This document shows, in pieces, positions 1 to 64,000 of a stretch of 64,000 nt of DNA. The DNA lies in assembly GCA_030826945.1 (NCBI GenBank), contig JAPQLC010000008.1:1-64000 (forward strand). Reading direction: 5' to 3'. The position numbers and the translations under genes were made by a program. Positions within the stretch are counted from its first letter, which is position 1. Each line of letters opens with the position of its first letter. This DNA comes from Candidatus Thiobius zoothamnicola (GTDB lineage: Bacteria; Pseudomonadota; Gammaproteobacteria; Chromatiales; Chromatiaceae). The notes beneath the pieces are model-generated. The model ran no database searches and was not told the DNA's origin. It saw only the letters and a program-made list of their open reading frames with translations.

Positions 1-7
1 CTACCCA

Positions 8-211
8 TTAGCCAATTGCCCCCTTTATCTGGTGCGATATTACTTGACCACTACACTTTGGCGCTGAGGGGGAAAGGGTATAGCCGGTATCGTAGACGGC
101 GAGCTGGCCGAGGAAGGGTTCGGATAAATGCTCCTGCCAGTCGAAACGGATGACGGGCGTCTCGATCCCGGCCAGTTGCGCCGTGATCCGGTAGTCCGGT
201 TGGCCGGGCAT
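8..211 (-). pseudogene. VgrG-like N-terminal remnant
   Basis: A 67-residue frame starts with a well-placed ribosome binding site (AGAGGA, 7 bases before the ATG). Residues ~8-42 (YRITAQLAGIETPVIRFDWQ and following) resemble the extreme N terminus of VgrG/type VI spike proteins. After about residue 43 the resemblance stops and the frame ends, whereas VgrG proteins have 600 or more residues. I read it as the 5' stub of a vgrG-like gene cut off by a rearrangement next to mreD. The call rests on a short match, so it is tentative. Confidence 0.4.
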
Positions 212-305
212 AGGCTGTTCCTCTTTGCGTCAGAATCAAGGAAAGGTTAGCGGAATTAGTTCAGTAAGTGAGGGAGGTGTCAAGTCATGATAGCGTCACT
301 ATATA

Positions 306-785
306 TTAGGCGACGTTGAATTTTCTACGCACATTGCGCAGCGTCATGAATACCCAAGGCCAGAGGATGGCCCCAATGATGGGGATGGACCAATAATGCG
401 GGTTTGGCGATGTTTGTGAGGTGGCCATCACGACCCATAAGGTGAGTAAATGTTCGGCGAGCAAAAAAATTAAAATGACCAACGCCTGCTGCCATAGCGG
501 GAACACCCGGATGCGGGCGTGCAGTTGCCCGGCCAGAAAGGCGGTGAGCGACATGCCTAACGCATGTTGGCCGAATAATGTGCTGGTCAAGGCATCCAAT
601 ACGATGCCGATGCTGAAGCCAGCGCCGACGCCGACCCGATGTGGTAGTGCGATGCACCAATAAATCAGCACCAGAGAAACCCATTGGGGGCGATAGGCAC
701 GCGCCCACTCAGGTAAGGGCAGTACGGTTAAAAGTAAGGCCAGACAGAATGTGGACAGGATAATGATGACGCTACGGCTTGGCAT
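306..785 (-). CDS. mreD: Rod shape-determining protein MreD
   Basis: A 159-residue hydrophobic inner-membrane protein, the size of MreD, with about five membrane segments and an N-terminal MPSRSVIII start. MreD belongs to the elongasome that guides lateral wall synthesis. An in-frame start further upstream would add 16 polar residues inside mreC, so I prefer the ATG at 785, which overlaps the mreC stop by one base. Position as the last gene of mreB-mreC-mreD confirms the identity. Confidence 0.93.
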   Translation of the reverse strand: MPSRSVIIILSTFCLALLLTVLPLPEWARAYRPQWVSLVLIYWCIALPHRVGVGAGFSIGIVLDALTSTLFGQHALGMSLTAFLAGQLHARIRVFPLWQQALVILIFLLAEHLLTLWVVMATSQTSPNPHYWSIPIIGAILWPWVFMTLRNVRRKFNVA

Positions 786-1648
786 TATTCCGTTTCTTCT
801 GTTAAACCGTTCGTATGGGCATGCATTGTCCACACTAAAAGCACTTCACGGCTGCGATCCAGATGCGCGGCTGGCTGCGCGGTGATTTCAGCGAATGCAT
901 TATTGGGTGCGCGATTGATGTGTGTCACTCTGGCGACGGGATAGCCCGGCGGGAATTTGCCGCCCAGACCAGAGGTTACTAATAAATCGCCGACCAGGAT
1001 ATCTGAATCCGTGGGCAGATAAGGGAGTTGTAACTCGTTCACTCGACCGGAGCCAACGGCGATGGTGCGTAATCCGTTACGCAAAATTTGTATTGGAATG
1101 GAATGGGTGGCGTCGGTGATGAGCAAAACGGTTGATGAGAATTGGGTGGTTTCGATCACTTGTCCCATCACCGCTGCGGCATCCAACACGGGTTGTCCGG
1201 TGAAGGCGCCTGAAGCTGAACCTTTGTTGATGATGATTTGCTGCCGGTAAGGATCCAGATCGACGGCGGAAAGTTCGGCGATCAAGACGCGATCACCAAC
1301 TTTCAGGGAAGAATCGAGTAAATTTCGTAAACGGATATTTTCTGCTTGCAGGGCGACGTATTTTTGTAATTCGGCCTTTAACTTCAGGTTCACTCTATGG
1401 AGTTGCTGATTTTCATCCATCAACTGCGTGCGTGATGCACTCCATTGCTGAAATTGCAGGCTGGTTCTGACCGGCAGATCGGCCAGAAAATGCAACGGAT
1501 ACACGATAAAGGCCAAAGTGGCCCGCGCTTGTTGTAAATGTTGATAACGGTAGTCAACGACAATGAGCGCCAAAGAAACCAGTAGCGCCAGTATGAGCTG
1601 GGCGAATTGTGAAGGCGCTTGGGTGAAGATAGGCTTGATGGCTTTCAC
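785..1648 (-). CDS. mreC: Rod shape-determining protein MreC
   Basis: A 287-residue bitopic protein with a short cytoplasmic N terminus, one membrane helix (residues ~17-33), a coiled coil (~65-112, heptad-like QLMDENQQLHRVNLKLKAEL) and a periplasmic beta-domain (~115-270). MreC links MreB filaments to the periplasmic wall synthases. It lies between mreB and mreD on the same strand. 227 bases separate it from mreB, and no gene is visible in them. Confidence 0.95.
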   Translation of the reverse strand: MKAIKPIFTQAPSQFAQLILALLVSLALIVVDYRYQHLQQARATLAFIVYPLHFLADLPVRTSLQFQQWSASRTQLMDENQQLHRVNLKLKAELQKYVALQAENIRLRNLLDSSLKVGDRVLIAELSAVDLDPYRQQIIINKGSASGAFTGQPVLDAAAVMGQVIETTQFSSTVLLITDATHSIPIQILRNGLRTIAVGSGRVNELQLPYLPTDSDILVGDLLVTSGLGGKFPPGYPVARVTHINRAPNNAFAEITAQPAAHLDRSREVLLVWTMHAHTNGLTEETE

Positions 1649-1875
1649 CTCATACGGCGCAGCGGCGATACAGACCCTTGAAGTCCATGCCGCCAGATGG
1701 GCGGGGAATAGGGAGCGTCAGTGGTGCAAATATCCGCATTGCGCATCATCAATGATGGTCCAGGTCGGTTGATTAACGGCGTGAGAGGGTAGAGCCAGGG
1801 CGCATGGGTTTTGGTTGGAGGATGGTCTGTTGAATCGTCTGTGGATCCTTGGGTGCCGTCGTGTCAGCCTGTGTC

Positions 1876-3643
<1,768 letters not shown>

Positions 3644-3931
3644 ATGCGGCTTACTCATGATGATGTCGAAAAAATTGCGAATTTGGCGCAATTGACTGCT
3701 CAGCCTCAAGAGATTGAAAGTTTACAGCGTGATTTATCCAATATTCTCGATTTGGTGGGAGAAATGGATAAAGTGGATACGACGGATGTGGCACCAATGG
3801 CGCATCCTTTATCCATGCGTCAGCGTTTGCGCGTGGATGCTGCCACTGAAAAGGATCAGCGGGATAGTTATCAGCGTATCGCGCCGGATACTGCAAAAGG
3901 GTTGTACTTGGTGCCTAAGGTTGTTGAGTAG
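3644..3931 (+). CDS. gatC: Asp-tRNA(Asn)/Glu-tRNA(Gln) amidotransferase subunit C
   Basis: A 95-residue protein with the usual GatC start (LTHDDVEKIANLAQL) and C terminus (KGLYLVPKVVE). GatC stabilises the GatA-GatB transamidosome, which converts mischarged Glu-tRNA(Gln) or Asp-tRNA(Asn). The window also encodes glnS, so the enzyme probably serves Asn-tRNA formation, though that is inference. gatA normally follows within a few bases, but here about 1 kb with two unrelated genes separates them. Confidence 0.95.
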   Translation: MRLTHDDVEKIANLAQLTAQPQEIESLQRDLSNILDLVGEMDKVDTTDVAPMAHPLSMRQRLRVDAATEKDQRDSYQRIAPDTAKGLYLVPKVVE

Positions 3932-4055
3932 AAGTTTGGTGTGTGATGCCGGATTAGTCATCAATAGGGTTTGGCTGAAGGCGTTTTTTCTATAATTGAA
4001 TCTGAAATGGGCTTTTATTTAGCTTTTTAGTATTTGGGATATGAGGAGCAATGAA

Positions 4056-4364
4056 ATGAAGCTATATGTGGAAGATAGAAATGGTGATAAGAAATACCTG
4101 AATCTCAGTGCACCTTCGCGAAAAGAATTGATAAATCAACTGGGGAGCAGGCACATAGCAATTGATGGCATAACCTATCCTATTTCCAATATCAAAGCGG
4201 AACAAACGAGTGAGGCTATGCCAGTTGGTACGGTTCTTGGCGGAGCTTTAGGGCTTGCTGGCGGTATGCCGGGGGTTCTGATTGGTGGCGCGCTTGGCGC
4301 TTTATTTGGTAATGAGGCAGATAGCAAAGACAAAATGCGCGTAGAAACCTTTAACAGGAGCTAG
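4056..4364 (+). CDS. Small glycine-zipper protein, function unknown
   Basis: A 102-residue protein. The ATG at 4056 is chosen because GAGGAG lies 7 bases before it. Residues ~55-90 form a glycine-zipper hydrophobic stretch (VGTVLGGALGLAGG, then GVLIGGALGALFG), suggesting membrane insertion; the first 50 residues are polar. It is immediately followed by a membrane-protein gene, so the two are probably co-translated. The pair interrupts gatC-gatA and is more AT-rich than its neighbours, which suggests insertion. I do not recognise the family. Confidence 0.6.
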   Translation: MKLYVEDRNGDKKYLNLSAPSRKELINQLGSRHIAIDGITYPISNIKAEQTSEAMPVGTVLGGALGLAGGMPGVLIGGALGALFGNEADSKDKMRVETFNRS

Positions 4365-4877
4365 GTGGTGAGCCAATTAAATAGGTCTTCCGTTATAGCT
4401 CTGATAGGTGTGGCTGTGTTTGCTGTGTCTGCGTATATTTCCCAATCGGAGATCATGAGATATGTACGGGTAGTATTAGAAGAAGGATACTTGAGGATGG
4501 GGATAATTCTTATGATTTTTACCATTGTAACGGTCCATGTTATCAAAATTAAATCGAAATTCGCAAACAAGGTATTTGTTGTAGAAAGCGGATTCACTTT
4601 TCTCGATGGGTTTTTGACGTTTGGCACATATTCCGCCGTGACTACAACCGCCTGTTCTTTGCTTGAGGGCGCTGTTATTCAGCAGTTTTTTGGCGACATC
4701 ATATATTTCTCGAAGTTTAATCAAGTAGATATCTATGTATTACTTGGCGTATCTGGGTTGTTGCTTTGGTATGTGATTCTGCATATGTATATCCTAGCAA
4801 GAGAGCTTCTTTTCAAAAATTCGTCGTATGAAGTCGTCAATGAAGAGTTATTAGATTCAGAGAATATTACTAAATAG
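4365..4877 (+). CDS. Four-helix integral membrane protein, function unknown
   Basis: About 170 residues with four likely membrane helices (near 9-26, 45-62, 80-100 and 124-145) and a charged C-terminal tail. The start is GTG at 4365 or GTG at 4368; AGGAG ends at 4360 and spaces better with 4368. It follows the glycine-zipper gene directly, so they form a two-gene unit lodged between gatC and gatA. Low-GC codons point to horizontal origin. I see no known domain. Confidence 0.6.
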   Translation: MVSQLNRSSVIALIGVAVFAVSAYISQSEIMRYVRVVLEEGYLRMGIILMIFTIVTVHVIKIKSKFANKVFVVESGFTFLDGFLTFGTYSAVTTTACSLLEGAVIQQFFGDIIYFSKFNQVDIYVLLGVSGLLLWYVILHMYILARELLFKNSSYEVVNEELLDSENITK

Positions 4878-4970
4878 ATAATTATAGCTTCCCACATAAC
4901 TGTATCCAAGTTACTAGAAATTGTGCTTTTCTAAAGTCCGTAAAAATTAACCATAATTAAATAATCTGTT

Positions 4971-6428
4971 ATGCATGAGAAAACTCTGGCCGAATTGGCC
5001 GCCGGATTGCGGGTGGGTGAATACTCCAGCGTTGAGTTGACCCGACACTATCTGGATCGTATTGCTCAATACGACGCCAGGTTGAACAGCTTTATCACCG
5101 TCACTGCGGAGCAAGCATTGGCTGACGCCGCTGCGGCTGATGAGAGATTGGCCCAAGGCGAAACAGGTTTGTTGACTGGCATACCTATCGCCTATAAGGA
5201 TATTTTCTGCACCGAAGGCGTTAAAACCAGTTGCGGTTCTTATATGCTGGATAATTTCATTGCGCCTTATGACGCGACGGTTGTCAGCAATTTACGGGAT
5301 GCGGGCGTTGTGATGTTGGGTAAAACCAATATGGATGAATTCGCCATGGGTTCCACCAATGAATCCAGCCATTATGGCCCGGTATTAAATCCCTGGGATA
5401 CGGATTGCGTGCCTGGCGGTTCGTCGGGCGGCTCGGCCACGGCGGTGGCGGCCAGGTTGTCGGCCGCAGCGATTGGTACGGACACGGGGGGGTCAGTCCG
5501 CCAGCCAGCGGCACTGACGGGTTTGACCGGGTTGAAACCGACTTATGGGCGATGTTCGCGTTGGGGCATGGTGGCTTATGCCTCTTCATTGGATCAGGCA
5601 GGGCCGCTTGCTCAAACGGCTGAAGATATTGCTATCGTATTGGGTGGCATGGCGGGTTTTGATGCCAAGGACTCGACCAGCGTGGATCATCCCGTGGATG
5701 ATTATATGAGTGGTCTGGAAGCTGATCTCAAGGGTTTGAAGATCGGCCTGCCGAAAGAGTATTTTGGTGATGGTCTGGATGCCGAAGTCGCTGAAGCCGT
5801 GTTGCAGTCGGTGCGTGTTTATGAATCCATGGGCGCGGAAATTGTGGATGTTTCACTACGATATAACCAGCCTGCGGTGTCAGCTTATTATGTGGTTGCG
5901 CTGGCTGAGGCTTCTTCCAATTTATCGCGTTATGACGGTGTGCGTTTCGGTCATCGTTGTGAAAATCCACAGGATCTGGCTGATTTATATAAACGGTCGC
6001 GTTCCGAAGGATTTGGCGCAGAGGTCAAGCGTCGGATTATGTTGGGTTGTTATACCCTGTCTGCTGGTTATTACGATGCCTATTATCTGAAGGCGCAGAA
6101 GATTCGACGCTTGATCGCCGATGACTTCCGCCGCGTATTGCAGGAAGTGGATTTGATCGTTGGTCCAGTGACCCCGTACAGTCGCTTACCAATCGGCCAG
6201 ATGATGGATAACCCGATCCGTATGTACCTGGGGGATATTTACACGGTGACCGCCAATTTGTCGGGTTTGCCCGCCATCAGCTATCCGGTTGGCTGGTCTC
6301 AGGCAGGCATGCCGATCGGCGCGCAAATGATTGGCGATTATTGGCGGGAAGGTCAGTTGCTGAGCGTCGCACATCAGTATCAGCAGCAAACGCATTGGCG
6401 TCAAATGCCAACGATGTTTGCCGCATAG
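4971..6428 (+). CDS. gatA: Asp-tRNA(Asn)/Glu-tRNA(Gln) amidotransferase subunit A
   Basis: A 485-residue amidase-signature enzyme that releases ammonia from glutamine for the transamidosome. The Ser-cisSer-Lys triad motifs are visible: the Lys in IPIAYKDIF (near 79), the glycine/serine stretch [13 protein letters not shown] (near 152) and the nucleophile region [12 protein letters not shown] (near 175). Length and motifs are normal. gatB, which usually follows at once, is absent; an asparaginase gene begins one codon after the stop. Confidence 0.97.
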
Positions 6429-6431
6429 GTG

Positions 6432-7583
6432 ATGAGAACCCGGGTTTATGTGCTTTATGCTGGCGGCACTATTGGCATGCTGCCCAGGCGGCCAGATGAT
6501 TTAGGCAGCCCTTTGGAGCCGGGTTCTTTAGCAGCCTTATTGGATTTCTTACCGGACTTCATGCCTCTGCCGCCGGATGGTGGACTGATACGTAATCAAT
6601 TAAGGCTCTCGGGCGGACGCCTCATTGATTTGACCTGGGACAGTATTCAACCGGTTGATTCCGCCAATATCACCCCACAGCATTGGCACCAGATCGCAAA
6701 CCGGCTTCATGCTGTTTACCATGCGTATGAGGGCTTCGTGGTGCTGCATGGCACCGATACCATGGCCTATACCAGTTCTGCGCTGAGTTTCCTATTGAAA
6801 AATCTGGCCAAGCCCGTAGTGCTGACTGGGTCGCAATTGCCAATTTCCGCGCAGCGAACAGATGCTGTTTTTAACTTGATCAACGCGATTCATGTTGCGG
6901 CTTACCAGGTGACTCATATTCCGCTTATCCCTGAAGTCGTGATTGTGTTCGCGGATAAAATATTGCGCGGTAATCGCGCGACCAAAATCAGCTCCTCGGC
7001 TTTGGCGGGTTTTGAGTCGCCGAATTTTCCCCCACTTGGGCGAATTGACGAACAGATCAAAGTGGACGTCAATCAACTTCAGCCGCTTCCACAGTCGTCT
7101 GACGTGTTCTATGTTGCAACTGATCTGATGGAGGATGTTTTTGATATAACGGTGTTTCCAGGGCTGACTGAGAACCCTGCGCGCCATATTTTCCTCAATA
7201 AAACCGTCCAAGGCTTGGTGATGCGTACTTATGGCACTGGGAATGCGCCTGCTGAAGCTTGGTTTCTCAATATGCTGTGCCAATCCATCAATGGTGATAC
7301 CTGGTCTGATGCATCAGGCGAATTACAGCCGCAGGTTTTAACGGCAGGGCGGTTAATTGTCAGTGTGTCACAATGCCTGCAAGGTGGCGTCAGGATGGGG
7401 TTATATGCATCCGGCGATGATTTGTTAAAGCGGGGGGTTCTATCGGGTCTGGATATGACACCTGAAGCCGCGTTGACTAAGCTGATGTGGGTTTTAGGTG
7501 CTTACCAAAGCAGGACGGAGCGCATCACGCAGATGCAAATCAACCAATGCGGCGAGCAGGCTGAAGTCAACAAGGCTCATTGA
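6432..7583 (+). CDS. Type I L-asparaginase
   Basis: A 383-residue asparaginase with both catalytic threonine motifs: YAGGTIGM near residue 10 and VLHGTDTMAYT near 105. It hydrolyses asparagine to aspartate and ammonia, probably in the cytoplasm since no signal peptide is seen. The ATG at 6432 follows a GTG at 6429, and either may be used. It abuts gatA where gatB would be expected. Archaeal GatD is also asparaginase-like, but no GatE partner is seen and the length fits AnsA-type enzymes, so a role in tRNA amidation is only a remote possibility. Confidence 0.88.
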   Translation: MRTRVYVLYAGGTIGMLPRRPDDLGSPLEPGSLAALLDFLPDFMPLPPDGGLIRNQLRLSGGRLIDLTWDSIQPVDSANITPQHWHQIANRLHAVYHAYEGFVVLHGTDTMAYTSSALSFLLKNLAKPVVLTGSQLPISAQRTDAVFNLINAIHVAAYQVTHIPLIPEVVIVFADKILRGNRATKISSSALAGFESPNFPPLGRIDEQIKVDVNQLQPLPQSSDVFYVATDLMEDVFDITVFPGLTENPARHIFLNKTVQGLVMRTYGTGNAPAEAWFLNMLCQSINGDTWSDASGELQPQVLTAGRLIVSVSQCLQGGVRMGLYASGDDLLKRGVLSGLDMTPEAALTKLMWVLGAYQSRTERITQMQINQCGEQAEVNKAH

Positions 7584-7732
7584 CCTGATAGGACAGCGCG
7601 CAAGTGCTTGATGATATGACGCATTGTTTTTCGGATGGGTGCAGGGATAGAGGGTGCCAAATGCCATTCGATAGCAAAGTCGCTGACGATGCGTTGTCAA
7701 TACCGGCAAAGGTTCACGGTGCCTTGGAGAAA

Positions 7733-9997
7733 TTATTTCCCTGGCCTTAGCAAGCCGCCCAGTCCCATATTGTCCAATACCCTTTCCAGAAATTGACGTA
7801 CTTGCTCCGCATTTTCTTTTTGCAGAGCGATTGCAAGCAATTGTCGCGCCCGCACTTGGCTGAAGCTGCGTAATACCCATTTCACTCTGAGCAGGCTGCC
7901 TGCGCTCATGCTGAGGCTATCCACGCCCAGGCCCAGCATCAGCACGGTGGCTAGCGGGTTGCCTGCCAGTTCGCCGCAAACGCTGACGGGTTTGTTCATG
8001 GCTTTGGCGTGGTCAACAATTTGTTTAAGCGCGTGTAATACGGCGGGATGCAAGTCATCATACAAGTCTGCGACTCTGGGGTTGTTGCGATCCACCGCCA
8101 GTAAATATTGCGTGAGGTCATTGGTGCCGATGGAAATAAAGTCAACCCGACGCGCCAGCGCTGCCATTTGATAAACGGCGGATGGCACTTCAATCATCAC
8201 GCCAATCGGCGGCATGGTGACTGGCAGCTTTTCTTCCAATAACTCGTCATGCGCGCGTTGAATGAGTTCAAGCAGTTCATCCACTTCGTTCACATGTGTA
8301 ATCATGGGCAACATGATTTGCAAATTTCCGTGTCCCAGATCAGCTTGCAGCATGGCACGAATTTGGGTGAGAAAGATTTCCGGGTGTTGCAGCGAAATGC
8401 GTATGCCTCGCCAGCCGAGAAAAGGGTTCTGCTCATTCACCGGAAAGTAAGAGAGGGATTTATCGCCGCCAATATCCAGCGTGCGCAGAATTACCGGACG
8501 CGGCTCGAAGGCTTCCAGCACGCGTTTATAGTTCATCATCTGTTCGGTTTCCGAGGGGAAACGGTCACGGATCATGAAAGGGAGTTCGGTGCGATACAGG
8601 CCGATACCCTCGGCTTCTGCCTGATTGGGTCCACCTGTTTCATTGATCAGTCCGGTATTCAGGTAAAGCGGAATATGTACGCCATCCGCTGTTTCCGCTG
8701 ACAAGCCGCGCATGGCTTCAACTTCGGCGCTTAAAGCGCGTTCCTGATTGAGCAGGCGGGCATATTCTTCACGCACTGAGGGCAGGGGTTCAACATATAA
8801 TCTGCCGCGATAGCCATCAATAATCAGGGCGCGGTTCTGCATACGCCCGACTGGCATGTTGGTGACACCCATAATGGCGGGTACGCCGATCGCGCGTGCG
8901 AGAATCGCCGCGTGGGAAGAACTGGAGCCTTGAGCTGACACTACGCCGACAAGTTTTTCCTGGGGGACCTCAGCCAGTTGTATCGCACTGATTTCATCGC
9001 CAACCAAAATGGTGTGTTCTGGATAATCCATCCGGATCGAGGGTTCATTTTGCAGTTGGGTAAGAATACGCCGCCCTAAGTCCCGTATGTCCGTAGCCCG
9101 TTCGCGCAAGTAGGCATCTTCCATGTCTTCAAATATTCGCGCATGGGTTTGGATGGTTTGACGCAAAGCAGCCGGTGCCCATTGGCCCTGTTGGATGCGT
9201 TCTAACGTATGGTTCAGCAAGGTGTCGCTGTTCAGCATCAGGATTAAGGCGTCAAATAAGGCACGATCTTCCACAGGCAAGCGCGGATCAAGGTTTTCCT
9301 GTAAATGGCGTAATTCGATGGAGACTTGTTCGACTGCGAGGCGGAATCTGTCGCATTCGGCGTCAATATCGCTGGTTTGATGGTCCGGGACGGCATCCAG
9401 GTTGGAGGATCGATAAGTCACGACGCCTTGTCCGATCGCTACGCCGGTATTACCGGATCGTCCATTCAGGAAATGATTGATTGAATGGTTGCCCTGAATC
9501 AATTTCTCCAATTCGCCGCTGGCGCGCGCATAGGTGATGGCACCGGCCAGTTGGGCCGCCAAGGTGAAGATAAAAGTGACTTCGGTTTCATTGAATTCGC
9601 GGGTCTCTTGTTGGCGTACCACGATGACGCCTAATACGCGCCGATTTTGAATAATCGGCGCGCCGAGAAAGCCGCGATAATGGGTTTCACCTGTGTCGGA
9701 TATTCGCACGTAACGCGGGTGCAGGGATGCGTCGGCCAGATTGACAGATTCGGCGCGTTCGGTGACGAGTCCCACCAAACCACGTCCAATCGGTAGACGG
9801 ACTTTGCCGATTGACTCGGCGCGTAAACCATCACTCGCCATGAGTACATTGGCGCGATTGTCATCATCGGTAAGATAAATCGAACAAACATTGCATTGGA
9901 TGGCTTGTTTGACCCGGGTGACGATCAAATGCAATGCCTGTTGCAGATCGGGTGCCGTATTAACGGCTTGGACAATGTTGTGTAAGGTTTCGAGCAT
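7733..9997 (-). CDS. ptsP: Phosphoenolpyruvate-protein phosphotransferase PtsP (enzyme I-Ntr)
   Basis: A 754-residue protein with an N-terminal GAF domain (~17-160) and a full enzyme I module. The phospho-histidine swivel motif is QGSSSSHAAILARA (near 357) and the PEP-binding barrel contains GIGLYRTELPFM and the C-terminal VCGELAGN signature. PtsP phosphorylates NPr and thereby EIIA-Ntr, linking nitrogen and potassium status to regulation. It stands alone on the minus strand, and the island at 10.07-13.17 kb separates it from tyrA. Confidence 0.95.
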   Translation of the reverse strand: MLETLHNIVQAVNTAPDLQQALHLIVTRVKQAIQCNVCSIYLTDDDNRANVLMASDGLRAESIGKVRLPIGRGLVGLVTERAESVNLADASLHPRYVRISDTGETHYRGFLGAPIIQNRRVLGVIVVRQQETREFNETEVTFIFTLAAQLAGAITYARASGELEKLIQGNHSINHFLNGRSGNTGVAIGQGVVTYRSSNLDAVPDHQTSDIDAECDRFRLAVEQVSIELRHLQENLDPRLPVEDRALFDALILMLNSDTLLNHTLERIQQGQWAPAALRQTIQTHARIFEDMEDAYLRERATDIRDLGRRILTQLQNEPSIRMDYPEHTILVGDEISAIQLAEVPQEKLVGVVSAQGSSSSHAAILARAIGVPAIMGVTNMPVGRMQNRALIIDGYRGRLYVEPLPSVREEYARLLNQERALSAEVEAMRGLSAETADGVHIPLYLNTGLINETGGPNQAEAEGIGLYRTELPFMIRDRFPSETEQMMNYKRVLEAFEPRPVILRTLDIGGDKSLSYFPVNEQNPFLGWRGIRISLQHPEIFLTQIRAMLQADLGHGNLQIMLPMITHVNEVDELLELIQRAHDELLEEKLPVTMPPIGVMIEVPSAVYQMAALARRVDFISIGTNDLTQYLLAVDRNNPRVADLYDDLHPAVLHALKQIVDHAKAMNKPVSVCGELAGNPLATVLMLGLGVDSLSMSAGSLLRVKWVLRSFSQVRARQLLAIALQKENAEQVRQFLERVLDNMGLGGLLRPGK

Positions 9998-10068
9998 GAG
10001 GTGCTTCAGCGTGTGGCGGTTGGCGTTTGATCAGGCAATCCATGCGGTGAACTTCATAGGTTAAATGA

Positions 10069-10107
10069 ACGTGAGTTTTGGATAAGAGGGGTTAAAAAGG
10101 CTTCTGT
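10069..10107. repeat. Left arm of a ~39-bp inverted repeat flanking the accessory island
   Basis: The core TTTTGGATAAGAGGGGTTAA and the following AAAAGGCTTCTGTT match, in reverse complement and with a few mismatches, the sequence at 13136-13174. The two copies bracket the whole island between ptsP and tyrA. The left copy touches the end of the IS remnant. Confidence 0.7.
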
Positions 10108-10389
10108 TTAGAACCTGTTTACAATTTTCGTAATAATAAGGTGAGAAAAGCCAAGTCAACGGATTGTAAACTGGTATTGAGTTTTCGTTCGCAGTTTTTC
10201 CATAACCTGCGGCATTTGTTCAACCCGGCAAATGACCGCTCGACGCCCCAACGGTTGGGAATCACAGCAAAGGCATGCGATTCACGCCGCTTTGCCAACT
10301 CTTGGGCAGGTGGTTCTCACCGTTTGGCCTCATCAATGTATTTGGTATGTTTGTTCAGGTTCCACCATCAGATCGTAAACAGGTTCTAA
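10108..10389 (-). mobile_element. IS5-family remnant (MITE-like, internally deleted)
   Basis: Perfect 15-bp terminal inverted repeats (TTAGAACCTGTTTAC at 10108-10122 and its complement at 10375-10389) bound a 282-bp element. The outermost TTA/TAA may be target-site bases. On the minus strand a fragment ending at 10119 encodes the C terminus of an IS5/IS427-type DDE transposase: AVIPNRWGVERSFAGLNKCR, then a typical LLLRKL end. The catalytic front half is deleted, so the element could move only with help from a complete relative. Confidence 0.75.
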
Positions 10390-10521
10390 GGCCTAATGTC
10401 GTGCTGAGCGGCGTCTGCCTTGGGCTATCACGTCATGCGCGTTATGTACTACATTGCCAAACAAAATACAGTGATTGGTGGGTATATGAAGACTGAAATG
10501 CTAAGCACCTGAATTGACTAG

Positions 10522-10764
10522 GATACTAAATTAGCATTTACCAACGTTTGCGAGGATATGGGTTTAAGCCTCTCGCAAGCCATAAAAATTTTTGCTAAAG
10601 CTGTGGTGAATTATGGTGGCATACCCTTCGCGCTGAGAGCTAAACAGCCGAACGTTTTGACCGCTAAAGCCATTGACGAGTTAGAAGCAGGCCAAGGACA
10701 AACGGCTGCAAGCGTCGATGAGATACTTGAAAGTTTAGGTGCCGTCAAGTTATACGATGCTTAA
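10522..10764 (+). pseudogene. RelB/DinJ-type antitoxin, N-terminally truncated
   Basis: The frame encodes DTKLAFTNVCEDMGLSLSQA followed by KIFAKAVVNYGGIPFALR, the ribbon-helix-helix part and hallmark of RelB/DinJ antitoxins. The first beta-strand is missing: a stop lies at 10519 and the only ATG in frame is at 10558, inside the helix. No cognate toxin follows. A 68-residue product from the ATG would lack the DNA-binding strand, so I treat it as a remnant, probably cut by the adjacent IS event. Confidence 0.65.
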
Positions 10765-10832
10765 ATTTATAAGATTGATGAAAATACTTTGAAGCCTGCA
10801 AGAATTGGGAGTCATCCTGATTTGTAAAGCAC

Positions 10833-11165
10833 TTATAGATGAGCCGCCTTACCTAAAACCTCAGCAGCCCACTGATTAATGCTTTTTCCCTTAACCTGAG
10901 AGGCAGTAGCAACGGCGGCATGAATATCCGGGCTTATGCGCAACATCAAATTACCGGAATAGGGTTTTTGCGGCTGCTCCCCACGTTCTTCACAAACCGC
11001 AAGGTAGTGATCAACCGCCTCGTGGAAATACTCTCTCAACTCGTTAACCGTTGATCCATGAAAACTCACAATATCCCGAATACCAGCAAGATGCCCTACG
11101 AATATTCCATCGTCATCATCGTATTCGATACGTGCCGTGTAGCCGTTGTAGGTCATGCTGTTCAT
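10833..11165 (-). CDS. hicB: HicB-family antitoxin
   Basis: A 110-residue HicB antitoxin. The N-terminal part (YTARIEYDDDDGIFVGHLAG) is the degraded RNase-H-like HicB fold, and the C-terminal part (LMLRISPDIHAAVATAS) is a ribbon-helix-helix DNA-binding domain. It overlaps hicA by 4 bases and is the second gene, the usual hicA-hicB order. It should neutralise HicA and repress the operon through the palindrome before hicA. Confidence 0.9.
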   Translation of the reverse strand: MNSMTYNGYTARIEYDDDDGIFVGHLAGIRDIVSFHGSTVNELREYFHEAVDHYLAVCEERGEQPQKPYSGNLMLRISPDIHAAVATASQVKGKSINQWAAEVLGKAAHL

Positions 11166-11416
11166 GGGGTAACTCCTGCGTTTGTCAAAAAATTGCGAGC
11201 ATCTTTCACTCTGTATTTGAGTGCCTCTTTTCCGGGATGTGGACGATGCACATCCAGTTTTTCGCCATTTAGAGTAAACGATACCCGGGAACCGCTGCGC
11301 TCATTGAGTTCAGCACCCAATGCCAAGAATAAGGCTTCGATTTTGCGCCACTCCAGATTACCGTTAACCGGTTCGGAAAAGATGATTTCGAGCGTCTTTC
11401 TGTGCTTGCTGTTCAT
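11162..11416 (-). CDS. hicA: HicA-family toxin
   Basis: An 84-residue protein with the HicA double-stranded-RNA-binding-like fold: KTLEIIF, WRKIEALFLALG, then GSRVSFTLNGEKLDVHRPHP with the catalytic-type histidine, and a C-terminal KDARNFLTNAG helix. HicA toxins cleave mRNA. The pair looks intact and lies in the low-GC island, where it may act to keep the region in place. Confidence 0.9.
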   Translation of the reverse strand: MNSKHRKTLEIIFSEPVNGNLEWRKIEALFLALGAELNERSGSRVSFTLNGEKLDVHRPHPGKEALKYRVKDARNFLTNAGVTP

Positions 11417-11423
11417 AGGCTAA

Positions 11424-11441
11424 TGATATCATTATATGATA
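11424..11441 (-). promoter_or_regulatory. hicAB promoter/operator palindrome
   Basis: TATCAT-TAT-ATGATA (11427-11441) is a perfect 6+6 palindrome. On the minus strand the same bases contain a consensus TATAAT (11431-11436) shortly before the hicA start at 11416. A dimeric HicB bound here would cover the -10 element. No good -35 is seen. Confidence 0.5.
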
Positions 11442-11461
11442 GCGAACTTGGAAGTTAGATG

Positions 11462-11509
11462 CCAAGCAACTTTGCTGGAGGGATCAACTGGAGTTACTTG
11501 TTATACGCT
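11462..11509 (-). other. Degenerate attC-like hairpin after the DUF5677 gene
   Basis: On the minus strand GTATAAC (11509-11503) is followed by AAGTAACT, which pairs with AGTTGCTT at the other end (9 bp with one wobble). The DUF5677 reading frame ends inside the structure, as cassette genes often do. The right-hand GTTRRRY core is not recognisable, so it is at best a decayed attC. Confidence 0.3.
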
Positions 11510-12774
11510 TTTTTTCCACAGATCCTAAAAATAACTTTTCTTCATTAACAACGGTATTTTCGATCTTTTTCTCTAATTTCATCAACATCCTGCTTGTAAC
11601 TATTGTATCCATGTTGGGGCTTTCCTTTAAGATCAGGTTTGTTGTTATTTGTGATAATGAAATCGCTGTAAATCTGCAAGGTTCTACTAAGCCTAAATTA
11701 CTTGGCCCTGTAAGCAAGACAGTATCTGTTTCATGCAGACCTAAGCGAAAAAAAAAGACTTTTGGAACCTGCATGCACATTATAACTAGCCATTTTATAG
11801 TAGGGTCTAAAATGATCTAGATCTATAGATTCCTCGATATCCCTAAAAGTGAGTTTGTTTTTATTGAGTATAGATGAAGCCCAGCCGTAGCCGCCTTTTT
11901 TGTATTCAGAGCCATATTTTTCATCGAGTTCTTGAATGTCAGAATATATTTCTGCCATCTTTGAATCTGGTATTTTCTCTTGTCCAAGAATTTCAGCATA
12001 TTCTTGAAACTGAATAGCTGCCTTATAACTTTCAACAATCTGGTAATCTAAGTATCTTTTTGCGACATTATTCCCATGCTCAGATATAAAGTAGCTAATA
12101 ATTGATATTTCATGCAACGACCTCCATCTAGCATGTGCCCCATCAGCGAATCCTGACCTTAGTAGAGTTAATATTTCTGATGAAGTCTGACAAGCTTTAG
12201 CATGTAACCGGAACAATGCTTCATAGAGATAGTTGTTTTTATCTGATATTTGAACATTTTCATTGTGATACTTGTCGCCAGCCTCTAAAGATGTGGTTAT
12301 TAGTGCCTCTAGGAGATCTAATGAATTTCCCCATATTTCATTGATTCCTCCAATTAACTGATCATGTTCAAATTGGTGTGGAGCAAGATAAAGGTCTAAT
12401 TCATCATATATTTTATTTAGTAAGTAATCTGCTATTTCATTAGCAGAATTAAGCACTATCTCTGGAAACTCCTTATTAAATATTTTAATTTTCTTTGAAA
12501 TTCCTTCTGTAAGGCTTTCAAAGATAAGCCTTACATCCTTTTTTGACTCTTCTTCGTTGATGTAGCCGGCAGCATCTAACTGTTCATCTGAGAGGTTTAT
12601 GCTAATAGAGCCTTGCGGGTTTGGGTAAATTTGTTTTACCAAGTTAATTAGTTGGTTGCTTTCTAAATCTATTTTTATCTTTTCAAATTCGTCACGAATA
12701 TAGTTGCCCAGAAACGTTTCTGGATTTGTTTTCTCAGCGATTAGATCATCAAACAGTTCTTGTATTTCATTCAT
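11484..12774 (-). pseudogene. DUF5677-family protein, broken by a +1 homopolymer frameshift
   Basis: The frame from 12774 gives 347 residues with a DUF5677-like second half (HARWRSLHEISIISYFISEH near 218). It ends at HAGSKSLFFSLRSA. The continuation FRLGLHETDTVLLTGPSNLG lies in the next frame and runs to 11484. The break falls in a run of nine T (minus strand; A run at 11748-11756), and removing one base restores one continuous protein of about 429 residues. Function is unknown; such genes occur in mobile cassettes, and an attC lies just upstream. It may be a real mutation, slippage or phase variation, or a sequencing error. Confidence 0.7.
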
Positions 12775-12805
12775 ATGAAAATTTTAACTACATTCAGCTT
12801 TTTAC

Positions 12806-12919
12806 GTATAACGCCAAACTCAGCGGAACCCAACGCGGAGCGGCGTTTGCGCGATAATGGCGAAACCATGCGAAAAAGTCTCCGCAGGGTTGGGGTTTCG
12901 CTAGAGTACCTTGTTAGCC
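12806..12919 (-). other. Integron-type attC site
   Basis: Read on the minus strand, this starts GGCTAACAA and ends TTGGCGTTATAC. The two arms share, in order, TAAC, ACTC, AGCG, AACCC, AAC and GCGGAG, with extra T, C and CCT bases only on one arm. This is the near-palindrome with bulged bases that attC sites form as single strands. The cassette that follows on the minus strand is the DUF5677 gene, 31 bases away. No integrase is present in the window. Confidence 0.7.
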
Positions 12920-12924
12920 ATGCC

Positions 12925-13095
12925 TTATGTAAATAAAGGAAAAATCTCCCTTGCCAGAGTAGTTGAGTATGGTATGCGTACCGCAAAGTACGTGTGTATC
13001 TTGCTTGTAAATCTTTTTATGCACGAGAATCCAAATATGCCAAGACCCTTTAATAGCTCCAGATCCGAAAGATCGTTCGCCAAATGAACCAACAT
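12925..13095 (-). pseudogene. Possible remnant cassette gene, unknown function
   Basis: A 56-residue frame (MLVHLANDLSDLELLKGLGI and following) ends 5 bases before the attC core, which is where a cassette gene would end. The frame stays open upstream of its ATG into the repeat arm at 13136, so the 5' part may have been lost. I recognise no family. It could be a chance frame. Confidence 0.25.
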
Positions 13096-13135
13096 GGCTT
13101 CTGCCTCGAGAGGGTTAGAGACACAAAATGTACCT

Positions 13136-13174
13136 GAACAGAAGCCTTTTCAGCCCTCTTATCCAAAATTCACG
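13136..13174. repeat. Right arm of the ~39-bp inverted repeat flanking the accessory island
   Basis: AACAGAAGCCTTTT followed by CCCTCTTATCCAAAA is the reverse complement, with a few mismatches, of 10069-10107. It ends at the tyrA stop codon. Confidence 0.7.
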
Positions 13175-14032
13175 TTAAATGAGTTGATCCCGGGTCATTT
13201 TCGCGTGTTGGAAGACCTCCAGCAAAGCCTCGCCATCGGCTTGCTCAATCCATTCGGCTAATTGTTGCAGGTGCGCCGCATATTGCTGCGTTATCTCGCT
13301 GATGGCGGTTTTATTGGCCAGACAGATATCGCGCCACATGACCGGATTACTGGATGCGATGCGGGTGAAATCCAGAAAGCCGCCAGCCGTGTATTCAAAG
13401 ATGTCCTGTTTTTCCTGCGCGGTGCCTAACAGATCGACCAGTGCGAAAGCCAGCATATGCGGCAGGTGACTGGTCGCCGCGAAAATTTGATCATGATGTT
13501 CCGCCGTCATTTGTTTAACTTCAGCGCCGCATAATTGCCACATCTCCGTGACTTTATGAATGGCGTCGGCTGATGAGGACTCGGTTGGCGTTAATATCAC
13601 TTGTCGGTTTTGGTAAAGCGTGGCGAAAGACGCTTTAACGCCGCTGTTTTCAGTGCCTGCAATGGGGTGTCCTGGCACGAACTGATGTCGATGTTGTGGG
13701 CAAACCGCGTTGAAATCGGCGATGACGCTGGCTTTGGCGCTGCCGCCGTCGGTGATGATGGCATCCGTTTTTAATTGGCCGTTCATTGCGGCGAAGATGT
13801 CACGCATTGCGCTTAAAGGGGCTGCGACGAATACCAGATCGGCTTGCGCCACGGCTTGCCCGACATCCTGGTGATAGCTGTCAATCACGCCGAGATCCCT
13901 GCCGCATTGCAAATTGGGCAAGCTTCGGCCACAGCCGATAATGTGCTCAACGGCGTCAGCCTGACGAAGCGCGCGGGCCAGCGAGCCGCCGATCAAACCG
14001 AGGCCGATGATGGCGAGTCGTTTAATCCGCAC
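13175..14032 (-). CDS. tyrA: Prephenate dehydrogenase
   Basis: A 285-residue NAD(P)-dependent dehydrogenase that makes 4-hydroxyphenylpyruvate for tyrosine. The Rossmann motif GLGLIGGSLARAL is at residue 10, and the catalytic-domain motifs PGHPIAGTENSG and ATSHLPHMLAFAL are clear. The gene overlaps hisC by 11 bases, so the two are co-translated. In related bacteria aroA often follows tyrA; here the accessory island follows directly. Confidence 0.94.
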   Translation of the reverse strand: MRIKRLAIIGLGLIGGSLARALRQADAVEHIIGCGRSLPNLQCGRDLGVIDSYHQDVGQAVAQADLVFVAAPLSAMRDIFAAMNGQLKTDAIITDGGSAKASVIADFNAVCPQHRHQFVPGHPIAGTENSGVKASFATLYQNRQVILTPTESSSADAIHKVTEMWQLCGAEVKQMTAEHHDQIFAATSHLPHMLAFALVDLLGTAQEKQDIFEYTAGGFLDFTRIASSNPVMWRDICLANKTAISEITQQYAAHLQQLAEWIEQADGEALLEVFQHAKMTRDQLI

Positions 14033-15131
14033 TGGCCAACACCTTCTTGAGGGCGTTCAGGCAACGGTCATTTTCCTCCGGCAGGCCAATGCTGATGCGC
14101 AGACAGTCAGCCAGGCCATAGTTTTCCACTGGCCGGGTGATCACGCCTTCACGCAATAAAGCAGCATCCACTGGGTCAGCCGGATGCCCGACATTGACTG
14201 TGATGAAGTTGCCGACGGATGGCAGGTAGGTCAAGCCCAGTGCTTCGAATCCCTGGGCGAATTGCGTTAACCCTTGGTGATTCAGCGCGATGGATTGTTG
14301 TATATGATCTTGATCTGTCAGAGCCGCCAAGGCGGCTTCTTGTGCGCAACTGTTTGCGTTAAATGGCAGGCGTACGCGGTTCAACAGATCCGCCACATCC
14401 GGGTGCGACAGACCATAGCCAATCCGTAGTGCAGCCAGGCCATAAGCTTTGGAGAAAGTGCGGGTGACGATCAGGTTGGGGAATTCGTCCAGCCATTGGC
14501 TGGCGTCGGGGTAATCCGCTTTTTGCACATATTCAAAATACGCTTCATCAATCACCACGATGACATCCGGTGGCACGGTTTTGACGAAATCGTATAAGGT
14601 GTTGTGATCCAGCCAGGTTCCGGTTGGGTTGTTCGGGTTGGCGATCCAGATGACGCCGGTATGTGCATTTATCCTGGACTGAAAAGCTTCCAGGTCATGG
14701 CCGAAATTTTTTGCCGGTGCGATATTCAGGGTTGCGCCAGTGGCCATGCTGCTGAGCGGGTACACGGCAAAACCATGTTGTGAGAACAGACTTTCACGCC
14801 CTGGGTGCAAAAATACCCGCGCGATCATATCCAAAACATCGTTTGAGCCGCTGCCGATCGTTACGCAATCCGGTTTAACTTGATGTTTCTCCGCCAGTGC
14901 AGTGCGCAATGCGTGCGCATTACCGTCTGGATAACGGGCTAATCCATCAAGTTGATCCAGCAAGACTTGCTTGACTTGCTGACTTGGGCCAAGCGGGTTT
15001 TCGTTGGAGGCCAGCTTGATGGGCTGGGTGATACCTAATTCACGTTCCAGCTCAGATATCGGTTTGCCAGGTGCATATGGCGATAGCTTGTCGATCCCTG
15101 GGGCAATGTGTTGAACAAACGCATTTGACAT
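14022..15131 (-). CDS. hisC: Histidinol-phosphate aminotransferase
   Basis: A 369-residue class I/II PLP aminotransferase. The PLP-binding motifs are visible: SNENPLGPS near the start, NPNNPTGTW (near 205) and the lysine in TFSKAYGLAALRIGYG (near 234). It is placed with tyrA, which suggests it serves aromatic as well as histidine transamination. Normal length and a clear start. Confidence 0.92.
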   Translation of the reverse strand: MSNAFVQHIAPGIDKLSPYAPGKPISELERELGITQPIKLASNENPLGPSQQVKQVLLDQLDGLARYPDGNAHALRTALAEKHQVKPDCVTIGSGSNDVLDMIARVFLHPGRESLFSQHGFAVYPLSSMATGATLNIAPAKNFGHDLEAFQSRINAHTGVIWIANPNNPTGTWLDHNTLYDFVKTVPPDVIVVIDEAYFEYVQKADYPDASQWLDEFPNLIVTRTFSKAYGLAALRIGYGLSHPDVADLLNRVRLPFNANSCAQEAALAALTDQDHIQQSIALNHQGLTQFAQGFEALGLTYLPSVGNFITVNVGHPADPVDAALLREGVITRPVENYGLADCLRISIGLPEENDRCLNALKKVLASAD

Positions 15132-15140
15132 GAAACCTTC

Positions 15141-15626
15141 CTAAAGTTGCTGTTGGATGTCGGCGAGTAAGCCGCGCGAAGCCGCTTCAATCATATCAAA
15201 TACTCGCTCAAAGCCCCGTGGTCCGCCGTAATAAGGATCCGGCACTTCGTTTTCCTGCCAATCAGCGGCGAAATCCAGAAACAGGCGGATTTTGTGCTGT
15301 GATTCCGCCGGGCAGATTGACATCAAATCCTGATAGTTGGCCTGATCCATCACCAACACATAATCATGCTGGATGAAATCAGCCTGCGAAACTTGACGAG
15401 CGCGCAAATCAGTTAAATCAATGCCGCGTCGCTGCGCCGTCGCCTGGGCGCGGTTATCTGGCGGATTGCCGATGTGGTAGGCATGAGTGCCTGCCGAATC
15501 AATGGCAATCTGATCTTGCAGACCAGAGTCCATCACCAACTGACGGAATACGCCATGTGCGGTTGGCGAGCGACAAATGTTGCCCATGCAGCAAAAAAGC
15601 ACCTGAGTTTGTTTCTTACCGTTCAT
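15141..15626 (-). CDS. Low-molecular-weight protein-tyrosine phosphatase
   Basis: A 161-residue enzyme with the CX5R loop CMGNICRSP (residues 13-21) and the general-acid motif DPYYGG near 132. These cytosolic phosphatases remove phosphate from tyrosine kinases or small substrates. There is no capsule cluster nearby, so the physiological substrate is unknown. It lies 9 bases upstream of hisC on the same strand. Confidence 0.92.
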   Translation of the reverse strand: MNGKKQTQVLFCCMGNICRSPTAHGVFRQLVMDSGLQDQIAIDSAGTHAYHIGNPPDNRAQATAQRRGIDLTDLRARQVSQADFIQHDYVLVMDQANYQDLMSICPAESQHKIRLFLDFAADWQENEVPDPYYGGPRGFERVFDMIEAASRGLLADIQQQL

Positions 15627-15860
15627 ATTGATTAACGCCTGTTCGTTTGATGTCAGGTATGGAAAGTTGAACCATGCCGAATATCCGGGTTGTGGCCAGC
15701 ATTTTGTTTACTTTAAAGGCCAAATTGCCTTAGCGGCGATACGCTGGTGCTCTGTCAAGCGGTAGCGTTTCGCCATTTTTTGCCAACAAAGGCAGGCTTA
15801 TCCGGTTGGGTGCTGAGTGCGACGCTGAAAGCGGATTTTTACATTGAAAGGGTATGTGGT

Positions 15861-16127
15861 TCAGGCGGGGCGGAAAGCCGGCGGCGTATCGGAGCCTTCG
15901 CTGAAGAAAAATTTCTCCATTTCCTCTTCGAGAAACTTGCGTGATTTTGGATCAACCGGCGTCAGACGGTATTCATTGATCAACATGGTCTGGTGCTCCA
16001 GCCAGTCCTGCCAAGCTTGCTTGGATACTTGCTCCAGAATACGTTTTCCCAACTCTCCTGGGTAAGGTTGGCGATCCAGGCCCTCTGCTTCCCGTTTTAA
16101 TTTAACGCAATTAACCACTTTGCTCAT
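15861..16127 (-). CDS. yggX: Probable Fe(2+)-trafficking protein YggX
   Basis: An 88-residue protein with the YggX family's short N-terminal VNCVKL segment containing the single cysteine, and the conserved [10 protein letters not shown] and [11 protein letters not shown] stretches. It is linked to iron handling and protection of iron-sulphur clusters. It lies just downstream of mutY on the same strand, the arrangement known from enterobacteria, and MutY carries an iron-sulphur cluster. Confidence 0.95.
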
Positions 16128-16174
16128 CAGATATCATCCTCAGTAAAAATAAATGGCTTGTTAGGGTGGCGATG

Positions 16175-17218
16175 CTATTGAGATAACTCCGATAATAAAC
16201 GCGCGACTGGCGCGGCCAATCCCAGTTCATTCGGTTGATGCAGGTTATACCAAAGGTGTTTGTCTTCCTCCAGGATCAGGCAACCCGGTTCCGCCAACAG
16301 GATTTCACGCGGCAGAATATCCAAATGGAAATGGCTGAAGGTGTGCCGACGTACCGGCAAATCGGCTTGGTGCTCAAGAATGCGCCAGCCTTTCGCGGTG
16401 CACCATTGGGTGATATCCCCGGATAGTGGCAATTCCGGGAAACTCCACAAGCCGCCCCAAATGCCTTGCGGTGGACGCTGTTCAAGCAAAATCCGTTTGG
16501 CCGGATCACGCAAAATCAACATTTGCACGCGGCGCACGGGTAAATCTTTACGGGGCTTTTTCCCCGGGTAACTGCGCCAGTCGTGTTGCGCTAAAGCAGC
16601 ACAAGTCGAAGCGATGGGGCAGGCTGCGCATTTGGGTTGGCTGCGCGTACAGATGAGGGAACCCATGTCCATCATGGCTTGGTTATAGGCGGCGACCTGC
16701 TCATCCGGTGTATTCAACTCAGCAAATTGCCATAATTGTTTGAGCACCTGGGTTTGTCCCGGCCATCCGGAAACCGCATGATGTCTCGCCAGTACGCGCT
16801 TGACATTGCCATCCAGAATCGGCAGGGGCTGTCCTTGTGAGAACGCTAAAATCGCGCTGGCGGTTGATCGACCAATTCCCGGTAATTGCTGCACTTGCGC
16901 GTGCCCGGCGGGGAATTCGCCCGCATATTCACGCGCTAATAACTGCGCGGTTTGATGTAAGTTACGCGCGCGCGCGTAATAACCGAGTCCTGACCAGGCA
17001 TGCAGCACTTCATCCAATGGTGCCTGGGCTAAGGTGAAGACATCAGGGAAGCGCTGCATGAAGCGTTCATAGTAGGGGATGACCGTGCTTACCTGAGTTT
17101 GCTGCAACATGATTTCCGACACCCAGACGCGGTAGCCGGTCGGGTTTTGTTGCCAGGGTAAATCCTTGCGGCCATGGTGTTCAAACCAAGTTAATATACG
17201 TTGCGCGAAATCGTTCAC
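16175..17218 (-). CDS. mutY: A/G-specific adenine glycosylase MutY
   Basis: A 347-residue DNA repair enzyme that removes adenine opposite 8-oxoguanine. It shows the catalytic glutamate in WVSEIMLQQTQV (near 35), the helix-hairpin-helix LPGIGRSTASAIL with the catalytic aspartate in ILDGNVKR, the 4Fe-4S ligands CTRSQPKCAACPIASTC (near 195) and a C-terminal NUDIX-like domain. All key residues are present. Confidence 0.96.
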   Translation of the reverse strand: MNDFAQRILTWFEHHGRKDLPWQQNPTGYRVWVSEIMLQQTQVSTVIPYYERFMQRFPDVFTLAQAPLDEVLHAWSGLGYYARARNLHQTAQLLAREYAGEFPAGHAQVQQLPGIGRSTASAILAFSQGQPLPILDGNVKRVLARHHAVSGWPGQTQVLKQLWQFAELNTPDEQVAAYNQAMMDMGSLICTRSQPKCAACPIASTCAALAQHDWRSYPGKKPRKDLPVRRVQMLILRDPAKRILLEQRPPQGIWGGLWSFPELPLSGDITQWCTAKGWRILEHQADLPVRRHTFSHFHLDILPREILLAEPGCLILEEDKHLWYNLHQPNELGLAAPVARLLSELSQ

Positions 17219-17236
17219 AATATGCAGGAGTAATGA

Positions 17237-17833
17237 ATGAAATATGTGACTATGGGGCTATTTGCCATTGCCAGTATTGCTGTTGGCGTTTATTTTGGCT
17301 TACAAGGTGGCCTCGGGCAAAAAGATGCGTCACAAGCTTACGCGAATTTAGGCGGTGGCTTTACTTTGCAATCCGATCAGGGAGAGGTCAGCCTGAGCGA
17401 TTTCGCGGGTAAAGTCACGCCCATTTATTTTGGTTTCACCAGTTGCCCTGATGTCTGCATCACGGCGTTATCCAAAATGTCCAAAGCGATTCAGAGCTTA
17501 TCTGAAGAAGAGCAAAAACAGCTCCAGCCCATTTTCATCACGGTGGACCCGGAACGCGATACGGCTGAAAGGGTGGGTGAATACGCCCGTTATTATCATT
17601 CAAGCATCATTGGTTTGACCGGCTCGCCCGAACAGATCGCGCAGGTGGCCAAACAGTACCTCGTCATTTACGAAAAAGTGGAAATGCAGGACTCGAAAAT
17701 GGGTTATACCCTGGATCATTCATCCATTATCTATCTGGTCGGTAAAGATGGGCAGTTAAAGAAATTGGTTCATCATATGGATACCGCCGAGATGTTGGTG
17801 ACTGCTTTGCGGGAGGTGTTGGAGGATTCCTGA
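17237..17833 (+). CDS. SCO1/SenC/PrrC-type copper chaperone
   Basis: A 198-residue protein with an N-terminal signal anchor (residues ~5-23) and a thioredoxin-like domain. The copper ligands are the CX3C motif FTSCPDVCITAL (near 73) and the distal histidine in YTLDHSSIIYLV (near 162). SCO proteins deliver copper to the CuA centre of cytochrome oxidase or reduce its cysteines. It stands alone, diverging from mutY. Confidence 0.93.
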   Translation: MKYVTMGLFAIASIAVGVYFGLQGGLGQKDASQAYANLGGGFTLQSDQGEVSLSDFAGKVTPIYFGFTSCPDVCITALSKMSKAIQSLSEEEQKQLQPIFITVDPERDTAERVGEYARYYHSSIIGLTGSPEQIAQVAKQYLVIYEKVEMQDSKMGYTLDHSSIIYLVGKDGQLKKLVHHMDTAEMLVTALREVLEDS

Positions 17834-18101
17834 CAGGTTGCAGAATCGCGTTAATGCCGGACTGGGTATTGGCTTGATGTCAGTCATGCGCCGAAATCCT
17901 CGCGGCCTTATAGTGCTTTATTCGGCGGGTTACGCCATTTTCAAGGTTGCATGCGTTGTTTGAGGGCATTTCAACAGCTTGTGAGCATGTTTAAATTCAG
18001 CAGAATATTCGGGGTTTATCAAGTTGTCGTATTCGCCAGAATGAGTCGGCGGGACATTTCCCCGAACCTGTTAAGCCACGTAAATTTACAAGGAGTAACT
18101 G

Positions 18102-18563
18102 ATGTGGAATACCGGTCTTAACGATATCACTAACACCCTTGATGAAGCCATTAACGTTGTTGATGGAGAAGATAACCGTTTTGCGATTGAGGTCTCTTCC
18201 CGGAAAACCAAGGATTGGAAAAGCGTGATTTTTCCATGGTGCAATAACGAAACCGAAGTCAAGCAAAAAGCGTTTCGGGTGAGAAATCTGAAATCCGGCG
18301 AGGTGATTATTTATCTTTTCCAGGATTATCAGACGAACCACATTTGCTGGTCTTTGAATAAAGGGAATGTGTGGCATGACAGGAAGCGCCTGAATAATGG
18401 CTCGAAATCATCTGGTCATCTTCCTGCATACAGCGCGATCAGCATCGTCATTCAGGGGGATAGGGTTTGGGGTTTTGACAGCGAGAATGAAAATCACACC
18501 GCTCAGGATATTTTAAAAATGGTTGGTTCTGTCGCCGGGCCTATTGCAACACTGGCAGGTTAA
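18102..18563 (+). CDS. Hypothetical protein, no recognised family
   Basis: A 153-residue protein with a very strong ribosome binding site (AAGGAG, 8 bases before the ATG), so it is probably expressed. It is predicted soluble and rich in beta-strand-like segments (FAIEVSSRKT, RFRV-type strands, SAISIVIQGDRVWGF), ending in a glycine/alanine-rich tail. It has no signal peptide. It overlaps the 3' end of convergent pxpC by 4 bases. I cannot assign a function. Confidence 0.6.
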   Translation: MWNTGLNDITNTLDEAINVVDGEDNRFAIEVSSRKTKDWKSVIFPWCNNETEVKQKAFRVRNLKSGEVIIYLFQDYQTNHICWSLNKGNVWHDRKRLNNGSKSSGHLPAYSAISIVIQGDRVWGFDSENENHTAQDILKMVGSVAGPIATLAG

Positions 18564-19549
18564 GGCGGCATTGTCACGTTCTGGCTGGCGGGTCTGGAAA
18601 TGGCGGCTAATGTATTTTTCTGTGCCTGGTAAGGATAGTAACGGCGGTAAGCGCGTTTCTGCCGGTTCTCACAGGCGATGAAATTTTCTGCCTGAAAGCG
18701 GATTTTCTGTCCCGGCATGGCTTGGGCCAGTTGGTTCAACTCGGTGGTGAATAAGGTGCCGATTTTAGGGTAGCCGCCAATGGTTGGCGCTTCTTTCATC
18801 ATAATGATCGGTTGACCGTCTGGTGGAATCTGGATGCTGCCCGGCAGCATGCCTTCGGAAATCATGTTGGCGTATGGTGTGGATAGGGCTTGAGTCGCTT
18901 GTAGACGCAGGCCGGTGCGGTTGCTGTCCGCACTTAATTGAAAGGTTTGTTGGAAAAACGCTTGTTGGCTGGCGGCTGAGAAATCATTGAATTGATCAGA
19001 AGGCAGCATGTGCAGCACCAACGTGTTTGCATGACAGAGCGATGGCAAGGCGTTTTGTGGAAAAGGTCGGTCTATATTGATGCTTTTGGTTTGTGCAATG
19101 CCATTGAGTATCTGTCCCGCCTGGATGGGTTGGCCAACGCCTTCGCGCAGACTGACTGAGCGGCTGCCGAAATGTATCTCGCTTTGGAAGCCACTGGCGA
19201 TTGCCAGATAGGCTCTCATCCCTTGCTTGGCTTGGCTCCAATGCAATATATCGCCTTGGTGCAAAGATAAGGCTTGATACCTTGGCGCTGATTGGTGGTT
19301 GATGGTGAATGCCAAATCTGCACCAGTGACGGCGATCTGGCAAGGTGCCAGCGTTTTGAGCTGGCATTGCCCCAGAGTGATCTCCAAGCTGCACGCCTGC
19401 TTGTCGTTATCCAGTAAAGCATTTCCCCAGGCGTAGCTGGCTTCATCCAGAGCGCCGGAGACCGCTAAGCCATATTGGCGATAGCCGGGTCTGCCTTGAT
19501 CTTGGAAGGTGGTTAGAAAACCGGGCTTGATGACTTCAAACAACGTCAT
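18560..19549 (-). CDS. pxpC: 5-oxoprolinase subunit C (KipA / biotin-dependent carboxyltransferase family)
   Basis: A 329-residue protein. I start at MTLFEVIKPGFLTTFQDQGR, the family's usual start, not at the longer frame. The conserved GRPGYRQYGLAVSGALDEAS and IGGYPKIGTLF stretches are present. With PxpA and PxpB it forms the ATP-dependent 5-oxoprolinase that recycles pyroglutamate to glutamate. The start is one base after the pxpB stop. Confidence 0.93.
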   Translation of the reverse strand: MTLFEVIKPGFLTTFQDQGRPGYRQYGLAVSGALDEASYAWGNALLDNDKQACSLEITLGQCQLKTLAPCQIAVTGADLAFTINHQSAPRYQALSLHQGDILHWSQAKQGMRAYLAIASGFQSEIHFGSRSVSLREGVGQPIQAGQILNGIAQTKSINIDRPFPQNALPSLCHANTLVLHMLPSDQFNDFSAASQQAFFQQTFQLSADSNRTGLRLQATQALSTPYANMISEGMLPGSIQIPPDGQPIIMMKEAPTIGGYPKIGTLFTTELNQLAQAMPGQKIRFQAENFIACENRQKRAYRRYYPYQAQKNTLAAISRPASQNVTMPP

Positions 19550-19550
19550 G

Positions 19551-20240
19551 TTATTTTTGCAGGCGTTGGAATATCTGGCGGGAGATCGGTTCAAAATGTA
19601 TTTGATCACCGATCTTGAAGCGAGTGAGGTTACGGGGATTCTTGAGTGACAGATCCAGCGGTGTGCGGCCCAGAATTCGCCAACCGCCTGGAGAGTCAAG
19701 CGGATAAACCGCAGTTTGACGGTCAGCGATGCCGACGCCGCCAGCCGGAATGTGTAACCTTGGCGTCGCCCGTCGCGGAGCCGCCAGGCGTTCTGGAATC
19801 TCAGCCAAGTAAGCAAAGGCCGGGCTGAAGCCGATGGTGTAAACCTGATAGGTGGGTTGGCTGTGTAATTCAATGATTTGCGCAATGGACAGGGCTTTTT
19901 GTTCGCTGAGCCAAGCCAGATCCCAGCCAGTTTCTTCGCCATAATAGACGGGGATTTGATGGCTCGTCGGCGGATTCAGGTTTTGTTGCGCGCTTGCCCG
20001 CGTTAAAGCTTGGCGCAAAATCTTTTGGGCTTCCGTCAGCTTCACAGACTGGGGATTAAAGATGACCAGCAAACTGGTGTAGGCCGGGATCAAATCGGTT
20101 AAATGATCACCCAATAAGGTTTCTAATTGTTGGCATACGGATTGAATCAACGCGGGAAGGTCAGCCCGGATACGGTCAGCGAATCGCACCCTTAATGCGC
20201 AATGGGATACGATTTCAATTGGGCTATTCGGCGGATTCAC
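19551..20240 (-). CDS. pxpB: 5-oxoprolinase subunit B (KipI family)
   Basis: A 229-residue protein with the KipI motifs YTSLLVIFNP (near 55), PVYYGEETGWDLAWL and YTIGFSPAFAYLAEIPERLA, and the C-terminal GGWRILGRTP. It is the middle gene of pxpA-pxpB-pxpC and overlaps pxpA by 17 bases, indicating coupled translation. Confidence 0.94.
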   Translation of the reverse strand: MNPPNSPIEIVSHCALRVRFADRIRADLPALIQSVCQQLETLLGDHLTDLIPAYTSLLVIFNPQSVKLTEAQKILRQALTRASAQQNLNPPTSHQIPVYYGEETGWDLAWLSEQKALSIAQIIELHSQPTYQVYTIGFSPAFAYLAEIPERLAAPRRATPRLHIPAGGVGIADRQTAVYPLDSPGGWRILGRTPLDLSLKNPRNLTRFKIGDQIHFEPISRQIFQRLQK

Positions 20241-20934
20241 GAGGCAAACTTTGGCGGAGTTGTTTCAGTGCCAGCACGGAAGCCGGGTTGTCGGAGTGAA
20301 AACATAAGGTTTCCGCCTTGGATTCAGCCAGCAAGCGCCGGGCTTGAGCCAGAATCGGCGAGGCGGTTTGATACAAGCTGCCAGCTTGGCTTCTGGGTGC
20401 TAACTGGCCGTTCGGCAGATAAGCTCTGTCGGCGAATGCTTCGCGCCATAAGGTGACGCCTTTTTGTTGTGCCAAAGCTTGATAAGAGGCGTCGTGGATA
20501 TTGGCCTGTATGATGAAAGCGACTGGATAGCCCAGAGAAGCTGACCAAGCGGAGTGAAAGTCCAGTAGGGATTCCAATAAAGTGGCTGAACGCATCATGT
20601 CGAGATAAAGCGCGCCATGTGGCTTGACGTGATGCAGCGTCAGTTCAAACGTCTGTGCTTGTGTCTGCATCAAATCCAGTTGGCGCGCGAGACTGTCTTC
20701 CAGTTCGGCAGTGGATAGGGGTAAGGAGCGGCGACCAAAATGCTCGGGGTCAGGGTAGCTTGGGTGGGCACCGACGGCGACTTGGTGGTGCTTGGCCAGC
20801 GCCAAGCCCTGTTTGAGGGTATTGGCGTCACCAGCATGGCCGCCGCAAGCGAAATTGGCCAGATCAATCCAAGGCATGATGTCTGAATCCGGATTGGGTT
20901 GCAGGCCTTCGCCCATATCGCAATTGATCAGCAT
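20224..20934 (-). CDS. pxpA: 5-oxoprolinase subunit A (LamB/YcsF family)
   Basis: A 236-residue protein. The start at MLINCDMGEG fits the family, and AAGGA lies just upstream; an earlier in-frame Met would add 21 polar residues. DMGEG, NFACGGHAGD and GAHPSYPDPEHFGRR are the conserved active-site stretches. It is the first gene of the pyroglutamate-recycling operon and lies just downstream of sbcB. Confidence 0.94.
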   Translation of the reverse strand: MLINCDMGEGLQPNPDSDIMPWIDLANFACGGHAGDANTLKQGLALAKHHQVAVGAHPSYPDPEHFGRRSLPLSTAELEDSLARQLDLMQTQAQTFELTLHHVKPHGALYLDMMRSATLLESLLDFHSAWSASLGYPVAFIIQANIHDASYQALAQQKGVTLWREAFADRAYLPNGQLAPRSQAGSLYQTASPILAQARRLLAESKAETLCFHSDNPASVLALKQLRQSLPRESAE

Positions 20935-20986
20935 GGATGAATCCTTGAGTTGAAAGCGCAGTGACTCAGTATTGGACGCTTTATCC

Positions 20987-22420
20987 TTAGTAGCCAATAA
21001 GTGTCGGCCAATCCAGTAAGTCGTTGACCAACAGGCGTTGTTGGTCCGTCAATTGAGGGTCAACCACCATTTGAGAGAGTTGTTTCCGGTATTCAGATAA
21101 GACGATGCCTGCACCCATTTGGGGATCGGTCAGACGTTGATCACGAAACTCATGCCATTGTGTTTGTTCGTGTTGATCCAGAGTATCTGGCCAGTTGCGC
21201 GCCCGATACCGGAAAAACAGCGTATGTAGTTTATCGGCGGTGAAGTTCGGTTGTAAGTCGGCTAAATCTTTCGGTTTGGTCTGGTGGATTTGCTGGCATA
21301 AGCGCTTGTCATCATCTGACAGGAATCCGCCGTAAAGATCGAAATCAACATCTTTCGCCGCTCCTTGGTAGGGTTCTGCATAAACTTCAGTCAGTTTCTC
21401 GGTGAGGGATTGCTGTTCCGCCAATAATATCGCCAAATTCCGTTGTTCCGTTTGAGCGTCCATTTGCCAGCGCTCACGTGCGACATCCGTCAGTGTGTTC
21501 ATGGGCGCTAAAACCGGCGCCCGGTTGATATGCACGCCTTTCAGTGCCAGTCGTTGTTCACCTTCCGGTAACTCGTTTGCTGGTGTATACAGTCGCTCCC
21601 GAATACGTTCGGCGCTCCAGTTCAGTAAATCGGCGGGATCATAACGCAGATCGTATACGATGATTTGGTTACGATTGGTTGGATGGACTAACAAAGGCAA
21701 CACGGCGGCAATGCAGCCGAGACGCGCCGGGTAGCGCGCGGAAACGTGTAAAACGGGTTGGCTGCCGTGCAGGTTCAGTAATGCAGCCGCGCTGGCTTTA
21801 TCCCGATGGGTCAACAAATAGTTGAATAGGCGAGGTTGCGCTTGTTGAATGCGCTGAGCGATTGCGATGGTGGCGTTGACATCCGCCAGGGCGTCATGGG
21901 CATCCGTATGAGAGATGTCATTCGCCTGGGTCAGTTGATCCAGACGAAAGCTGGCGACGCCGTTTTCATCTGTCGGCCATTGCATGCCTTCCGGTCTCAG
22001 GGCATGAGTGATGCGCGCCACATCAATCATATCCCAACGGGAATTGCCATGTTTCCATTCACGTTCATAAGGATCAAAAAAGTTACGGTATAAACCGTAA
22101 CGCGTGATCTCATCGTCGAAGCGCATGCTGTTGTAGCCTAACGAACAGGTGTCAGGTTGGCACATTTCAGCATGAATGGCACGGAAGAAATCCGCTTCCG
22201 GCAAGCCTTCGGCAAAAGCCCGTTGCGGGGTTATCCCGGTGATCAAACAGGCTTCAGGATGAGGTAATACATCCTGCGCCGGTTTGGCATAGATAACTAA
22301 TGGTTCCCCGATCGGGTTAAACGCAAAGTCGGTGCGTACACCAGCAAATTGCGCTGGCCGGTCAACGGCAGGATTAGCCCCCCAGGTTTCATAGTCATGC
22401 CAATAAAAGGTGGGCTGCAT
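20987..22420 (-). CDS. sbcB: Exodeoxyribonuclease I
   Basis: A 477-residue 3'-5' single-strand exonuclease. DEDDh residues are visible in FYWHDYETWGANP (Asp and Glu near 9-11), the D of RWDMIDVARITHALRP (near 130) and HTDAHDALADVNAT (His and Asp near 180). The C-terminal SH3-like and helical domains are complete. It acts in recombination and mismatch repair. Confidence 0.96.
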   Translation of the reverse strand: MQPTFYWHDYETWGANPAVDRPAQFAGVRTDFAFNPIGEPLVIYAKPAQDVLPHPEACLITGITPQRAFAEGLPEADFFRAIHAEMCQPDTCSLGYNSMRFDDEITRYGLYRNFFDPYEREWKHGNSRWDMIDVARITHALRPEGMQWPTDENGVASFRLDQLTQANDISHTDAHDALADVNATIAIAQRIQQAQPRLFNYLLTHRDKASAAALLNLHGSQPVLHVSARYPARLGCIAAVLPLLVHPTNRNQIIVYDLRYDPADLLNWSAERIRERLYTPANELPEGEQRLALKGVHINRAPVLAPMNTLTDVARERWQMDAQTEQRNLAILLAEQQSLTEKLTEVYAEPYQGAAKDVDFDLYGGFLSDDDKRLCQQIHQTKPKDLADLQPNFTADKLHTLFFRYRARNWPDTLDQHEQTQWHEFRDQRLTDPQMGAGIVLSEYRKQLSQMVVDPQLTDQQRLLVNDLLDWPTLIGY

Positions 22421-22476
22421 GGGTCAGAACCGAGAGGGTGGATGTTAAATAAACGCAGGAAAAGTAAAAGCGTGCT

Positions 22477-22821
22477 TTATACCTTTTCTTTGATGCGAGC
22501 GGCCTTACCGGTGCGACCGCGCAGGTAATACAATTTGGCGCGCCGGACATCGCCGCGACGTTTGACGCTGATGCTGGCGATTGATGGGCTGTAAGTCTGG
22601 AAAACCCGTTCCACGCCTTCGCCATAGGAGATTTTACGTACGGTGAAAGCGGAATTCAGCCCACGATTACGTCGCGCGATGCAGACGCCTTCAAACGCCT
22701 GCAGGCGCTCGCGGCTGCCTTCTTTCACTTTTACCTGTACCACCAAAGTATCCCCAGGGCCAAAAGCCGGGATTTCCTTGTCCATTTGTTCTGCTTCGAG
22801 TTGTTGGATGATGTTATTCAT
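22477..22821 (-). CDS. rplS: 50S ribosomal protein L19
   Basis: A 114-residue L19 with the conserved [32 protein letters not shown] and [20 protein letters not shown] stretches. It is the last gene of rpsP-rimM-trmD-rplS. The start ATG is preceded by GAGGAG. Confidence 0.98.
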
Positions 22822-22859
22822 CGCCCGTGCTCCTCAATGAATATCGTTGAAACTTGATT

Positions 22860-23564
22860 TCAGTTGTCTAACTTTAATTTAGTCGCCAATAAATCTGGCC
22901 GTCGTTGTTCAGTGCGTTTAAAATTTTGTCGTAGCCGCCAATCGCGGATCTGCTGATGGTCGCCAGACAGCAGTACCTCCGGCACCGTATGCCCATCAAT
23001 CACTTTGGGTCGGGTGTAATGGGGATAATCCAATCCGCCATCTTCGCTGAATGAATCCTGTTGCGCGGATCCCGCATGGCCCAACGCGCCTGGTAACAGG
23101 CGTATCACGCTATCAATCAGCAACATGGCGGGCAGTTCTCCACCTGATACGACATAATCGCCCACTGACCATTCTTCATCAACGAAAGCCTCAATAATTC
23201 TTTCATCAATGCCTTCGTAACGCCCGGCCAGCAGAATGAAGCCATCGGCTTTGGCCATTCGCCGCGCCGTTGTCTGATTAAAGACTTGGCCCTGCGGACT
23301 GAGGTAAATTAACCGGTTGTCCGGCGCAGTTTGCTTTACATCCCGAATCGCTGCCGCCAGCGGCTCGTACATCATCACCATGCCGGGACCGCCGCCATAG
23401 GGTCGGTCATCAACGGTGCGATGCGTGTCCTGCGCGTAATCGCGCGGATTCCATAGCATCAATTCCGCCAGACCTTGTTTGATAGCGCGCCCGGTGACGC
23501 CGTAGCGCATTGCCTCAAACATGGTTGGGAACAAACTGATTACGTCAAAGCGCATATCACCCAC
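22860..23564 (-). CDS. trmD: tRNA (guanine-N1-)-methyltransferase
   Basis: A 234-residue SPOUT methyltransferase that makes m1G37 in tRNA. It shows [13 protein letters not shown] at the start, the substrate motif [18 protein letters not shown] and the knot motifs [13 protein letters not shown] and [14 protein letters not shown]. Its place between rimM and rplS is the conserved one. Confidence 0.98.
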
Positions 23565-23602
23565 TGAATCAGAGACAATTTGATGACGCTATCTAACAGA
23601 TT

Positions 23603-24130
23603 CTAATAATCCATTTCCCAATCAACCCACATACGTTTGGTTGCCAAGTCAACTTCCCGCACCACTTGGCCCCACACATAAGGGATCAGATATTCTTGCT
23701 CGCTGCGCACGACTAAAACGTCATTCGCGCCTGTTCTTAATAAATGATCAATGACGCCAAATGACTCGCCAGCAAGATTTTCCACTGTCAAACCAATTAA
23801 GTCCGTCCAATAATATTGCCCAACTTCACTTAACTTGGGGAGTTGATCGCGTTTTATCGCGATTTCCGCGCCCTTGAGCCTTTCTGCCTGGGTGCGATCA
23901 TCACAACCTTGCAGTTTTAATACGACGTGACGGCCATGGCGACGCCCGTTAGCAACTTCCCAGAGCTGCCAGATACCGCTTTGTTTAAGCAGCAAGGCGT
24001 CGTAAGCCGCGATATTTTCACGCGGCTGGGTATCTGAATAAACTTTCAGCCAGCCTTGCAGGCCATACGCGCCATTGACATGACCAAGTTTGATAACTGG
24101 CGGTTCTTGTCGCGTCAGCATACGTCCCAA
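23603..24130 (-). CDS. rimM: Ribosome maturation factor RimM
   Basis: A 175-residue 16S processing factor. The N-terminal domain starts IKLGHVNGAYGLQGWLKV, and a PRC-barrel domain with QYYWTDLIGLTVEN and VWGQVVREVDLATKRMWVDW follows. MLTRQE at the fourth residue could be the true start. It sits between rpsP and trmD. Confidence 0.95.
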   Translation of the reverse strand: MGRMLTRQEPPVIKLGHVNGAYGLQGWLKVYSDTQPRENIAAYDALLLKQSGIWQLWEVANGRRHGRHVVLKLQGCDDRTQAERLKGAEIAIKRDQLPKLSEVGQYYWTDLIGLTVENLAGESFGVIDHLLRTGANDVLVVRSEQEYLIPYVWGQVVREVDLATKRMWVDWEMDY

Positions 24131-24151
24131 AATGGATCAGGCCGTTTTAAC

Positions 24152-24412
24152 TCAAGCGACTGTGGCATTGCTCTCACGATAAGCTTTGACGAGTTTGCCA
24201 GCACGTTCGCTCAACTGGCCACCAACGGATACCCAGTAATCAATGCGTTCCAGGTTAAGACGCATGCCTTCCTGACCTTCCACCGCAAGGGGGTTATAAA
24301 AACCCAGCCGCTCTATGTAGCGTCCATTACGCGGTGCGCGCGAGTCAGCCGCAACCAAATGATAAAAAGGGCGCTTCTTTGCGCCTGCTCTGGCAAGACG
24401 AATTGCAACCAT
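24152..24412 (-). CDS. rpsP: 30S ribosomal protein S16
   Basis: An 86-residue S16 with [20 protein letters not shown] at the start and the conserved [13 protein letters not shown]. It is the first gene of the operon, with a sigma-70-like promoter about 95-120 bases upstream. Confidence 0.98.
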
Positions 24413-24507
24413 GAATTGAGACCTTAAGCTTAAAGCTTGATGACAAACTGAATCAGAGCGCTCATGCGCACAGGATGACTCTATTTCAAGTCACCGAAAG
24501 GGCAGCG

Positions 24508-24535
24508 ATTTTACACAAAATAAACGATTTGTGAA
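24508..24535 (-). promoter_or_regulatory. Likely sigma-70 promoter of rpsP-rimM-trmD-rplS
   Basis: On the minus strand TTCACA (24535-24530), a 16-base spacer and TAAAAT (24513-24508) give 4/6 and 5/6 matches to the consensus, about 95 bases before rpsP. Confidence 0.5.
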
Positions 24536-24589
24536 GCGGCAATTGAATTCAGGCTTTGCTGTCGTCACCATTGAGTCTGGCGAATGGGG

Positions 24590-25453
24590 TTATCTGCCGA
24601 TGTTGTTGGAGAGTTGGCGGCGGTTACGTCTGGCGCCATGATTTCCACGGCGATCTTTCAATTTCGTATTACCGCGTCCTTGGGGTACCCCTGTCCCGTC
24701 GCAAGCAAGGTCAATCGCGCTGCGATTGGAATTGTCGCTAGCCAGCGTATTGCCATTAATATCGCCATTTTCATCCAGTAATGCATGATCTGCAGAACGG
24801 GTTTTGTTGGTGTTTTGCTTTGTATGTCGTTCTGAACGATTGGCGTTCTGGCGGCCAGTATTTTTTCTGGCGGCATATCCGCGTCTTACCCGACGTGGCT
24901 TTGGTTGTTCCTCTTTCTTTTTTTCCGGTTCGACTTTAGCGGGTTGTTCCGCCGTCTCAGGTTCAAAACCGGGCGCGACATCGAATTGGTAATCCGCATC
25001 GACAAAGCCTGGTTTTTCCCGTAACACGGCTTCTTCATCCTGGCTGAGCAAAAACAGCGCATTTTCCGCTAATGCGATATGAGCGTCCCGTTGAGCGAAA
25101 CAAGGCTCGGTCGGTAAATCCAGATTAATCAGGCAACTGATGGGGGATGGAAGTGTCATGCCGCGCGTGGCCATGTCACTGGAAACCAAAATTTCCGCCG
25201 TGCTGTTGGTAAAAGCCTCTATGGCTTCTTTTCGCCGTGCTTTGCCCATGCTGTTATGCACGAGTACGATGTTGAAGCCATCTTGCTCAAGTTGTTTGCC
25301 CAGGCGGGCGACTGCATACTTCGTGCGTACATAAATCATGATGCGCGACCATGCATGCTCACTGATCAGTTGCTTCAATAATGCACGCTTACGCTGACGA
25401 TCAACACGATACACCGTACGCCGTGTAAATACCGGGTTCATATCATCGGACAT
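24590..25453 (-). CDS. Orphan, degenerate DEAD-box helicase C-terminal domain with basic tail
   Basis: The 287-residue product resembles only the second RecA-like lobe of RhlE-type RNA helicases: IMIYVRTKYAVARLGKQLEQ (motif IV region, ~38-57) and ILVSSDMATRGMTL (motif V, ~87-100). The first lobe with Walker A and DEAD is absent. Motif VI (HRIGRTGR in relatives) is replaced by QRDAHIALAENA, so ATPase activity is not expected. Residues ~175-287 are a basic, Asn/Arg-rich tail likely to bind RNA. It has an intact frame and start, so it may be a repurposed RNA-binding protein rather than a dead gene. Confidence 0.7.
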   Translation of the reverse strand: MSDDMNPVFTRRTVYRVDRQRKRALLKQLISEHAWSRIMIYVRTKYAVARLGKQLEQDGFNIVLVHNSMGKARRKEAIEAFTNSTAEILVSSDMATRGMTLPSPISCLINLDLPTEPCFAQRDAHIALAENALFLLSQDEEAVLREKPGFVDADYQFDVAPGFEPETAEQPAKVEPEKKKEEQPKPRRVRRGYAARKNTGRQNANRSERHTKQNTNKTRSADHALLDENGDINGNTLASDNSNRSAIDLACDGTGVPQGRGNTKLKDRRGNHGARRNRRQLSNNIGR

Positions 25454-25895
25454 AGAATTACCTATGGTTGTCTCGCTGGGTAATCAAACATGACGTTTTA
25501 ACGAGAAATTTCATGCGTTAAAGCCGACGTAGTCGGCGGAAAAGACGCCTGTTTTAACAAAACAAACAGCAATCAAACGGGATCTGAAAACAGCAGCAAC
25601 CTCCATAATTGCTGATTCGCCTACCAGAAAAGTACTGATTACATGGCATGGTGTCTTGAAAAACAAATAAATGCTGACGCAACCGGAATAGTTAGAATGG
25701 GTCGTAGCCAGGGAGAAGTAATGTTTCAGACGCCATATGCTCTAAAAAACGGCAAGGTAAGTAACTCCCTTTAAGCTTCGTTTGATAATTTGAGCATCTG
25801 CCCACTCATTGTAGGAAGACATCCGCAGTGCGTCAATGCCGACATTTGGTTAGAATCACTCGATTGTTGTTCGTCACCTGATTCAAGGGAATTTG
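25454..25895. other. 442-bp intergenic region before metF
   Basis: No full gene is visible. There is a small 6-bp hairpin (GCCGAC-GTA-GTCGGC, 25523-25537). A 17-codon frame at 25721-25774 (MFQTPYALKNGKV) has a good ribosome binding site and looks like the start of a longer lost protein. I see no riboswitch I can name. Confidence 0.4.
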
Positions 25896-26732
25896 ATGTA
25901 TTCAAAGAAAACTTTCAGTTTTGAGCTTTTCCCACCGAAAACGGAAAAAGGCTTCGCTAATATGCAGGCCACGGTAACCGCGTTAAAAGCCAAGCAGCCG
26001 GCTTTTTTTTCTTGCACCTATGGTGCTGGTGGTTCCACTCAGCATAAGACATTCGACACAGTGGACTGGTTGCGTGAAGAACGCTTGGAAACTGCTCCGC
26101 ATTTAACCTGCATCAGTAATTCCATAGAGAATGTTGTCCGTATTTTGCAGCGTTATGCTGATCAAGGTATTCAGCGTCTCGTCGCCTTACGCGGTGATCG
26201 TCCGTCTGGCAGCGGCATAGCCATCGGTGAATTGGTTCACGCCAGCGATTTAGTCGAACTGATTCGTGATCAATTTGGTGATCACTTTCATATTGAAGTC
26301 GCGGCTTACCCTGAAATGCATCCGCAAGCGGCGAATTTATATGCGGATTTGGATAACTTTAAACGTAAAGTGGATGCTGGAGCCAACAGCGCCATCACCC
26401 AATATTTTTATAATGTGAATGCTTATGAGCATTTCATTGAGTCTTGCGAAAAACGCCATATTCAAATACCCATTGTGCCGGGCATTATGCCAATCACCAA
26501 TTACTCGAATTTGGCGCGTTTTTCGGATAATTGCGGCGCAGAAATCCCACGGTGGATACGTAAGCAACTGGAATACTATGCGGATGATTCAGCCAGCATT
26601 CAGGATTTTGGCGCTGATACCGTGGCTAAACTGTGTGAAAATCTGCTGGCTTCCGGTGCGCCTGGATTGCATTTCTACACCATGAACCAGTCGTCGCCGA
26701 CTTTGCGAATATGGGATCGTTTGGGGCTATAA
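25896..26732 (+). CDS. metF: Methylenetetrahydrofolate reductase
   Basis: A 278-residue flavoenzyme that reduces 5,10-methylene-THF to 5-methyl-THF for methionine synthesis. It shows FSFELFPPKTEKGF at the start, FSCTYGAGGSTQ, VALRGDRPSGSG and the C-terminal APGLHFYTMN. The ATG at 25896 is 5 bases after AAGGGA; the TTG just upstream is too close to that site. Confidence 0.96.
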   Translation: MYSKKTFSFELFPPKTEKGFANMQATVTALKAKQPAFFSCTYGAGGSTQHKTFDTVDWLREERLETAPHLTCISNSIENVVRILQRYADQGIQRLVALRGDRPSGSGIAIGELVHASDLVELIRDQFGDHFHIEVAAYPEMHPQAANLYADLDNFKRKVDAGANSAITQYFYNVNAYEHFIESCEKRHIQIPIVPGIMPITNYSNLARFSDNCGAEIPRWIRKQLEYYADDSASIQDFGADTVAKLCENLLASGAPGLHFYTMNQSSPTLRIWDRLGL

Positions 26733-26760
26733 GTGCCTGTTCGAGCTTATTTCGTCTCTT

Positions 26761-26789
26761 TTGACATAAATTTATCATTCAAATGTAAA
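26761..26789 (+). promoter_or_regulatory. Promoter candidate for the hvf operon
   Basis: TTGACA (26761-26766), a 17-base spacer and TGTAAA (26784-26789) form a sigma-70-like promoter about 90 bases before hvfA. GTAAACC followed 15 bases later by TGTCTC also looks a little like an ECF-sigma promoter, so stress-induced control is possible. Confidence 0.5.
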
Positions 26790-26880
26790 CCTTTTCACGA
26801 CCAGGATGTCTCATACTCCAGTTCGGATAATGACTTTGATTATTCGGACCCAAACCACTGATTAACCTTGGAGCAACGAG

Positions 26881-27225
26881 ATGACTAATAAAACATTGAA
26901 ACCTGTTGCAGCGACAGTTGGTGCTGCATTTGTGGGCACTTTGATGGCGGTTAATGTGACAACCGCCGCTGAAAACCCCTTTGGCGTCACGGAATTGAAT
27001 ACCGGTTATACGCAATTGGCGGGTGGCCATGGTGAAGGGAAATGTGGTGCAGGCAAGTGTGGCGGAGAGAAAAAAAGCGAAGGCAAGTGCGGCGCGGGTA
27101 AATGCGGTTCGAGTGGTGATTGTGATCGTGACAAAGGTTCTGAAGGGAAATGCGGTGCTGGTAAATGTGGTGGCGATAAAAATGCGGAAGGGAAATGTGG
27201 CGCTGGTAGGTGCGGCGGTTCTTAG
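26881..27225 (+). CDS. hvfA: HvfA-type precursor of a copper-binding modified peptide (bufferin/RiPP)
   Basis: A 114-residue protein with a cleavable signal peptide (residues ~1-30, ending TTAAE) and a low-complexity C-terminal half holding four units of EGKCGAG(K/R)CG separated by Gly/Lys/Asp-rich spacers. EGKCG cysteines are the sites that the MNIO partner converts to oxazolone-thioamide groups in HvfA-type peptides, which bind copper. The next genes encode exactly that MNIO enzyme, its partner and a DoxX protein. A hairpin after the stop fits high expression of this first gene. Confidence 0.85.
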   Translation: MTNKTLKPVAATVGAAFVGTLMAVNVTTAAENPFGVTELNTGYTQLAGGHGEGKCGAGKCGGEKKSEGKCGAGKCGSSGDCDRDKGSEGKCGAGKCGGDKNAEGKCGAGRCGGS

Positions 27226-27247
27226 TAAAAGCTGGATGGCTGTTTTC

Positions 27248-27278
27248 AAGTAGCCCGGTTGATAGAATCGGGTTACTT
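27248..27278 (+). terminator. Stem-loop between hvfA and hvfB (attenuator-like)
   Basis: AAGTAGCCCG (27248-27257) pairs with CGGGTTACTT (27269-27278) with one wobble, and the inner bases extend the stem to 13 bp around a 5-base loop. A run of T follows about 10 bases later. This would leave more hvfA than hvfBCD message, as expected for a peptide and its modifying enzymes. Confidence 0.55.
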
Positions 27279-27336
27279 GTTAGTAACGTTTTTGAGTGTC
27301 AACTTACCACTGCAATCCCATGCAACTGAGTAAACG

Positions 27337-28173
27337 ATGGCTTATCAAGTGAAAGGTGCAGGCCTTGGTTTAAAACAAGAACTCATGTCAGCCGTGCTGG
27401 AGACCGAGCCGGAGCAAATCAGTTTTGTTGAGGTTGCACCGGAAAATTGGATTCATGTTGGCGGCGCTCGTGGCAAATCATTGCGCGCCATTACTGAGCG
27501 TTATCCATTAGTTTGTCATGGCTTATCACTGAATATTGGTGGTCCTGCGCCACTGGATCAGGATTTGCTCAATCACATACGCGATTTTCTGCGTCAGCAT
27601 CATGTCTCCATCTATACAGATCATCTCTCTTATTGCGGAGATCATGGCCAACTTTATGACTTGATGCCAATCCCTTTCACCGAAGAAGCTGTCTATTACG
27701 TCGCCAATCGCATTCGCCAGGTGCAAGATGTTTTGGAGCGCCGGATTGGCATGGAGAATGTCTCCGCTTATGCGATGCCACTAGGTGAAATGACGGAAAT
27801 CGAATTTTTAAATGCCGTGCTGGAAGAGGCGGATTGTGGCTTCCATCTCGACATGAATAATATTTTTGTCAACGCGATCAACCATCGGTTTGATCCTTAC
27901 GAATACCTGCGCCAGATACCGGCTGAGCGCATCTTATATGCCCATATCGCGGGTCATTTCCAGGAATCACCTGACTTGCGCATTGATACTCATGGCGAAG
28001 ATGTTCTGCCTGAGGTTTGGAATTTATTGACCGCAGCTTATCAGCAATATGGTGTTTTCCCCACCTTGCTGGAACGTGATTTCAATATCCCGCCATTAAT
28101 GACATTGTTGAGCGAAGTAGACCAAATCCGCAATCTGCAACAGCAAGCCGGTGAATGTGCCCATGTCGCTTGA
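27337..28173 (+). CDS. hvfB: HvfB-type multinuclear non-heme iron oxidase (MNIO, DUF692)
   Basis: A 278-residue TIM-barrel enzyme of the DUF692 family. Metal-site residues are visible in VCHGLSLNIGGPAPLD (near 58), YTDHLSYCGDHG, ENVSAYAMP, FHLDMNNIFVNA and AHIAGHF, with DTHGEDV near 215. MNIO enzymes oxidise cysteines of the partner peptide. It has the full family length and should act in the cytoplasm on the HvfA precursor. Confidence 0.92.
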   Translation: MAYQVKGAGLGLKQELMSAVLETEPEQISFVEVAPENWIHVGGARGKSLRAITERYPLVCHGLSLNIGGPAPLDQDLLNHIRDFLRQHHVSIYTDHLSYCGDHGQLYDLMPIPFTEEAVYYVANRIRQVQDVLERRIGMENVSAYAMPLGEMTEIEFLNAVLEEADCGFHLDMNNIFVNAINHRFDPYEYLRQIPAERILYAHIAGHFQESPDLRIDTHGEDVLPEVWNLLTAAYQQYGVFPTLLERDFNIPPLMTLLSEVDQIRNLQQQAGECAHVA

Positions 28174-28951
28174 ACATCTGGCGGGTTTTCAACAACAGCA
28201 GATGGCGTTCGCCGCCTATATCCGTAATCCAGAGCAATGTGAAGTTCCCGCAGGCATTGAACAACGTCGGATGAGTATTTACGCTGAATTGTTCTATAAC
28301 GGGATGGAAGATCACTTATCACGGAACTTCCCGGTGTTGCGTAGTTTGTTCAATCATGATGCCTGGCATCGTCTGGTGCGCGATTTTTTCAGCCGACATC
28401 CGTGCAAAACGGCGCTGTTCACCCAGATTGGCCTTGAATTCGTCGAATATTTGCAACAAGAACGTACCAATCAACCGGGCGACTGGCCATTCATGCCGGA
28501 ACTGGCGCACTACGAATATGTTGAGTTGGCGGTGCAAATCAGCAATGCGGACGAGCAAATTGGCATGCGCACGGAATGTGATCCGAATGGTGATTTGTTG
28601 GATGCGCGTCCGATTTTGGCTCCGACCGCATGGAATCTCAGTTATCAATATCCGGTGCATCAGATCGGGCCGGAATACCTGCCTGAGGTACCGCCGGACC
28701 AGCCAACGCATCTGGTTGTGTATCGGGATCGTCTGGATGCCGTGCGCTTTCTGAATATTAATCCCATCACGCAGCGATTATTAATTCTGTTGCAAGAAAA
28801 TCCACATATGACCGGACGTGATGCGCTGCAGGGAATTGTCCGGGAGATTCAGCATCCGCAGCCGCAACATCTGATTCAAGCCGGGGCTGAACTCTTGGCG
28901 GATTTACGTGAACGCAACGTGATCTGGGGAAGTCGCCCACATTCAGGATGA
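28163..28951 (+). CDS. hvfC: HvfC-type partner protein (DUF2063)
   Basis: A 262-residue protein with the DUF2063 helical domain in the first ~95 residues (MAFAAYIRNP, RRMSIYAELFYNGMEDHLSRNFP) and a winged-helix-like C-terminal half. It is thought to recruit the peptide's leader to the MNIO. The start is ATG 28163 or GTG 28151; either overlaps the hvfB stop, so the two are translated together. Confidence 0.88.
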   Translation: MSLEHLAGFQQQQMAFAAYIRNPEQCEVPAGIEQRRMSIYAELFYNGMEDHLSRNFPVLRSLFNHDAWHRLVRDFFSRHPCKTALFTQIGLEFVEYLQQERTNQPGDWPFMPELAHYEYVELAVQISNADEQIGMRTECDPNGDLLDARPILAPTAWNLSYQYPVHQIGPEYLPEVPPDQPTHLVVYRDRLDAVRFLNINPITQRLLILLQENPHMTGRDALQGIVREIQHPQPQHLIQAGAELLADLRERNVIWGSRPHSG

Positions 28952-29175
28952 TCCAGGCGTATTGGGACGCTCTTTGTTATTGCACACCAGGGAAGCGCGT
29001 ATTTCATACGGCTTGAACAGGTTGCTGGAATCCGCCCAGGTGAGTGCAGGACAAGATGAAAAGGCGATAGAGAGGCGCAGTTTACTGGGCGTAATAGAGC
29101 CTCTTGGCCGCCTTTTTAACGTCGTATCGCGTCGCCTGAGTAGAATTTCAACACCCTGTTAATCGGAGTCTTTAT

Positions 29176-29742
29176 ATGGTTTATTTACTCAACCGTCTGC
29201 AAGATATGCTGGACGCCATCCGGGCGATGGATTTTCTTGCTCCTCTGGCGCTGCGTCTTTATCTCGCACCTGTGCTATGGATGGCAGGTAATAAAAAACT
29301 TGAAGATATGGATAGCACGATCGCTTGGTTCGGTAATCCAGATTGGGGATTGGGCCTGCCTGAACCGGCATTTATGGCTTGGGCGGCGGCGCTTAGCGAA
29401 GTGGGCGGCGCCATTCTGCTATTGTTTGGTTTGGCAACGCGTTGGGTTTCCATCCCTTTGCTGATCACTATGGCGGTCGCCGCCGTCACTGTGCATCTGC
29501 AACATGGTTGGGCCGCCATTGCGGAAAGCCCGGAATCCGGGCAGCGACTCAATGCGGCGATTTCGATTCTGAAAGAACATGGCGACTATCGTTGGCTTAC
29601 TGAACAGGGCGATTTCGTTATTCTGAATAATGGCATTGAGTTCGCCGTCACCTATTTCCTCATGCTGTTGACTTTGTTTTTCATGGGGGCCGGAAAATAT
29701 TTCAGCATGGATTATTGGGTAGCGCGCCGATTCCGTGACTGA
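29176..29742 (+). CDS. hvfD: HvfD-type DoxX membrane protein
   Basis: A 188-residue DoxX-family inner-membrane protein with about four helices (near 19-37, 68-86, 90-107 and 155-172) and GGAG upstream of the ATG. It ends the hvfABCD set. Its role in the pathway is unclear; redox or quinone-linked support of peptide maturation is suspected. 224 bases without a visible gene separate it from hvfC. Confidence 0.85.
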   Translation: MVYLLNRLQDMLDAIRAMDFLAPLALRLYLAPVLWMAGNKKLEDMDSTIAWFGNPDWGLGLPEPAFMAWAAALSEVGGAILLLFGLATRWVSIPLLITMAVAAVTVHLQHGWAAIAESPESGQRLNAAISILKEHGDYRWLTEQGDFVILNNGIEFAVTYFLMLLTLFFMGAGKYFSMDYWVARRFRD

Positions 29743-29769
29743 AAGAGGTCGCAGGATCGGTGCCTATCG

Positions 29770-30372
29770 TCATAGGGTCGTGTTTAATGCGGCGACCAAT
29801 TGGTGTAATGCCTGTCCTCGGTGACTTAGCGCATTTTTGCGTTCGGCTGGCAGTTCAGCCGAACAAGTTTGTTCGCTGGCCACCCAAAACAAAGGGTCAT
29901 AACCAAAACCGTTTGCGCCGCGTTCTTCACGCAAAATGCGTCCCTCCCAAGTGCCTTGGCAAATCAGGGGAGTCGGATCATGAGGATGTTGCAAGTACAC
30001 AATCACACATTGAAAACGCGCCCCACGTCGCTCATCTGGCACGTCTGTCAAAGCGGCTAATAACTTGCGATTATTGGCAGCATCGTCGCCATGCGCTCCG
30101 GCATAACGTGCGGAATAAATGCCGGGTTCGCCGCATAATGCATCAACTTCAAGGCCAGAGTCATCTGCAATCGCTGGCAAGCCGCTATGCTGAGCGGCAT
30201 GGCGTGCTTTAATGATGGCGTTCTCCACAAAAGTCAAACCAGTTTCTGCCACGTCCGGTACATTAAACGCGGATTGAGGTGTTACCTCTATCGCGCATCC
30301 GGCCAGTAAAGCGGTGAATTCGCGCAATTTACCCGGATTACCACTGGCTAATACGATGCGTTGATTTGGCAT
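29770..30372 (-). CDS. rdgB: XTP/dITP pyrophosphatase (RdgB/HAM1)
   Basis: A 200-residue house-cleaning nucleotidase that hydrolyses ITP, dITP and XTP. It has IVLASGNPGKLREFTALL at the start, then GLPAIADDSGLEVDAL, the GAHGDD turn and GFGYDPLFWV near the end. It lies 3 bases downstream of rph on the same strand, a common pairing. Confidence 0.96.
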   Translation of the reverse strand: MPNQRIVLASGNPGKLREFTALLAGCAIEVTPQSAFNVPDVAETGLTFVENAIIKARHAAQHSGLPAIADDSGLEVDALCGEPGIYSARYAGAHGDDAANNRKLLAALTDVPDERRGARFQCVIVYLQHPHDPTPLICQGTWEGRILREERGANGFGYDPLFWVASEQTCSAELPAERKNALSHRGQALHQLVAALNTTL

Positions 30373-30375
30373 GCT

Positions 30376-31095
30376 TCAGGCTCCGTGTATAGCGGCTTGC
30401 TGCGCCATAATAATCTGTTGGATACCTGGTTTGGCCAGCGCAAGCATGCTTTGCATCGCGGACTCGTCAAATGGAGCGCCCTCTGCGGTGCCTTGTATTT
30501 CAATGAAATGCCCGATGTCATCCATCACGATATTCATATCCGTTTCAGCGCAGGCGTCTTCGGCATAATCCAGATCAAGCACCGGTTCACCTTGATAAAT
30601 GCCGACGGAAACGGCAGCGACATTCCGCCGTATGGGGTTTTCAGTGAGTTCGCCGGTTTGTAAAAGCGCATTAACCGCATCCAGTAATGCGACAAAAGCG
30701 CCTGAAATGGATGCTGTGCGGGTGCCCCCGTCGGCTTGAATCACATCACAATCCAAGGTGATTGTGCGCGGACCTAATTTTTCCAAATCAATTGCCGTGC
30801 GTAACGAGCGGCCAATCAAACGTTGGATTTCCTGTGTGCGGCCACCTTGCTTGCCGCGCGCCGCTTCACGTCCCATACGGTCATGCGTGGAGCGTGGCAA
30901 CATGCCGTATTCAGCCGTTAGCCAGCCACGCTCCTGGCCTTTCATCCACCTCGGTTGGCGGTTCTCCAGGCTCGCCGTACAAATAACCTGGGTATCACCA
31001 AAACTGACTAACACTGAACCTTCAGCGTGTTTCGTGTAATGGCGGACAAAATTCATACGGCGCATTTCATCGGGCGCGCGTCCACTGGGTCTCAT
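30376..31095 (-). CDS. rph: Ribonuclease PH
   Basis: A 239-residue phosphorolytic 3'-exoribonuclease that trims tRNA 3' ends. It has [12 protein letters not shown] at the start, the RNA-binding [19 protein letters not shown] and the catalytic [19 protein letters not shown]. The longer upstream frame is dismissed because RPSGR is the family start. Confidence 0.96.
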
Positions 31096-31165
31096 CATCG
31101 TATCGGGTACTGCAAAAAAACCGCTATCATACAAGCTTTAATGCAATGCCATAAGGTGACTATCC

Positions 31166-32032
31166 ATGATTCGCAGCATGACCGCTTTTGCTCGCAACCA
31201 AGCCAGCCGTCCTGAGGGTGAATTTATCTGGGAGCTTCGCAGTGTGAATCACCGCTATTTGGAAATGGCGATTCGCGTGCCGGAAGAACTGCGTTCCATG
31301 GAACCCAAAATACGGGAACGTCTTCAACAGCGCCTCAAACGCGGCAAAGTCGATGTCAATTTCCGTTTTACCGCCAGCGCTAACCCGCAGACTTCCTTAC
31401 AAATTGACCAAGATCTGTTGCAACAACTATTTGCCGCTGCTCAACGGATACAACAGCAGATGCCCCAGGCTGCCATGCCGGGTGTCGCTGATCTGCTGCG
31501 TTGGCCAGGTGTTTTGGAAAGTCCGCCGCAAAACATTGAAACGCTTCAAGCAACCGCGTTAACCCTGTTGGATACCGCGATGGATGAACTGCTCCAAACC
31601 CGTGAGCGCGAAGGCCAGCGGTTAGTTCAGTTGATTGAACAACGTTTAACCGCCATGCGCGAACAAGTCGGGCGCGCCAAACAACGTATTCCTGCTGTGC
31701 TTACCGGTGTGCGGGAACGGCTCAGCCAACGCCTGCGGGAGATCACTGAGCAGTTGGATCAGGATCGTCTGGAACAGGAAATGGTGATGCTTGCTCAACG
31801 CCTGGATATTGATGAAGAAATGGACCGACTCCATACCCATCTGGATGAAGTGCAACGCAATTTGCAAAAAAATGAACCGGTCGGACGCCGGTTGGACTTC
31901 CTCATGCAGGAACTGAACCGTGAAGCCAACACATTAGGCTCGAAGTCCATTGATACTGAAACCACTGCGGCGTCCTTGGAAATGAAAGTGCTCATCGAAC
32001 AAATGCGCGAGCAGGTTCAAAATATAGAATAA
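31166..32032 (+). CDS. yicC: YicC/YloC family endoribonuclease
   Basis: A 288-residue protein with MIRSMTAFARNQ at the start, the conserved SVNHRYLEMAIRVPEELRSM, a long helical middle and the C-terminal GRRLDFLMQELNREANTLGS, which is the family signature. YicC-family proteins are endoribonucleases. It diverges from rph, the usual neighbour. Confidence 0.95.
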   Translation: MIRSMTAFARNQASRPEGEFIWELRSVNHRYLEMAIRVPEELRSMEPKIRERLQQRLKRGKVDVNFRFTASANPQTSLQIDQDLLQQLFAAAQRIQQQMPQAAMPGVADLLRWPGVLESPPQNIETLQATALTLLDTAMDELLQTREREGQRLVQLIEQRLTAMREQVGRAKQRIPAVLTGVRERLSQRLREITEQLDQDRLEQEMVMLAQRLDIDEEMDRLHTHLDEVQRNLQKNEPVGRRLDFLMQELNREANTLGSKSIDTETTAASLEMKVLIEQMREQVQNIE

Positions 32033-32058
32033 TGCTCGCTTGCATATCAGTGCGGCGG

Positions 32059-33072
32059 CTACTTGGCGGCTTCTATCGCTGTCTTGATCCAGTCGTCAAA
32101 AGTGGCTTGATTGGCTTTGATCCACGCATCGGTGTGGCGAGCGATGTCTTTAGCGGATTTTTCACCGTTACGCATGCGTAGGTTTTGCGCGGAGATGTCA
32201 TGGCTTGACAGCTTCATGATGCTGAATAACTTGCCTGCCGCAGGATTTGCTTCGACAAAGGCCCGGTTAGCGATGATGCGCTGGGTATTCGCCTCAAAAC
32301 CATAGTTGCTACCGTCTGCTTGAGTGGTGTCAACGTGTTTGCGTTCGCCTGGCAGTGCAGAGAAGGGAACTTGCATCCAGATGGTGTCTTTGCCTGGTAT
32401 CATCACCCCGTTGACCCAGTATGGGGTCCAGGCATAGTAGAGGACGGATTCGCCTTGTTTAAAGCGCGCAATGGTGTCGGCGATGATCGCTGAATAGGAG
32501 CCTTGGTTATGGGTCACCAAATTGCGCAAGCCAAATGCATCCAATTGATGTTCGATGACTTTCTCGCAACCCCAGCCAGGTGTGCATCCGGCTAAATCGG
32601 CTTTTCCGTCACCATCTGCGTCAAACAGTTTGGCGATTTGCGGATTTTTGAGTTGACCCAGATGATTGATCCCGTACCGATCAGCGGTGGTTTTGTCGAT
32701 CAGATAACCTTGCAGCGCATTCTTGGAATACACACCTTCGCGAAATAGTTTAGTGTCGCCGCCAGCGTTTTTATAGAAGTCGATGTGCAGCGGATCCCAA
32801 TGGTCAGCGAGGAAAGTGGCGTCACCATTGCCAATGGCGACATGGCCAGCGGCATATTCAATTTCTTTGATGTGTTTGACTGTGTAACCGAGTTTTTCCA
32901 GCGCGCGTACGACCAGTAAGGTTTGGAAGGTTTCTTCCGCGATGGAGCTTTTTAATGGTTGGACGACGATGTTCTTGCCCGGTAAATCCGCACCGAGCGC
33001 ATTACCAGTGCCGAAGATGAGGCTGGCGGAAAGCAGGCAGCCAGTGATGAGTGATCGAAGCATGAATTTCAT
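32059..33072 (-). CDS. proX: Glycine betaine/proline-binding protein ProX
   Basis: A 337-residue periplasmic binding protein with a signal peptide (residues ~1-27) ending at GNALGA. The mature part is an OpuAC-type domain (PGKNIVVQPLKSSIAEETFQ, DHWDPLHIDFYKNAGG, WTPYWVNGVMIPGKDT). It delivers betaine to ProW/ProV in osmotic stress and is the last gene of proV-proW-proX. Confidence 0.94.
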   Translation of the reverse strand: MKFMLRSLITGCLLSASLIFGTGNALGADLPGKNIVVQPLKSSIAEETFQTLLVVRALEKLGYTVKHIKEIEYAAGHVAIGNGDATFLADHWDPLHIDFYKNAGGDTKLFREGVYSKNALQGYLIDKTTADRYGINHLGQLKNPQIAKLFDADGDGKADLAGCTPGWGCEKVIEHQLDAFGLRNLVTHNQGSYSAIIADTIARFKQGESVLYYAWTPYWVNGVMIPGKDTIWMQVPFSALPGERKHVDTTQADGSNYGFEANTQRIIANRAFVEANPAAGKLFSIMKLSSHDISAQNLRMRNGEKSAKDIARHTDAWIKANQATFDDWIKTAIEAAK

Positions 33073-33111
33073 GATATTTCCTTGATGTGGTGGTTCCGGG
33101 TGAGTTCTTTT

Positions 33112-34143
33112 TTATTCGGTCAGTTTTTGTGCAGATGGCCGTCTGCCGTTGTTCCGTTTGCGCTTGCTGCTTACCATTGATTGAGTAAGCCGATCAAGTA
33201 TGATCGCCAACAGCACGATACCTAATCCGCCGACGGTGGCTAGGCCCATATCCAGGCGACCAATGCCACGTAACACCATCTGACCTAAACCGCCAACTGC
33301 GATCATTGAGGCGATGACCACCATCGACAGCGATAGCATCAAGGTTTGGTTGATACCTGCCATGATGGTGGGCATGGCTAGTGGTAATTGCACTTTGAAT
33401 AACAGTTGACGGCGGCTTGCGCCGAAGGCAAGGGCTGCTTCGACTAAATCATCAGGAACTTGGCGGATGCCGAGATTGGTGAGGCGAATCAGCGGGGGTA
33501 GAGCGAAGATAATGGTGACAACGATGCCCGGTACATTGCCGATGCCGAACAACATCACGATGGGTACCAAATAAACGAATGCCGGAGTGGTCTGCATCGC
33601 ATCAAGAATGGGACGCATGATATTCAAGGCATGGTCGTTGCGTGATAGCCAGATACCGGTAGGCAAACCGATGATGAGGCAGAACAGCACTGATGTCAGT
33701 ACCAGTGCCAGGGTGACCATTGCTTCACTCCAGGCACCAATGGCACCGACAGCCAGCATGGCCAGCAGGGTGCCGATGGCCAGCATTCGGCCTGATAGCA
33801 CTAGCGCCAGAATTGTAAAGATCAGGATCACCAGCAAATCGGGCATGCTGATCAAAGCCGCTTCGATCGCGCCTAGTGTTGCGTCAATCGGGGTACGTAT
33901 CGCCTGAAATACGGGCCGGAAATTATTGACTAACCAGATCAATCCTTGATCGACCCAGATGTCAAGAGGAATCACGGCATCTTGAAACGGGTGTAACCAA
34001 TTGAATGCCTCCGGTTCTGTGGTCAGAGGTGCTTGATCCAGCCAACTATCATTGGTTTCAGTGGGAGCTGACTGACTCCAGGCGTTTGCGGTAGATGCGG
34101 GTTCTGGCTGTGCTAATGCCCTATTCCATGGGTTGTCTGACAT
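33112..34143 (-). CDS. proW: Glycine betaine ABC transporter permease ProW
   Basis: A 343-residue permease from the ATG at 34143, which has AAGGAAG upstream; an ATG 18 bases earlier is less likely. It has a ~90-residue N-terminal extension and about seven membrane helices with the EAA loop ([20 protein letters not shown]). The start overlaps proV by 23 bases. Confidence 0.94.
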
Positions 34144-35338
34144 GATCTTCCTTGTTTTCATAGTTTAAGGCGCGTAGCAAAGCGGCGCGGGTGACTATGC
34201 CTTGGTAATGGCCTTTGTTGTCAACCACCGGTACTCCGCAAAGGGCTTCTGCGACTTTACCCATCAGTTTGTTGAGTGGTTTGTCAGCGGGAGTTGCTTG
34301 AATATCCTGAGTCATTGCGTTACTTAAGCTGCCATTGATTTTGCGTGCTTGTTTCAGTGAGTCAATAGTCACTTCACCCAGGAACTCAAGATCTTTGTTG
34401 ACCACATAGCCGCATTTACGCTCAAATTGTTGCAATTGTCGGATGGCGGTATCCAGATTACTGCTTTCATATTCGATGGCGATGGCTTGTTGGTGGCTGG
34501 CGATATCGCCAGCTTTGAGCACGGTAGAGATATCAACGCTCTGAAAAAAGGCGTGTACATAGTCGTTAGCTGGGGCCTTGATAATTTCTTTGGGAGCACC
34601 GATTTGCGCTATGTGGCCATCTTCCATAATGGCGATGCGGTCGCCGATGCGCATGGCTTCGTCAAGGTCATGCGAAATAAAGATGATGGTGCGTTTCCGT
34701 TGGGACTGCAACTCAAGCAGTTTGTCCTGCATTTGGATACGGATTAACGGATCAAGCGCTGAAAATGCTTCATCCATCAGTAGTATCTGTGGGTCGTTGA
34801 CGAGCGCCCGCACCAGACCAACGCGCTGTTGCATGCCGCCCGACAATTCATCTGGGTAGCTATTGGCCCAGGCGTCCAGACCTACTTGTTGCAGTAAGGT
34901 AAGCGCACGTTTGCGGCGTGATATTAGGTCAACGCCGGAAAGTTCAAGTCCAAATGCGGTGTTGTCGAGGACGCTCAGGTGTGGCATGAGGGCGAATGAC
35001 TGGAACACCATGCTCATGGTTTTGCGCCGGATTTCTTGCAACCGCTGATCGTTGGCTTTTGCCATGTCTTCGCCATTGAGCAGGATTTCACCGCGACTTG
35101 GTTTGATCAACCGGTTGAGCAGGCGCGCCAAAGTGGATTTGCCTGAGCCGGATAATCCCATGATGACGAAGATTTCGCCTTCGCGGATATCAAAACTGGC
35201 ATTGGCAACGCTTAGCGTTTGACCGGTTTTCTCAAAAATGGCACCTTTGTTTTCGCCTTGATCCAGCAATTGCAAGGCGACCGAAGGGCGGTCTCCAAAC
35301 ACTTTGCAGACATGCTTGAGTGTTAGAATGTTTTTCAT
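34121..35338 (-). CDS. proV: Glycine betaine ABC transporter ATPase ProV
   Basis: A 405-residue ATPase with Walker [18 protein letters not shown] (near 58), signature [15 protein letters not shown], Walker [15 protein letters not shown] and H-loop [10 protein letters not shown]. The C-terminal ~120 residues are a tandem CBS module, which in homologues senses ionic strength. It starts the proVWX operon. Confidence 0.95.
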
Positions 35339-35374
35339 TGGAAAAACGGACTCCTTACGTAATCGTCTTCTGGT

Positions 35375-35569
35375 TTAGAAATCGTCGCGCAGGCCAGTGG
35401 CGATCATTTTGCCGCCGTTGGTGGTGCCACGAATATTGCCTGAAGCCAGAAAACCATCGTATTCAACGCTGAGGCGGCAGGAGCCGTAAGGGGTGAACTC
35501 AAATGCTATAGCTGGTTGCACCAAGGTGAGTAGCGCGCAGGTGCTAAGCAGAAATTTTTGCAAACCCAT
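35375..35569 (-). pseudogene. Truncated porin-like outer-membrane protein
   Basis: A 64-residue product with a signal peptide (MGLQKFLLSTCALLTLVQPA, cleavage after AIA) and a start like trimeric porins (FEFTPYGSCRLSVEYDG). It then stops where a porin would continue for 300 or more residues. It lies 36 bases upstream of proV on the same strand. The similarity is short, so the porin call is tentative. Confidence 0.45.
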
Positions 35570-35838
35570 TTGAGGAATTTCCGTATGGTGTGTAGTAACG
35601 TTGTTACCGCTGTGGTGAGAAGTGTGCGGCGGTGAAATAATTCCCTGATCTAAAAGACTAAACAAATTTGTGGTTTTTTCATCCTGAATTTACTGTGGGA
35701 AAGCAGGCCAGAACTCGTTTTGACAGGCGGGATAAAATCAAAGAATGGCTTAGCCCAGATATTGAGCAACTGATATCGATTTAATATTGATGATTCGTAC
35801 GTAATAATGAGACGACAAATCAGTCGCAGGTATTCGCA

Positions 35839-36475
35839 ATGATCCCACTTGAATCAGTTGCAACCTTCATTATCGCATCCGCTTTGCTGAGCATTGCGCC
35901 TGGCCCGGATAATATTTTCGTCCTGACCCAATCAGCACTTTATGGCAAAAAATCCGGTATTTTAGTCATGCTTGGGCTGTGTACTGGCTTAATCGTTCAT
36001 ACTGCCGCTGTAGCCTTTGGCGTGGCGGCTATTTTCCAAACCTCAGTCGTCGCCTTCACTTTGTTGAAGGCGGTGGGGGTCATCTACCTGCTGTACTTGG
36101 CTTGGCAGGCATTTCGCGCGTCGGTAAGTCCGCTTGCCGCATCTCAATCCAATGCGCGCTCAAGCGGTGATTTGTATCGGCGCGGCATTATCATGAACAT
36201 CACCAATCCGAAAGTATCCATTTTTTTTCCTGGCATTTCTGCCGCAATTTGCTGCGCCTGACTATGGCGATTTAGCTCCGCAGATATTTTTACTTGGTGC
36301 GATATTCATCGGTGTCGCGTTAGTCATTTTTAGTGGGATAGCGCTATTGGCGGGCGCGTTGGGTGCTTGGTTGAATCACGCGCCGAAAGCGCAGATCTAT
36401 TTGAATCGCATAGCTGGTGTGGTGTTTACCGGGTTGGCATTGAAGCTAATGACTGCTGGTATAGCAGCAGAGTAG
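35839..36475 (+). pseudogene. LysE/RhtB-family amino-acid exporter with a +1 homopolymer frameshift
   Basis: The first 130 residues are a normal LysE/RhtB protein (LLSIAPGPDNIFVLTQSALYG, then NITNPKVSIFF). The frame is then lost in a run of eight T at 36221-36228. With seven T the protein continues FFLAFLPQFAAPDYGD and runs to a normal end at 36475, about 211 residues with six helices. It is therefore complete apart from one extra base. Confidence 0.8.
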
Positions 36476-36500
36476 GGGTGAGAAAATAAACGGTTGGGGC

Positions 36501-39500
36501 TTATGGCGACGCTACCTGGGATTTGTAGTTTGTGGTTCGTAGCTCCAGAATGTGGACAACCAGCGCAACGGAACCACCCATCAGTTCTTCAACATGTTTG
36601 GCTTCGTCATCAAGTAAGGCTTTCAATTCAGCTAATCCAATGCGCTGTCCACGATCGGGATGTGTCCATTGGCGGTTCTTTGCCAGGGTAATCAGCAAGC
36701 AGCCTGACCGGCTGGTTTCAGCCGCCATATATTTTTTGACCAGTTGATCATGAATGGTGTCGCGCAAATCACGCGCGGAGCGATTATCCGCCAGCTTGAG
36801 TTCAATGATAGCTTCATGTTCAGATACCGTGGAGCGAAGCCGAATGTCGGTTCTGTTTTCATCGGCTGTAGGCGCTTCCTGATCGACGGTATAAACACCA
36901 TTCGCCCGGTGTCCAAGTTCGCGGGCTATTTCACGGCGCATCACTCTTTCTTGGGTGATGCCTGCCCAGGCTTCTTTCGGCGATGCATCGCTCAATAAAA
37001 GTTCACCCAGATCAGCCAGCCGATCCTGCAAAACAGCAAGCATGGCTTCATTGGTGGCAGATGGCGCTTCGCCGGTTTTATCCAGTGCGATAACCTGTGC
37101 TTCATTGAATACCGTGGAATCCATTTCCAAGGCCCAGTTTTCTTCGGCAAGCGCAATCAGGCGGTCTTTGAAGTGGGCCATAGCAGGATCCGCCGCCATT
37201 GCCATTTTGGCTTGCCAGGCGTCTTCGCCTTGTGCATCCAGTAGTGCGTTCAAAATGTTGTTGCGGGCAGATTGTGCATGGTCGCGTGTGTCCGACCTAT
37301 GCATACGGATACCCGTATATTCAATATCATCACTTTTCCGAATATGTTGATACGCAAGCCGCAGAAGCCGTAGCAGCAAGTCTGGCGTAAATGCCGTGTC
37401 GGCCAGTGGAATGGCATCATCACGCTCTCCGAACAGTGTCCCGAACCATTTAACCGCCTCACTGTTTTGTGCTGGCTGAACGGTTTGAATCCTTCGCTCA
37501 AGTTCGGGTACGCCAAGTGCAGGGTCAAGCTGCATGATGGTTTTCAACCAGACAAAATTAAGTGCGTTTGTCGGGTCGTCATCCAGGCGCTGGTGTGCGG
37601 TAATGAGCAAATATGCGCACATGTCTGCATCCGCATGTTTGAGCAACATGGCGATGACTTGTTGCAGGCGTTCCATGAATTTGCTGGCTTCCATATCCAT
37701 GGTGGCGCTCGCGGTTTCATCCAGCCATCGGCGAAGCCTTGGCAAAAACGGTTTCGCAACCGGGTCAGCCGCATAATCCAGGCTTTGCAATAATGACGAA
37801 TATCTTGGTTGCTGCAATTCCCAACTCAGTTCTTTGCCCAATATGGCATCTACCTGATCCGGGTGGGCCAGAACCAAGCTTTCGAGCCAGGTGGGTAGTC
37901 CGTTAAGTTTCATGGGTGCATAGCGTGCCGCCAATTCCGCTTCGGCATCGCTCAGTTTGGCGGCCCATTGCGGGTCTTCGGCTTCGGCATAAATCGCTGC
38001 AAGCCCAAGTCTCCACTTGAGAAGATAGGTATTGCGTTCGTTTTCGGATCTTTCACTTGCCAGTGTGGGATGATCGTTACGCCAAGTTTTCATTAAAACG
38101 TGACGTAATTGATCCGCTGTCGCTTTACCAAATTGCTCTTCAATGAAACGCCGATCCCATCCCGATGCTCCCCTATCTTGACCATTTTGGCGCATGACCT
38201 GCCAGAGATTCCATGCCGTGTTCCCTCTGTGTTTGCTTGAAAAAGCAGTTTCAGGGTCTTCGGCAACTTCATGCCAAAACTGTACCCAGCTTGTCCGATT
38301 TTTTGCCTCTTCCTGTTCTTGCAGTTCTCTCTGCTCTGCTTCTTCCTGCTCCCATTGTTTATATTCTTCCGCATACTTTGAGGGCTGTAAATATTCATCA
38401 ATTCTGGCGCATAAATCAGGCTGATCGTTGACCAATAATTTAAGCTCAGAGACGTGGCCGCACTGTTTTTTCTCGCTTTGTGAAAGGTGCATGGCGGCCT
38501 CCAAAAGCAAAGCGCGATCTTTGCTGGGAAACATTTGATCACCAAGGGATTTTTTTATCCAAGGCAAATCTCTTTCAGCATGTAACTCCATAGGCTGCCT
38601 AAACTGCATGATTCGAAGACGCTTTCTAGGATCAGAGATGTCCCGGAGTGGGCGTATGAGTTTATCTTCGGCCCAGAAAAGACGCTGGTTGTACTTGGCA
38701 GGCAAACCGACCAATGTCCGAAACAGTGCTTTGTAAGCCTCACCCTGAAAATGATGTTCATCACGTAAACGAAAGACCAATCCGCTGACAAACATCCAAG
38801 CATCACTCATGTCCAATGCAAGCCCACGCACACAAGTCGCCGCCAATGCCTCGCTCAAATGTGTTCTATCACAAGTAAAAGATTGCCATTTCCGGTTCCA
38901 AATAAGCCCTTGGGAAACTAACGCTACCATTCCATCACGAAGCTCCTCCAAATTTTGTCGATCCAATTCAAGATCACTAATCCGACGGGGTAACAAATAA
39001 CTCAAATCGCCAAAGCCGGTACGTTCATTTTCTTTCAGCCAACTTAGAGCTTGGCAAAGCTGTTGAACTGAAAGGTGATATGGAAAAAGTTGGGTAATGA
39101 CGCTACGTACAACATAATCCGGCCATTGTTGGCCACCAACAGAGACTTCTTGGGCAATAGCTTCAAGCCTTGAGTCTGACAAAGCCACGAGTGCGCTGAT
39201 TGCCGTTATTCGTTCACTTGCCGGGGCGTTCACATCTTTGGCGGTATCATGGGCAAGGTCAGCACAGCCGGTGATGCGCCCGATTTCGATCAGCGATAAA
39301 AGAGTTTCCCGCACATCCGGGTTTTCGATGCCCTTTTGCCATAGCGCATTGATTTCATCCGCCAGTTGCGCAGAGGCAAAGCGGTGCACCTGAATTAGCG
39401 GAACATGCAGCCCACGCCAACCGCCCTCGCCATAACGTTTGACATAGGCACCTAATGCCTGATTGCGCTGGGTCTGGGTCAATGCTTGCGGATCACCTTC

Positions 39501-40802
39501 ACGCAACAGCACAGCGGGTTCATTATCCCGTAGCAGTTCAAAAATTCTGGTCTCCGCAAGTGCCAGCCAAGCGGCTATAGGGCGCAGAGAAGGGCGAACA
39601 ATGGTTTTGCCTTTGGTTTTAGCAAAAAGAAGGCGTCTGAGTGACTGGAAACTCATTCCGCCAGACTGCAAAAGCGCTTTCAGGCGTTCCGCCGCCAGAT
39701 ATTTTATGACCGAACGGTGGTGAAATCGCACCCGCCCGTAAGAAGCAAAACTGAATAACGCGCGTTCCAACAGTGCTTTGCGTTCATCCGGGCTCCAGTC
39801 GGACAATATGTGCCTGGGGTCAAGAACAGCCTCCTGCTCAATGTCATCCGAAGCTGCGTTATGCCGAAGCGTAAAGCAGCGCATCAATTGCATCGCCAGT
39901 GCCAAACGGCTAGCTCCTTCAATCGCCTTGTCAACCGATAATTCGGCAGGTTCCGGTCTGTCATCGCGCGGTTGCAGTTTAATGCGCACATTTGATGCGA
40001 CCTGATCCCGATGCAATCCAATGCGCTTGTGTATTCTCCAGTCTGCACAAAGTTCGATTAAATCCTGGGGACGCCGGGCGAAATCCTCCGCATTCCGTTT
40101 GCGCAAGTCGTTCATCAATGCGGAGGGATTATCCACACCCCTGGTGCTGGCAAACTGCATGATTTGTGCGTCGGATAGCGGCATCAATGCCACTGTTCGC
40201 CAATCAGGCGTGGTTGTTTGTTTGTCTTCGGCCTGTTGGCTCAGGCCATCACGCATGGCGATGTTGGCGAAAGTCTGTTCGCTGGGTTCAGGTGGAGGCG
40301 TTTGGGGCACGGGTAAAAGACGGTGCGCCAATTGTTCATCAAATGGGGTTGGCCGGGTTGTGATGACAATACGCGCCCGGCCCAGTTGGCCATTAATCGC
40401 CTTTTTCAGGTTGGTCAGGGCTTGCTTAAATGAACGGAGGCTGATTTTTAGTTCGTCAAAAGAGTCCAGAAAAAATGTGGCTTCATCGTTTTGTGATGCA
40501 ATCCATGCGCTCAGGCGTTGGTTTTCTTCATCATCCAGCAGACTGGGCAAGTCCAATGATGCCAGGCTTGCCAGTTCAATAAAAAAGGCCGATTTTCCTT
40601 CATTGCATAAGCGTTCTGCTTGTTGTTTGCATTCATGCGTTTTGCCCGTGCCTGCTTCCGAGACCAGCAATACGCGCTTCGATTGCAATAAATCGTTCCA
40701 TGTGACGCCACCCAACCAGTCCATATCGATCAGGAAAGGTTGCTGATCAGCCTCGGATAATTTGCCTTCGGGTATATCTTGGAAAGTTCGTTCGGTCATC
40801 AA
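36501..40802 (-). CDS. NACHT-like STAND NTPase with C-terminal PD-(D/E)XK-like nuclease domain
   Basis: A 1433-residue protein. Near residues 43-57 is a Walker A (VSEAGTGKTHE), followed by Walker B ATFFLDSFDEL (near 107) and IVITTRPTPF, the order of NACHT-type NTPases. The long middle part (~350-1250) is helical with no membrane segment, consistent with a sensor made of helical repeats. Near the C terminus RTDIRL and, 11 residues later, EAIIELKLAD form an Asp...Glu-x-Lys pattern of PD-(D/E)XK nucleases, followed by a helix and a CLLITLA strand. This layout suggests a phage-defence protein that senses infection and cuts nucleic acid. It faces away from the actin operon with 206 bp between them. 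Confidence 0.7.
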   Translation of the reverse strand: MMTERTFQDIPEGKLSEADQQPFLIDMDWLGGVTWNDLLQSKRVLLVSEAGTGKTHECKQQAERLCNEGKSAFFIELASLASLDLPSLLDDEENQRLSAWIASQNDEATFFLDSFDELKISLRSFKQALTNLKKAINGQLGRARIVITTRPTPFDEQLAHRLLPVPQTPPPEPSEQTFANIAMRDGLSQQAEDKQTTTPDWRTVALMPLSDAQIMQFASTRGVDNPSALMNDLRKRNAEDFARRPQDLIELCADWRIHKRIGLHRDQVASNVRIKLQPRDDRPEPAELSVDKAIEGASRLALAMQLMRCFTLRHNAASDDIEQEAVLDPRHILSDWSPDERKALLERALFSFASYGRVRFHHRSVIKYLAAERLKALLQSGGMSFQSLRRLLFAKTKGKTIVRPSLRPIAAWLALAETRIFELLRDNEPAVLLREGDPQALTQTQRNQALGAYVKRYGEGGWRGLHVPLIQVHRFASAQLADEINALWQKGIENPDVRETLLSLIEIGRITGCADLAHDTAKDVNAPASERITAISALVALSDSRLEAIAQEVSVGGQQWPDYVVRSVITQLFPYHLSVQQLCQALSWLKENERTGFGDLSYLLPRRISDLELDRQNLEELRDGMVALVSQGLIWNRKWQSFTCDRTHLSEALAATCVRGLALDMSDAWMFVSGLVFRLRDEHHFQGEAYKALFRTLVGLPAKYNQRLFWAEDKLIRPLRDISDPRKRLRIMQFRQPMELHAERDLPWIKKSLGDQMFPSKDRALLLEAAMHLSQSEKKQCGHVSELKLLVNDQPDLCARIDEYLQPSKYAEEYKQWEQEEAEQRELQEQEEAKNRTSWVQFWHEVAEDPETAFSSKHRGNTAWNLWQVMRQNGQDRGASGWDRRFIEEQFGKATADQLRHVLMKTWRNDHPTLASERSENERNTYLLKWRLGLAAIYAEAEDPQWAAKLSDAEAELAARYAPMKLNGLPTWLESLVLAHPDQVDAILGKELSWELQQPRYSSLLQSLDYAADPVAKPFLPRLRRWLDETASATMDMEASKFMERLQQVIAMLLKHADADMCAYLLITAHQRLDDDPTNALNFVWLKTIMQLDPALGVPELERRIQTVQPAQNSEAVKWFGTLFGERDDAIPLADTAFTPDLLLRLLRLAYQHIRKSDDIEYTGIRMHRSDTRDHAQSARNNILNALLDAQGEDAWQAKMAMAADPAMAHFKDRLIALAEENWALEMDSTVFNEAQVIALDKTGEAPSATNEAMLAVLQDRLADLGELLLSDASPKEAWAGITQERVMRREIARELGHRANGVYTVDQEAPTADENRTDIRLRSTVSEHEAIIELKLADNRSARDLRDTIHDQLVKKYMAAETSRSGCLLITLAKNRQWTHPDRGQRIGLAELKALLDDEAKHVEELMGGSVALVVHILELRTTNYKSQVASP

Positions 40803-41008
40803 TGTCTGGCGTTTAGTGGATGATAGGCGGATTCCCTTTCTTCACTGGTTCGGGGTAGTCACTCAAGCGCAAGCCAGAACGAATGGCAGGCTGTGTTTCC
40901 CAATCTATATGGATCATATTATGATTTCCCGGCTCCAGGTGCTAGACAGTGCTTGGCGTTGGAAAGTCAGGTTTCAAAACATATTTCTAAATAAAACCCG
41001 GAGGATTT

Positions 41009-42079
41009 ATGAGTCATCAGGCGATTGTGATTGATGCGGGTTCTGGCATGGTCAAAGCTGGATTTGCTGGCGACGATGCGCCAAAGGTGGTTTTTCCTTC
41101 CATCGTTGGTTATGCGAAAGATGGCACCCGTTATGTCGGAGATGAGGCACAGAAAAGGATCGGTTTGCTTGACATGAAAAGACCTGTCCAGCATGGGATT
41201 GTGCAGGACTGGGGTCATTTTGAGCTATTGCTCGGTCATGCGTTTGATGAACTGGGGGTTGATCCTGCGGGGCGGGCTGTATTGTTGACCGAAGCGCCGT
41301 TGAATCCCAAAGCCAATCGCGAAAGAATGACCCGAATGTGTTTCGAGACTTTTAAAGTCTCTGGCATGTATGTCGCCATCCAGGCCGTGCTGGCGCTGTA
41401 TGCGAGTGGTCGAACCACGGGTATCGTGCTGGATTCCGGGTATGGGGTTTCTCATACGGTGCCAATCTACGAAGGATATGCTTTGCCACATGCGATTATC
41501 CGGTTGGATCTGGCCGGTGTGGATTTAACGGATTATCTGGCGCAGTTGTTAAACGAAGCCGGGCATGGTTTCCATACCCAATCGGAGCTTGAAGTCGTTC
41601 GTGACATCAAGGAGAAATTGGGTTATGTCGCACTGGATTTTGAGGCGGAGAAGGGAGCTGGCAAAACATACTCATTGCCTAACGGGAGTGATATTACGGT
41701 TGAAAGTGAACGTTTCCGTTGCCCGGAAACTTTGTTCCAACCGGCTTTCATTGGCATGGAGTCTGCCGGGATACATGAGACGACCTATAACTCCATCATG
41801 AAGTGTGATGTGGATATCCGTAAGGATTTGTACGCCAATACTGTGCTGAGCGGGGGAACCACCTTATTCCCCGGTATGGCAGATCGGATGCAAAAGGAAA
41901 TCAGCGCTTTGGCACCACCGACGATGAAAATTAAAATCATCGCGCCACCTGAGCGTAAATATTCTGTCTGGATTGGCGGTTCTATCCTGGCGTCATTGTC
42001 AACATTCCAGCAAATGTGGATCAGTGAATCAGAATATGACAAGAGTGGGCCGAGCATCGTGCATCGGAAATGTTTCTAA
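41009..42079 (+). CDS. Eukaryote-type actin
   Basis: A 356-residue protein that is true actin, not MreB/ParM. My hand alignment to animal beta-actin gives about 70% identity overall and about 90% in the last ~105 residues, including the identical C terminus [11 protein letters not shown]. Asp11 (D9), Lys18 (K16), Gln137 (Q125), Asp154 (D142), His161 (H149), Lys213/Glu214 and His73 (H62) are kept. Lost are 9 residues of the D-loop (only YAKDGTR remains, residues 35-41) and 7 of a subdomain-4 loop (near 213-219). Asp157 is Tyr145 (TAT at 41441). The barbed-end cleft ([15 protein letters not shown]) is intact. It has no intron. GGAGG lies 4 bases before the ATG, and a thymosin-beta gene follows 68 bp downstream. 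Confidence 0.97.
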
Positions 42080-42147
42080 ATCGTGTCGTCAAGCGGCTGC
42101 GTTTCGCTTGTTGTTGTTTTCTTGCTATAGCCTGAGAGGATTTAACC

Positions 42148-42300
42148 ATGCCAGACAAACTGGATTTATCCGAACTGATGTCGTTCGATAAAAGCGCTTT
42201 GCAAAAAGCGCAAACCGATGAGAAAAATTCTTTGCCGACGCAAGCGGTGATTGAAGAAGAAAAGCGGCAGGGAGGCGGTTCTTCGGACTCGACGCCGTAG
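42148..42300 (+). CDS. Thymosin-beta (beta-thymosin/WH2) actin-binding peptide
   Basis: A 50-residue protein that aligns without gaps to animal thymosin beta-4: 22 of 44 positions identical. The N-terminal helix (DLSELMSFDKSAL), the LKKTETQEKN motif as LQKAQTDEKN, the LP turn and the C-terminal helix (VIEEEKRQG) are all in register. The extra tail is SSDSTP. In animals this peptide sequesters ATP-actin monomers by binding the barbed-end cleft and the pointed end. GAGAGGA lies 7 bases before the ATG, so it should be translated. It is the second gene of the actin operon, and no other gene follows before the terminator. Confidence 0.93.
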   Translation: MPDKLDLSELMSFDKSALQKAQTDEKNSLPTQAVIEEEKRQGGGSSDSTP

Positions 42301-42320
42301 CGGGAGGGGAAAGCCAACTA

Positions 42321-42350
42321 TGGCAACAGGATGGATTTATTCTGTTGCCA
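42321..42350. terminator. Bidirectional terminator-like stem-loop between thymosin and fusA2
   Basis: TGGCAACAG (42321-42329) and CTGTTGCCA (42342-42350) are a perfect 9-bp inverted repeat; two further pairs (one wobble) leave an 8-base loop. It begins 20 bases after the thymosin stop and 70 bases after the convergent fusA2 stop, so it can end both transcripts. No clear U-run is present. Confidence 0.6.
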
Positions 42351-42419
42351 TCAAATCTGCTGCGTCAATGCGCCGATGGGTTGTTGATTTCCCATTTGTC
42401 GGCGCTTGGCACAAGCTGG

Positions 42420-44504
42420 TTATTTGGCTTCTTTGCGTGCTTTCACTTCCTTGATGACCTCTTCAGCCACATTAGTTGGGCAGGGCGCATAGTGGGAGAA
42501 CTCCATGGAGAATTGACCACGCCCGGAGGTCATGGTGCGTAGATCGCCAATGTAGCCAAACATTTCAGACAGCGGCGCATCTGCTTTAACCCGTACGCCG
42601 GTGGTGCCGGCTTCCTGGCCTTGAATCATGCCGCGACGGCGATTCAAGTCGCCAATCACATCGCCGACATGATCTTCCGGCGTGAACACGTCCACTTTCA
42701 TGATAGGTTCCAGCAATTGCGGCGCGGCTTTCGGAATGGATTGGCGATAAGCTGCTTTGGCCGCAATTTCATAAGCCACCGCCGAAGAGTCCACCGGGTG
42801 GAAGCCGCCATCCATCAGGGTGACTTTGACATCCAGCAGGGGGAAGCCCGCCAAGGTGCCTTCCTGCATGCTGGTGCCAAACCCTTTCTCCACAGCAGGC
42901 CAGAATTCACGCGGCACGTTGCCGCCAGTGACTTTCGATTCAAATTCAAAGCCGCTGTTGGTTTCGCCTGGTTCGATGGTGTAATCAATTTTGGCGAATT
43001 GACCTGAACCACCGGTTTGTTTTTTATGCGTGTAGCTGTCTTCGACCGGACGGGTGATGGTTTCGCGGTAGGCCACTTGCGGTTTGCCCATTTCCACGTC
43101 CACGCCATGGGTGCGTTTGAGAATGTCCACCTTGATATCCAGGTGCAATTCACCCATGCCTTTGATGATGGTCTCGCCGGATTCTTCGTCGGTTTCGACG
43201 CGGAATGAAGGGTCTTCCTGCATCATTTTGTTCAGTGCGATGCCCATCTTTTCGGTGGAGCCTTTATCTTTGGGCTTGATTGCGATGGAGATGACCGGAT
43301 CGGGGAACACCATGGGTTCAAGCGTTGCCGGTTTGTTCGGATCACACAAGGTGTGGCCGGTTTGGGTGTTCTTCAGACCAACCAGCGCAATGATGTCGCC
43401 CGCTTGTGCCGAATTCAGTTCTTTACGGTCATCCGCATGCATTTCGACGATACGGCCAATCCGCTCGGTTTTACCGGTGAACGTATTCAGCACGGTCATG
43501 CCTTTTTCGAGGCGGCCCGAGTAGATGCGGGTAAAGGTCAAGGCGCCAAAACGGTCATCCATGATTTTGAAGGCGAGCGCGCGTAAGGGGCCGTCTGGGT
43601 CAACAATGGCTTTTTCGCCAGTTTCGTTGCCTTCCATATCCACTTCAGGTTGGGGATCCACTTCAACCGGGTTGGGCAAATAATCCACCACGGCATCCAA
43701 CACTAATTGGATACCTTTATTTTTAAAGGCTGAGCCACAATAGGTTGGGAAAAAGTCCAGCTTGCGGGTGCCTTCGCGGATACAACGCTTGATGTCTTCA
43801 ATGGAGGGTTCTTCGCCTTCCAGATAAGCGCCCATCAAGTCATCATCCTGTTCCACGGCGGCCTCAATCAACTGCTCGCGGTATTCTTCGACTTTATCGG
43901 CCATATCGGCGGGTACGTCCTGAATTTCATATTTGGACGGATCGCCGGAATCATCCCAAATCCAGGCTTTACGGGTCAGCAAATCAATGATGCCGGTGAA
44001 ATCATCTTCAGTGCCGATTGGCAGTACCATGACTAAAGGATTGGCACCAAGCACATTGGTCACTTGGTCCACCACCCGGTAGAAATCAGCGCCCAGACGA
44101 TCCAGCTTATTGACGAAGATAATACGCGCCACTTCGGATTCGTTAGCATAACGCCAGTTGGTTTCAGATTGAGGCTCCACGCCGCCTGAGCCACAGAATA
44201 CGCCGACACCGCCATCCAGGACCTTCAATGAACGATACACTTCAATAGTGAAATCCACGTGCCCGGGCGTATCGATAATGTTCATCTGGTGATCTTTCCA
44301 GAAGCAAGTCGTCGCCGCTGACTGAATGGTGATGCCACGCTCACGTTCCTGATCCATGAAATCCGTAGTCGCCTCACCGTCATGCACTTCACCAATCTTA
44401 TGCGTCTTACCGGTCAGATTGAGAATACGCTCGGTAGTGGTGGTTTTACCGGCATCAACGTGGGCGAAGATGCCGATGTTGCGATACAAATTGAGGTCAG
44501 TCAT
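42420..44504 (-). CDS. fusA2: Elongation factor G, second type (EF-G2/FusB-like)
   Basis: A 694-residue translational GTPase with G1 [13 protein letters not shown]3 DTPGHVDF and G4 NKLDR, plus domains II-V. It is not in a str operon (no rpsL/rpsG/tuf nearby), and stretches such as [20 protein letters not shown] match the stand-alone second EF-G of gammaproteobacteria. It may function in ribosome recycling or under stress, with the main EF-G elsewhere. It is convergent with the actin/thymosin operon. Confidence 0.92.
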
Positions 44505-44739
44505 CGTGGCTCTCTGTGGGATAGGGAGATAATAAAAATTCCTGGTAGGCGATAAAGCAGTAAATCTTTGATTTATATAAAGATTCTAACGAAACCAGAA
44601 TAAACAGGCGCGCATTTTAGCATTCACTGATGAAAAACACCCAAGAATTTTAATCGCATAACCGGAATTCACATCGGCGCTAGCCAATTCCATCCGCCCT
44701 GATAAAATCCCCCGCCATGATTCTTTGTTGAATGGTTTT

Positions 44740-46146
44740 ATGACGATCAAAACCCGCTTTGCGCCCAGCCCGACCGGTTATTTACATGTCGGCGGTGCGC
44801 GTACTGCTTTATTTTCCTGGCTGCATGCCCGCCGTCATGGCGGCGATTTTGTCCTGCGCATTGAAGATACCGACCTGGAGCGCTCAACCCAGGCATCGGT
44901 GGATGCGATTCTGCAAGGCATGGACTGGCTCGGGCTGGATTATGACGAAGGCCCTTTTTATCAAACCGAACGGTTTGACCGGTATAACGCGGTCATTGAT
45001 CAGCTGATCGAACAGGGCCTGGCGTACCGCTGCACCTGCTCCAAGGAACGCCTGCAGCAACTGCGCGAACAGCAAATGGCGGCCAAACAAAAGCCGCGCT
45101 ATGACGGGCACTGCCGTGATCGTGAGATTGGCCCGGATGAACCGCATGTGGTGCGTTTTCGCAATCCACTGGATGGCGAAGTGGTATTCAACGACCTGGT
45201 GCGTGGGCCTATCCGTGTCGCCAATCAAGAACTGGATGATTTGATTATCCGCCGTACCGATGGCGCGCCGACCTACAACCTGACTGTGGTGGTGGATGAT
45301 CACGACATGGGTATCACCCAGGTGATCCGTGGTGATGACCATATCAACAACACGCCGCGCCAGATCAATCTGTATCAGGCATTGGGCTGGGAAATACCCG
45401 AATTCGCCCATTTGCCAATGATTCTGGGCGATGACGGCGCGCGCCTGTCCAAGCGGCATGGCGCCGTCAGCGTGATGCAATATTTTGAGGACGGCTATTT
45501 ACCCGAGGCGCTGTTGAATTACTTGGTGCGTCTGGGCTGGTCGCATGGCGATCAGGAAATATTTTCCCTCGCCGAAATGACCGAATGGTTTGATCTGAGT
45601 GCAGTCAATAAAGCGCCCTCCAGTTTTAATACTGACAAGCTGAACTGGCTGAACCAGCACTACATCAAATCGGCTGATCCGGCGCGCATCGCTGAATTGG
45701 TGTTGCCGCACATGAATGCGCTGGGTATTCAAACCAATGTGGATGACAAACTGATCGCCGTGGTTGAAGCGCAACGCGAACGCGCCAGCACCTTGGTTGA
45801 GTTGGCTGAAATCTCTGCGTTTTATTACCAGGATTTTGCTGAATACGATGCCAAGGCTGCCAAAAAAGCCTTCAAAGGCGATGCGGCAAAATGCTTGCAA
45901 CATGTCGCCGCCAAGCTGGCTGAACTGAGCGATTGGCAACGTGAGCCGATTCATCAAGCAGTAGCCGATAGTGTCGGTGAATTGGATGTTGGGTTCGGTA
46001 AGGTCGCCATGCCATTGCGCATTGCGGTAACTGGTGGATCACCCTCGCCCGATTTGGATTTGACCTTGTATCTGGTAGGGCGAGAGGCTGTGTTGCGGCG
46101 GGTGGATCAGGCCATTCGGAAAATTTCTCAGGCTACTTTAGACTGA
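44740..46146 (+). CDS. gltX: Glutamyl-tRNA synthetase
   Basis: A 468-residue class I synthetase. The HIGH-type motif is [18 protein letters not shown] (near residue 6) and the KMSKS-type motif is [15 protein letters not shown] (near 236). I start at ATG 44740 (MTIKTRFAP); two TTG codons upstream are in frame but add nothing conserved. The cassette array begins 16 bases after its stop. Confidence 0.96.
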
Positions 46147-46162
46147 AGTAAACTATAGTTTT

Positions 46163-46216
46163 GCATCACTACCTTTGTTTTGTCGGGGCGAAGTCTCACA
46201 AAATGGGTTGTTAGGC
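46163..46216 (+). other. attC-like site after gltX
   Basis: The site ends in a canonical GTTAGGC core (46210-46216). The arms GCATCACTACCTTTGTTTTG and CACAAAATGGGTTGTTAGGC pair imperfectly with unpaired bases on the left arm. The left core (GCATCAC) is degenerate relative to RYYYAAC. It marks the left edge of the cassette-like block that ends before glnS. Confidence 0.45.
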
Positions 46217-46244
46217 AATCAATATTTAGCAAAGGGGAACTATC

Positions 46245-46739
46245 ATGGCACGTAGAGCTTTTTATAGTTTCCATTACAAACCCGATAACTGGCGAGCTTC
46301 TCAAGTACGAAATATGGGTGTAGTGGGAGGGAACAAACCAGCAACAGATAATGACTGGGAAGATGTTAAAAAAGGTCGTGATAAAGCCATCAAGAATTGG
46401 ATTGATGGTCAAATCAAAGGCAAATCAGTTGCAATAGTTCTCATCGGAGAAAAAACTGCTGGTAGAAAATGGATCAAGTATGAGATCGAAAAGGCTTGGA
46501 GTGATGGGAAAGGCGTAATGGGAATATACGTTCACAATTTAAAAGACAGTGACGGAAATCAATCAAGCAAAGGAGGCAACCCATTTGATGCTGTTAATAT
46601 TGATGGCAGGTCGCTATCAAAAATAGTTAAAGTATACGATCCGCGACGCTCTAGAAGCACGTATGTCTACGATCATATAAAAGAAAATTTATCTGATTGG
46701 ATAGAAAAGGCTATCGAGATAAGAGAAAAATATGACTGA
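46245..46739 (+). CDS. ThsB-like TIR-domain protein
   Basis: A 164-residue protein of the MTH538/ThsB TIR-like group: MARRAFYSFHYKPDNWRASQ at the start, VAIVLIGEKTAGRKWIKYEI with the glutamate expected at the active site, and a C-terminal ENLSDWIEKAIE helix. In Thoeris systems such proteins detect phage and make a nucleotide signal from NAD. It overlaps the next, membrane-protein gene by 8 bases, so the two are a unit. No ThsA (SIR2/SLOG) gene is present, so the membrane protein would have to be the effector. Confidence 0.85.
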   Translation: MARRAFYSFHYKPDNWRASQVRNMGVVGGNKPATDNDWEDVKKGRDKAIKNWIDGQIKGKSVAIVLIGEKTAGRKWIKYEIEKAWSDGKGVMGIYVHNLKDSDGNQSSKGGNPFDAVNIDGRSLSKIVKVYDPRRSRSTYVYDHIKENLSDWIEKAIEIREKYD

Positions 46740-47187
46740 AGAACAATCTCAGCCTTTGCTATCCGAGAGTTCGCCTTCTGTTCAAACCCATCTTGGTATT
46801 ATCCAGGGCGTAATTGAGCGTATGGCATCAAATAGCACTTCATCAAAAGCATGGTGCATAACGATAGTGTCTGCTGTTCTAGTCATCGTGGCTGATAAAG
46901 GTAAACCAGATTTTGCTTTTATCGCTTTAATTCCTATACTGCTATTCTTGGCGCTGGATGCATACTATCTTGCAATGGAAAAAGGGTTTCGCAATTCATA
47001 TAACCAATTCGTTAGAAGGTTGCATCAGTCTGAACTGACTCCAGAAGACTTGTATTCAGTAAAGCCTGAGGGAAAGCCATCTTTACTACAAATAGAAGCA
47101 TTAAAGTCGTTCTCGGTATGGGGTTTTTATCTTGTTCTAGGTTTGCTAGTGGGTATGACTCGGTGGCTTGTGTTAGGCTCATATTAG
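46732..47187 (+). CDS. Small membrane protein paired with TIR (possible SLATT-like effector)
   Basis: A 151-residue protein with likely membrane helices near 41-56, 60-78 and 128-148, a polar N terminus and a charged segment (residues ~82-125) between the second and third helices. It resembles SLATT/2TM-type effectors in general layout only. Translation is coupled to the TIR gene by an 8-base overlap. I infer it damages the membrane when the TIR signal appears. Confidence 0.6.
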   Translation: MTEEQSQPLLSESSPSVQTHLGIIQGVIERMASNSTSSKAWCITIVSAVLVIVADKGKPDFAFIALIPILLFLALDAYYLAMEKGFRNSYNQFVRRLHQSELTPEDLYSVKPEGKPSLLQIEALKSFSVWGFYLVLGLLVGMTRWLVLGSY

Positions 47188-47196
47188 GAATACAGC

Positions 47197-47577
47197 ATGC
47201 CATTTGTCCAAATCACGCTAAAAACAGGGTACTCGGAAGAGGCTATCAAAACCATAAGCAATTCAGTCCATTCATCTCTGGTAAACGCTTTTGGTATTCC
47301 GGTCAATGATAAGTTTCAAACAATACGAGAAATAGACAAATCCCATCTCGTATTTCCTGATTCATACATGGAAATACCGCACTCCGAAAGAATTGTATTC
47401 ATTCACATCACAGCCAAGGAAGGAAGAACCACGGAAATGAAAAAAAGGTTATTCTCCGAAATTGCATTATCGGTCAGCGGCGGAATAGGTATACCAATTG
47501 AGGATGTCTTTATTGTCCTTGTGGAAAATAAGGCGGAAAACTGGTCTTTCGGTTGCGGAGAAGCCCAATTAGCCTAA
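47197..47577 (+). CDS. Tautomerase-superfamily protein
   Basis: A 126-residue protein with the catalytic Pro directly after the initiator Met (MPFVQITLKTGYSEEAIKTI), a repeated beta-alpha-beta layout and a second strand-helix set (RIVFIHITAKEGRTTEMKKR), as in the 4-oxalocrotonate tautomerase superfamily. The substrate is unknown. Its stop codon lies inside an attC site, so it is the last gene of that cassette. Confidence 0.75.
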   Translation: MPFVQITLKTGYSEEAIKTISNSVHSSLVNAFGIPVNDKFQTIREIDKSHLVFPDSYMEIPHSERIVFIHITAKEGRTTEMKKRLFSEIALSVSGGIGIPIEDVFIVLVENKAENWSFGCGEAQLA

Positions 47578-47640
47578 CAATAGCCGCACCGGAAAAATAC
47601 TCGCTGCGCTCGCATTTCTTCAGTGGGTTAGGTGTTATGC
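47572..47640 (+). other. Integron-type attC site
   Basis: It starts with a canonical GCCTAAC core (47572-47578) followed by AA and ends in GTTATGC (47634-47640). The arms TAACA...CCGCACCGGA...AAAAAT and TAACA...CCCACTGA...AGAAAT (complement) pair, with G bases unpaired only on the left arm, as attC requires. It is 69 nt, within the normal range, and is oriented like the neighbouring genes. Confidence 0.65.
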
Positions 47641-47681
47641 TGATAATGTGATATTGAAATATCAATCTTTAGGGGCTGATT

Positions 47682-47948
47682 ATGCCAATAATATCGATGT
47701 TTTACGGAATAATAATCCGTATGTACCTTCTTGATAATAAGCATCATAACTTGCCGCATATTCATGCTAAATATACCGAATTTGAAGCTTCAATAAGTAT
47801 TGATAATGGAGAAATCCTCGCAGGTAAGTTGCCTAGGAAACAATTAAGGCTGGTCCAGGCTTGGATTGAACTTTATCGTGATGAGCTAATGGCGAATTGG
47901 GAAATTTCAATTAGCGGTGATAATCCATATAAAATTAATCCTTTGTGA
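47682..47948 (+). CDS. DUF4160 protein
   Basis: An 88-residue protein with the DUF4160 pattern: PIISMFYGIIIRMYLLD, HHNLPHIHAKYTEFEA, and a C-terminal helix (KQLRLVQAWIELYRDELMAN). DUF4160 genes are usually followed by DUF2442 genes, as here, and the pair is suspected to be a toxin-antitoxin module. It lies 41 bases after an attC. Confidence 0.85.
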   Translation: MPIISMFYGIIIRMYLLDNKHHNLPHIHAKYTEFEASISIDNGEILAGKLPRKQLRLVQAWIELYRDELMANWEISISGDNPYKINPL

Positions 47949-47958
47949 GGTCCTATAT

Positions 47959-48210
47959 ATGTATTGGGATGTCAAGGTTGTCAGACCAAAACCAGATTAT
48001 CAACTATATGTTGAAATTGAAGATGGTCGTAAAGGCTTGTTTGATATGAAGCCATACTTGGAACATGGCGTATTTAGGGAGCTTAAGAATATGAATTATT
48101 TCAATCAGGTTGGGATTTTCTTTGGTGCTGTAACTTGGCCGCATGAACAAGATATTGCGCCAGAGACATTAATTGATGAAATGCAGATTATAGCAGAAGA
48201 GCCAGAATAA
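47959..48210 (+). CDS. DUF2442 protein
   Basis: An 83-residue protein (MYWDVKVVRPKPDYQLYVEI, GLFDMKPYLEHGVFRELK, and ending WPHEQDIAPETL). The ATG at 47959 has GTGAGG 8 bases upstream. It follows DUF4160 by 10 bases. It is the likely partner of that protein, and its end overlaps the collapsed attC. Confidence 0.85.
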   Translation: MYWDVKVVRPKPDYQLYVEIEDGRKGLFDMKPYLEHGVFRELKNMNYFNQVGIFFGAVTWPHEQDIAPETLIDEMQIIAEEPE

Positions 48211-48228
48211 CAAAGCTTGGCGTTACGC
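48205..48228 (+). other. Collapsed attC remnant
   Basis: GAATAACAAAGC joins directly to TTGGCGTTACGC: the two ends of an attC (compare the ends at 12806-12919) without the middle. The 24-base remainder spans the DUF2442 stop codon and fits a deletion between the arms. Confidence 0.4.
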
Positions 48229-48270
48229 TTTATAAACGAATGAAAAAGAAAAAGGACAAGAAGCAATACA

Positions 48271-48450
48271 ATGAACATTCAATTAAGTCAATATAATCCT
48301 CTGGATTTTCTGCAAGATGACAATGAGATTGCTGCGTACCTTAATGACGCTTATCTGGATGAAGATCCCAGGATGTTTCTTATCGCATTGGGTCACATCG
48401 CCAAAGCAAAAAATGTGTCATATGTTGCCGAACAATTCGGATTAAACTAA
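48271..48450 (+). pseudogene. Truncated HigA-like addiction-module antitoxin
   Basis: A 59-residue product (YNPLDFLQDDNEIAAYLNDA, then FLIALGHIAKAKNVSYVAEQ) that matches the first ~60 residues of the addiction-module antidote family (~95-100 residues). It ends before the recognition helix. No toxin gene is present. It is the last cassette-like gene before glnS. Confidence 0.65.
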
Positions 48451-48472
48451 AGAAAGCTAAGCAGTCCTCAAT

Positions 48473-50125
48473 ATGTCAACAACCACACCCACCAACTTCA
48501 TCCGCCAAATCATTGATCAGGATTTGGCATCAGGTAAAACCACTCAGGTGCATACGCGTTTTCCGCCTGAACCGAACGGCTATTTGCACATTGGTCATGC
48601 CAAATCGATTGTGCTCAATTTCGGCATTGGCGAAGACTATCAGGGTAAAACTAATCTACGTTTTGATGACACCAATCCGGCCAAAGAAGATTTAGCTTTC
48701 GTTGAAGCCATCAAATCGGATGTGCGTTGGCTGGGCTATGCATGGGATGAATTGCATTTCGCTTCGGACTATTTTGAGCAACTGTATGCTTTCGCCGTAC
48801 AGTTGGTTGAACAGGGCAAAGCCTATGTGTGTGATCTGGATGCCGAGCAGGTGCGTGAATACCGTGGCAGTTTGACTGAACCCGGCAAGCCCAGTCCGCA
48901 CCGTGAACGTAGCGTGGCGGAGAACCTGGATTTGCTGGCGCGGATGCGCGCGGGTGAGTTTCCGGATGGCAGCCGTACTTTACGCGCCAAGATCGACATG
49001 GCGGCGCCGAACATGAATTTGCGCGATCCAGCTCTGTACCGGATCCGGCATGGGTTGGTGCATCACCAGACCGGTGCTGCCTGGTGCATCTACCCGATGT
49101 ATGATTTCACTCACCCGATTTCGGATGCTTTGGAAGGCATTACGCATTCGCTGTGCACACTCGAATTTGAAGATCACCGTTCGTTGTATGACTGGCTTTT
49201 GGACAACATCGCTATTGATCGCCATCCGCAACAAATTGAATTCGCCCGGCTGAATCTTGAGTATGCCGTGATGAGCAAGCGCAAGCTGACCCAGCTTGTC
49301 AATGAAGGTCATGTGCAAGGTTGGGATGATCCCAGAATGCCGACTATTGCCGGATTACGCCGACGCGGTTACACGCCGCAATCCATTCGCCAGTTCTGCG
49401 CCATGATCGGCGTAACTAAATCGGACAGTCTGGTTGAAATGGGCATGCTGGAAAGCGCCATCCGTACCGATCTGGATACGAATGCGCCACGTCGCATGGC
49501 AGTGCTCAAACCGCTCAAGGTGGTGATCACCAATTACCCAGCAGATGGCACTGAGCCGCTGCAAGCACCGAATCACCCGAAAAATGAAGCGATGGGTACG
49601 CGCGAAATCATCATGAGCCGCGAAATTTATATCGACCAAGGTGATTTCCGCGAAAGTGCAAATAAAAAATACAAACGACTGGTGCTGGATGGCGAGGTGC
49701 GTCTGCGCAACGGTTATGTGATTCGCGCGAATGAAGCGATCAAAAATGACCAGGGCGACATCGTTGAACTGCGCTGTACTTATGACCCGGACACGCTGGG
49801 CAAGAACCCGGAAGGGCGCAAGGTGCGTGGTGTGATCCATTGGGTATCCGCCAGTCATGGGCTGCCTGCCGAAGTGCGTTTGTATGACCGGTTGTTTAAA
49901 TCGCCTGAACCCGGCAAGGATGGTGATTTTCTTGATGACATTAACCCGGATTCGCTGCAAGTGTTGTCAAACTGCGTGGTTGAACCGGCTTTGGCGAGTG
50001 CTGAGGTCGGCGAGCGTTTCCAGTTTGAGCGCGAGGGTTACTTCTGTTTGGATTTGGATAGTCGGCCCGGTGAACCATTTGTGTTCAATCAGATTGTAGG
50101 GTTACGGGATCTTGGTTTGAAGTGA
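48473..50125 (+). CDS. glnS: Glutaminyl-tRNA synthetase
   Basis: A 550-residue class I synthetase with HIGH ([16 protein letters not shown], near 42) and the KMSKS variant VMSKRKL (near 266). The anticodon-binding beta-barrels are complete. Its presence means glutamine is charged directly, so GatCAB in this organism is likely needed for asparagine only (inference). Confidence 0.97.
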
Positions 50126-50255
50126 GGTGAGCTGACAAACAACAATACACCCGACGAGAACGTCATTGCCGTATTGATGGGCGGCGTGGCGCAAGGGTTA
50201 ATTTTGTATGCTCCGCCCATAATAAGCTGCTTATACGAAGAAACCGGCCTTTGCC

Positions 50256-51344
50256 ATGCACATTGAACGAATCTGTCTGAAGAATTTCAAATCCTTTAAA
50301 GATGTGACCATCAAAAATATGCCATCTTTCATGGTCGTGGTTGGCGCAAATGGAACCGGAAAAACCACATTATTTGATGTATTCGGTTTTTTGCGTGATT
50401 GCCTTACCTACAATGTTAAAAAAGCCCTGCAAACCAGGGGTGGATTCAAGGAATTACTCAGTCGGGACGCCAGGGAAAAGCAAATCGACATTGAAATTAA
50501 ATTCCGCCTGGAAATTGCTGGAGTAGGGCGTTTGGTGACCTACCGTTTATCGATCACCGAGGAAAAAGGCAGGCCTTTGGTGAAACGTGAGATATTGCGT
50601 TACAAGCGTGGCCCTTATGGATCGCCTTACCATTTCCTTGATTTCGCCAAAGGGCAAGGCACGGCGATTAATAACGAAGAAGATTTTAATTTACCGGACC
50701 ACGCATTAAAGCGGGAATCCATCACTTTGGATGCTCCCGATTTATTGGCGATTAAAGGACTTGGGCAGTTTTCGCGCTTCAAGGCGGCCAGTGCCTTTCG
50801 TCAACTGATTGAGCATTGGCAGGTGTCCGACTTCCATATTGATGTGGCGCGTGGCTCCAAGGACTCGACCGGCTATGATGACCATTTATCGATTACGGGT
50901 GATAATCTGCAATTGGTTGCGCGTAATATCAAAGACAATCATCCGGAGATATTCAAGCACATTAAACAGGCGATGCAACGCAGAGTGCCGGGTATTGCGG
51001 ATATTCAGACGCTGGATACAGAAGACGGGCGCTTATTGTTGTCCTTTCAGGATGGCGCGTTTAAGGATCCCTTTATTGACCGCTATGTATCCGATGGCAC
51101 CATCAAGATGTTTGCTTATCTTGTACTGCTTTACGATCCCAAACCCCATCCATTGCTATGCGTGGAAGAACCGGAAAACCAGCTTTATCCCACTTTGTTA
51201 TGGGAATTGGCGGAAGAATTCAGAGCATACGCCAGACGGGGCGGACAAGTTTGCGTATCGACCCATTCGCCCGATTTGTTGAATGCCGCGCAATTGGAGG
51301 AAGTCTTCTGGCTGACGAAAAAAGAGGGATATACCCCAAATTGA
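50256..51344 (+). CDS. ABC/OLD-like ATPase, first copy (3' end probably lost)
   Basis: A 362-residue RecF/SMC-like ATPase: FKSFKDVTIKNM, Walker A VVGANGTGKTTLFDVFG (near 28), Walker B PLLCVEEPENQLYP (near 303) and the H-loop CVSTHSPDLL. Relatives run ~30 residues further after EEVFWL..K. The gene is immediately followed by a DUF4276-type frame. A deletion seems to have removed the ends of both genes at the junction. Confidence 0.75.
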   Translation: MHIERICLKNFKSFKDVTIKNMPSFMVVVGANGTGKTTLFDVFGFLRDCLTYNVKKALQTRGGFKELLSRDAREKQIDIEIKFRLEIAGVGRLVTYRLSITEEKGRPLVKREILRYKRGPYGSPYHFLDFAKGQGTAINNEEDFNLPDHALKRESITLDAPDLLAIKGLGQFSRFKAASAFRQLIEHWQVSDFHIDVARGSKDSTGYDDHLSITGDNLQLVARNIKDNHPEIFKHIKQAMQRRVPGIADIQTLDTEDGRLLLSFQDGAFKDPFIDRYVSDGTIKMFAYLVLLYDPKPHPLLCVEEPENQLYPTLLWELAEEFRAYARRGGQVCVSTHSPDLLNAAQLEEVFWLTKKEGYTPN

Positions 51345-51883
51345 TCACGCCGGATATTCAGGTGGTTTATCTGGTTTTTGAAGGTAAGCAGGATTTGGAA
51401 AAACGTTTGCTCCGCAGGTTGCGTGGCTGGCAGTTGCCTGATACCCAATTTGTGGTGTTGAGAGATAAAGATGCGGGAGACTGCAAGGCGATCAAACAGC
51501 ATCTGATAAGTAGTATCGCGCATCAGGCAGGTCGTGCCACTGAAACGCTGGTTCGTATCGCCTGTCATGAAATTGAAAGCTGGTATCTGGGTGATTTAAA
51601 GGCTGTGGAGCAAGGACTCGGTGTCGCTGGATTAGCCAGGCAGCAAAATAAGCGTCAATATCGGAATCCTGATGACAGGGTGGTGAAACCCTCTAAAGAA
51701 CTTGTTGATTTGACCAAAGGAAAATATCAAAAACTGGCCGGATCGCGGGAGATTGGCAGCTATCTGGATTTGGATAACAATCAATCAAAGAGTTTCCAGG
51801 TTTTTGTGTCCGGCCTGAGAAAGTTGGTTGGCACAGACAAGATGTCACCTAAAGAGCAATTTGAAACAGTAAAGTGTAATTAA
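51341..51883 (+). pseudogene. DUF4276 TOPRIM-like protein, N-terminally truncated
   Basis: About 180 residues from an in-frame TTG at 51341, which overlaps the ATPase stop as TTGA. The conserved GKQDLEKRLLRRLRGW, FVVLRDKDAGDC (the DxD pair) and RIACHEIESWYLGDLKAVEQ are present. The N-terminal strand with the catalytic glutamate (as in VEG of the second copy) is missing, so nuclease activity is doubtful. Confidence 0.6.
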
Positions 51884-51887
51884 ATTC

Positions 51888-53018
51888 ATGATTCATAGTC
51901 TAAAAATCACTAACTTCAAAAGTATTGACTCGCTTGAATTGAAATCGCTTGGCCCGTTTTCAGTGTTTGCAGGGCCGAATGGTGCGGGTAAAAGTAATTT
52001 TTTTGATGCATTATGTTTTGTTAGTCACTTTATGCAAAGTGGACTGGATTCCGCTCTACGTGCGTATGGTGGATTTCATAACCTGCATTCACAAAAACGC
52101 CGTAAGGGTTATTCAAGAACATTTCAGTTTGAAATTGATTGTGATCTACTAGATGAAGAAAAGTCTGCTCCAAATCGTTATCATTATAAGCTGAATATAA
52201 AAAGAATGAATAATGATCCGCAAATTGAGGAAAATTTATCAGTAAACAAAAAACATCTACTGACTAGAAAACCAAGTGAAATATCAGTTTATGGGAAAGA
52301 AGATACATATGTTACTGATCATTTTCCTAGTACATACTCACCGTTAATTCTGTTTGAAGAACGTGCCTTAACAAAATTTATTCATAACTTCCAACCCTAT
52401 CGGATTGATCCGCTGGGCGCAAAGGAGTCTGATGCATCAGACGCTGACCCGAGCAAGCTATCACATCATGCACATAATTTAGCAAGCGTACTGAAGCGCA
52501 TTGAAAAAGATGGCAATAAACGCCAAACCATCATTGAATGGATGGAAGCTATTGTGCCGGGTATTGAGTCGGTGCAGACTGAAGCGAATCGTTTAGAAAG
52601 TAAAACTACTTTGTTATTTAAAGAAAGTGGCACACGTAAACGGTTTCCAGCCCGCATGATGTCAGATGGCACTGTGTATGCGCTAAGCTTATTGGTTGCC
52701 GTGCTTGATCAAGCGCGGAATTTTGGTTTAACCATGATTGAGGAGCCGGAAAGAGGCTTGCATCCCAAGGTGATTTTTGAGTTGGTTGAATTGATGCGGG
52801 AGCAAGCATCATCTAGCCATCCCATCTGGTTGACCACGCACAGTGAATCCGTCATACGTGTGTTGAAGCCGGAAGAACTGATTCTGGTTGATAAGGTGGA
52901 TGGCCGCACCCGGATGAAACATGCGAATGAAGGAGGATTGACGGTGGAGCAATTATCTCCTCTCAATCTGGATGAGGCTTGGTTATCCAATTTATTGAAC
53001 GGAGGCGTACCTTGGTAA
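51888..53018 (+). CDS. ABC/OLD-like ATPase, second copy
   Basis: A 376-residue ATPase with ITNFKSIDSLELKSLG, Walker A FAGPNGAGKSNFFDAL (near 29), signature-like MMSDGTVYALSLL, Walker B TMIEEPERGLHPKV (near 285) and H-loop WLTTHSESVI. It starts 4 bases after the first pair and overlaps its own TOPRIM partner, so all four genes read as one run. It is intact. Confidence 0.85.
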   Translation: MIHSLKITNFKSIDSLELKSLGPFSVFAGPNGAGKSNFFDALCFVSHFMQSGLDSALRAYGGFHNLHSQKRRKGYSRTFQFEIDCDLLDEEKSAPNRYHYKLNIKRMNNDPQIEENLSVNKKHLLTRKPSEISVYGKEDTYVTDHFPSTYSPLILFEERALTKFIHNFQPYRIDPLGAKESDASDADPSKLSHHAHNLASVLKRIEKDGNKRQTIIEWMEAIVPGIESVQTEANRLESKTTLLFKESGTRKRFPARMMSDGTVYALSLLVAVLDQARNFGLTMIEEPERGLHPKVIFELVELMREQASSSHPIWLTTHSESVIRVLKPEELILVDKVDGRTRMKHANEGGLTVEQLSPLNLDEAWLSNLLNGGVPW

Positions 53019-53599
53019 GTGTGGGTTTTGTCGTCGAAGGGCCATCGGATAAGAAACTGATTGAAAATAAAAAGTTTGAAACATTTTTACGCGATGAATG
53101 CAATTTGGCGTTAAAACGTCCTATTGTTGATGCAGGTGGTAATGGTCAAATGTGCCAAAGAAAAATTGGCGACTATGTTGAGCAACTGCGAAACCTTGTA
53201 GCGCCTGACAAAATCATTGTGTTGGCTGACCTGGATCCTGAAAAATGTGCGCCTTGCATTGCCAAGCGTAAAGCAATCATTGGTGAGGAAAATATTGATC
53301 TGGTTGCCATTGCGCGCAAGGCAATGGAGGCTTGGTTTTTAGCTGATACTCAGGCGATGCGCGCATGGTTGGACCACGCTGATTTTTATGAAGAGTGTCC
53401 TGAGGAAACGCCCAAAGCGCCTTGGGAGCGTTTAAAGGCAATCGCCAAAGCACGAAATCGACGAGGGCCGGGGCAAAGTAAAAAACTGTTCGCCAACCGA
53501 TTTATACGGGACTACGATTTTGACCTGCTACGCGCCGCTGAGCACCCCAATTGCCCCAGCGCACATTACTTCGTTGAACACTTGCGTAAGCTGGCATGA
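53012..53599 (+). CDS. DUF4276 TOPRIM-like protein, intact partner of the second ATPase
   Basis: A 195-residue protein. The TTG start at 53012 is chosen because GGAGG lies 6 bases before it and the N-terminal SVGFVVEGPSDKKLI carries the conserved glutamate. IIVLADLDPEKC supplies the DxD, and AIARKAMEAWFLADTQAMRA matches the DUF4276 helix. It overlaps the ATPase by 7 bases and selO by 4. ATPase/TOPRIM pairs like this (compare PARIS and AbiL/Rlo types) are usually phage defence. Confidence 0.8.
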   Translation: MVSVGFVVEGPSDKKLIENKKFETFLRDECNLALKRPIVDAGGNGQMCQRKIGDYVEQLRNLVAPDKIIVLADLDPEKCAPCIAKRKAIIGEENIDLVAIARKAMEAWFLADTQAMRAWLDHADFYEECPEETPKAPWERLKAIAKARNRRGPGQSKKLFANRFIRDYDFDLLRAAEHPNCPSAHYFVEHLRKLA

Positions 53600-55086
53600 A
53601 AACCCTCACCCAACTGACTTTCAACAATACTTTTGCCGCCTTACCGGCTGATTTTTACCGCCAAGTCGCGCCAACGCCTTTATCCGATCCCTATCTGATC
53701 AGCTTCAGCCAGTCGGCGGCTGATTTGTTGGATATTGATCCCAACGAATTTCAGCATCCATTCACCACTGAGTTATTCAGTGGGGTGAAGTCGTTGCCCG
53801 ACATGCAGCCGTTGGCCGCTTTGTATGCAGGACATCAGTTTGGTCATTATGTGCCTCAGTTGGGCGATGGGCGCGCCATTTTGCTGGGCGAAGCAGTCAA
53901 TGAGCGCGGCGAACATTGGGAGTTGCAGCTTAAAGGCGCTGGGCAGACGCCTTATTCGCGTGATGGAGATGGCCGGGCTGTGTTGCGTTCGAGCATCCGG
54001 GAGTATTTGTGTTCCGAAGCGATGGCCGGTCTGGGTATACCAACCACCCGGGCGTTGTGTCTGGTGGGCAGTGATGAAGAGGTGTATCGGGAGCAAATCG
54101 AAACCGGGGCCATGGTACTGCGTATGGCACCGAGTTTTGTGCGTTTTGGTTCCTTTGAGGTGTTTTTTTATCGTCGTCAGCATGATCAGTTGCGTATTCT
54201 GGCTGATTATGTGATCCAGCATGATTATCCCGGGTTGGCGGATGCTGAAACGCCTTATCTGGCCTTGTTGGAAAAGGTGATTGAGCGCACCGCCAAGTTG
54301 GTTGCTCAGTGGCAATTGGTTGGTTTCGCGCATGGCGTTTTGAATACCGATAACATGTCGGTGCTTGGTTTGACGTTGGATTATGGCCCCTTTGGTTTTC
54401 TGGACGCCTACGATCCGGACTTTATCTGCAATCACTCGGACTATCAGGGACGTTACGCTTTTGATCGCCAACCGAATATGGGTTTGTGGAATCTGAGTTG
54501 TTTTGCGCAGGCGTTATTGCCTTTATTGGATGCCTCAGGAGAGGCGGCAGCGGAAAAAGCCAAGTCGGCTTTGCAAGGTTATCAAGGCATTTTTGTGGAT
54601 GCCTTCGCTCAGGGCATGCGCGCCAAGCTGGGGTTGTCGGAAGCGAAGGAGAAAGATCAACAACTGAGCGCCGATTTGCTGGAGGCGATGCAGAAAAATC
54701 AAGTCGATTACACTTTGTTGTTCCGTAACCTGGGGCAGTTGAAGGTCGCATTCGAGCATCCGAGGCAGGATGCGGTGATGCGCGATTTGTTTCTGGATCA
54801 AGCCGCATTTGATCGGTGGGCAATTGATTATCGTGCTCGATTACGGGCGGAGAATCGTCAGGATACAGCACGCCAGACACGCATGAATCAGGTCAATCCG
54901 AAATATGTTTTGCGTAATTATCTGGCTCAGCAAGCGATCGCCAAGGCTGAGCGCAAGGATTTCTCTGAGGTGAATCGTTTGCTCAAAGCGCTCAGCAATC
55001 CTTATGCGGAAGATCCAGAAAATGCTGATCTGGCCGCGTTGCCGCCGGATTGGGCCGGTAAAATTGAAGTCAGTTGTTCTTCCTGA
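53596..55086 (+). CDS. selO: Protein adenylyltransferase SelO (YdiU)
   Basis: A 496-residue pseudokinase-fold enzyme that transfers AMP to proteins. It shows FGHYVPQLGDGRAILLGEA (near 82), QLKGAGQTPYSRDGDGRAVL, FAHGVLNTDNMSVLGLTLDY (near 242) and the C-terminal EVSCSS, where other species have selenocysteine. Its ATG overlaps the TOPRIM gene, though function is unrelated. Confidence 0.96.
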   Translation: MKTLTQLTFNNTFAALPADFYRQVAPTPLSDPYLISFSQSAADLLDIDPNEFQHPFTTELFSGVKSLPDMQPLAALYAGHQFGHYVPQLGDGRAILLGEAVNERGEHWELQLKGAGQTPYSRDGDGRAVLRSSIREYLCSEAMAGLGIPTTRALCLVGSDEEVYREQIETGAMVLRMAPSFVRFGSFEVFFYRRQHDQLRILADYVIQHDYPGLADAETPYLALLEKVIERTAKLVAQWQLVGFAHGVLNTDNMSVLGLTLDYGPFGFLDAYDPDFICNHSDYQGRYAFDRQPNMGLWNLSCFAQALLPLLDASGEAAAEKAKSALQGYQGIFVDAFAQGMRAKLGLSEAKEKDQQLSADLLEAMQKNQVDYTLLFRNLGQLKVAFEHPRQDAVMRDLFLDQAAFDRWAIDYRARLRAENRQDTARQTRMNQVNPKYVLRNYLAQQAIAKAERKDFSEVNRLLKALSNPYAEDPENADLAALPPDWAGKIEVSCSS

Positions 55087-55134
55087 TCCCTATCAGGTTA
55101 CCAAACAGCGCTATCGACTATAGGGATTGTCATC

Positions 55135-55827
55135 ATGCCTGCCAGCTTATTCATCACCGGAACCGATACCCATTGCGGTAAAACCTATGTTGCCTGTGCT
55201 TTGATACGCGCCTTGCGCGCGCAAGGTGTACGGGTCGCGCCGTACAAGCCAGTGGCCGCCGGTGCGGAGTGTGTGAACGGTGCTTTACGTAATGAAGACG
55301 CTTTGCAGTTGATGGCTGCTGCTGGCGGCGATTGGCCGTATGCAGCAGTCAATCCGTATTGTTTGCCAAATCCCGTGTCGCCTCATCTGGCCGCGCGTGA
55401 TGCGGATGTTGATATCAACCCGGAGGTGATTTTACAGGGTGCCAGTCGGTTAGCAGATCAAGCGGATTGCCTGATTGTGGAAGGTGCTGGCGGTTGGCTG
55501 GTGCCATTGGCAAACGATCTGGATATCGCTGACATCGCACTGGCTTTGAAGCTACCGGTGGTATTGGTGGTCGGCTTGCGTCTGGGGTGTCTGAATCACG
55601 CGCGCTTAAGCGCGCAAGCCATTGAACAGACGGGAGCGCCCGTCGTCGGCTGGATTGGTTCGCAAATTGAAACGGCTATGCCGCATTTGGGAGACAATCT
55701 GGAGACATTACGCCAATGCCTGCCGATGCCCTATCTGGGCTTTCTGCCAAGCCATGCACAACCTGGCGATCTTGATGTTTTGGCGGCTGACATGCTGCGA
55801 AGGATGGCGCATTCGGATCTGCGATAG
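55135..55827 (+). CDS. bioD: Dethiobiotin synthetase
   Basis: A 230-residue P-loop enzyme that closes the ureido ring of dethiobiotin. It shows FITGTDTHCGKTYVACALIR (residues 6-25), PYKPVAAGAE and the LIVEGAGGWLVPL motif. No other bio genes are nearby. Confidence 0.95.
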   Translation: MPASLFITGTDTHCGKTYVACALIRALRAQGVRVAPYKPVAAGAECVNGALRNEDALQLMAAAGGDWPYAAVNPYCLPNPVSPHLAARDADVDINPEVILQGASRLADQADCLIVEGAGGWLVPLANDLDIADIALALKLPVVLVVGLRLGCLNHARLSAQAIEQTGAPVVGWIGSQIETAMPHLGDNLETLRQCLPMPYLGFLPSHAQPGDLDVLAADMLRRMAHSDLR

Positions 55828-55880
55828 TGGTTGCCAGAGCGGAACGCTGGATCATTGAGGAGGCACGCCAAGTGGGGGAT

Positions 55881-55957
55881 TGGTAGCAAGGGGCGGATTT
55901 GAACCGCCGACCCCCGCATTATGAGTGCGGTGCTCTAACCAACTGAGCTACCTTGCC
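55881..55957 (-). tRNA. tRNA-Met (CAT), elongator type
   Basis: A 77-nt cloverleaf on the minus strand: GGCAAGGTAGCTCAGTTGG start, anticodon stem CCGCA/TGCGG around CTCATAA with CAT at 55923-55921, T-loop GTTCAAATC, and CCA encoded. The G1-U72 pair rules out the initiator, which has an unpaired C1/A72. tRNA-Ile(CAT) also has CTCATAA in the loop and cannot be wholly excluded. Confidence 0.9.
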
Positions 55958-56076
55958 ATACGGTATGCGTCGCCGATGCGGTTGGCGGACTTTAGGAGGA
56001 GGCGGAACTCTACGCAATGAAGCTTGTATTGTCAATAAAGAAAACGCATGGAGAGTGAAATGACATGATCTATGCA

Positions 56077-56105
56077 TTAACAAATCATTCATGAACCGTT
56101 ACAAT
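56077..56105 (+). promoter_or_regulatory. sigma-70 promoter for rpoZ-spoT
   Basis: TTAACA (56077-56082), a 17-base spacer and TACAAT (56100-56105), each 5/6 to consensus, lie 34 bases before the rpoZ ATG. Confidence 0.6.
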
Positions 56106-56139
56106 GACCTGTTAATTTGCAAGTGGAGTAAATCACTCA

Positions 56140-56466
56140 ATGGCTCGAATCACTGTCGAAGACTGCTTGGAGAATATTGATAATCGCTTTGATATGGTGC
56201 TGGTCGCCGCCAAGCGCGCGCGTCAAATCAGTAACGGCGTTGATCCGCTGATTGAAGCGGATAATGATAAACCCACTGTTATTGCTTTGCGCGAAATCGC
56301 TGATGGGCTGATTGGCCGTAATATCCTGGAGCAGGAAGAAGAAGTGGAGGAGTCCATTGATGATGAGTTGGCCGCAGCGCTGGCTGGGGAATTATTACCC
56401 GCGGAAGATGAGGTGGCTGGCCAGACCGTCGCCAATTCAACGGTTGGCGGGAAAGCGGCTGGATAA
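56140..56466 (+). CDS. rpoZ: RNA polymerase omega subunit
   Basis: A 108-residue omega subunit with [20 protein letters not shown] at the start and [10 protein letters not shown] and [13 protein letters not shown]. An acidic C-terminal tail ([12 protein letters not shown]) follows. It precedes spoT, the standard rpoZ-spoT pairing. Confidence 0.96.
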
Positions 56467-56530
56467 AGCATGATCGCCACGCCAGCTTCATTGTTCCACG
56501 CTGTCCTGATTTAACCCGGTCAGGTTTCCA

Positions 56531-58669
56531 GTGACAGGCGACGTCCGCATCAATCGCTATTTGATCAGCGATCTGTGTGACGAACTGGAGACCTACCTCA
56601 CGCAACACCAAGTCAGCGAAGTCTATCGCGCTTATCTCTTCAGTGCTGACGCGCATGCCGGGCAAACGCGTTTGTCTGGCGAACCTTATATCTATCATCC
56701 GATTGCGGTCGCCCATATTCTGGCGCAGATGCACATGGATCATAAGTGTCTGATGGCTGCCATTCTGCATGATGTGATTGAAGATACCGGAACGGGCAAA
56801 GCCCAACTCAATCAGGTTTTTGATCAGGAAATCGCCGATCTGGTGGATGGTGTCAGCAAACTCACTCATCTGACTTTCGCTTCCAAAGCCGAAGCGCAAG
56901 CGGAGAATTTTCAGAAAATGATGCTGGCGATGACGCAGGATATCCGGGTGATATTGATCAAGCTGGCAGACCGTTTGCACAATATGCGCACGCTTGGGGT
57001 GATGCGGCCCGCCAAAGCTCGGCGTATTGCGCGTGAAACCATTGATATCTATATTCCGATCGCTAATCGTCTGGGAATTAACAATGTGCGCCATGAACTG
57101 GAAGAGTTGGCCATGCAGGCGCATTGGCCCTGGCGTCATGCCATCCTGCAAAAGGCGGTCATGAAATGCAGCGGTAATCGTCCCGAACTGGTCAGTAATA
57201 TCACCGAAATGATCACCAGACGCATTCAGCAGGAAGACCTGCCGGGCGCGGTGGATGGTCGTAAAAAGCGGGTTTACAGCACTTATCGCAAAATGGTGGT
57301 CAAGCGTTCCCGATTGATCGATTTGGCGGATGTTTTTGCCTTCCGCATCATTGTCGATACGGTTGACGCCTGTTACCGGATGCTGGGCGCGATGCACAAT
57401 CTGTACCGCCCCATGCCGGGAAAATTCAAGGACTACATCGCTATTCCCAAGGCGAACGGCTACCAATCCCTGCATACGATCTTATTCGGTCCACAAGGCG
57501 TTCCCATTGAATTGCAGATTCGCACGCGCGACATGCATCGGGTTGCGGAGCAGGGCATTGCCGCGCACTGGCATTACAAAGATGAGCCTGGTGGTTCCGT
57601 CACCTCGGACGCGGCGGCGGAATGGCTGCGCAACTTGCTCGAAGTGCAAAAAAGTTCCGGCGACTCGATGGAGTTTCTGGAGCATGTCAAAATCGATTTA
57701 TTTCCGGATGAAGTCTATGTATTCACGCCGCGTGGCAAAATCATCGTGTTGCCGCGTGGTGCCACCATTATTGACTTCGCCTATGCGGTGCACTCGGATG
57801 TTGGCAATCAATGCGTGGCCGCCCGCCTGGATCGTCAACTGGCTCCGTTGCGCACGCGATTGAATAATGGGCAAACTCTGGAAATTCTGACAAAAGATGA
57901 TGCCAAACCGAACCCGGCCTGGTTGAATTTTGCCATCACCGGCAAAGCAAGGGCGACGATCCGCGCTTACCTGAAACGCCTGGAGAGACAAGAAGCCGCT
58001 GAGCTTGGACGCCGTTTGCTGGGTCGGGAACTGCAAGAGATGGGAGTGTCGCTGGATGCGATCAGCAAGGCTGAATTACAGGTGATGGTGAGTGAACTTG
58101 GTCATGCGGATTGTGACGAATTGTTACAGCAGATTGGTCTCGGCAACCGGGCTGCCCGGCTGGTCGCACGACTCCTGGTGGTGCCAGAGAAACAGGATGA
58201 AGAAACGGGTCTGGACAGCAGCCAGGGTTCGTTGGTGATCAAAGGCAGCGAACGGATGGTCGTCAATTTCGCCAAATGTTGCGGGCCGATTCCGGGTGAT
58301 CCGATTGTTTCGATTTTCAATCCGGGGCGGGGCATGGTGGTGCATCATCAAAGTTGCCCGAATCTCGGGGATTTCCGCCGTCAAGGTAAAGACTGGCTGG
58401 ACGTACAATGGGCTGATGACGTGCAGGGTGAATTCCACACCACGATCCGGATTGATGTCAATAATCAACGTGGTATGTTGGCGACCGTGGCGGCGCTGAT
58501 CGCTGAAGCTGGCTCTAATATTGAGGATGTGCGCAGCGAAGAGCGGGATGGTCTCAGCTCCAGTCTGCGCTTTACGCTGGTGGTGAAAGACCGTAAACAT
58601 CTGGCGACCCTGTTTCGCTGGATTCGCGCAATACCTAATGTGTTAAAGGTTGCCCGACTGATCGGTTGA
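56531..58669 (+). CDS. spoT: Bifunctional (p)ppGpp synthetase/hydrolase SpoT
   Basis: A 712-residue RelA/SpoT protein from a GTG start. The HD hydrolase (YIYHPIAVAHIL, AAILHDVIEDT, near 55-80) looks active. The synthetase domain (FAFRIIVDTVDACYRMLG, PKANGYQSLHT), TGS (FTPRGKIIVLPRGAT) and ACT domain (IDVNNQRGMLATVAALIAEA) follow in order. It controls the stringent response. Confidence 0.95.
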   Translation: MTGDVRINRYLISDLCDELETYLTQHQVSEVYRAYLFSADAHAGQTRLSGEPYIYHPIAVAHILAQMHMDHKCLMAAILHDVIEDTGTGKAQLNQVFDQEIADLVDGVSKLTHLTFASKAEAQAENFQKMMLAMTQDIRVILIKLADRLHNMRTLGVMRPAKARRIARETIDIYIPIANRLGINNVRHELEELAMQAHWPWRHAILQKAVMKCSGNRPELVSNITEMITRRIQQEDLPGAVDGRKKRVYSTYRKMVVKRSRLIDLADVFAFRIIVDTVDACYRMLGAMHNLYRPMPGKFKDYIAIPKANGYQSLHTILFGPQGVPIELQIRTRDMHRVAEQGIAAHWHYKDEPGGSVTSDAAAEWLRNLLEVQKSSGDSMEFLEHVKIDLFPDEVYVFTPRGKIIVLPRGATIIDFAYAVHSDVGNQCVAARLDRQLAPLRTRLNNGQTLEILTKDDAKPNPAWLNFAITGKARATIRAYLKRLERQEAAELGRRLLGRELQEMGVSLDAISKAELQVMVSELGHADCDELLQQIGLGNRAARLVARLLVVPEKQDEETGLDSSQGSLVIKGSERMVVNFAKCCGPIPGDPIVSIFNPGRGMVVHHQSCPNLGDFRRQGKDWLDVQWADDVQGEFHTTIRIDVNNQRGMLATVAALIAEAGSNIEDVRSEERDGLSSSLRFTLVVKDRKHLATLFRWIRAIPNVLKVARLIG

Positions 58670-58690
58670 TCGACGGATTCACTGGAGTGG

Positions 58691-59533
58691 ATGCCTGTCA
58701 GTAAAGGACGCAAAAGCCTGATTCCCCCTATGAACAAATGGCGATTCCCAAATGAAGCCACGCCGCCTGGTTCGGCAAATTACTATATCGCGCGCTTCGC
58801 TGCGTCCGCGCAACGTGATCGCATTGCTGCTTGGTTCGCTTGGTTTGCGCACCTGGATCAAATCGTTGAGAAAGCCAAGGATCCGGGGGTGGCGCGTCTG
58901 AAACTGGACTGGTGGCGCGAAGAAACGCATTTCATGCATCGACAAGCAGCGCGTCATCCGTTGGCCCAGGCACTCAGTCAATACATCAATGCTGATTGGC
59001 AGATAATGCCCATGCACCGGATACTGGATGCGATTGAACAACGGATTCTGAAACAAATGCCGCACGATCTGACGGCTTTTCAGCAACAATGCGCCCAACA
59101 AGGTGGCAGCCGCGCCATTTTGTTGGCAAACAGCGCAGACCCAGACAGACAAAACCAGGCCGAATGGTTGGGTGGCTATCACGCGATGGTGTTGCGGATA
59201 CAGCATCTGGGCAAAGACATCCAGCAACATGACCTAAGTTTGCCGCAAACATGGCTGAATCAGCATGGCATCCAGCGCATTCAACTGGAAAACGGTGAAG
59301 ATATACCAGCATTGGCTGAAGCTGTTCAGGCGTTATTACCATCGGTTGAACAAAAGCTGCTGGATGAGCGATCCAGGCTGAAACAGCAGATCGCATTGCA
59401 TACGCCGCTACGCATGGCAGTTCAGGCTTGGTATTTATCCCGTCAGATGCGTAAAAAAGGCTACGCCAGCCATCAGCATGAATTTGAGTTGACGCCGTTG
59501 CAGTATTTATGGGCGGCGTGGCGCATGGGTTAA
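58691..59533 (+). CDS. Squalene/phytoene-synthase-family protein (divergent)
   Basis: A 280-residue helical protein with the isoprenoid-synthase start NYYIARFAASAQRDRIAAWF and a KLDWWREE motif in place of the first Asp-rich box. A start further downstream (MNKWRF, residue 14) is possible. Proteobacteria often have one such protein of unknown role near DNA-repair genes, related to mitochondrial NDUFAF6. I do not claim terpene synthesis. Confidence 0.7.
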   Translation: MPVSKGRKSLIPPMNKWRFPNEATPPGSANYYIARFAASAQRDRIAAWFAWFAHLDQIVEKAKDPGVARLKLDWWREETHFMHRQAARHPLAQALSQYINADWQIMPMHRILDAIEQRILKQMPHDLTAFQQQCAQQGGSRAILLANSADPDRQNQAEWLGGYHAMVLRIQHLGKDIQQHDLSLPQTWLNQHGIQRIQLENGEDIPALAEAVQALLPSVEQKLLDERSRLKQQIALHTPLRMAVQAWYLSRQMRKKGYASHQHEFELTPLQYLWAAWRMG

Positions 59534-59567
59534 TTTTCTGCTTGGCGTTGATAGTGCCATAGCAATC

Positions 59568-60125
59568 CTATTGCAATGCAGACCAGGCTGCGCGCAGGTA
59601 TTGCATCATCGACCATAGGGTGAGTAATGTGGCTGCGTATAAGGCGATCAGGCCTATGGCGTAAATTGGCGATCCGGCGATATCCTGCCCATAAATCAAT
59701 AACGTGATGGCGATCATTTGCGCGGCGGTTTTGAGTTTGCCGACATAAGCGACGGCGACAGTGGTTTTTTCGCCGATGCTGGCCATCCATTCGCGCAAAG
59801 CGGAGATGATGATCTCGCGGCTGATGATAATGATCACCGGTAGGGTGATCGAAAGCGAGGGATCGGATTGCACTAACATGACCAGAGCGGCGGCCACGAT
59901 CAGCTTGTCAGCGACTGGATCCAGGAATGCGCCGAAGCGTGAGGCGGCTTGCCAGCGGCGTGCCAGATAGCCATCCAGCCAATCGGTAATCGCGGCTAAT
60001 ACAAAGAGGGCAGCGGCGACTTCGTTATGCCAGTGTACTGGCAGATAGTAGACCAGCACCAGTACCGGTATCAGTAGGATGCGCATGATAGTCAGTTGGT
60101 TAGGCAGTTTTTGCAGGTTCATCAT
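59568..60125 (-). CDS. pgsA: CDP-diacylglycerol-glycerol-3-phosphate 3-phosphatidyltransferase
   Basis: A 185-residue membrane enzyme with the CDP-alcohol motif DGYLARRWQAASRFGAFLDP VADK (residues ~49-72; the D, G, A-R, G and final D residues are present). It makes phosphatidylglycerol phosphate. It overlaps uvrC by 4 bases, as in the uvrY-uvrC-pgsA group of gammaproteobacteria. Confidence 0.96.
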   Translation of the reverse strand: MMNLQKLPNQLTIMRILLIPVLVLVYYLPVHWHNEVAAALFVLAAITDWLDGYLARRWQAASRFGAFLDPVADKLIVAAALVMLVQSDPSLSITLPVIIIISREIIISALREWMASIGEKTTVAVAYVGKLKTAAQMIAITLLIYGQDIAGSPIYAIGLIALYAATLLTLWSMMQYLRAAWSALQ

Positions 60126-61945
60126 TCACCATGAAATGCGACGTAGATGTGTTGCGCCAATGTGTTGCTGATGCCGTCAACTTTGGCGATATCTTCAATA
60201 CCGGCGCGCGCGAGTCCTTGCAGGCCGCCGAAGTGTTTGAGCAGTTTTTGGCGGCGCTTGGCTCCGATCCCGGCTATGTCCTCCAGCGGCGATTGTTTTC
60301 TGGCCTTGCCGCGTCTTTGGCGGTGTCCTGTGATAGCGAAGCGATGCGATTCATCACGAATATGTTGGATCAGGTGAAGCGCAGGGGAGTCGTTTGGCAG
60401 TATCAAAGGGCGTTCCTGCCCAGGCAGGATCAACATTTCCATACCGGGTTTACGATCCGGGCCTTTAGCGACGCCAAGCAGTGGGAGATCGTGAATGCCG
60501 AGTGCTGCCAATATCTGTTGCGCGGCATTGAGTTGTCCTTTGCCGCCGTCGATCAACAGCAGATCGGGCATTTTCGCGCCTTCATTTTGCAAACGCTGGT
60601 AGCGTCTTTGCAGGGCCTGGCGCATGGCGGCGTAATCATCGCCGCCAGTGATATTTTTGATGTTGAAGCGTCGATAGTCGCTTTTATAAGGTTCGCCTTG
60701 TTGGAATACGACGCAGGAGGCGACTGTTTCCTCGCCTTGAGTGTGGCTGATGTCAAAGCATTCCATGCGGTTGGGGGATTCGTCCATATCCAACGCAAGG
60801 CGCAAAGCGTCAAGGCGCTGTTGGTTGGCGGTTGAGCTGGCCAGGCGGGCTTCCAGCGCCATGGCGGCATTGGTCGTTGCCATGGTCAACCAACGTGCGC
60901 GTTCGCCCCTTGGCTTGTGTTTGATGCGGACTTTGCGCTCGGCTTGGAGGCTGAGGGTTTCTTCCAATGCGGTTTGATCTTCAGGCAAGACATTCACCAG
61001 AATTTCCGTCGGCGCGGCTTTCGCCAAATAGTATTGTGCGATAAATGCAGAAATCAGTTCAGCGGATTCGGCGCCTTCTCCCGTACGTGGGTACAGAATT
61101 TTGTTGCCCAAATTATGGCCGTGGCGCACGAAGAAAATCTGCAAGCAGGCCATGCCTGCCTTGGTGGCGACAGCAACGATATCCAGATCGCCGCGTTCGC
61201 CATTAATGTATTGTTTTTCCTGTACGCTGCGCAACGCATTGATCTGGTCACGTAGTTTGGCAGCTTGTTCAAATTCCAAAGCGTCTGAGGCGGTCTCCAT
61301 TTTATGGATCCAACGTTCAACGACGTGGGATGCCTTGCCCTGTAGAAAAAGTTTGGTGTCTTTCACATCCTGTGCATATTGTTCCGTGCTGATGAAGCCG
61401 ACGCAGGGTGCGGTGCAACGTTCAATTTGATATTGCAGGCAGGGACGCGACCGGTTGGCGTAATAGCTGTTTTCGCACTGCCGCACCGGAAACAGTTTTT
61501 GCAGCAGTCTCAAGGTTTGACGAACAGCATTGCTGCTGGGGTAGGGGCCAAAATATTGCCCTTTTTGATGACGCGAACCACGATGCAGCGTCAAACGGGG
61601 GAATTGGTCAGCGGAGAGATAGAGGTATGGATAGCTTTTGTCATCCCTCAACAGCACGTTATACCGTGGTTGATGGGTTTTGATCAGATTGTATTCCAGC
61701 AGCAGGGCTTCGGATTCGGTATGGGTGACCGTGATGGCAATGTCGGCGATCTGCGCCACCATAGCCGCGATGCGTTTATTGGTCGCGCGGGTGAAATAGG
61801 TGCTGACCCGTTTGACCAGATTTTTAGCCTTGCCAACGTACAATACCCCTCCGTTTTTATCCAACATCCGGTACACCCCCGGTCTGTGGGTCAGGGTTTT
61901 CAGGAAGGCCTTGGCGTCAAACGTGTTATCCGTGTTGTTCATCAA
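60122..61945 (-). CDS. uvrC: Excinuclease ABC subunit C
   Basis: A 607-residue nucleotide-excision endonuclease. It has a GIY-YIG domain (PGVYRMLDKNGGVLYVGKAK, near 18), a cysteine-rich stretch (CENSYYANRSRPCLQYQIER), a UVR motif, an RNase-H-like domain (MECFDISHTQGEETVASCVV) and terminal helix-hairpin-helix repeats (LEDIAGIGAKRRQKLLKHFG). Confidence 0.97.
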   Translation of the reverse strand: MMNNTDNTFDAKAFLKTLTHRPGVYRMLDKNGGVLYVGKAKNLVKRVSTYFTRATNKRIAAMVAQIADIAITVTHTESEALLLEYNLIKTHQPRYNVLLRDDKSYPYLYLSADQFPRLTLHRGSRHQKGQYFGPYPSSNAVRQTLRLLQKLFPVRQCENSYYANRSRPCLQYQIERCTAPCVGFISTEQYAQDVKDTKLFLQGKASHVVERWIHKMETASDALEFEQAAKLRDQINALRSVQEKQYINGERGDLDIVAVATKAGMACLQIFFVRHGHNLGNKILYPRTGEGAESAELISAFIAQYYLAKAAPTEILVNVLPEDQTALEETLSLQAERKVRIKHKPRGERARWLTMATTNAAMALEARLASSTANQQRLDALRLALDMDESPNRMECFDISHTQGEETVASCVVFQQGEPYKSDYRRFNIKNITGGDDYAAMRQALQRRYQRLQNEGAKMPDLLLIDGGKGQLNAAQQILAALGIHDLPLLGVAKGPDRKPGMEMLILPGQERPLILPNDSPALHLIQHIRDESHRFAITGHRQRRGKARKQSPLEDIAGIGAKRRQKLLKHFGGLQGLARAGIEDIAKVDGISNTLAQHIYVAFHGE

Positions 61946-62576
61946 TCCATTGACGTGCGCGGGCGAAAACTTGCTGGAACATCTCAGGGGTCAGGCGGCG
62001 GGTTTGGGTGTTATAACGACTACAGTGATAAGAATCCAATAAGATGCCGCCATGTGGCATTGGGTGTTCAGCGGCGTGGGCGAACGGATAATCTTTCTGT
62101 TTCAGATGGAGTGCGGCAATGACGGATTTGTGAGCAATGCCGCCTAATGCAATGATGAGGCTACGCGGCTCCAGGGATTTGAGTTCGGTGGTCAGGTATT
62201 GACGGCAGGTGTTGATTTCGGGTCCCGTGGGTTTGTTTTGCGGCGGTACGCATTTGACGGCGTTGGTGATGCGACAGTCAATCAACTTTAATCCATCGTC
62301 CACGGATATGGATTCTGGCGCACTGGCGAAGCCGAATTGATATAACGTCTGGTAGAGCAAAATGCCGGCATGGTCGCCGGTGAAAGGCCGACCTGTCGCA
62401 TTTGCGCCATGTAAACCCGGTGCGAGGCCGACAATCAATAAAGCCGGTTGGTCTGCGCCGAAGGGCGCAACAGGCCGGCAGTGATAATCCGGGTATTGTA
62501 TTTGGGTGTGATCAAGAAATTCCGCCAGGCGAGGACATTGACGGCATTGAATATCAAAAAACGGATCAGATGACAT
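61926..62576 (-). CDS. Uracil-DNA glycosylase, family 5 (UDGb)
   Basis: A 216-residue enzyme with the UDGb motif GLAPGLHGANATGRPFTGD (near 47) and the C-terminal SYHCSRYNTQTRRLT. The N-terminal cysteines (CRQCPRL) probably join an iron-sulphur cluster. The ATG at 62576 overlaps the uvrY stop. Placement between uvrY and uvrC joins two DNA repair genes in one operon. Confidence 0.9.
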   Translation of the reverse strand: MSSDPFFDIQCRQCPRLAEFLDHTQIQYPDYHCRPVAPFGADQPALLIVGLAPGLHGANATGRPFTGDHAGILLYQTLYQFGFASAPESISVDDGLKLIDCRITNAVKCVPPQNKPTGPEINTCRQYLTTELKSLEPRSLIIALGGIAHKSVIAALHLKQKDYPFAHAAEHPMPHGGILLDSYHCSRYNTQTRRLTPEMFQQVFARARQWIDEQHG

Positions 62577-63204
62577 GGTGTGAGAGCGCGAGGTGAGTGA
62601 GTTCGACATCATTGTTCACATCCAGTTTGTCATATAAACGACGTCGGTAGGTTGAGATGGTTTTAGGGCTTAAAAATAAAGCCTCGCAGATTGTTGGGTT
62701 ACTTCTCCCCTGAACGATCATCAGCATGACCTGCATTTCGCGGGCTGATAAGGCGTTAAACGGGTTCTTTTTGGCATCATCCCGGCCAGTTGTCCGGTTT
62801 AATGCGATTTGTTGGGCGACTTTGTTGGAAAGATACAGGTTGCCGACCATCACGGTACGGATGGCGATAAAAAACTCATCAGCCTGACAGTTTTTGGAAA
62901 TAAATCCTTTTGCGCCAGCATTGAGCAGTTGATTGGGAAAAGGGTCATGATCAAAAGCGGTGACCATCAGGATTCTGTTGTCAGGGTTTTGCTGGAAAAG
63001 ACGGCGTGTGGTTTCCAGACCGCCCATACCTGGCATCTTGATGTCCATCAGGATTAAATCGGGCGACAGCTCGCGGGCTTTTTCCAGCGCGATTTCACCG
63101 GTTTCCGCTTCGCCAGTGACTTTAATGTCTTTGGTTTCGTGGAGCACGCTACGCAATGCGGCGCGAAACAGCGCATGGTCGTCAACCAATAAAACGCGGA
63201 TCAT
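62566..63204 (-). CDS. uvrY: LuxR-type response regulator UvrY/GacA
   Basis: A 212-residue regulator with a receiver domain (MIRVLLVDDHALFRAALRSV, phospho-acceptor Asp54 in LILMDIKMPGMGG, conserved Lys104 region FISKN) and a LuxR-type helix-turn-helix (LSAREMQVMLMIVQGRSN, near 148). It answers to BarA/GacS and switches on Csr small RNAs. It starts the uvrY-udg-uvrC-pgsA run. Confidence 0.94.
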   Translation of the reverse strand: MIRVLLVDDHALFRAALRSVLHETKDIKVTGEAETGEIALEKARELSPDLILMDIKMPGMGGLETTRRLFQQNPDNRILMVTAFDHDPFPNQLLNAGAKGFISKNCQADEFFIAIRTVMVGNLYLSNKVAQQIALNRTTGRDDAKKNPFNALSAREMQVMLMIVQGRSNPTICEALFLSPKTISTYRRRLYDKLDVNNDVELTHLALSHHVI

Positions 63205-63211
63205 AAAACGG

Positions 63212-64000
63212 TCAGCATTGGATAGACTCTATTTTTTTTCTGACTTGTAAGGCGACTTCCAAAGCGCGTAGACCGGTGGCGCCATCCACTATCGGCGCTT
63301 GACCTGTTTTGACTGACTGAATGAAAGCATCAATTTCCACATCCAGCGGCTTAACCGGCTCAATGGAAATTTGTTCGCTGATGATCTCCGGCCAGTCTTC
63401 ACCCGCTTGTTGTGCCGGATAGGCGGTTTCCAGCGTTTGCCCGATAAAGTCCAGTGATTGGTAACGCCGATGTTCAAATACCCGTATCCGGCGAATTTTT
63501 TCACGCGATATGCGACTGGCGACCACATTCGCCACGGCCCCATTGGTGAATTCAAGACGTGCACTGGCGATGTCGATATGCGGCGTCAATACGCTCGCGC
63601 CAGTCGCTGAAATTTGTTGGATATCACCGCCAATCAGGGACAGCACAATATCAATATCGTGGATCATCAAGTCCGAAACCACATCCACGTCCGTGGCCCG
63701 TGCGACGAACGGACTCATGCGCTGGGCCTCAATAAAACGCGGTGCCTGAATGCGTTCGCTCAACGCCATCACACCAGCGTTAAACCGTTCCAGATGGCCG
63801 ACTTGCAGGATGACGCCAGCCTCTTCCGCCAGCCGGACGATTTCCGCGCCTTCTGTTTGGGTGCTGGCGATGGGTTTTTCCAATAGTACGTGTTTGCCGG
63901 CGCGTAAATAAGGGCGGGTTGCCGCTAAGTGCGCCGTTGTTGGGACGACAATGCTGATCGCTTCAACTTTTTCCAGCAATACTTCGGGATCTTTATAGGC
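63212..64000 (-). CDS. Gfo/Idh/MocA-family oxidoreductase (5' part outside the window)
   Basis: 263 codons are visible; the frame stays open to the window edge, so the N-terminal Rossmann half (~50-60 residues) is missing. The EKP motif AGKHVLLEKPIASTQTEGAE and the C-terminal GFO-IDH domain with ISDLMIHDIDIV-like metal/substrate region are clear. It is an NAD(P)-dependent sugar-type dehydrogenase of unknown substrate. Confidence 0.88.
   Translation of the reverse strand, partial: AYKDPEVLLEKVEAISIVVPTTAHLAATRPYLRAGKHVLLEKPIASTQTEGAEIVRLAEEAGVILQVGHLERFNAGVMALSERIQAPRFIEAQRMSPFVARATDVDVVSDLMIHDIDIVLSLIGGDIQQISATGASVLTPHIDIASARLEFTNGAVANVVASRISREKIRRIRVFEHRRYQSLDFIGQTLETAYPAQQAGEDWPEIISEQISIEPVKPLDVEIDAFIQSVKTGQAPIVDGATGLRALEVALQVRKKIESIQC

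What the first reader, a model, noticed from the sequence alone, without database searches (positions are those of the whole stretch)
41009..42300. Actin-thymosin operon in a gammaproteobacterium
Two adjacent, co-directional genes encode a eukaryote-type actin (about 70% identical to animal beta-actin by hand alignment) and a thymosin-beta peptide. Both have bacterial ribosome binding sites, no introns, 68 bp between them and a terminator-like hairpin after them, and bacterial genes (NACHT/nuclease, fusA2) lie on both sides. Bacteria normally have only MreB/ParM-type actins. A comparable published case is the cyanobacterium Microcystis aeruginosa, which carries a eukaryotic-type actin with profilin. 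An actin together with an actin-monomer-sequestering thymosin in a proteobacterium is, to my knowledge, undescribed. Thymosin-beta is essentially an animal family, so the pair may come from an animal or animal-like host. Possible roles: a bacterial-made filament or monomer pool kept in check by thymosin, or proteins aimed at a eukaryotic host or grazer.
Basis: partly seen in the sequence, partly recalled or inferred. Interest (0 to 1): 0.98.

Follow-up and report, generated by a model that had tools for sequence, protein, structure and literature searches.

The report
Bacterial operon of actin plus thymosin
A purple-sulfur-type bacterium (family Chromatiaceae) carries side by side the gene for an animal-like actin and the gene for thymosin-beta, the small animal protein that grips single actin molecules; the same pair sits in two unrelated bacteria, so this is a real, travelling two-gene actin module and not a one-off or an artefact.

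Summary
Window 41009-42079 (+) encodes a eukaryote-type actin (PF00022, 415 bits; 69% identical to human beta-actin). 42148-42300 (+) encodes a beta-thymosin (PF01290, 47.6 bits). The gap is 68 nt and both genes have ribosome-binding sites. The pair is not unique: the same order with a 61-71 nt gap occurs in an Alteromonadaceae MAG (L005) and a cyanobacterial MAG (L009), amid unrelated bacterial genes. Nine further bacteria carry a eukaryote-type actin without thymosin; five of these encode profilin instead, and none of the 12 has both. All 11 core residues of the groove that binds thymosin/WH2 peptides match human actin in the three thymosin-paired actins, and in none of the nine others (exact 1/220). 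In the window the D-loop, the groove's usual partner in a filament, is deleted. Synonymous sites are saturated, so selection has kept the protein for a long time. Trees group the bacterial actins (83/82, weak), which argues against a recent transfer from an animal. Best reading: an internal actin module whose assembly is held in check by thymosin, a sister solution to ActM/profilin of Microcystis. A eukaryote-directed mimic is the main rival. I found no description of a bacterial thymosin.

The parts
41009..42079 (+). Eukaryote-type actin, 356 aa; D-loop shortened by 9 residues and subdomain-4 loop by 7 against beta-actin
   Evidence: PF00022 415 bits; PDB actins E 5e-171; AF2 pLDDT 83, VIA Z 46.8 to beta/gamma-actin; alignment
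42148..42300 (+). Beta-thymosin, 50 aa, single repeat
   Evidence: PF01290 47.6 bits; PDB thymosin beta-4/beta-9; homologues at the same place in L005 and L009
42080..42147 (+). 68-nt intergenic gap with a terminator-like hairpin at 42090-42110 followed by TTGTTGTTTT, and the thymosin Shine-Dalgarno
40990..41008 (+). Shine-Dalgarno-like GGAGGA a few nt before the actin start
40897..40925 (+). Weak sigma-70-like promoter match upstream of actin (9 of 12; consensus match only)
42320..42351 (.). 14-bp inverted repeat after thymosin, between convergent thymosin and EF-G genes; no U tract

Best explanation
A two-gene bacterial cytoskeletal module. Actin is made together with thymosin, which binds the groove between actin subdomains 1 and 3 (barbed side), keeps actin monomeric and so sets when and how it assembles into a structure inside the bacterium. 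It plays the part that profilin plays for ActM in Microcystis and that arcadin-2 plays for crenactin. In this lineage the D-loop is gone, so if the protein polymerises at all it is not as an ordinary F-actin filament; a ribbon- or shell-like assembly, or a stable actin-thymosin complex, is more likely. Shown: both genes, the recurring pairing, the partner exclusivity, groove conservation, long purifying selection. Inferred: binding, sequestration, intracellular role, assembly form.
For: (1) Same gene order and spacing in three bacteria of two phyla with unrelated neighbours. (2) Among 12 bacteria with such actins, 3 encode thymosin, 5 profilin, 0 both, 4 neither; both families are absent from 14 control genomes. 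Two unrelated families share one job, binding actin monomers. (3) Core groove residues 11/11 human-like in the three thymosin-paired actins, below 11/11 in the nine others (1/220; a wider residue set gives 2/220). (4) In the window the groove is intact although the D-loop that fills it in a filament is deleted, so another ligand must hold it; thymosin is the obvious one (groove use in PMC5173319). (5) Nucleotide-site residues D11, S14, K18, H73, Q137, D154, H161, K213, E214, G301, G302 and K336 are kept; D157 is Y. (6) pS 0.8-0.9 against pN 0.18-0.21 in comparisons with the window actin. (7) Precedent: ActM/PfnM form an intracellular shell (PMC3254629).
Against: No expression, binding or polymerisation data. 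Groove residue lists come from my knowledge of actin complexes; only three thymosin cases, and the actins are related by descent. After subtracting each actin's general conservation the groove signal is weaker (7/220 and 6/220). Thymosin residues K18, T20 and E21 of the LKKTET motif are changed (LQKAQT), which may weaken binding. A terminator-like hairpin separates the genes. L007 Aureispira has a well kept groove and no thymosin found. Cell function is unknown.
Confidence: 0.52

Rival explanations
1. Eukaryote-directed mimicry: actin with an intact barbed face and a ruined pointed face is delivered to a host, prey or grazer, where it docks onto host actin or soaks up host actin-binding proteins, while thymosin sequesters host actin.
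For: Barbed-face residues are 98% identical to human beta-actin but pointed-face residues 25% in the window; myxobacterial relatives lack most of subdomain 2 yet keep the profilin/barbed face at 100%. The C-terminal 100 residues match NCBIfam syringactin, whose other 184 positions are not matched. Own genome and most proteobacterial/myxobacterial carriers have a T6SS sheath gene. Some carriers live with animals (nematode ectosymbiont, coral isolate). One gammaproteobacterium has a thymosin and no actin detected by the syringactin profile.
Against: The 356-aa and 50-aa ORFs hold only the actin and thymosin domains; no effector gene or immunity gene is adjacent; cyanobacterial carriers have no T6SS sheath match. 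The best-studied relative, ActM, is intracellular. Barbed-face conservation is also expected if thymosin or profilin binds there. Signal peptides were not predicted.
Confidence: 0.25
2. A passive leftover: a transferred pair that drifts and has no function.
For: Patchy distribution (1 of 369 gammaproteobacteria, 3 of 210 in the family); D-loop and SD4 loop losses.
Against: Open frames, saturated synonymous sites with pN about 0.2, non-random groove conservation, pairing kept in three lineages, ribosome-binding sites kept.
Confidence: 0.07
3. The actin was repurposed into a non-polymerising nucleotide-dependent scaffold or switch, with thymosin as its fixed subunit.
For: D-loop loss, pointed face 25% identical, nucleotide site mostly kept.
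Against: ActM of Microcystis forms polymers although the Microcystis actin in our alignment has a D-loop shortened by 3 residues; L009 with thymosin keeps a whole D-loop.
Confidence: 0.13
4. Assembly chimera or eukaryotic contamination.
For: It is a draft genome (46 contigs); another MAG hit (L010) really looks like a eukaryotic contaminant with an interrupted frame.
Against: 64-kb contig with bacterial genes on both sides, no introns, bacterial signals, G+C like neighbours, independent copies in other bacteria including a 2-Mb scaffold and named strains.
Confidence: 0.02

Closest known systems
ActM/PfnM of Microcystis aeruginosa (PMC3254629)
   Same: Eukaryote-type actin next to a eukaryotic actin-monomer-binding protein in a bacterium; trees place both actins in one bacterial group (weakly)
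   Different: Partner is profilin, not thymosin; groove and profilin face both eroded in the Microcystis actin; window actin has lost more of the D-loop; no profilin found in the window's genome
Crenactin/arcadin-2 of Pyrobaculum (PMC5173319)
   Same: Works alike: a small protein encoded in the same gene cluster fills the same groove and sequesters the actin
   Different: Arcadin-2 is an archaeal protein compared with thymosin beta-4 only by binding mode, with reversed peptide orientation; crenactin is far from this actin (window scores 28.5 bits against a cut-off of 630)
Animal beta-thymosin with cytoplasmic actin
   Same: Both proteins are homologous to the animal pair; thymosin 52% (42 residues) and actin 69% identical to human
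   Different: Bacterial operon, no D-loop, altered LKKTET motif
Syringactin (NF040575)
   Same: C-terminal 100 residues similar
   Different: 138 bits against a cut-off of 300; N-terminal two thirds do not match

Membership tests
Actin family (PF00022, conventional actin) | Whole-length profile match and actin fold | tested here: met
   415 bits, positions 4-410; model Z 46.8 to beta/gamma-actin, 349 aligned residues
Actin family (PF00022, conventional actin) | Nucleotide-site residues | tested here: met
   81% of the listed positions identical; D157 replaced by Y
Actin family (PF00022, conventional actin) | D-loop for longitudinal filament contact | tested here: not met
   9 residues deleted, H40 and M44 gone
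Actin family (PF00022, conventional actin) | Polymerises into F-actin | not testable with these tools
   needs purified protein
Beta-thymosin (PF01290) | Whole-length profile match above the curated cut-off | tested here: met
   47.6 bits against 24.8, positions 1-39 of 39
Beta-thymosin (PF01290) | LKKTET motif | tested here: inconclusive
   LQKAQT in the window; LKKIET in L005; LKNTET in L009
Beta-thymosin (PF01290) | Binds actin monomers | not testable with these tools
   only groove conservation tested
ActM/PfnM module | Eukaryote-type actin with profilin | tested here: not met
   no profilin match in the window's genome
MreB/ParM/MamK/crenactin | Curated profile match | tested here: not met
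   MamK 29 bits (cut-off 400), crenactin 28.5 (630), BeeR 23 (530); a separate weak actin-family match at 2293-2877 looks like MreB
Syringactin NF040575 | At least 300 bits | tested here: not met
   138 bits, C-terminal 100 residues only
Asgard actins | Groups with Asgard actins rather than eukaryotic ones | not tested
   no Asgard sequences available in the tree

The most novel reading that the evidence does not exclude
The bacterial eukaryote-type actins are a family of barbed-face mimics: they have lost the pointed face, and act on the actin or actin-binding proteins of eukaryotic hosts, prey or grazers, with thymosin as a co-delivered sequesterer.
Probability: 0.22. Interest if true: 0.95.

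Novelty: new variant of a known kind. Interest (0 to 1): 0.87.

Why it matters
Actin is thought to be held nearly unchanged by its many partners. Here are natural actins cut loose in bacteria with one partner at a time, either thymosin or profilin, which makes it directly testable what a single binding partner preserves in actin. It also shows that eukaryote-type actin is a recurrent, travelling module in bacteria rather than the single Microcystis case, and that a beta-thymosin, a family treated as animal, exists in bacteria. If the actin assembles, it is a new bacterial cytoskeleton; if it is delivered to eukaryotes, a new kind of mimic.

Tried and rejected
Plasmid and phage records and viral contigs gave no homologue of the actin (one meaningless hit); thymosin gave none in plasmid records or viral contigs. 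So a plasmid or viral vector was not seen, but absence there is weak evidence. Rejected: MreB/ParM relation; recent animal transfer; chimera. L010 was rejected as a bacterial actin (frame interrupted, otherwise near-identical to eukaryotic actin). L008 groups with eukaryotes and was left out of the final tree. A shared thymosin-actin clade was tested and rejected (AU p 0.021 and 0.012), so the pairing is either ancestral with losses or was gained more than once. Literature: no paper with 'syringactin', and no bacterial thymosin in the papers found. Defence role: the window gene next door is HyoA, with ThsB and HEC-01 nearby, but the neighbours tested of L005, L007, L009, L012 and L015 had no defence matches, so neighbourhood alone does not argue for defence.

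Full report
WHAT IS THERE. The actin ORF 41009-42079 (356 aa) is a full-length conventional-type actin (PF00022, 415 bits), best matched in the PDB by eukaryotic actins and 69% identical to human beta-actin with gaps counted as mismatches. An AlphaFold2 model built on bacterial relatives has pLDDT 83 and aligns to actin monomers at Z 46.8 over 349 residues. The thymosin ORF 42148-42300 (50 aa) covers the whole PF01290 profile (E 1.4e-12) and matches solved thymosin-beta chains. The contig is 64,294 bases, so the window is almost all of it. The genome (2.38 Mb, 100% complete, 0.02% contaminated) holds exactly one such actin and one thymosin. Its family also contains the Candidatus Thiosymbion genome (the hit coordinates in G865 and G424 are identical), that is Chromatiaceae.

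IT IS NOT ALONE. One scan of species-level genomes found 12 loci. One, L010, is a eukaryotic contaminant (interrupted frame) and one, L008, is doubtful because it groups with eukaryotes. Of the others, L005 (Alteromonadaceae MAG) and L009 (cyanobacterium UBA2566) carry a thymosin gene 71 and 61 nt after the actin stop. Their neighbours are bacterial genes (IS200-like transposase and a PLP enzyme; folP-, TIM-, AIRS- and radical-SAM-type genes) and share nothing with the window apart from the actin in an all-against-all comparison. Thymosin is thus tied to actin in three bacteria of two phyla.

PARTNERS. I searched every actin-carrying genome for thymosin and profilin. Thymosin: the window's genome, L005's, L009's. 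Profilin: Microcystis, Planktothrix, a second Chromatiaceae genome (G034) and two myxobacterial-type MAGs (G429, G431). None has both; four (Thiosymbion, Aureispira, G430, Sessilibacter) show neither. Both families were absent from the 14 control genomes. G034 itself was among the relatives searched for thymosin. In Microcystis and Planktothrix profilin lies beside the actin; in the other three genomes it lies on another contig. So 8 of 12 bacterial actins come with exactly one of two unrelated eukaryotic actin-monomer-binding proteins. An orphan thymosin also occurs in another gammaproteobacterium (G088), with no actin found by the syringactin profile.

INTERFACES. Against human beta-actin the window protein has lost 9 residues of the D-loop and 7 of a subdomain-4 loop. 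A set of pointed-face positions is 25% identical, a set of barbed-face positions 98%. The core of the subdomain 1/3 groove (11 positions) is identical to human actin in all three thymosin-paired actins and in none of the nine others (exact 1/220; thymosin against profilin class alone 1/56). A wider set of 18 contact positions gives 2/220. Subtracting each protein's general conservation weakens this to 7/220 and 6/220. In filaments this groove is filled by the neighbour's D-loop, and thymosin-beta4, WH2 domains and, in Archaea, arcadin-2 bind the same groove (PMC5173319). A groove kept to the letter while its D-loop partner is deleted points to another ligand, and thymosin is encoded next door. 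Caveats: the residue lists are from my own knowledge of actin complexes, the sample is small, and the actins are related by descent. The LKKTET motif of the window thymosin is altered to LQKAQT.

AGE AND ORIGIN. Among the four actins compared (window, L005, L006, L009) pS is 0.78-0.90 and pN 0.11-0.21: synonymous sites are saturated and the protein is under purifying selection. GC3 of actin and thymosin (0.53, 0.54) is in the range of neighbouring genes (0.49-0.60 apart from thsB). Without the two problem rows (L008, L015) the bacterial actins form one side of a branch against eukaryotes (83/82, not strongly supported); the window actin is sister to the truncated myxobacterial actins (96/91) and the three thymosin-paired actins are not a clade (AU p 0.012). 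This argues for an old entry followed by spread among bacteria, with thymosin either ancestral and often lost or replaced, or gained repeatedly. L009 is the least diverged actin (89% to human beta-actin) and its best PDB matches are animal cytoplasmic actins; its thymosin is 77% identical to human thymosin-beta4 over 39 residues.

HOW IT WORKS. Best supported: an internal two-part module in which thymosin binds and buffers actin monomers. Precedent is ActM/PfnM, which forms intracellular sheets and shells (PMC3254629). Because the pointed face and D-loop are degraded, ordinary F-actin is unlikely in this species. The main rival is a barbed-face mimic aimed at eukaryotes, favoured by the barbed/pointed asymmetry, by truncated relatives that lack most of subdomain 2, by the C-terminal resemblance to syringactin and by T6SS genes in most proteobacterial and myxobacterial carriers. 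It is disfavoured by cyanobacterial carriers without a T6SS sheath match and by the intracellular ActM.

NOVELTY. A 2024 review of actin evolution mentions no thymosin, and for bacterial actins close to eukaryotic ones it names a planctomycete protein 34% identical to rabbit actin as the exception. ActM/PfnM is the only published bacterial actin and eukaryotic-partner pair I found. I therefore call this a new variant of a known kind, with high interest.

Noticed in passing
window 36501-40802 (-): The NACHT/nuclease neighbour is HyoA, a NACHT antiphage protein (1512 bits, cut-off 1200); it diverges from the actin operon.
   Followed up: partly
window 46245-47187 (+): ThsB-like TIR protein overlapping a PDC-M50A candidate defence partner; G+C drops to about 0.39-0.42 here.
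   Followed up: no
window 50256-53599 (+): Two AAA ATPases and a partner matching HEC-01 candidate defence proteins, an apparent tandem duplication.
   Followed up: no
window 35839-36475 (+): RhtB/LysE-type exporter looks broken into two short frames.
   Followed up: no
L019 about 2357-2515: Orphan bacterial thymosin (PF01290 E 1.6e-11) after an HTH gene in another gammaproteobacterium, with no actin found.
   Followed up: partly
L012 7989-8978, L013 8001-8987, L014 7171-8157: Actins of myxobacterial-type MAGs lack about 30 residues of subdomain 2 yet keep the profilin-binding face identical to human actin.
   Followed up: yes
L042, L045, L046: Unreported-looking bacterial profilins away from the actin gene in a Chromatiaceae genome and two myxobacterial-type MAGs.
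   Followed up: partly
L010 6255-7398: Verrucomicrobia MAG contig looks like a eukaryotic contaminant: near-standard eukaryotic actin with an interrupted frame.
   Followed up: yes
L023 (G034:C86): Second Chromatiaceae actin lies directly beside a transposase on a 3-kb contig.
   Followed up: partly
L006 2233-4163: A PDC-M47 candidate defence pair (463 and 180 aa) lies about 4 kb upstream of the Thiosymbion actin.
   Followed up: no
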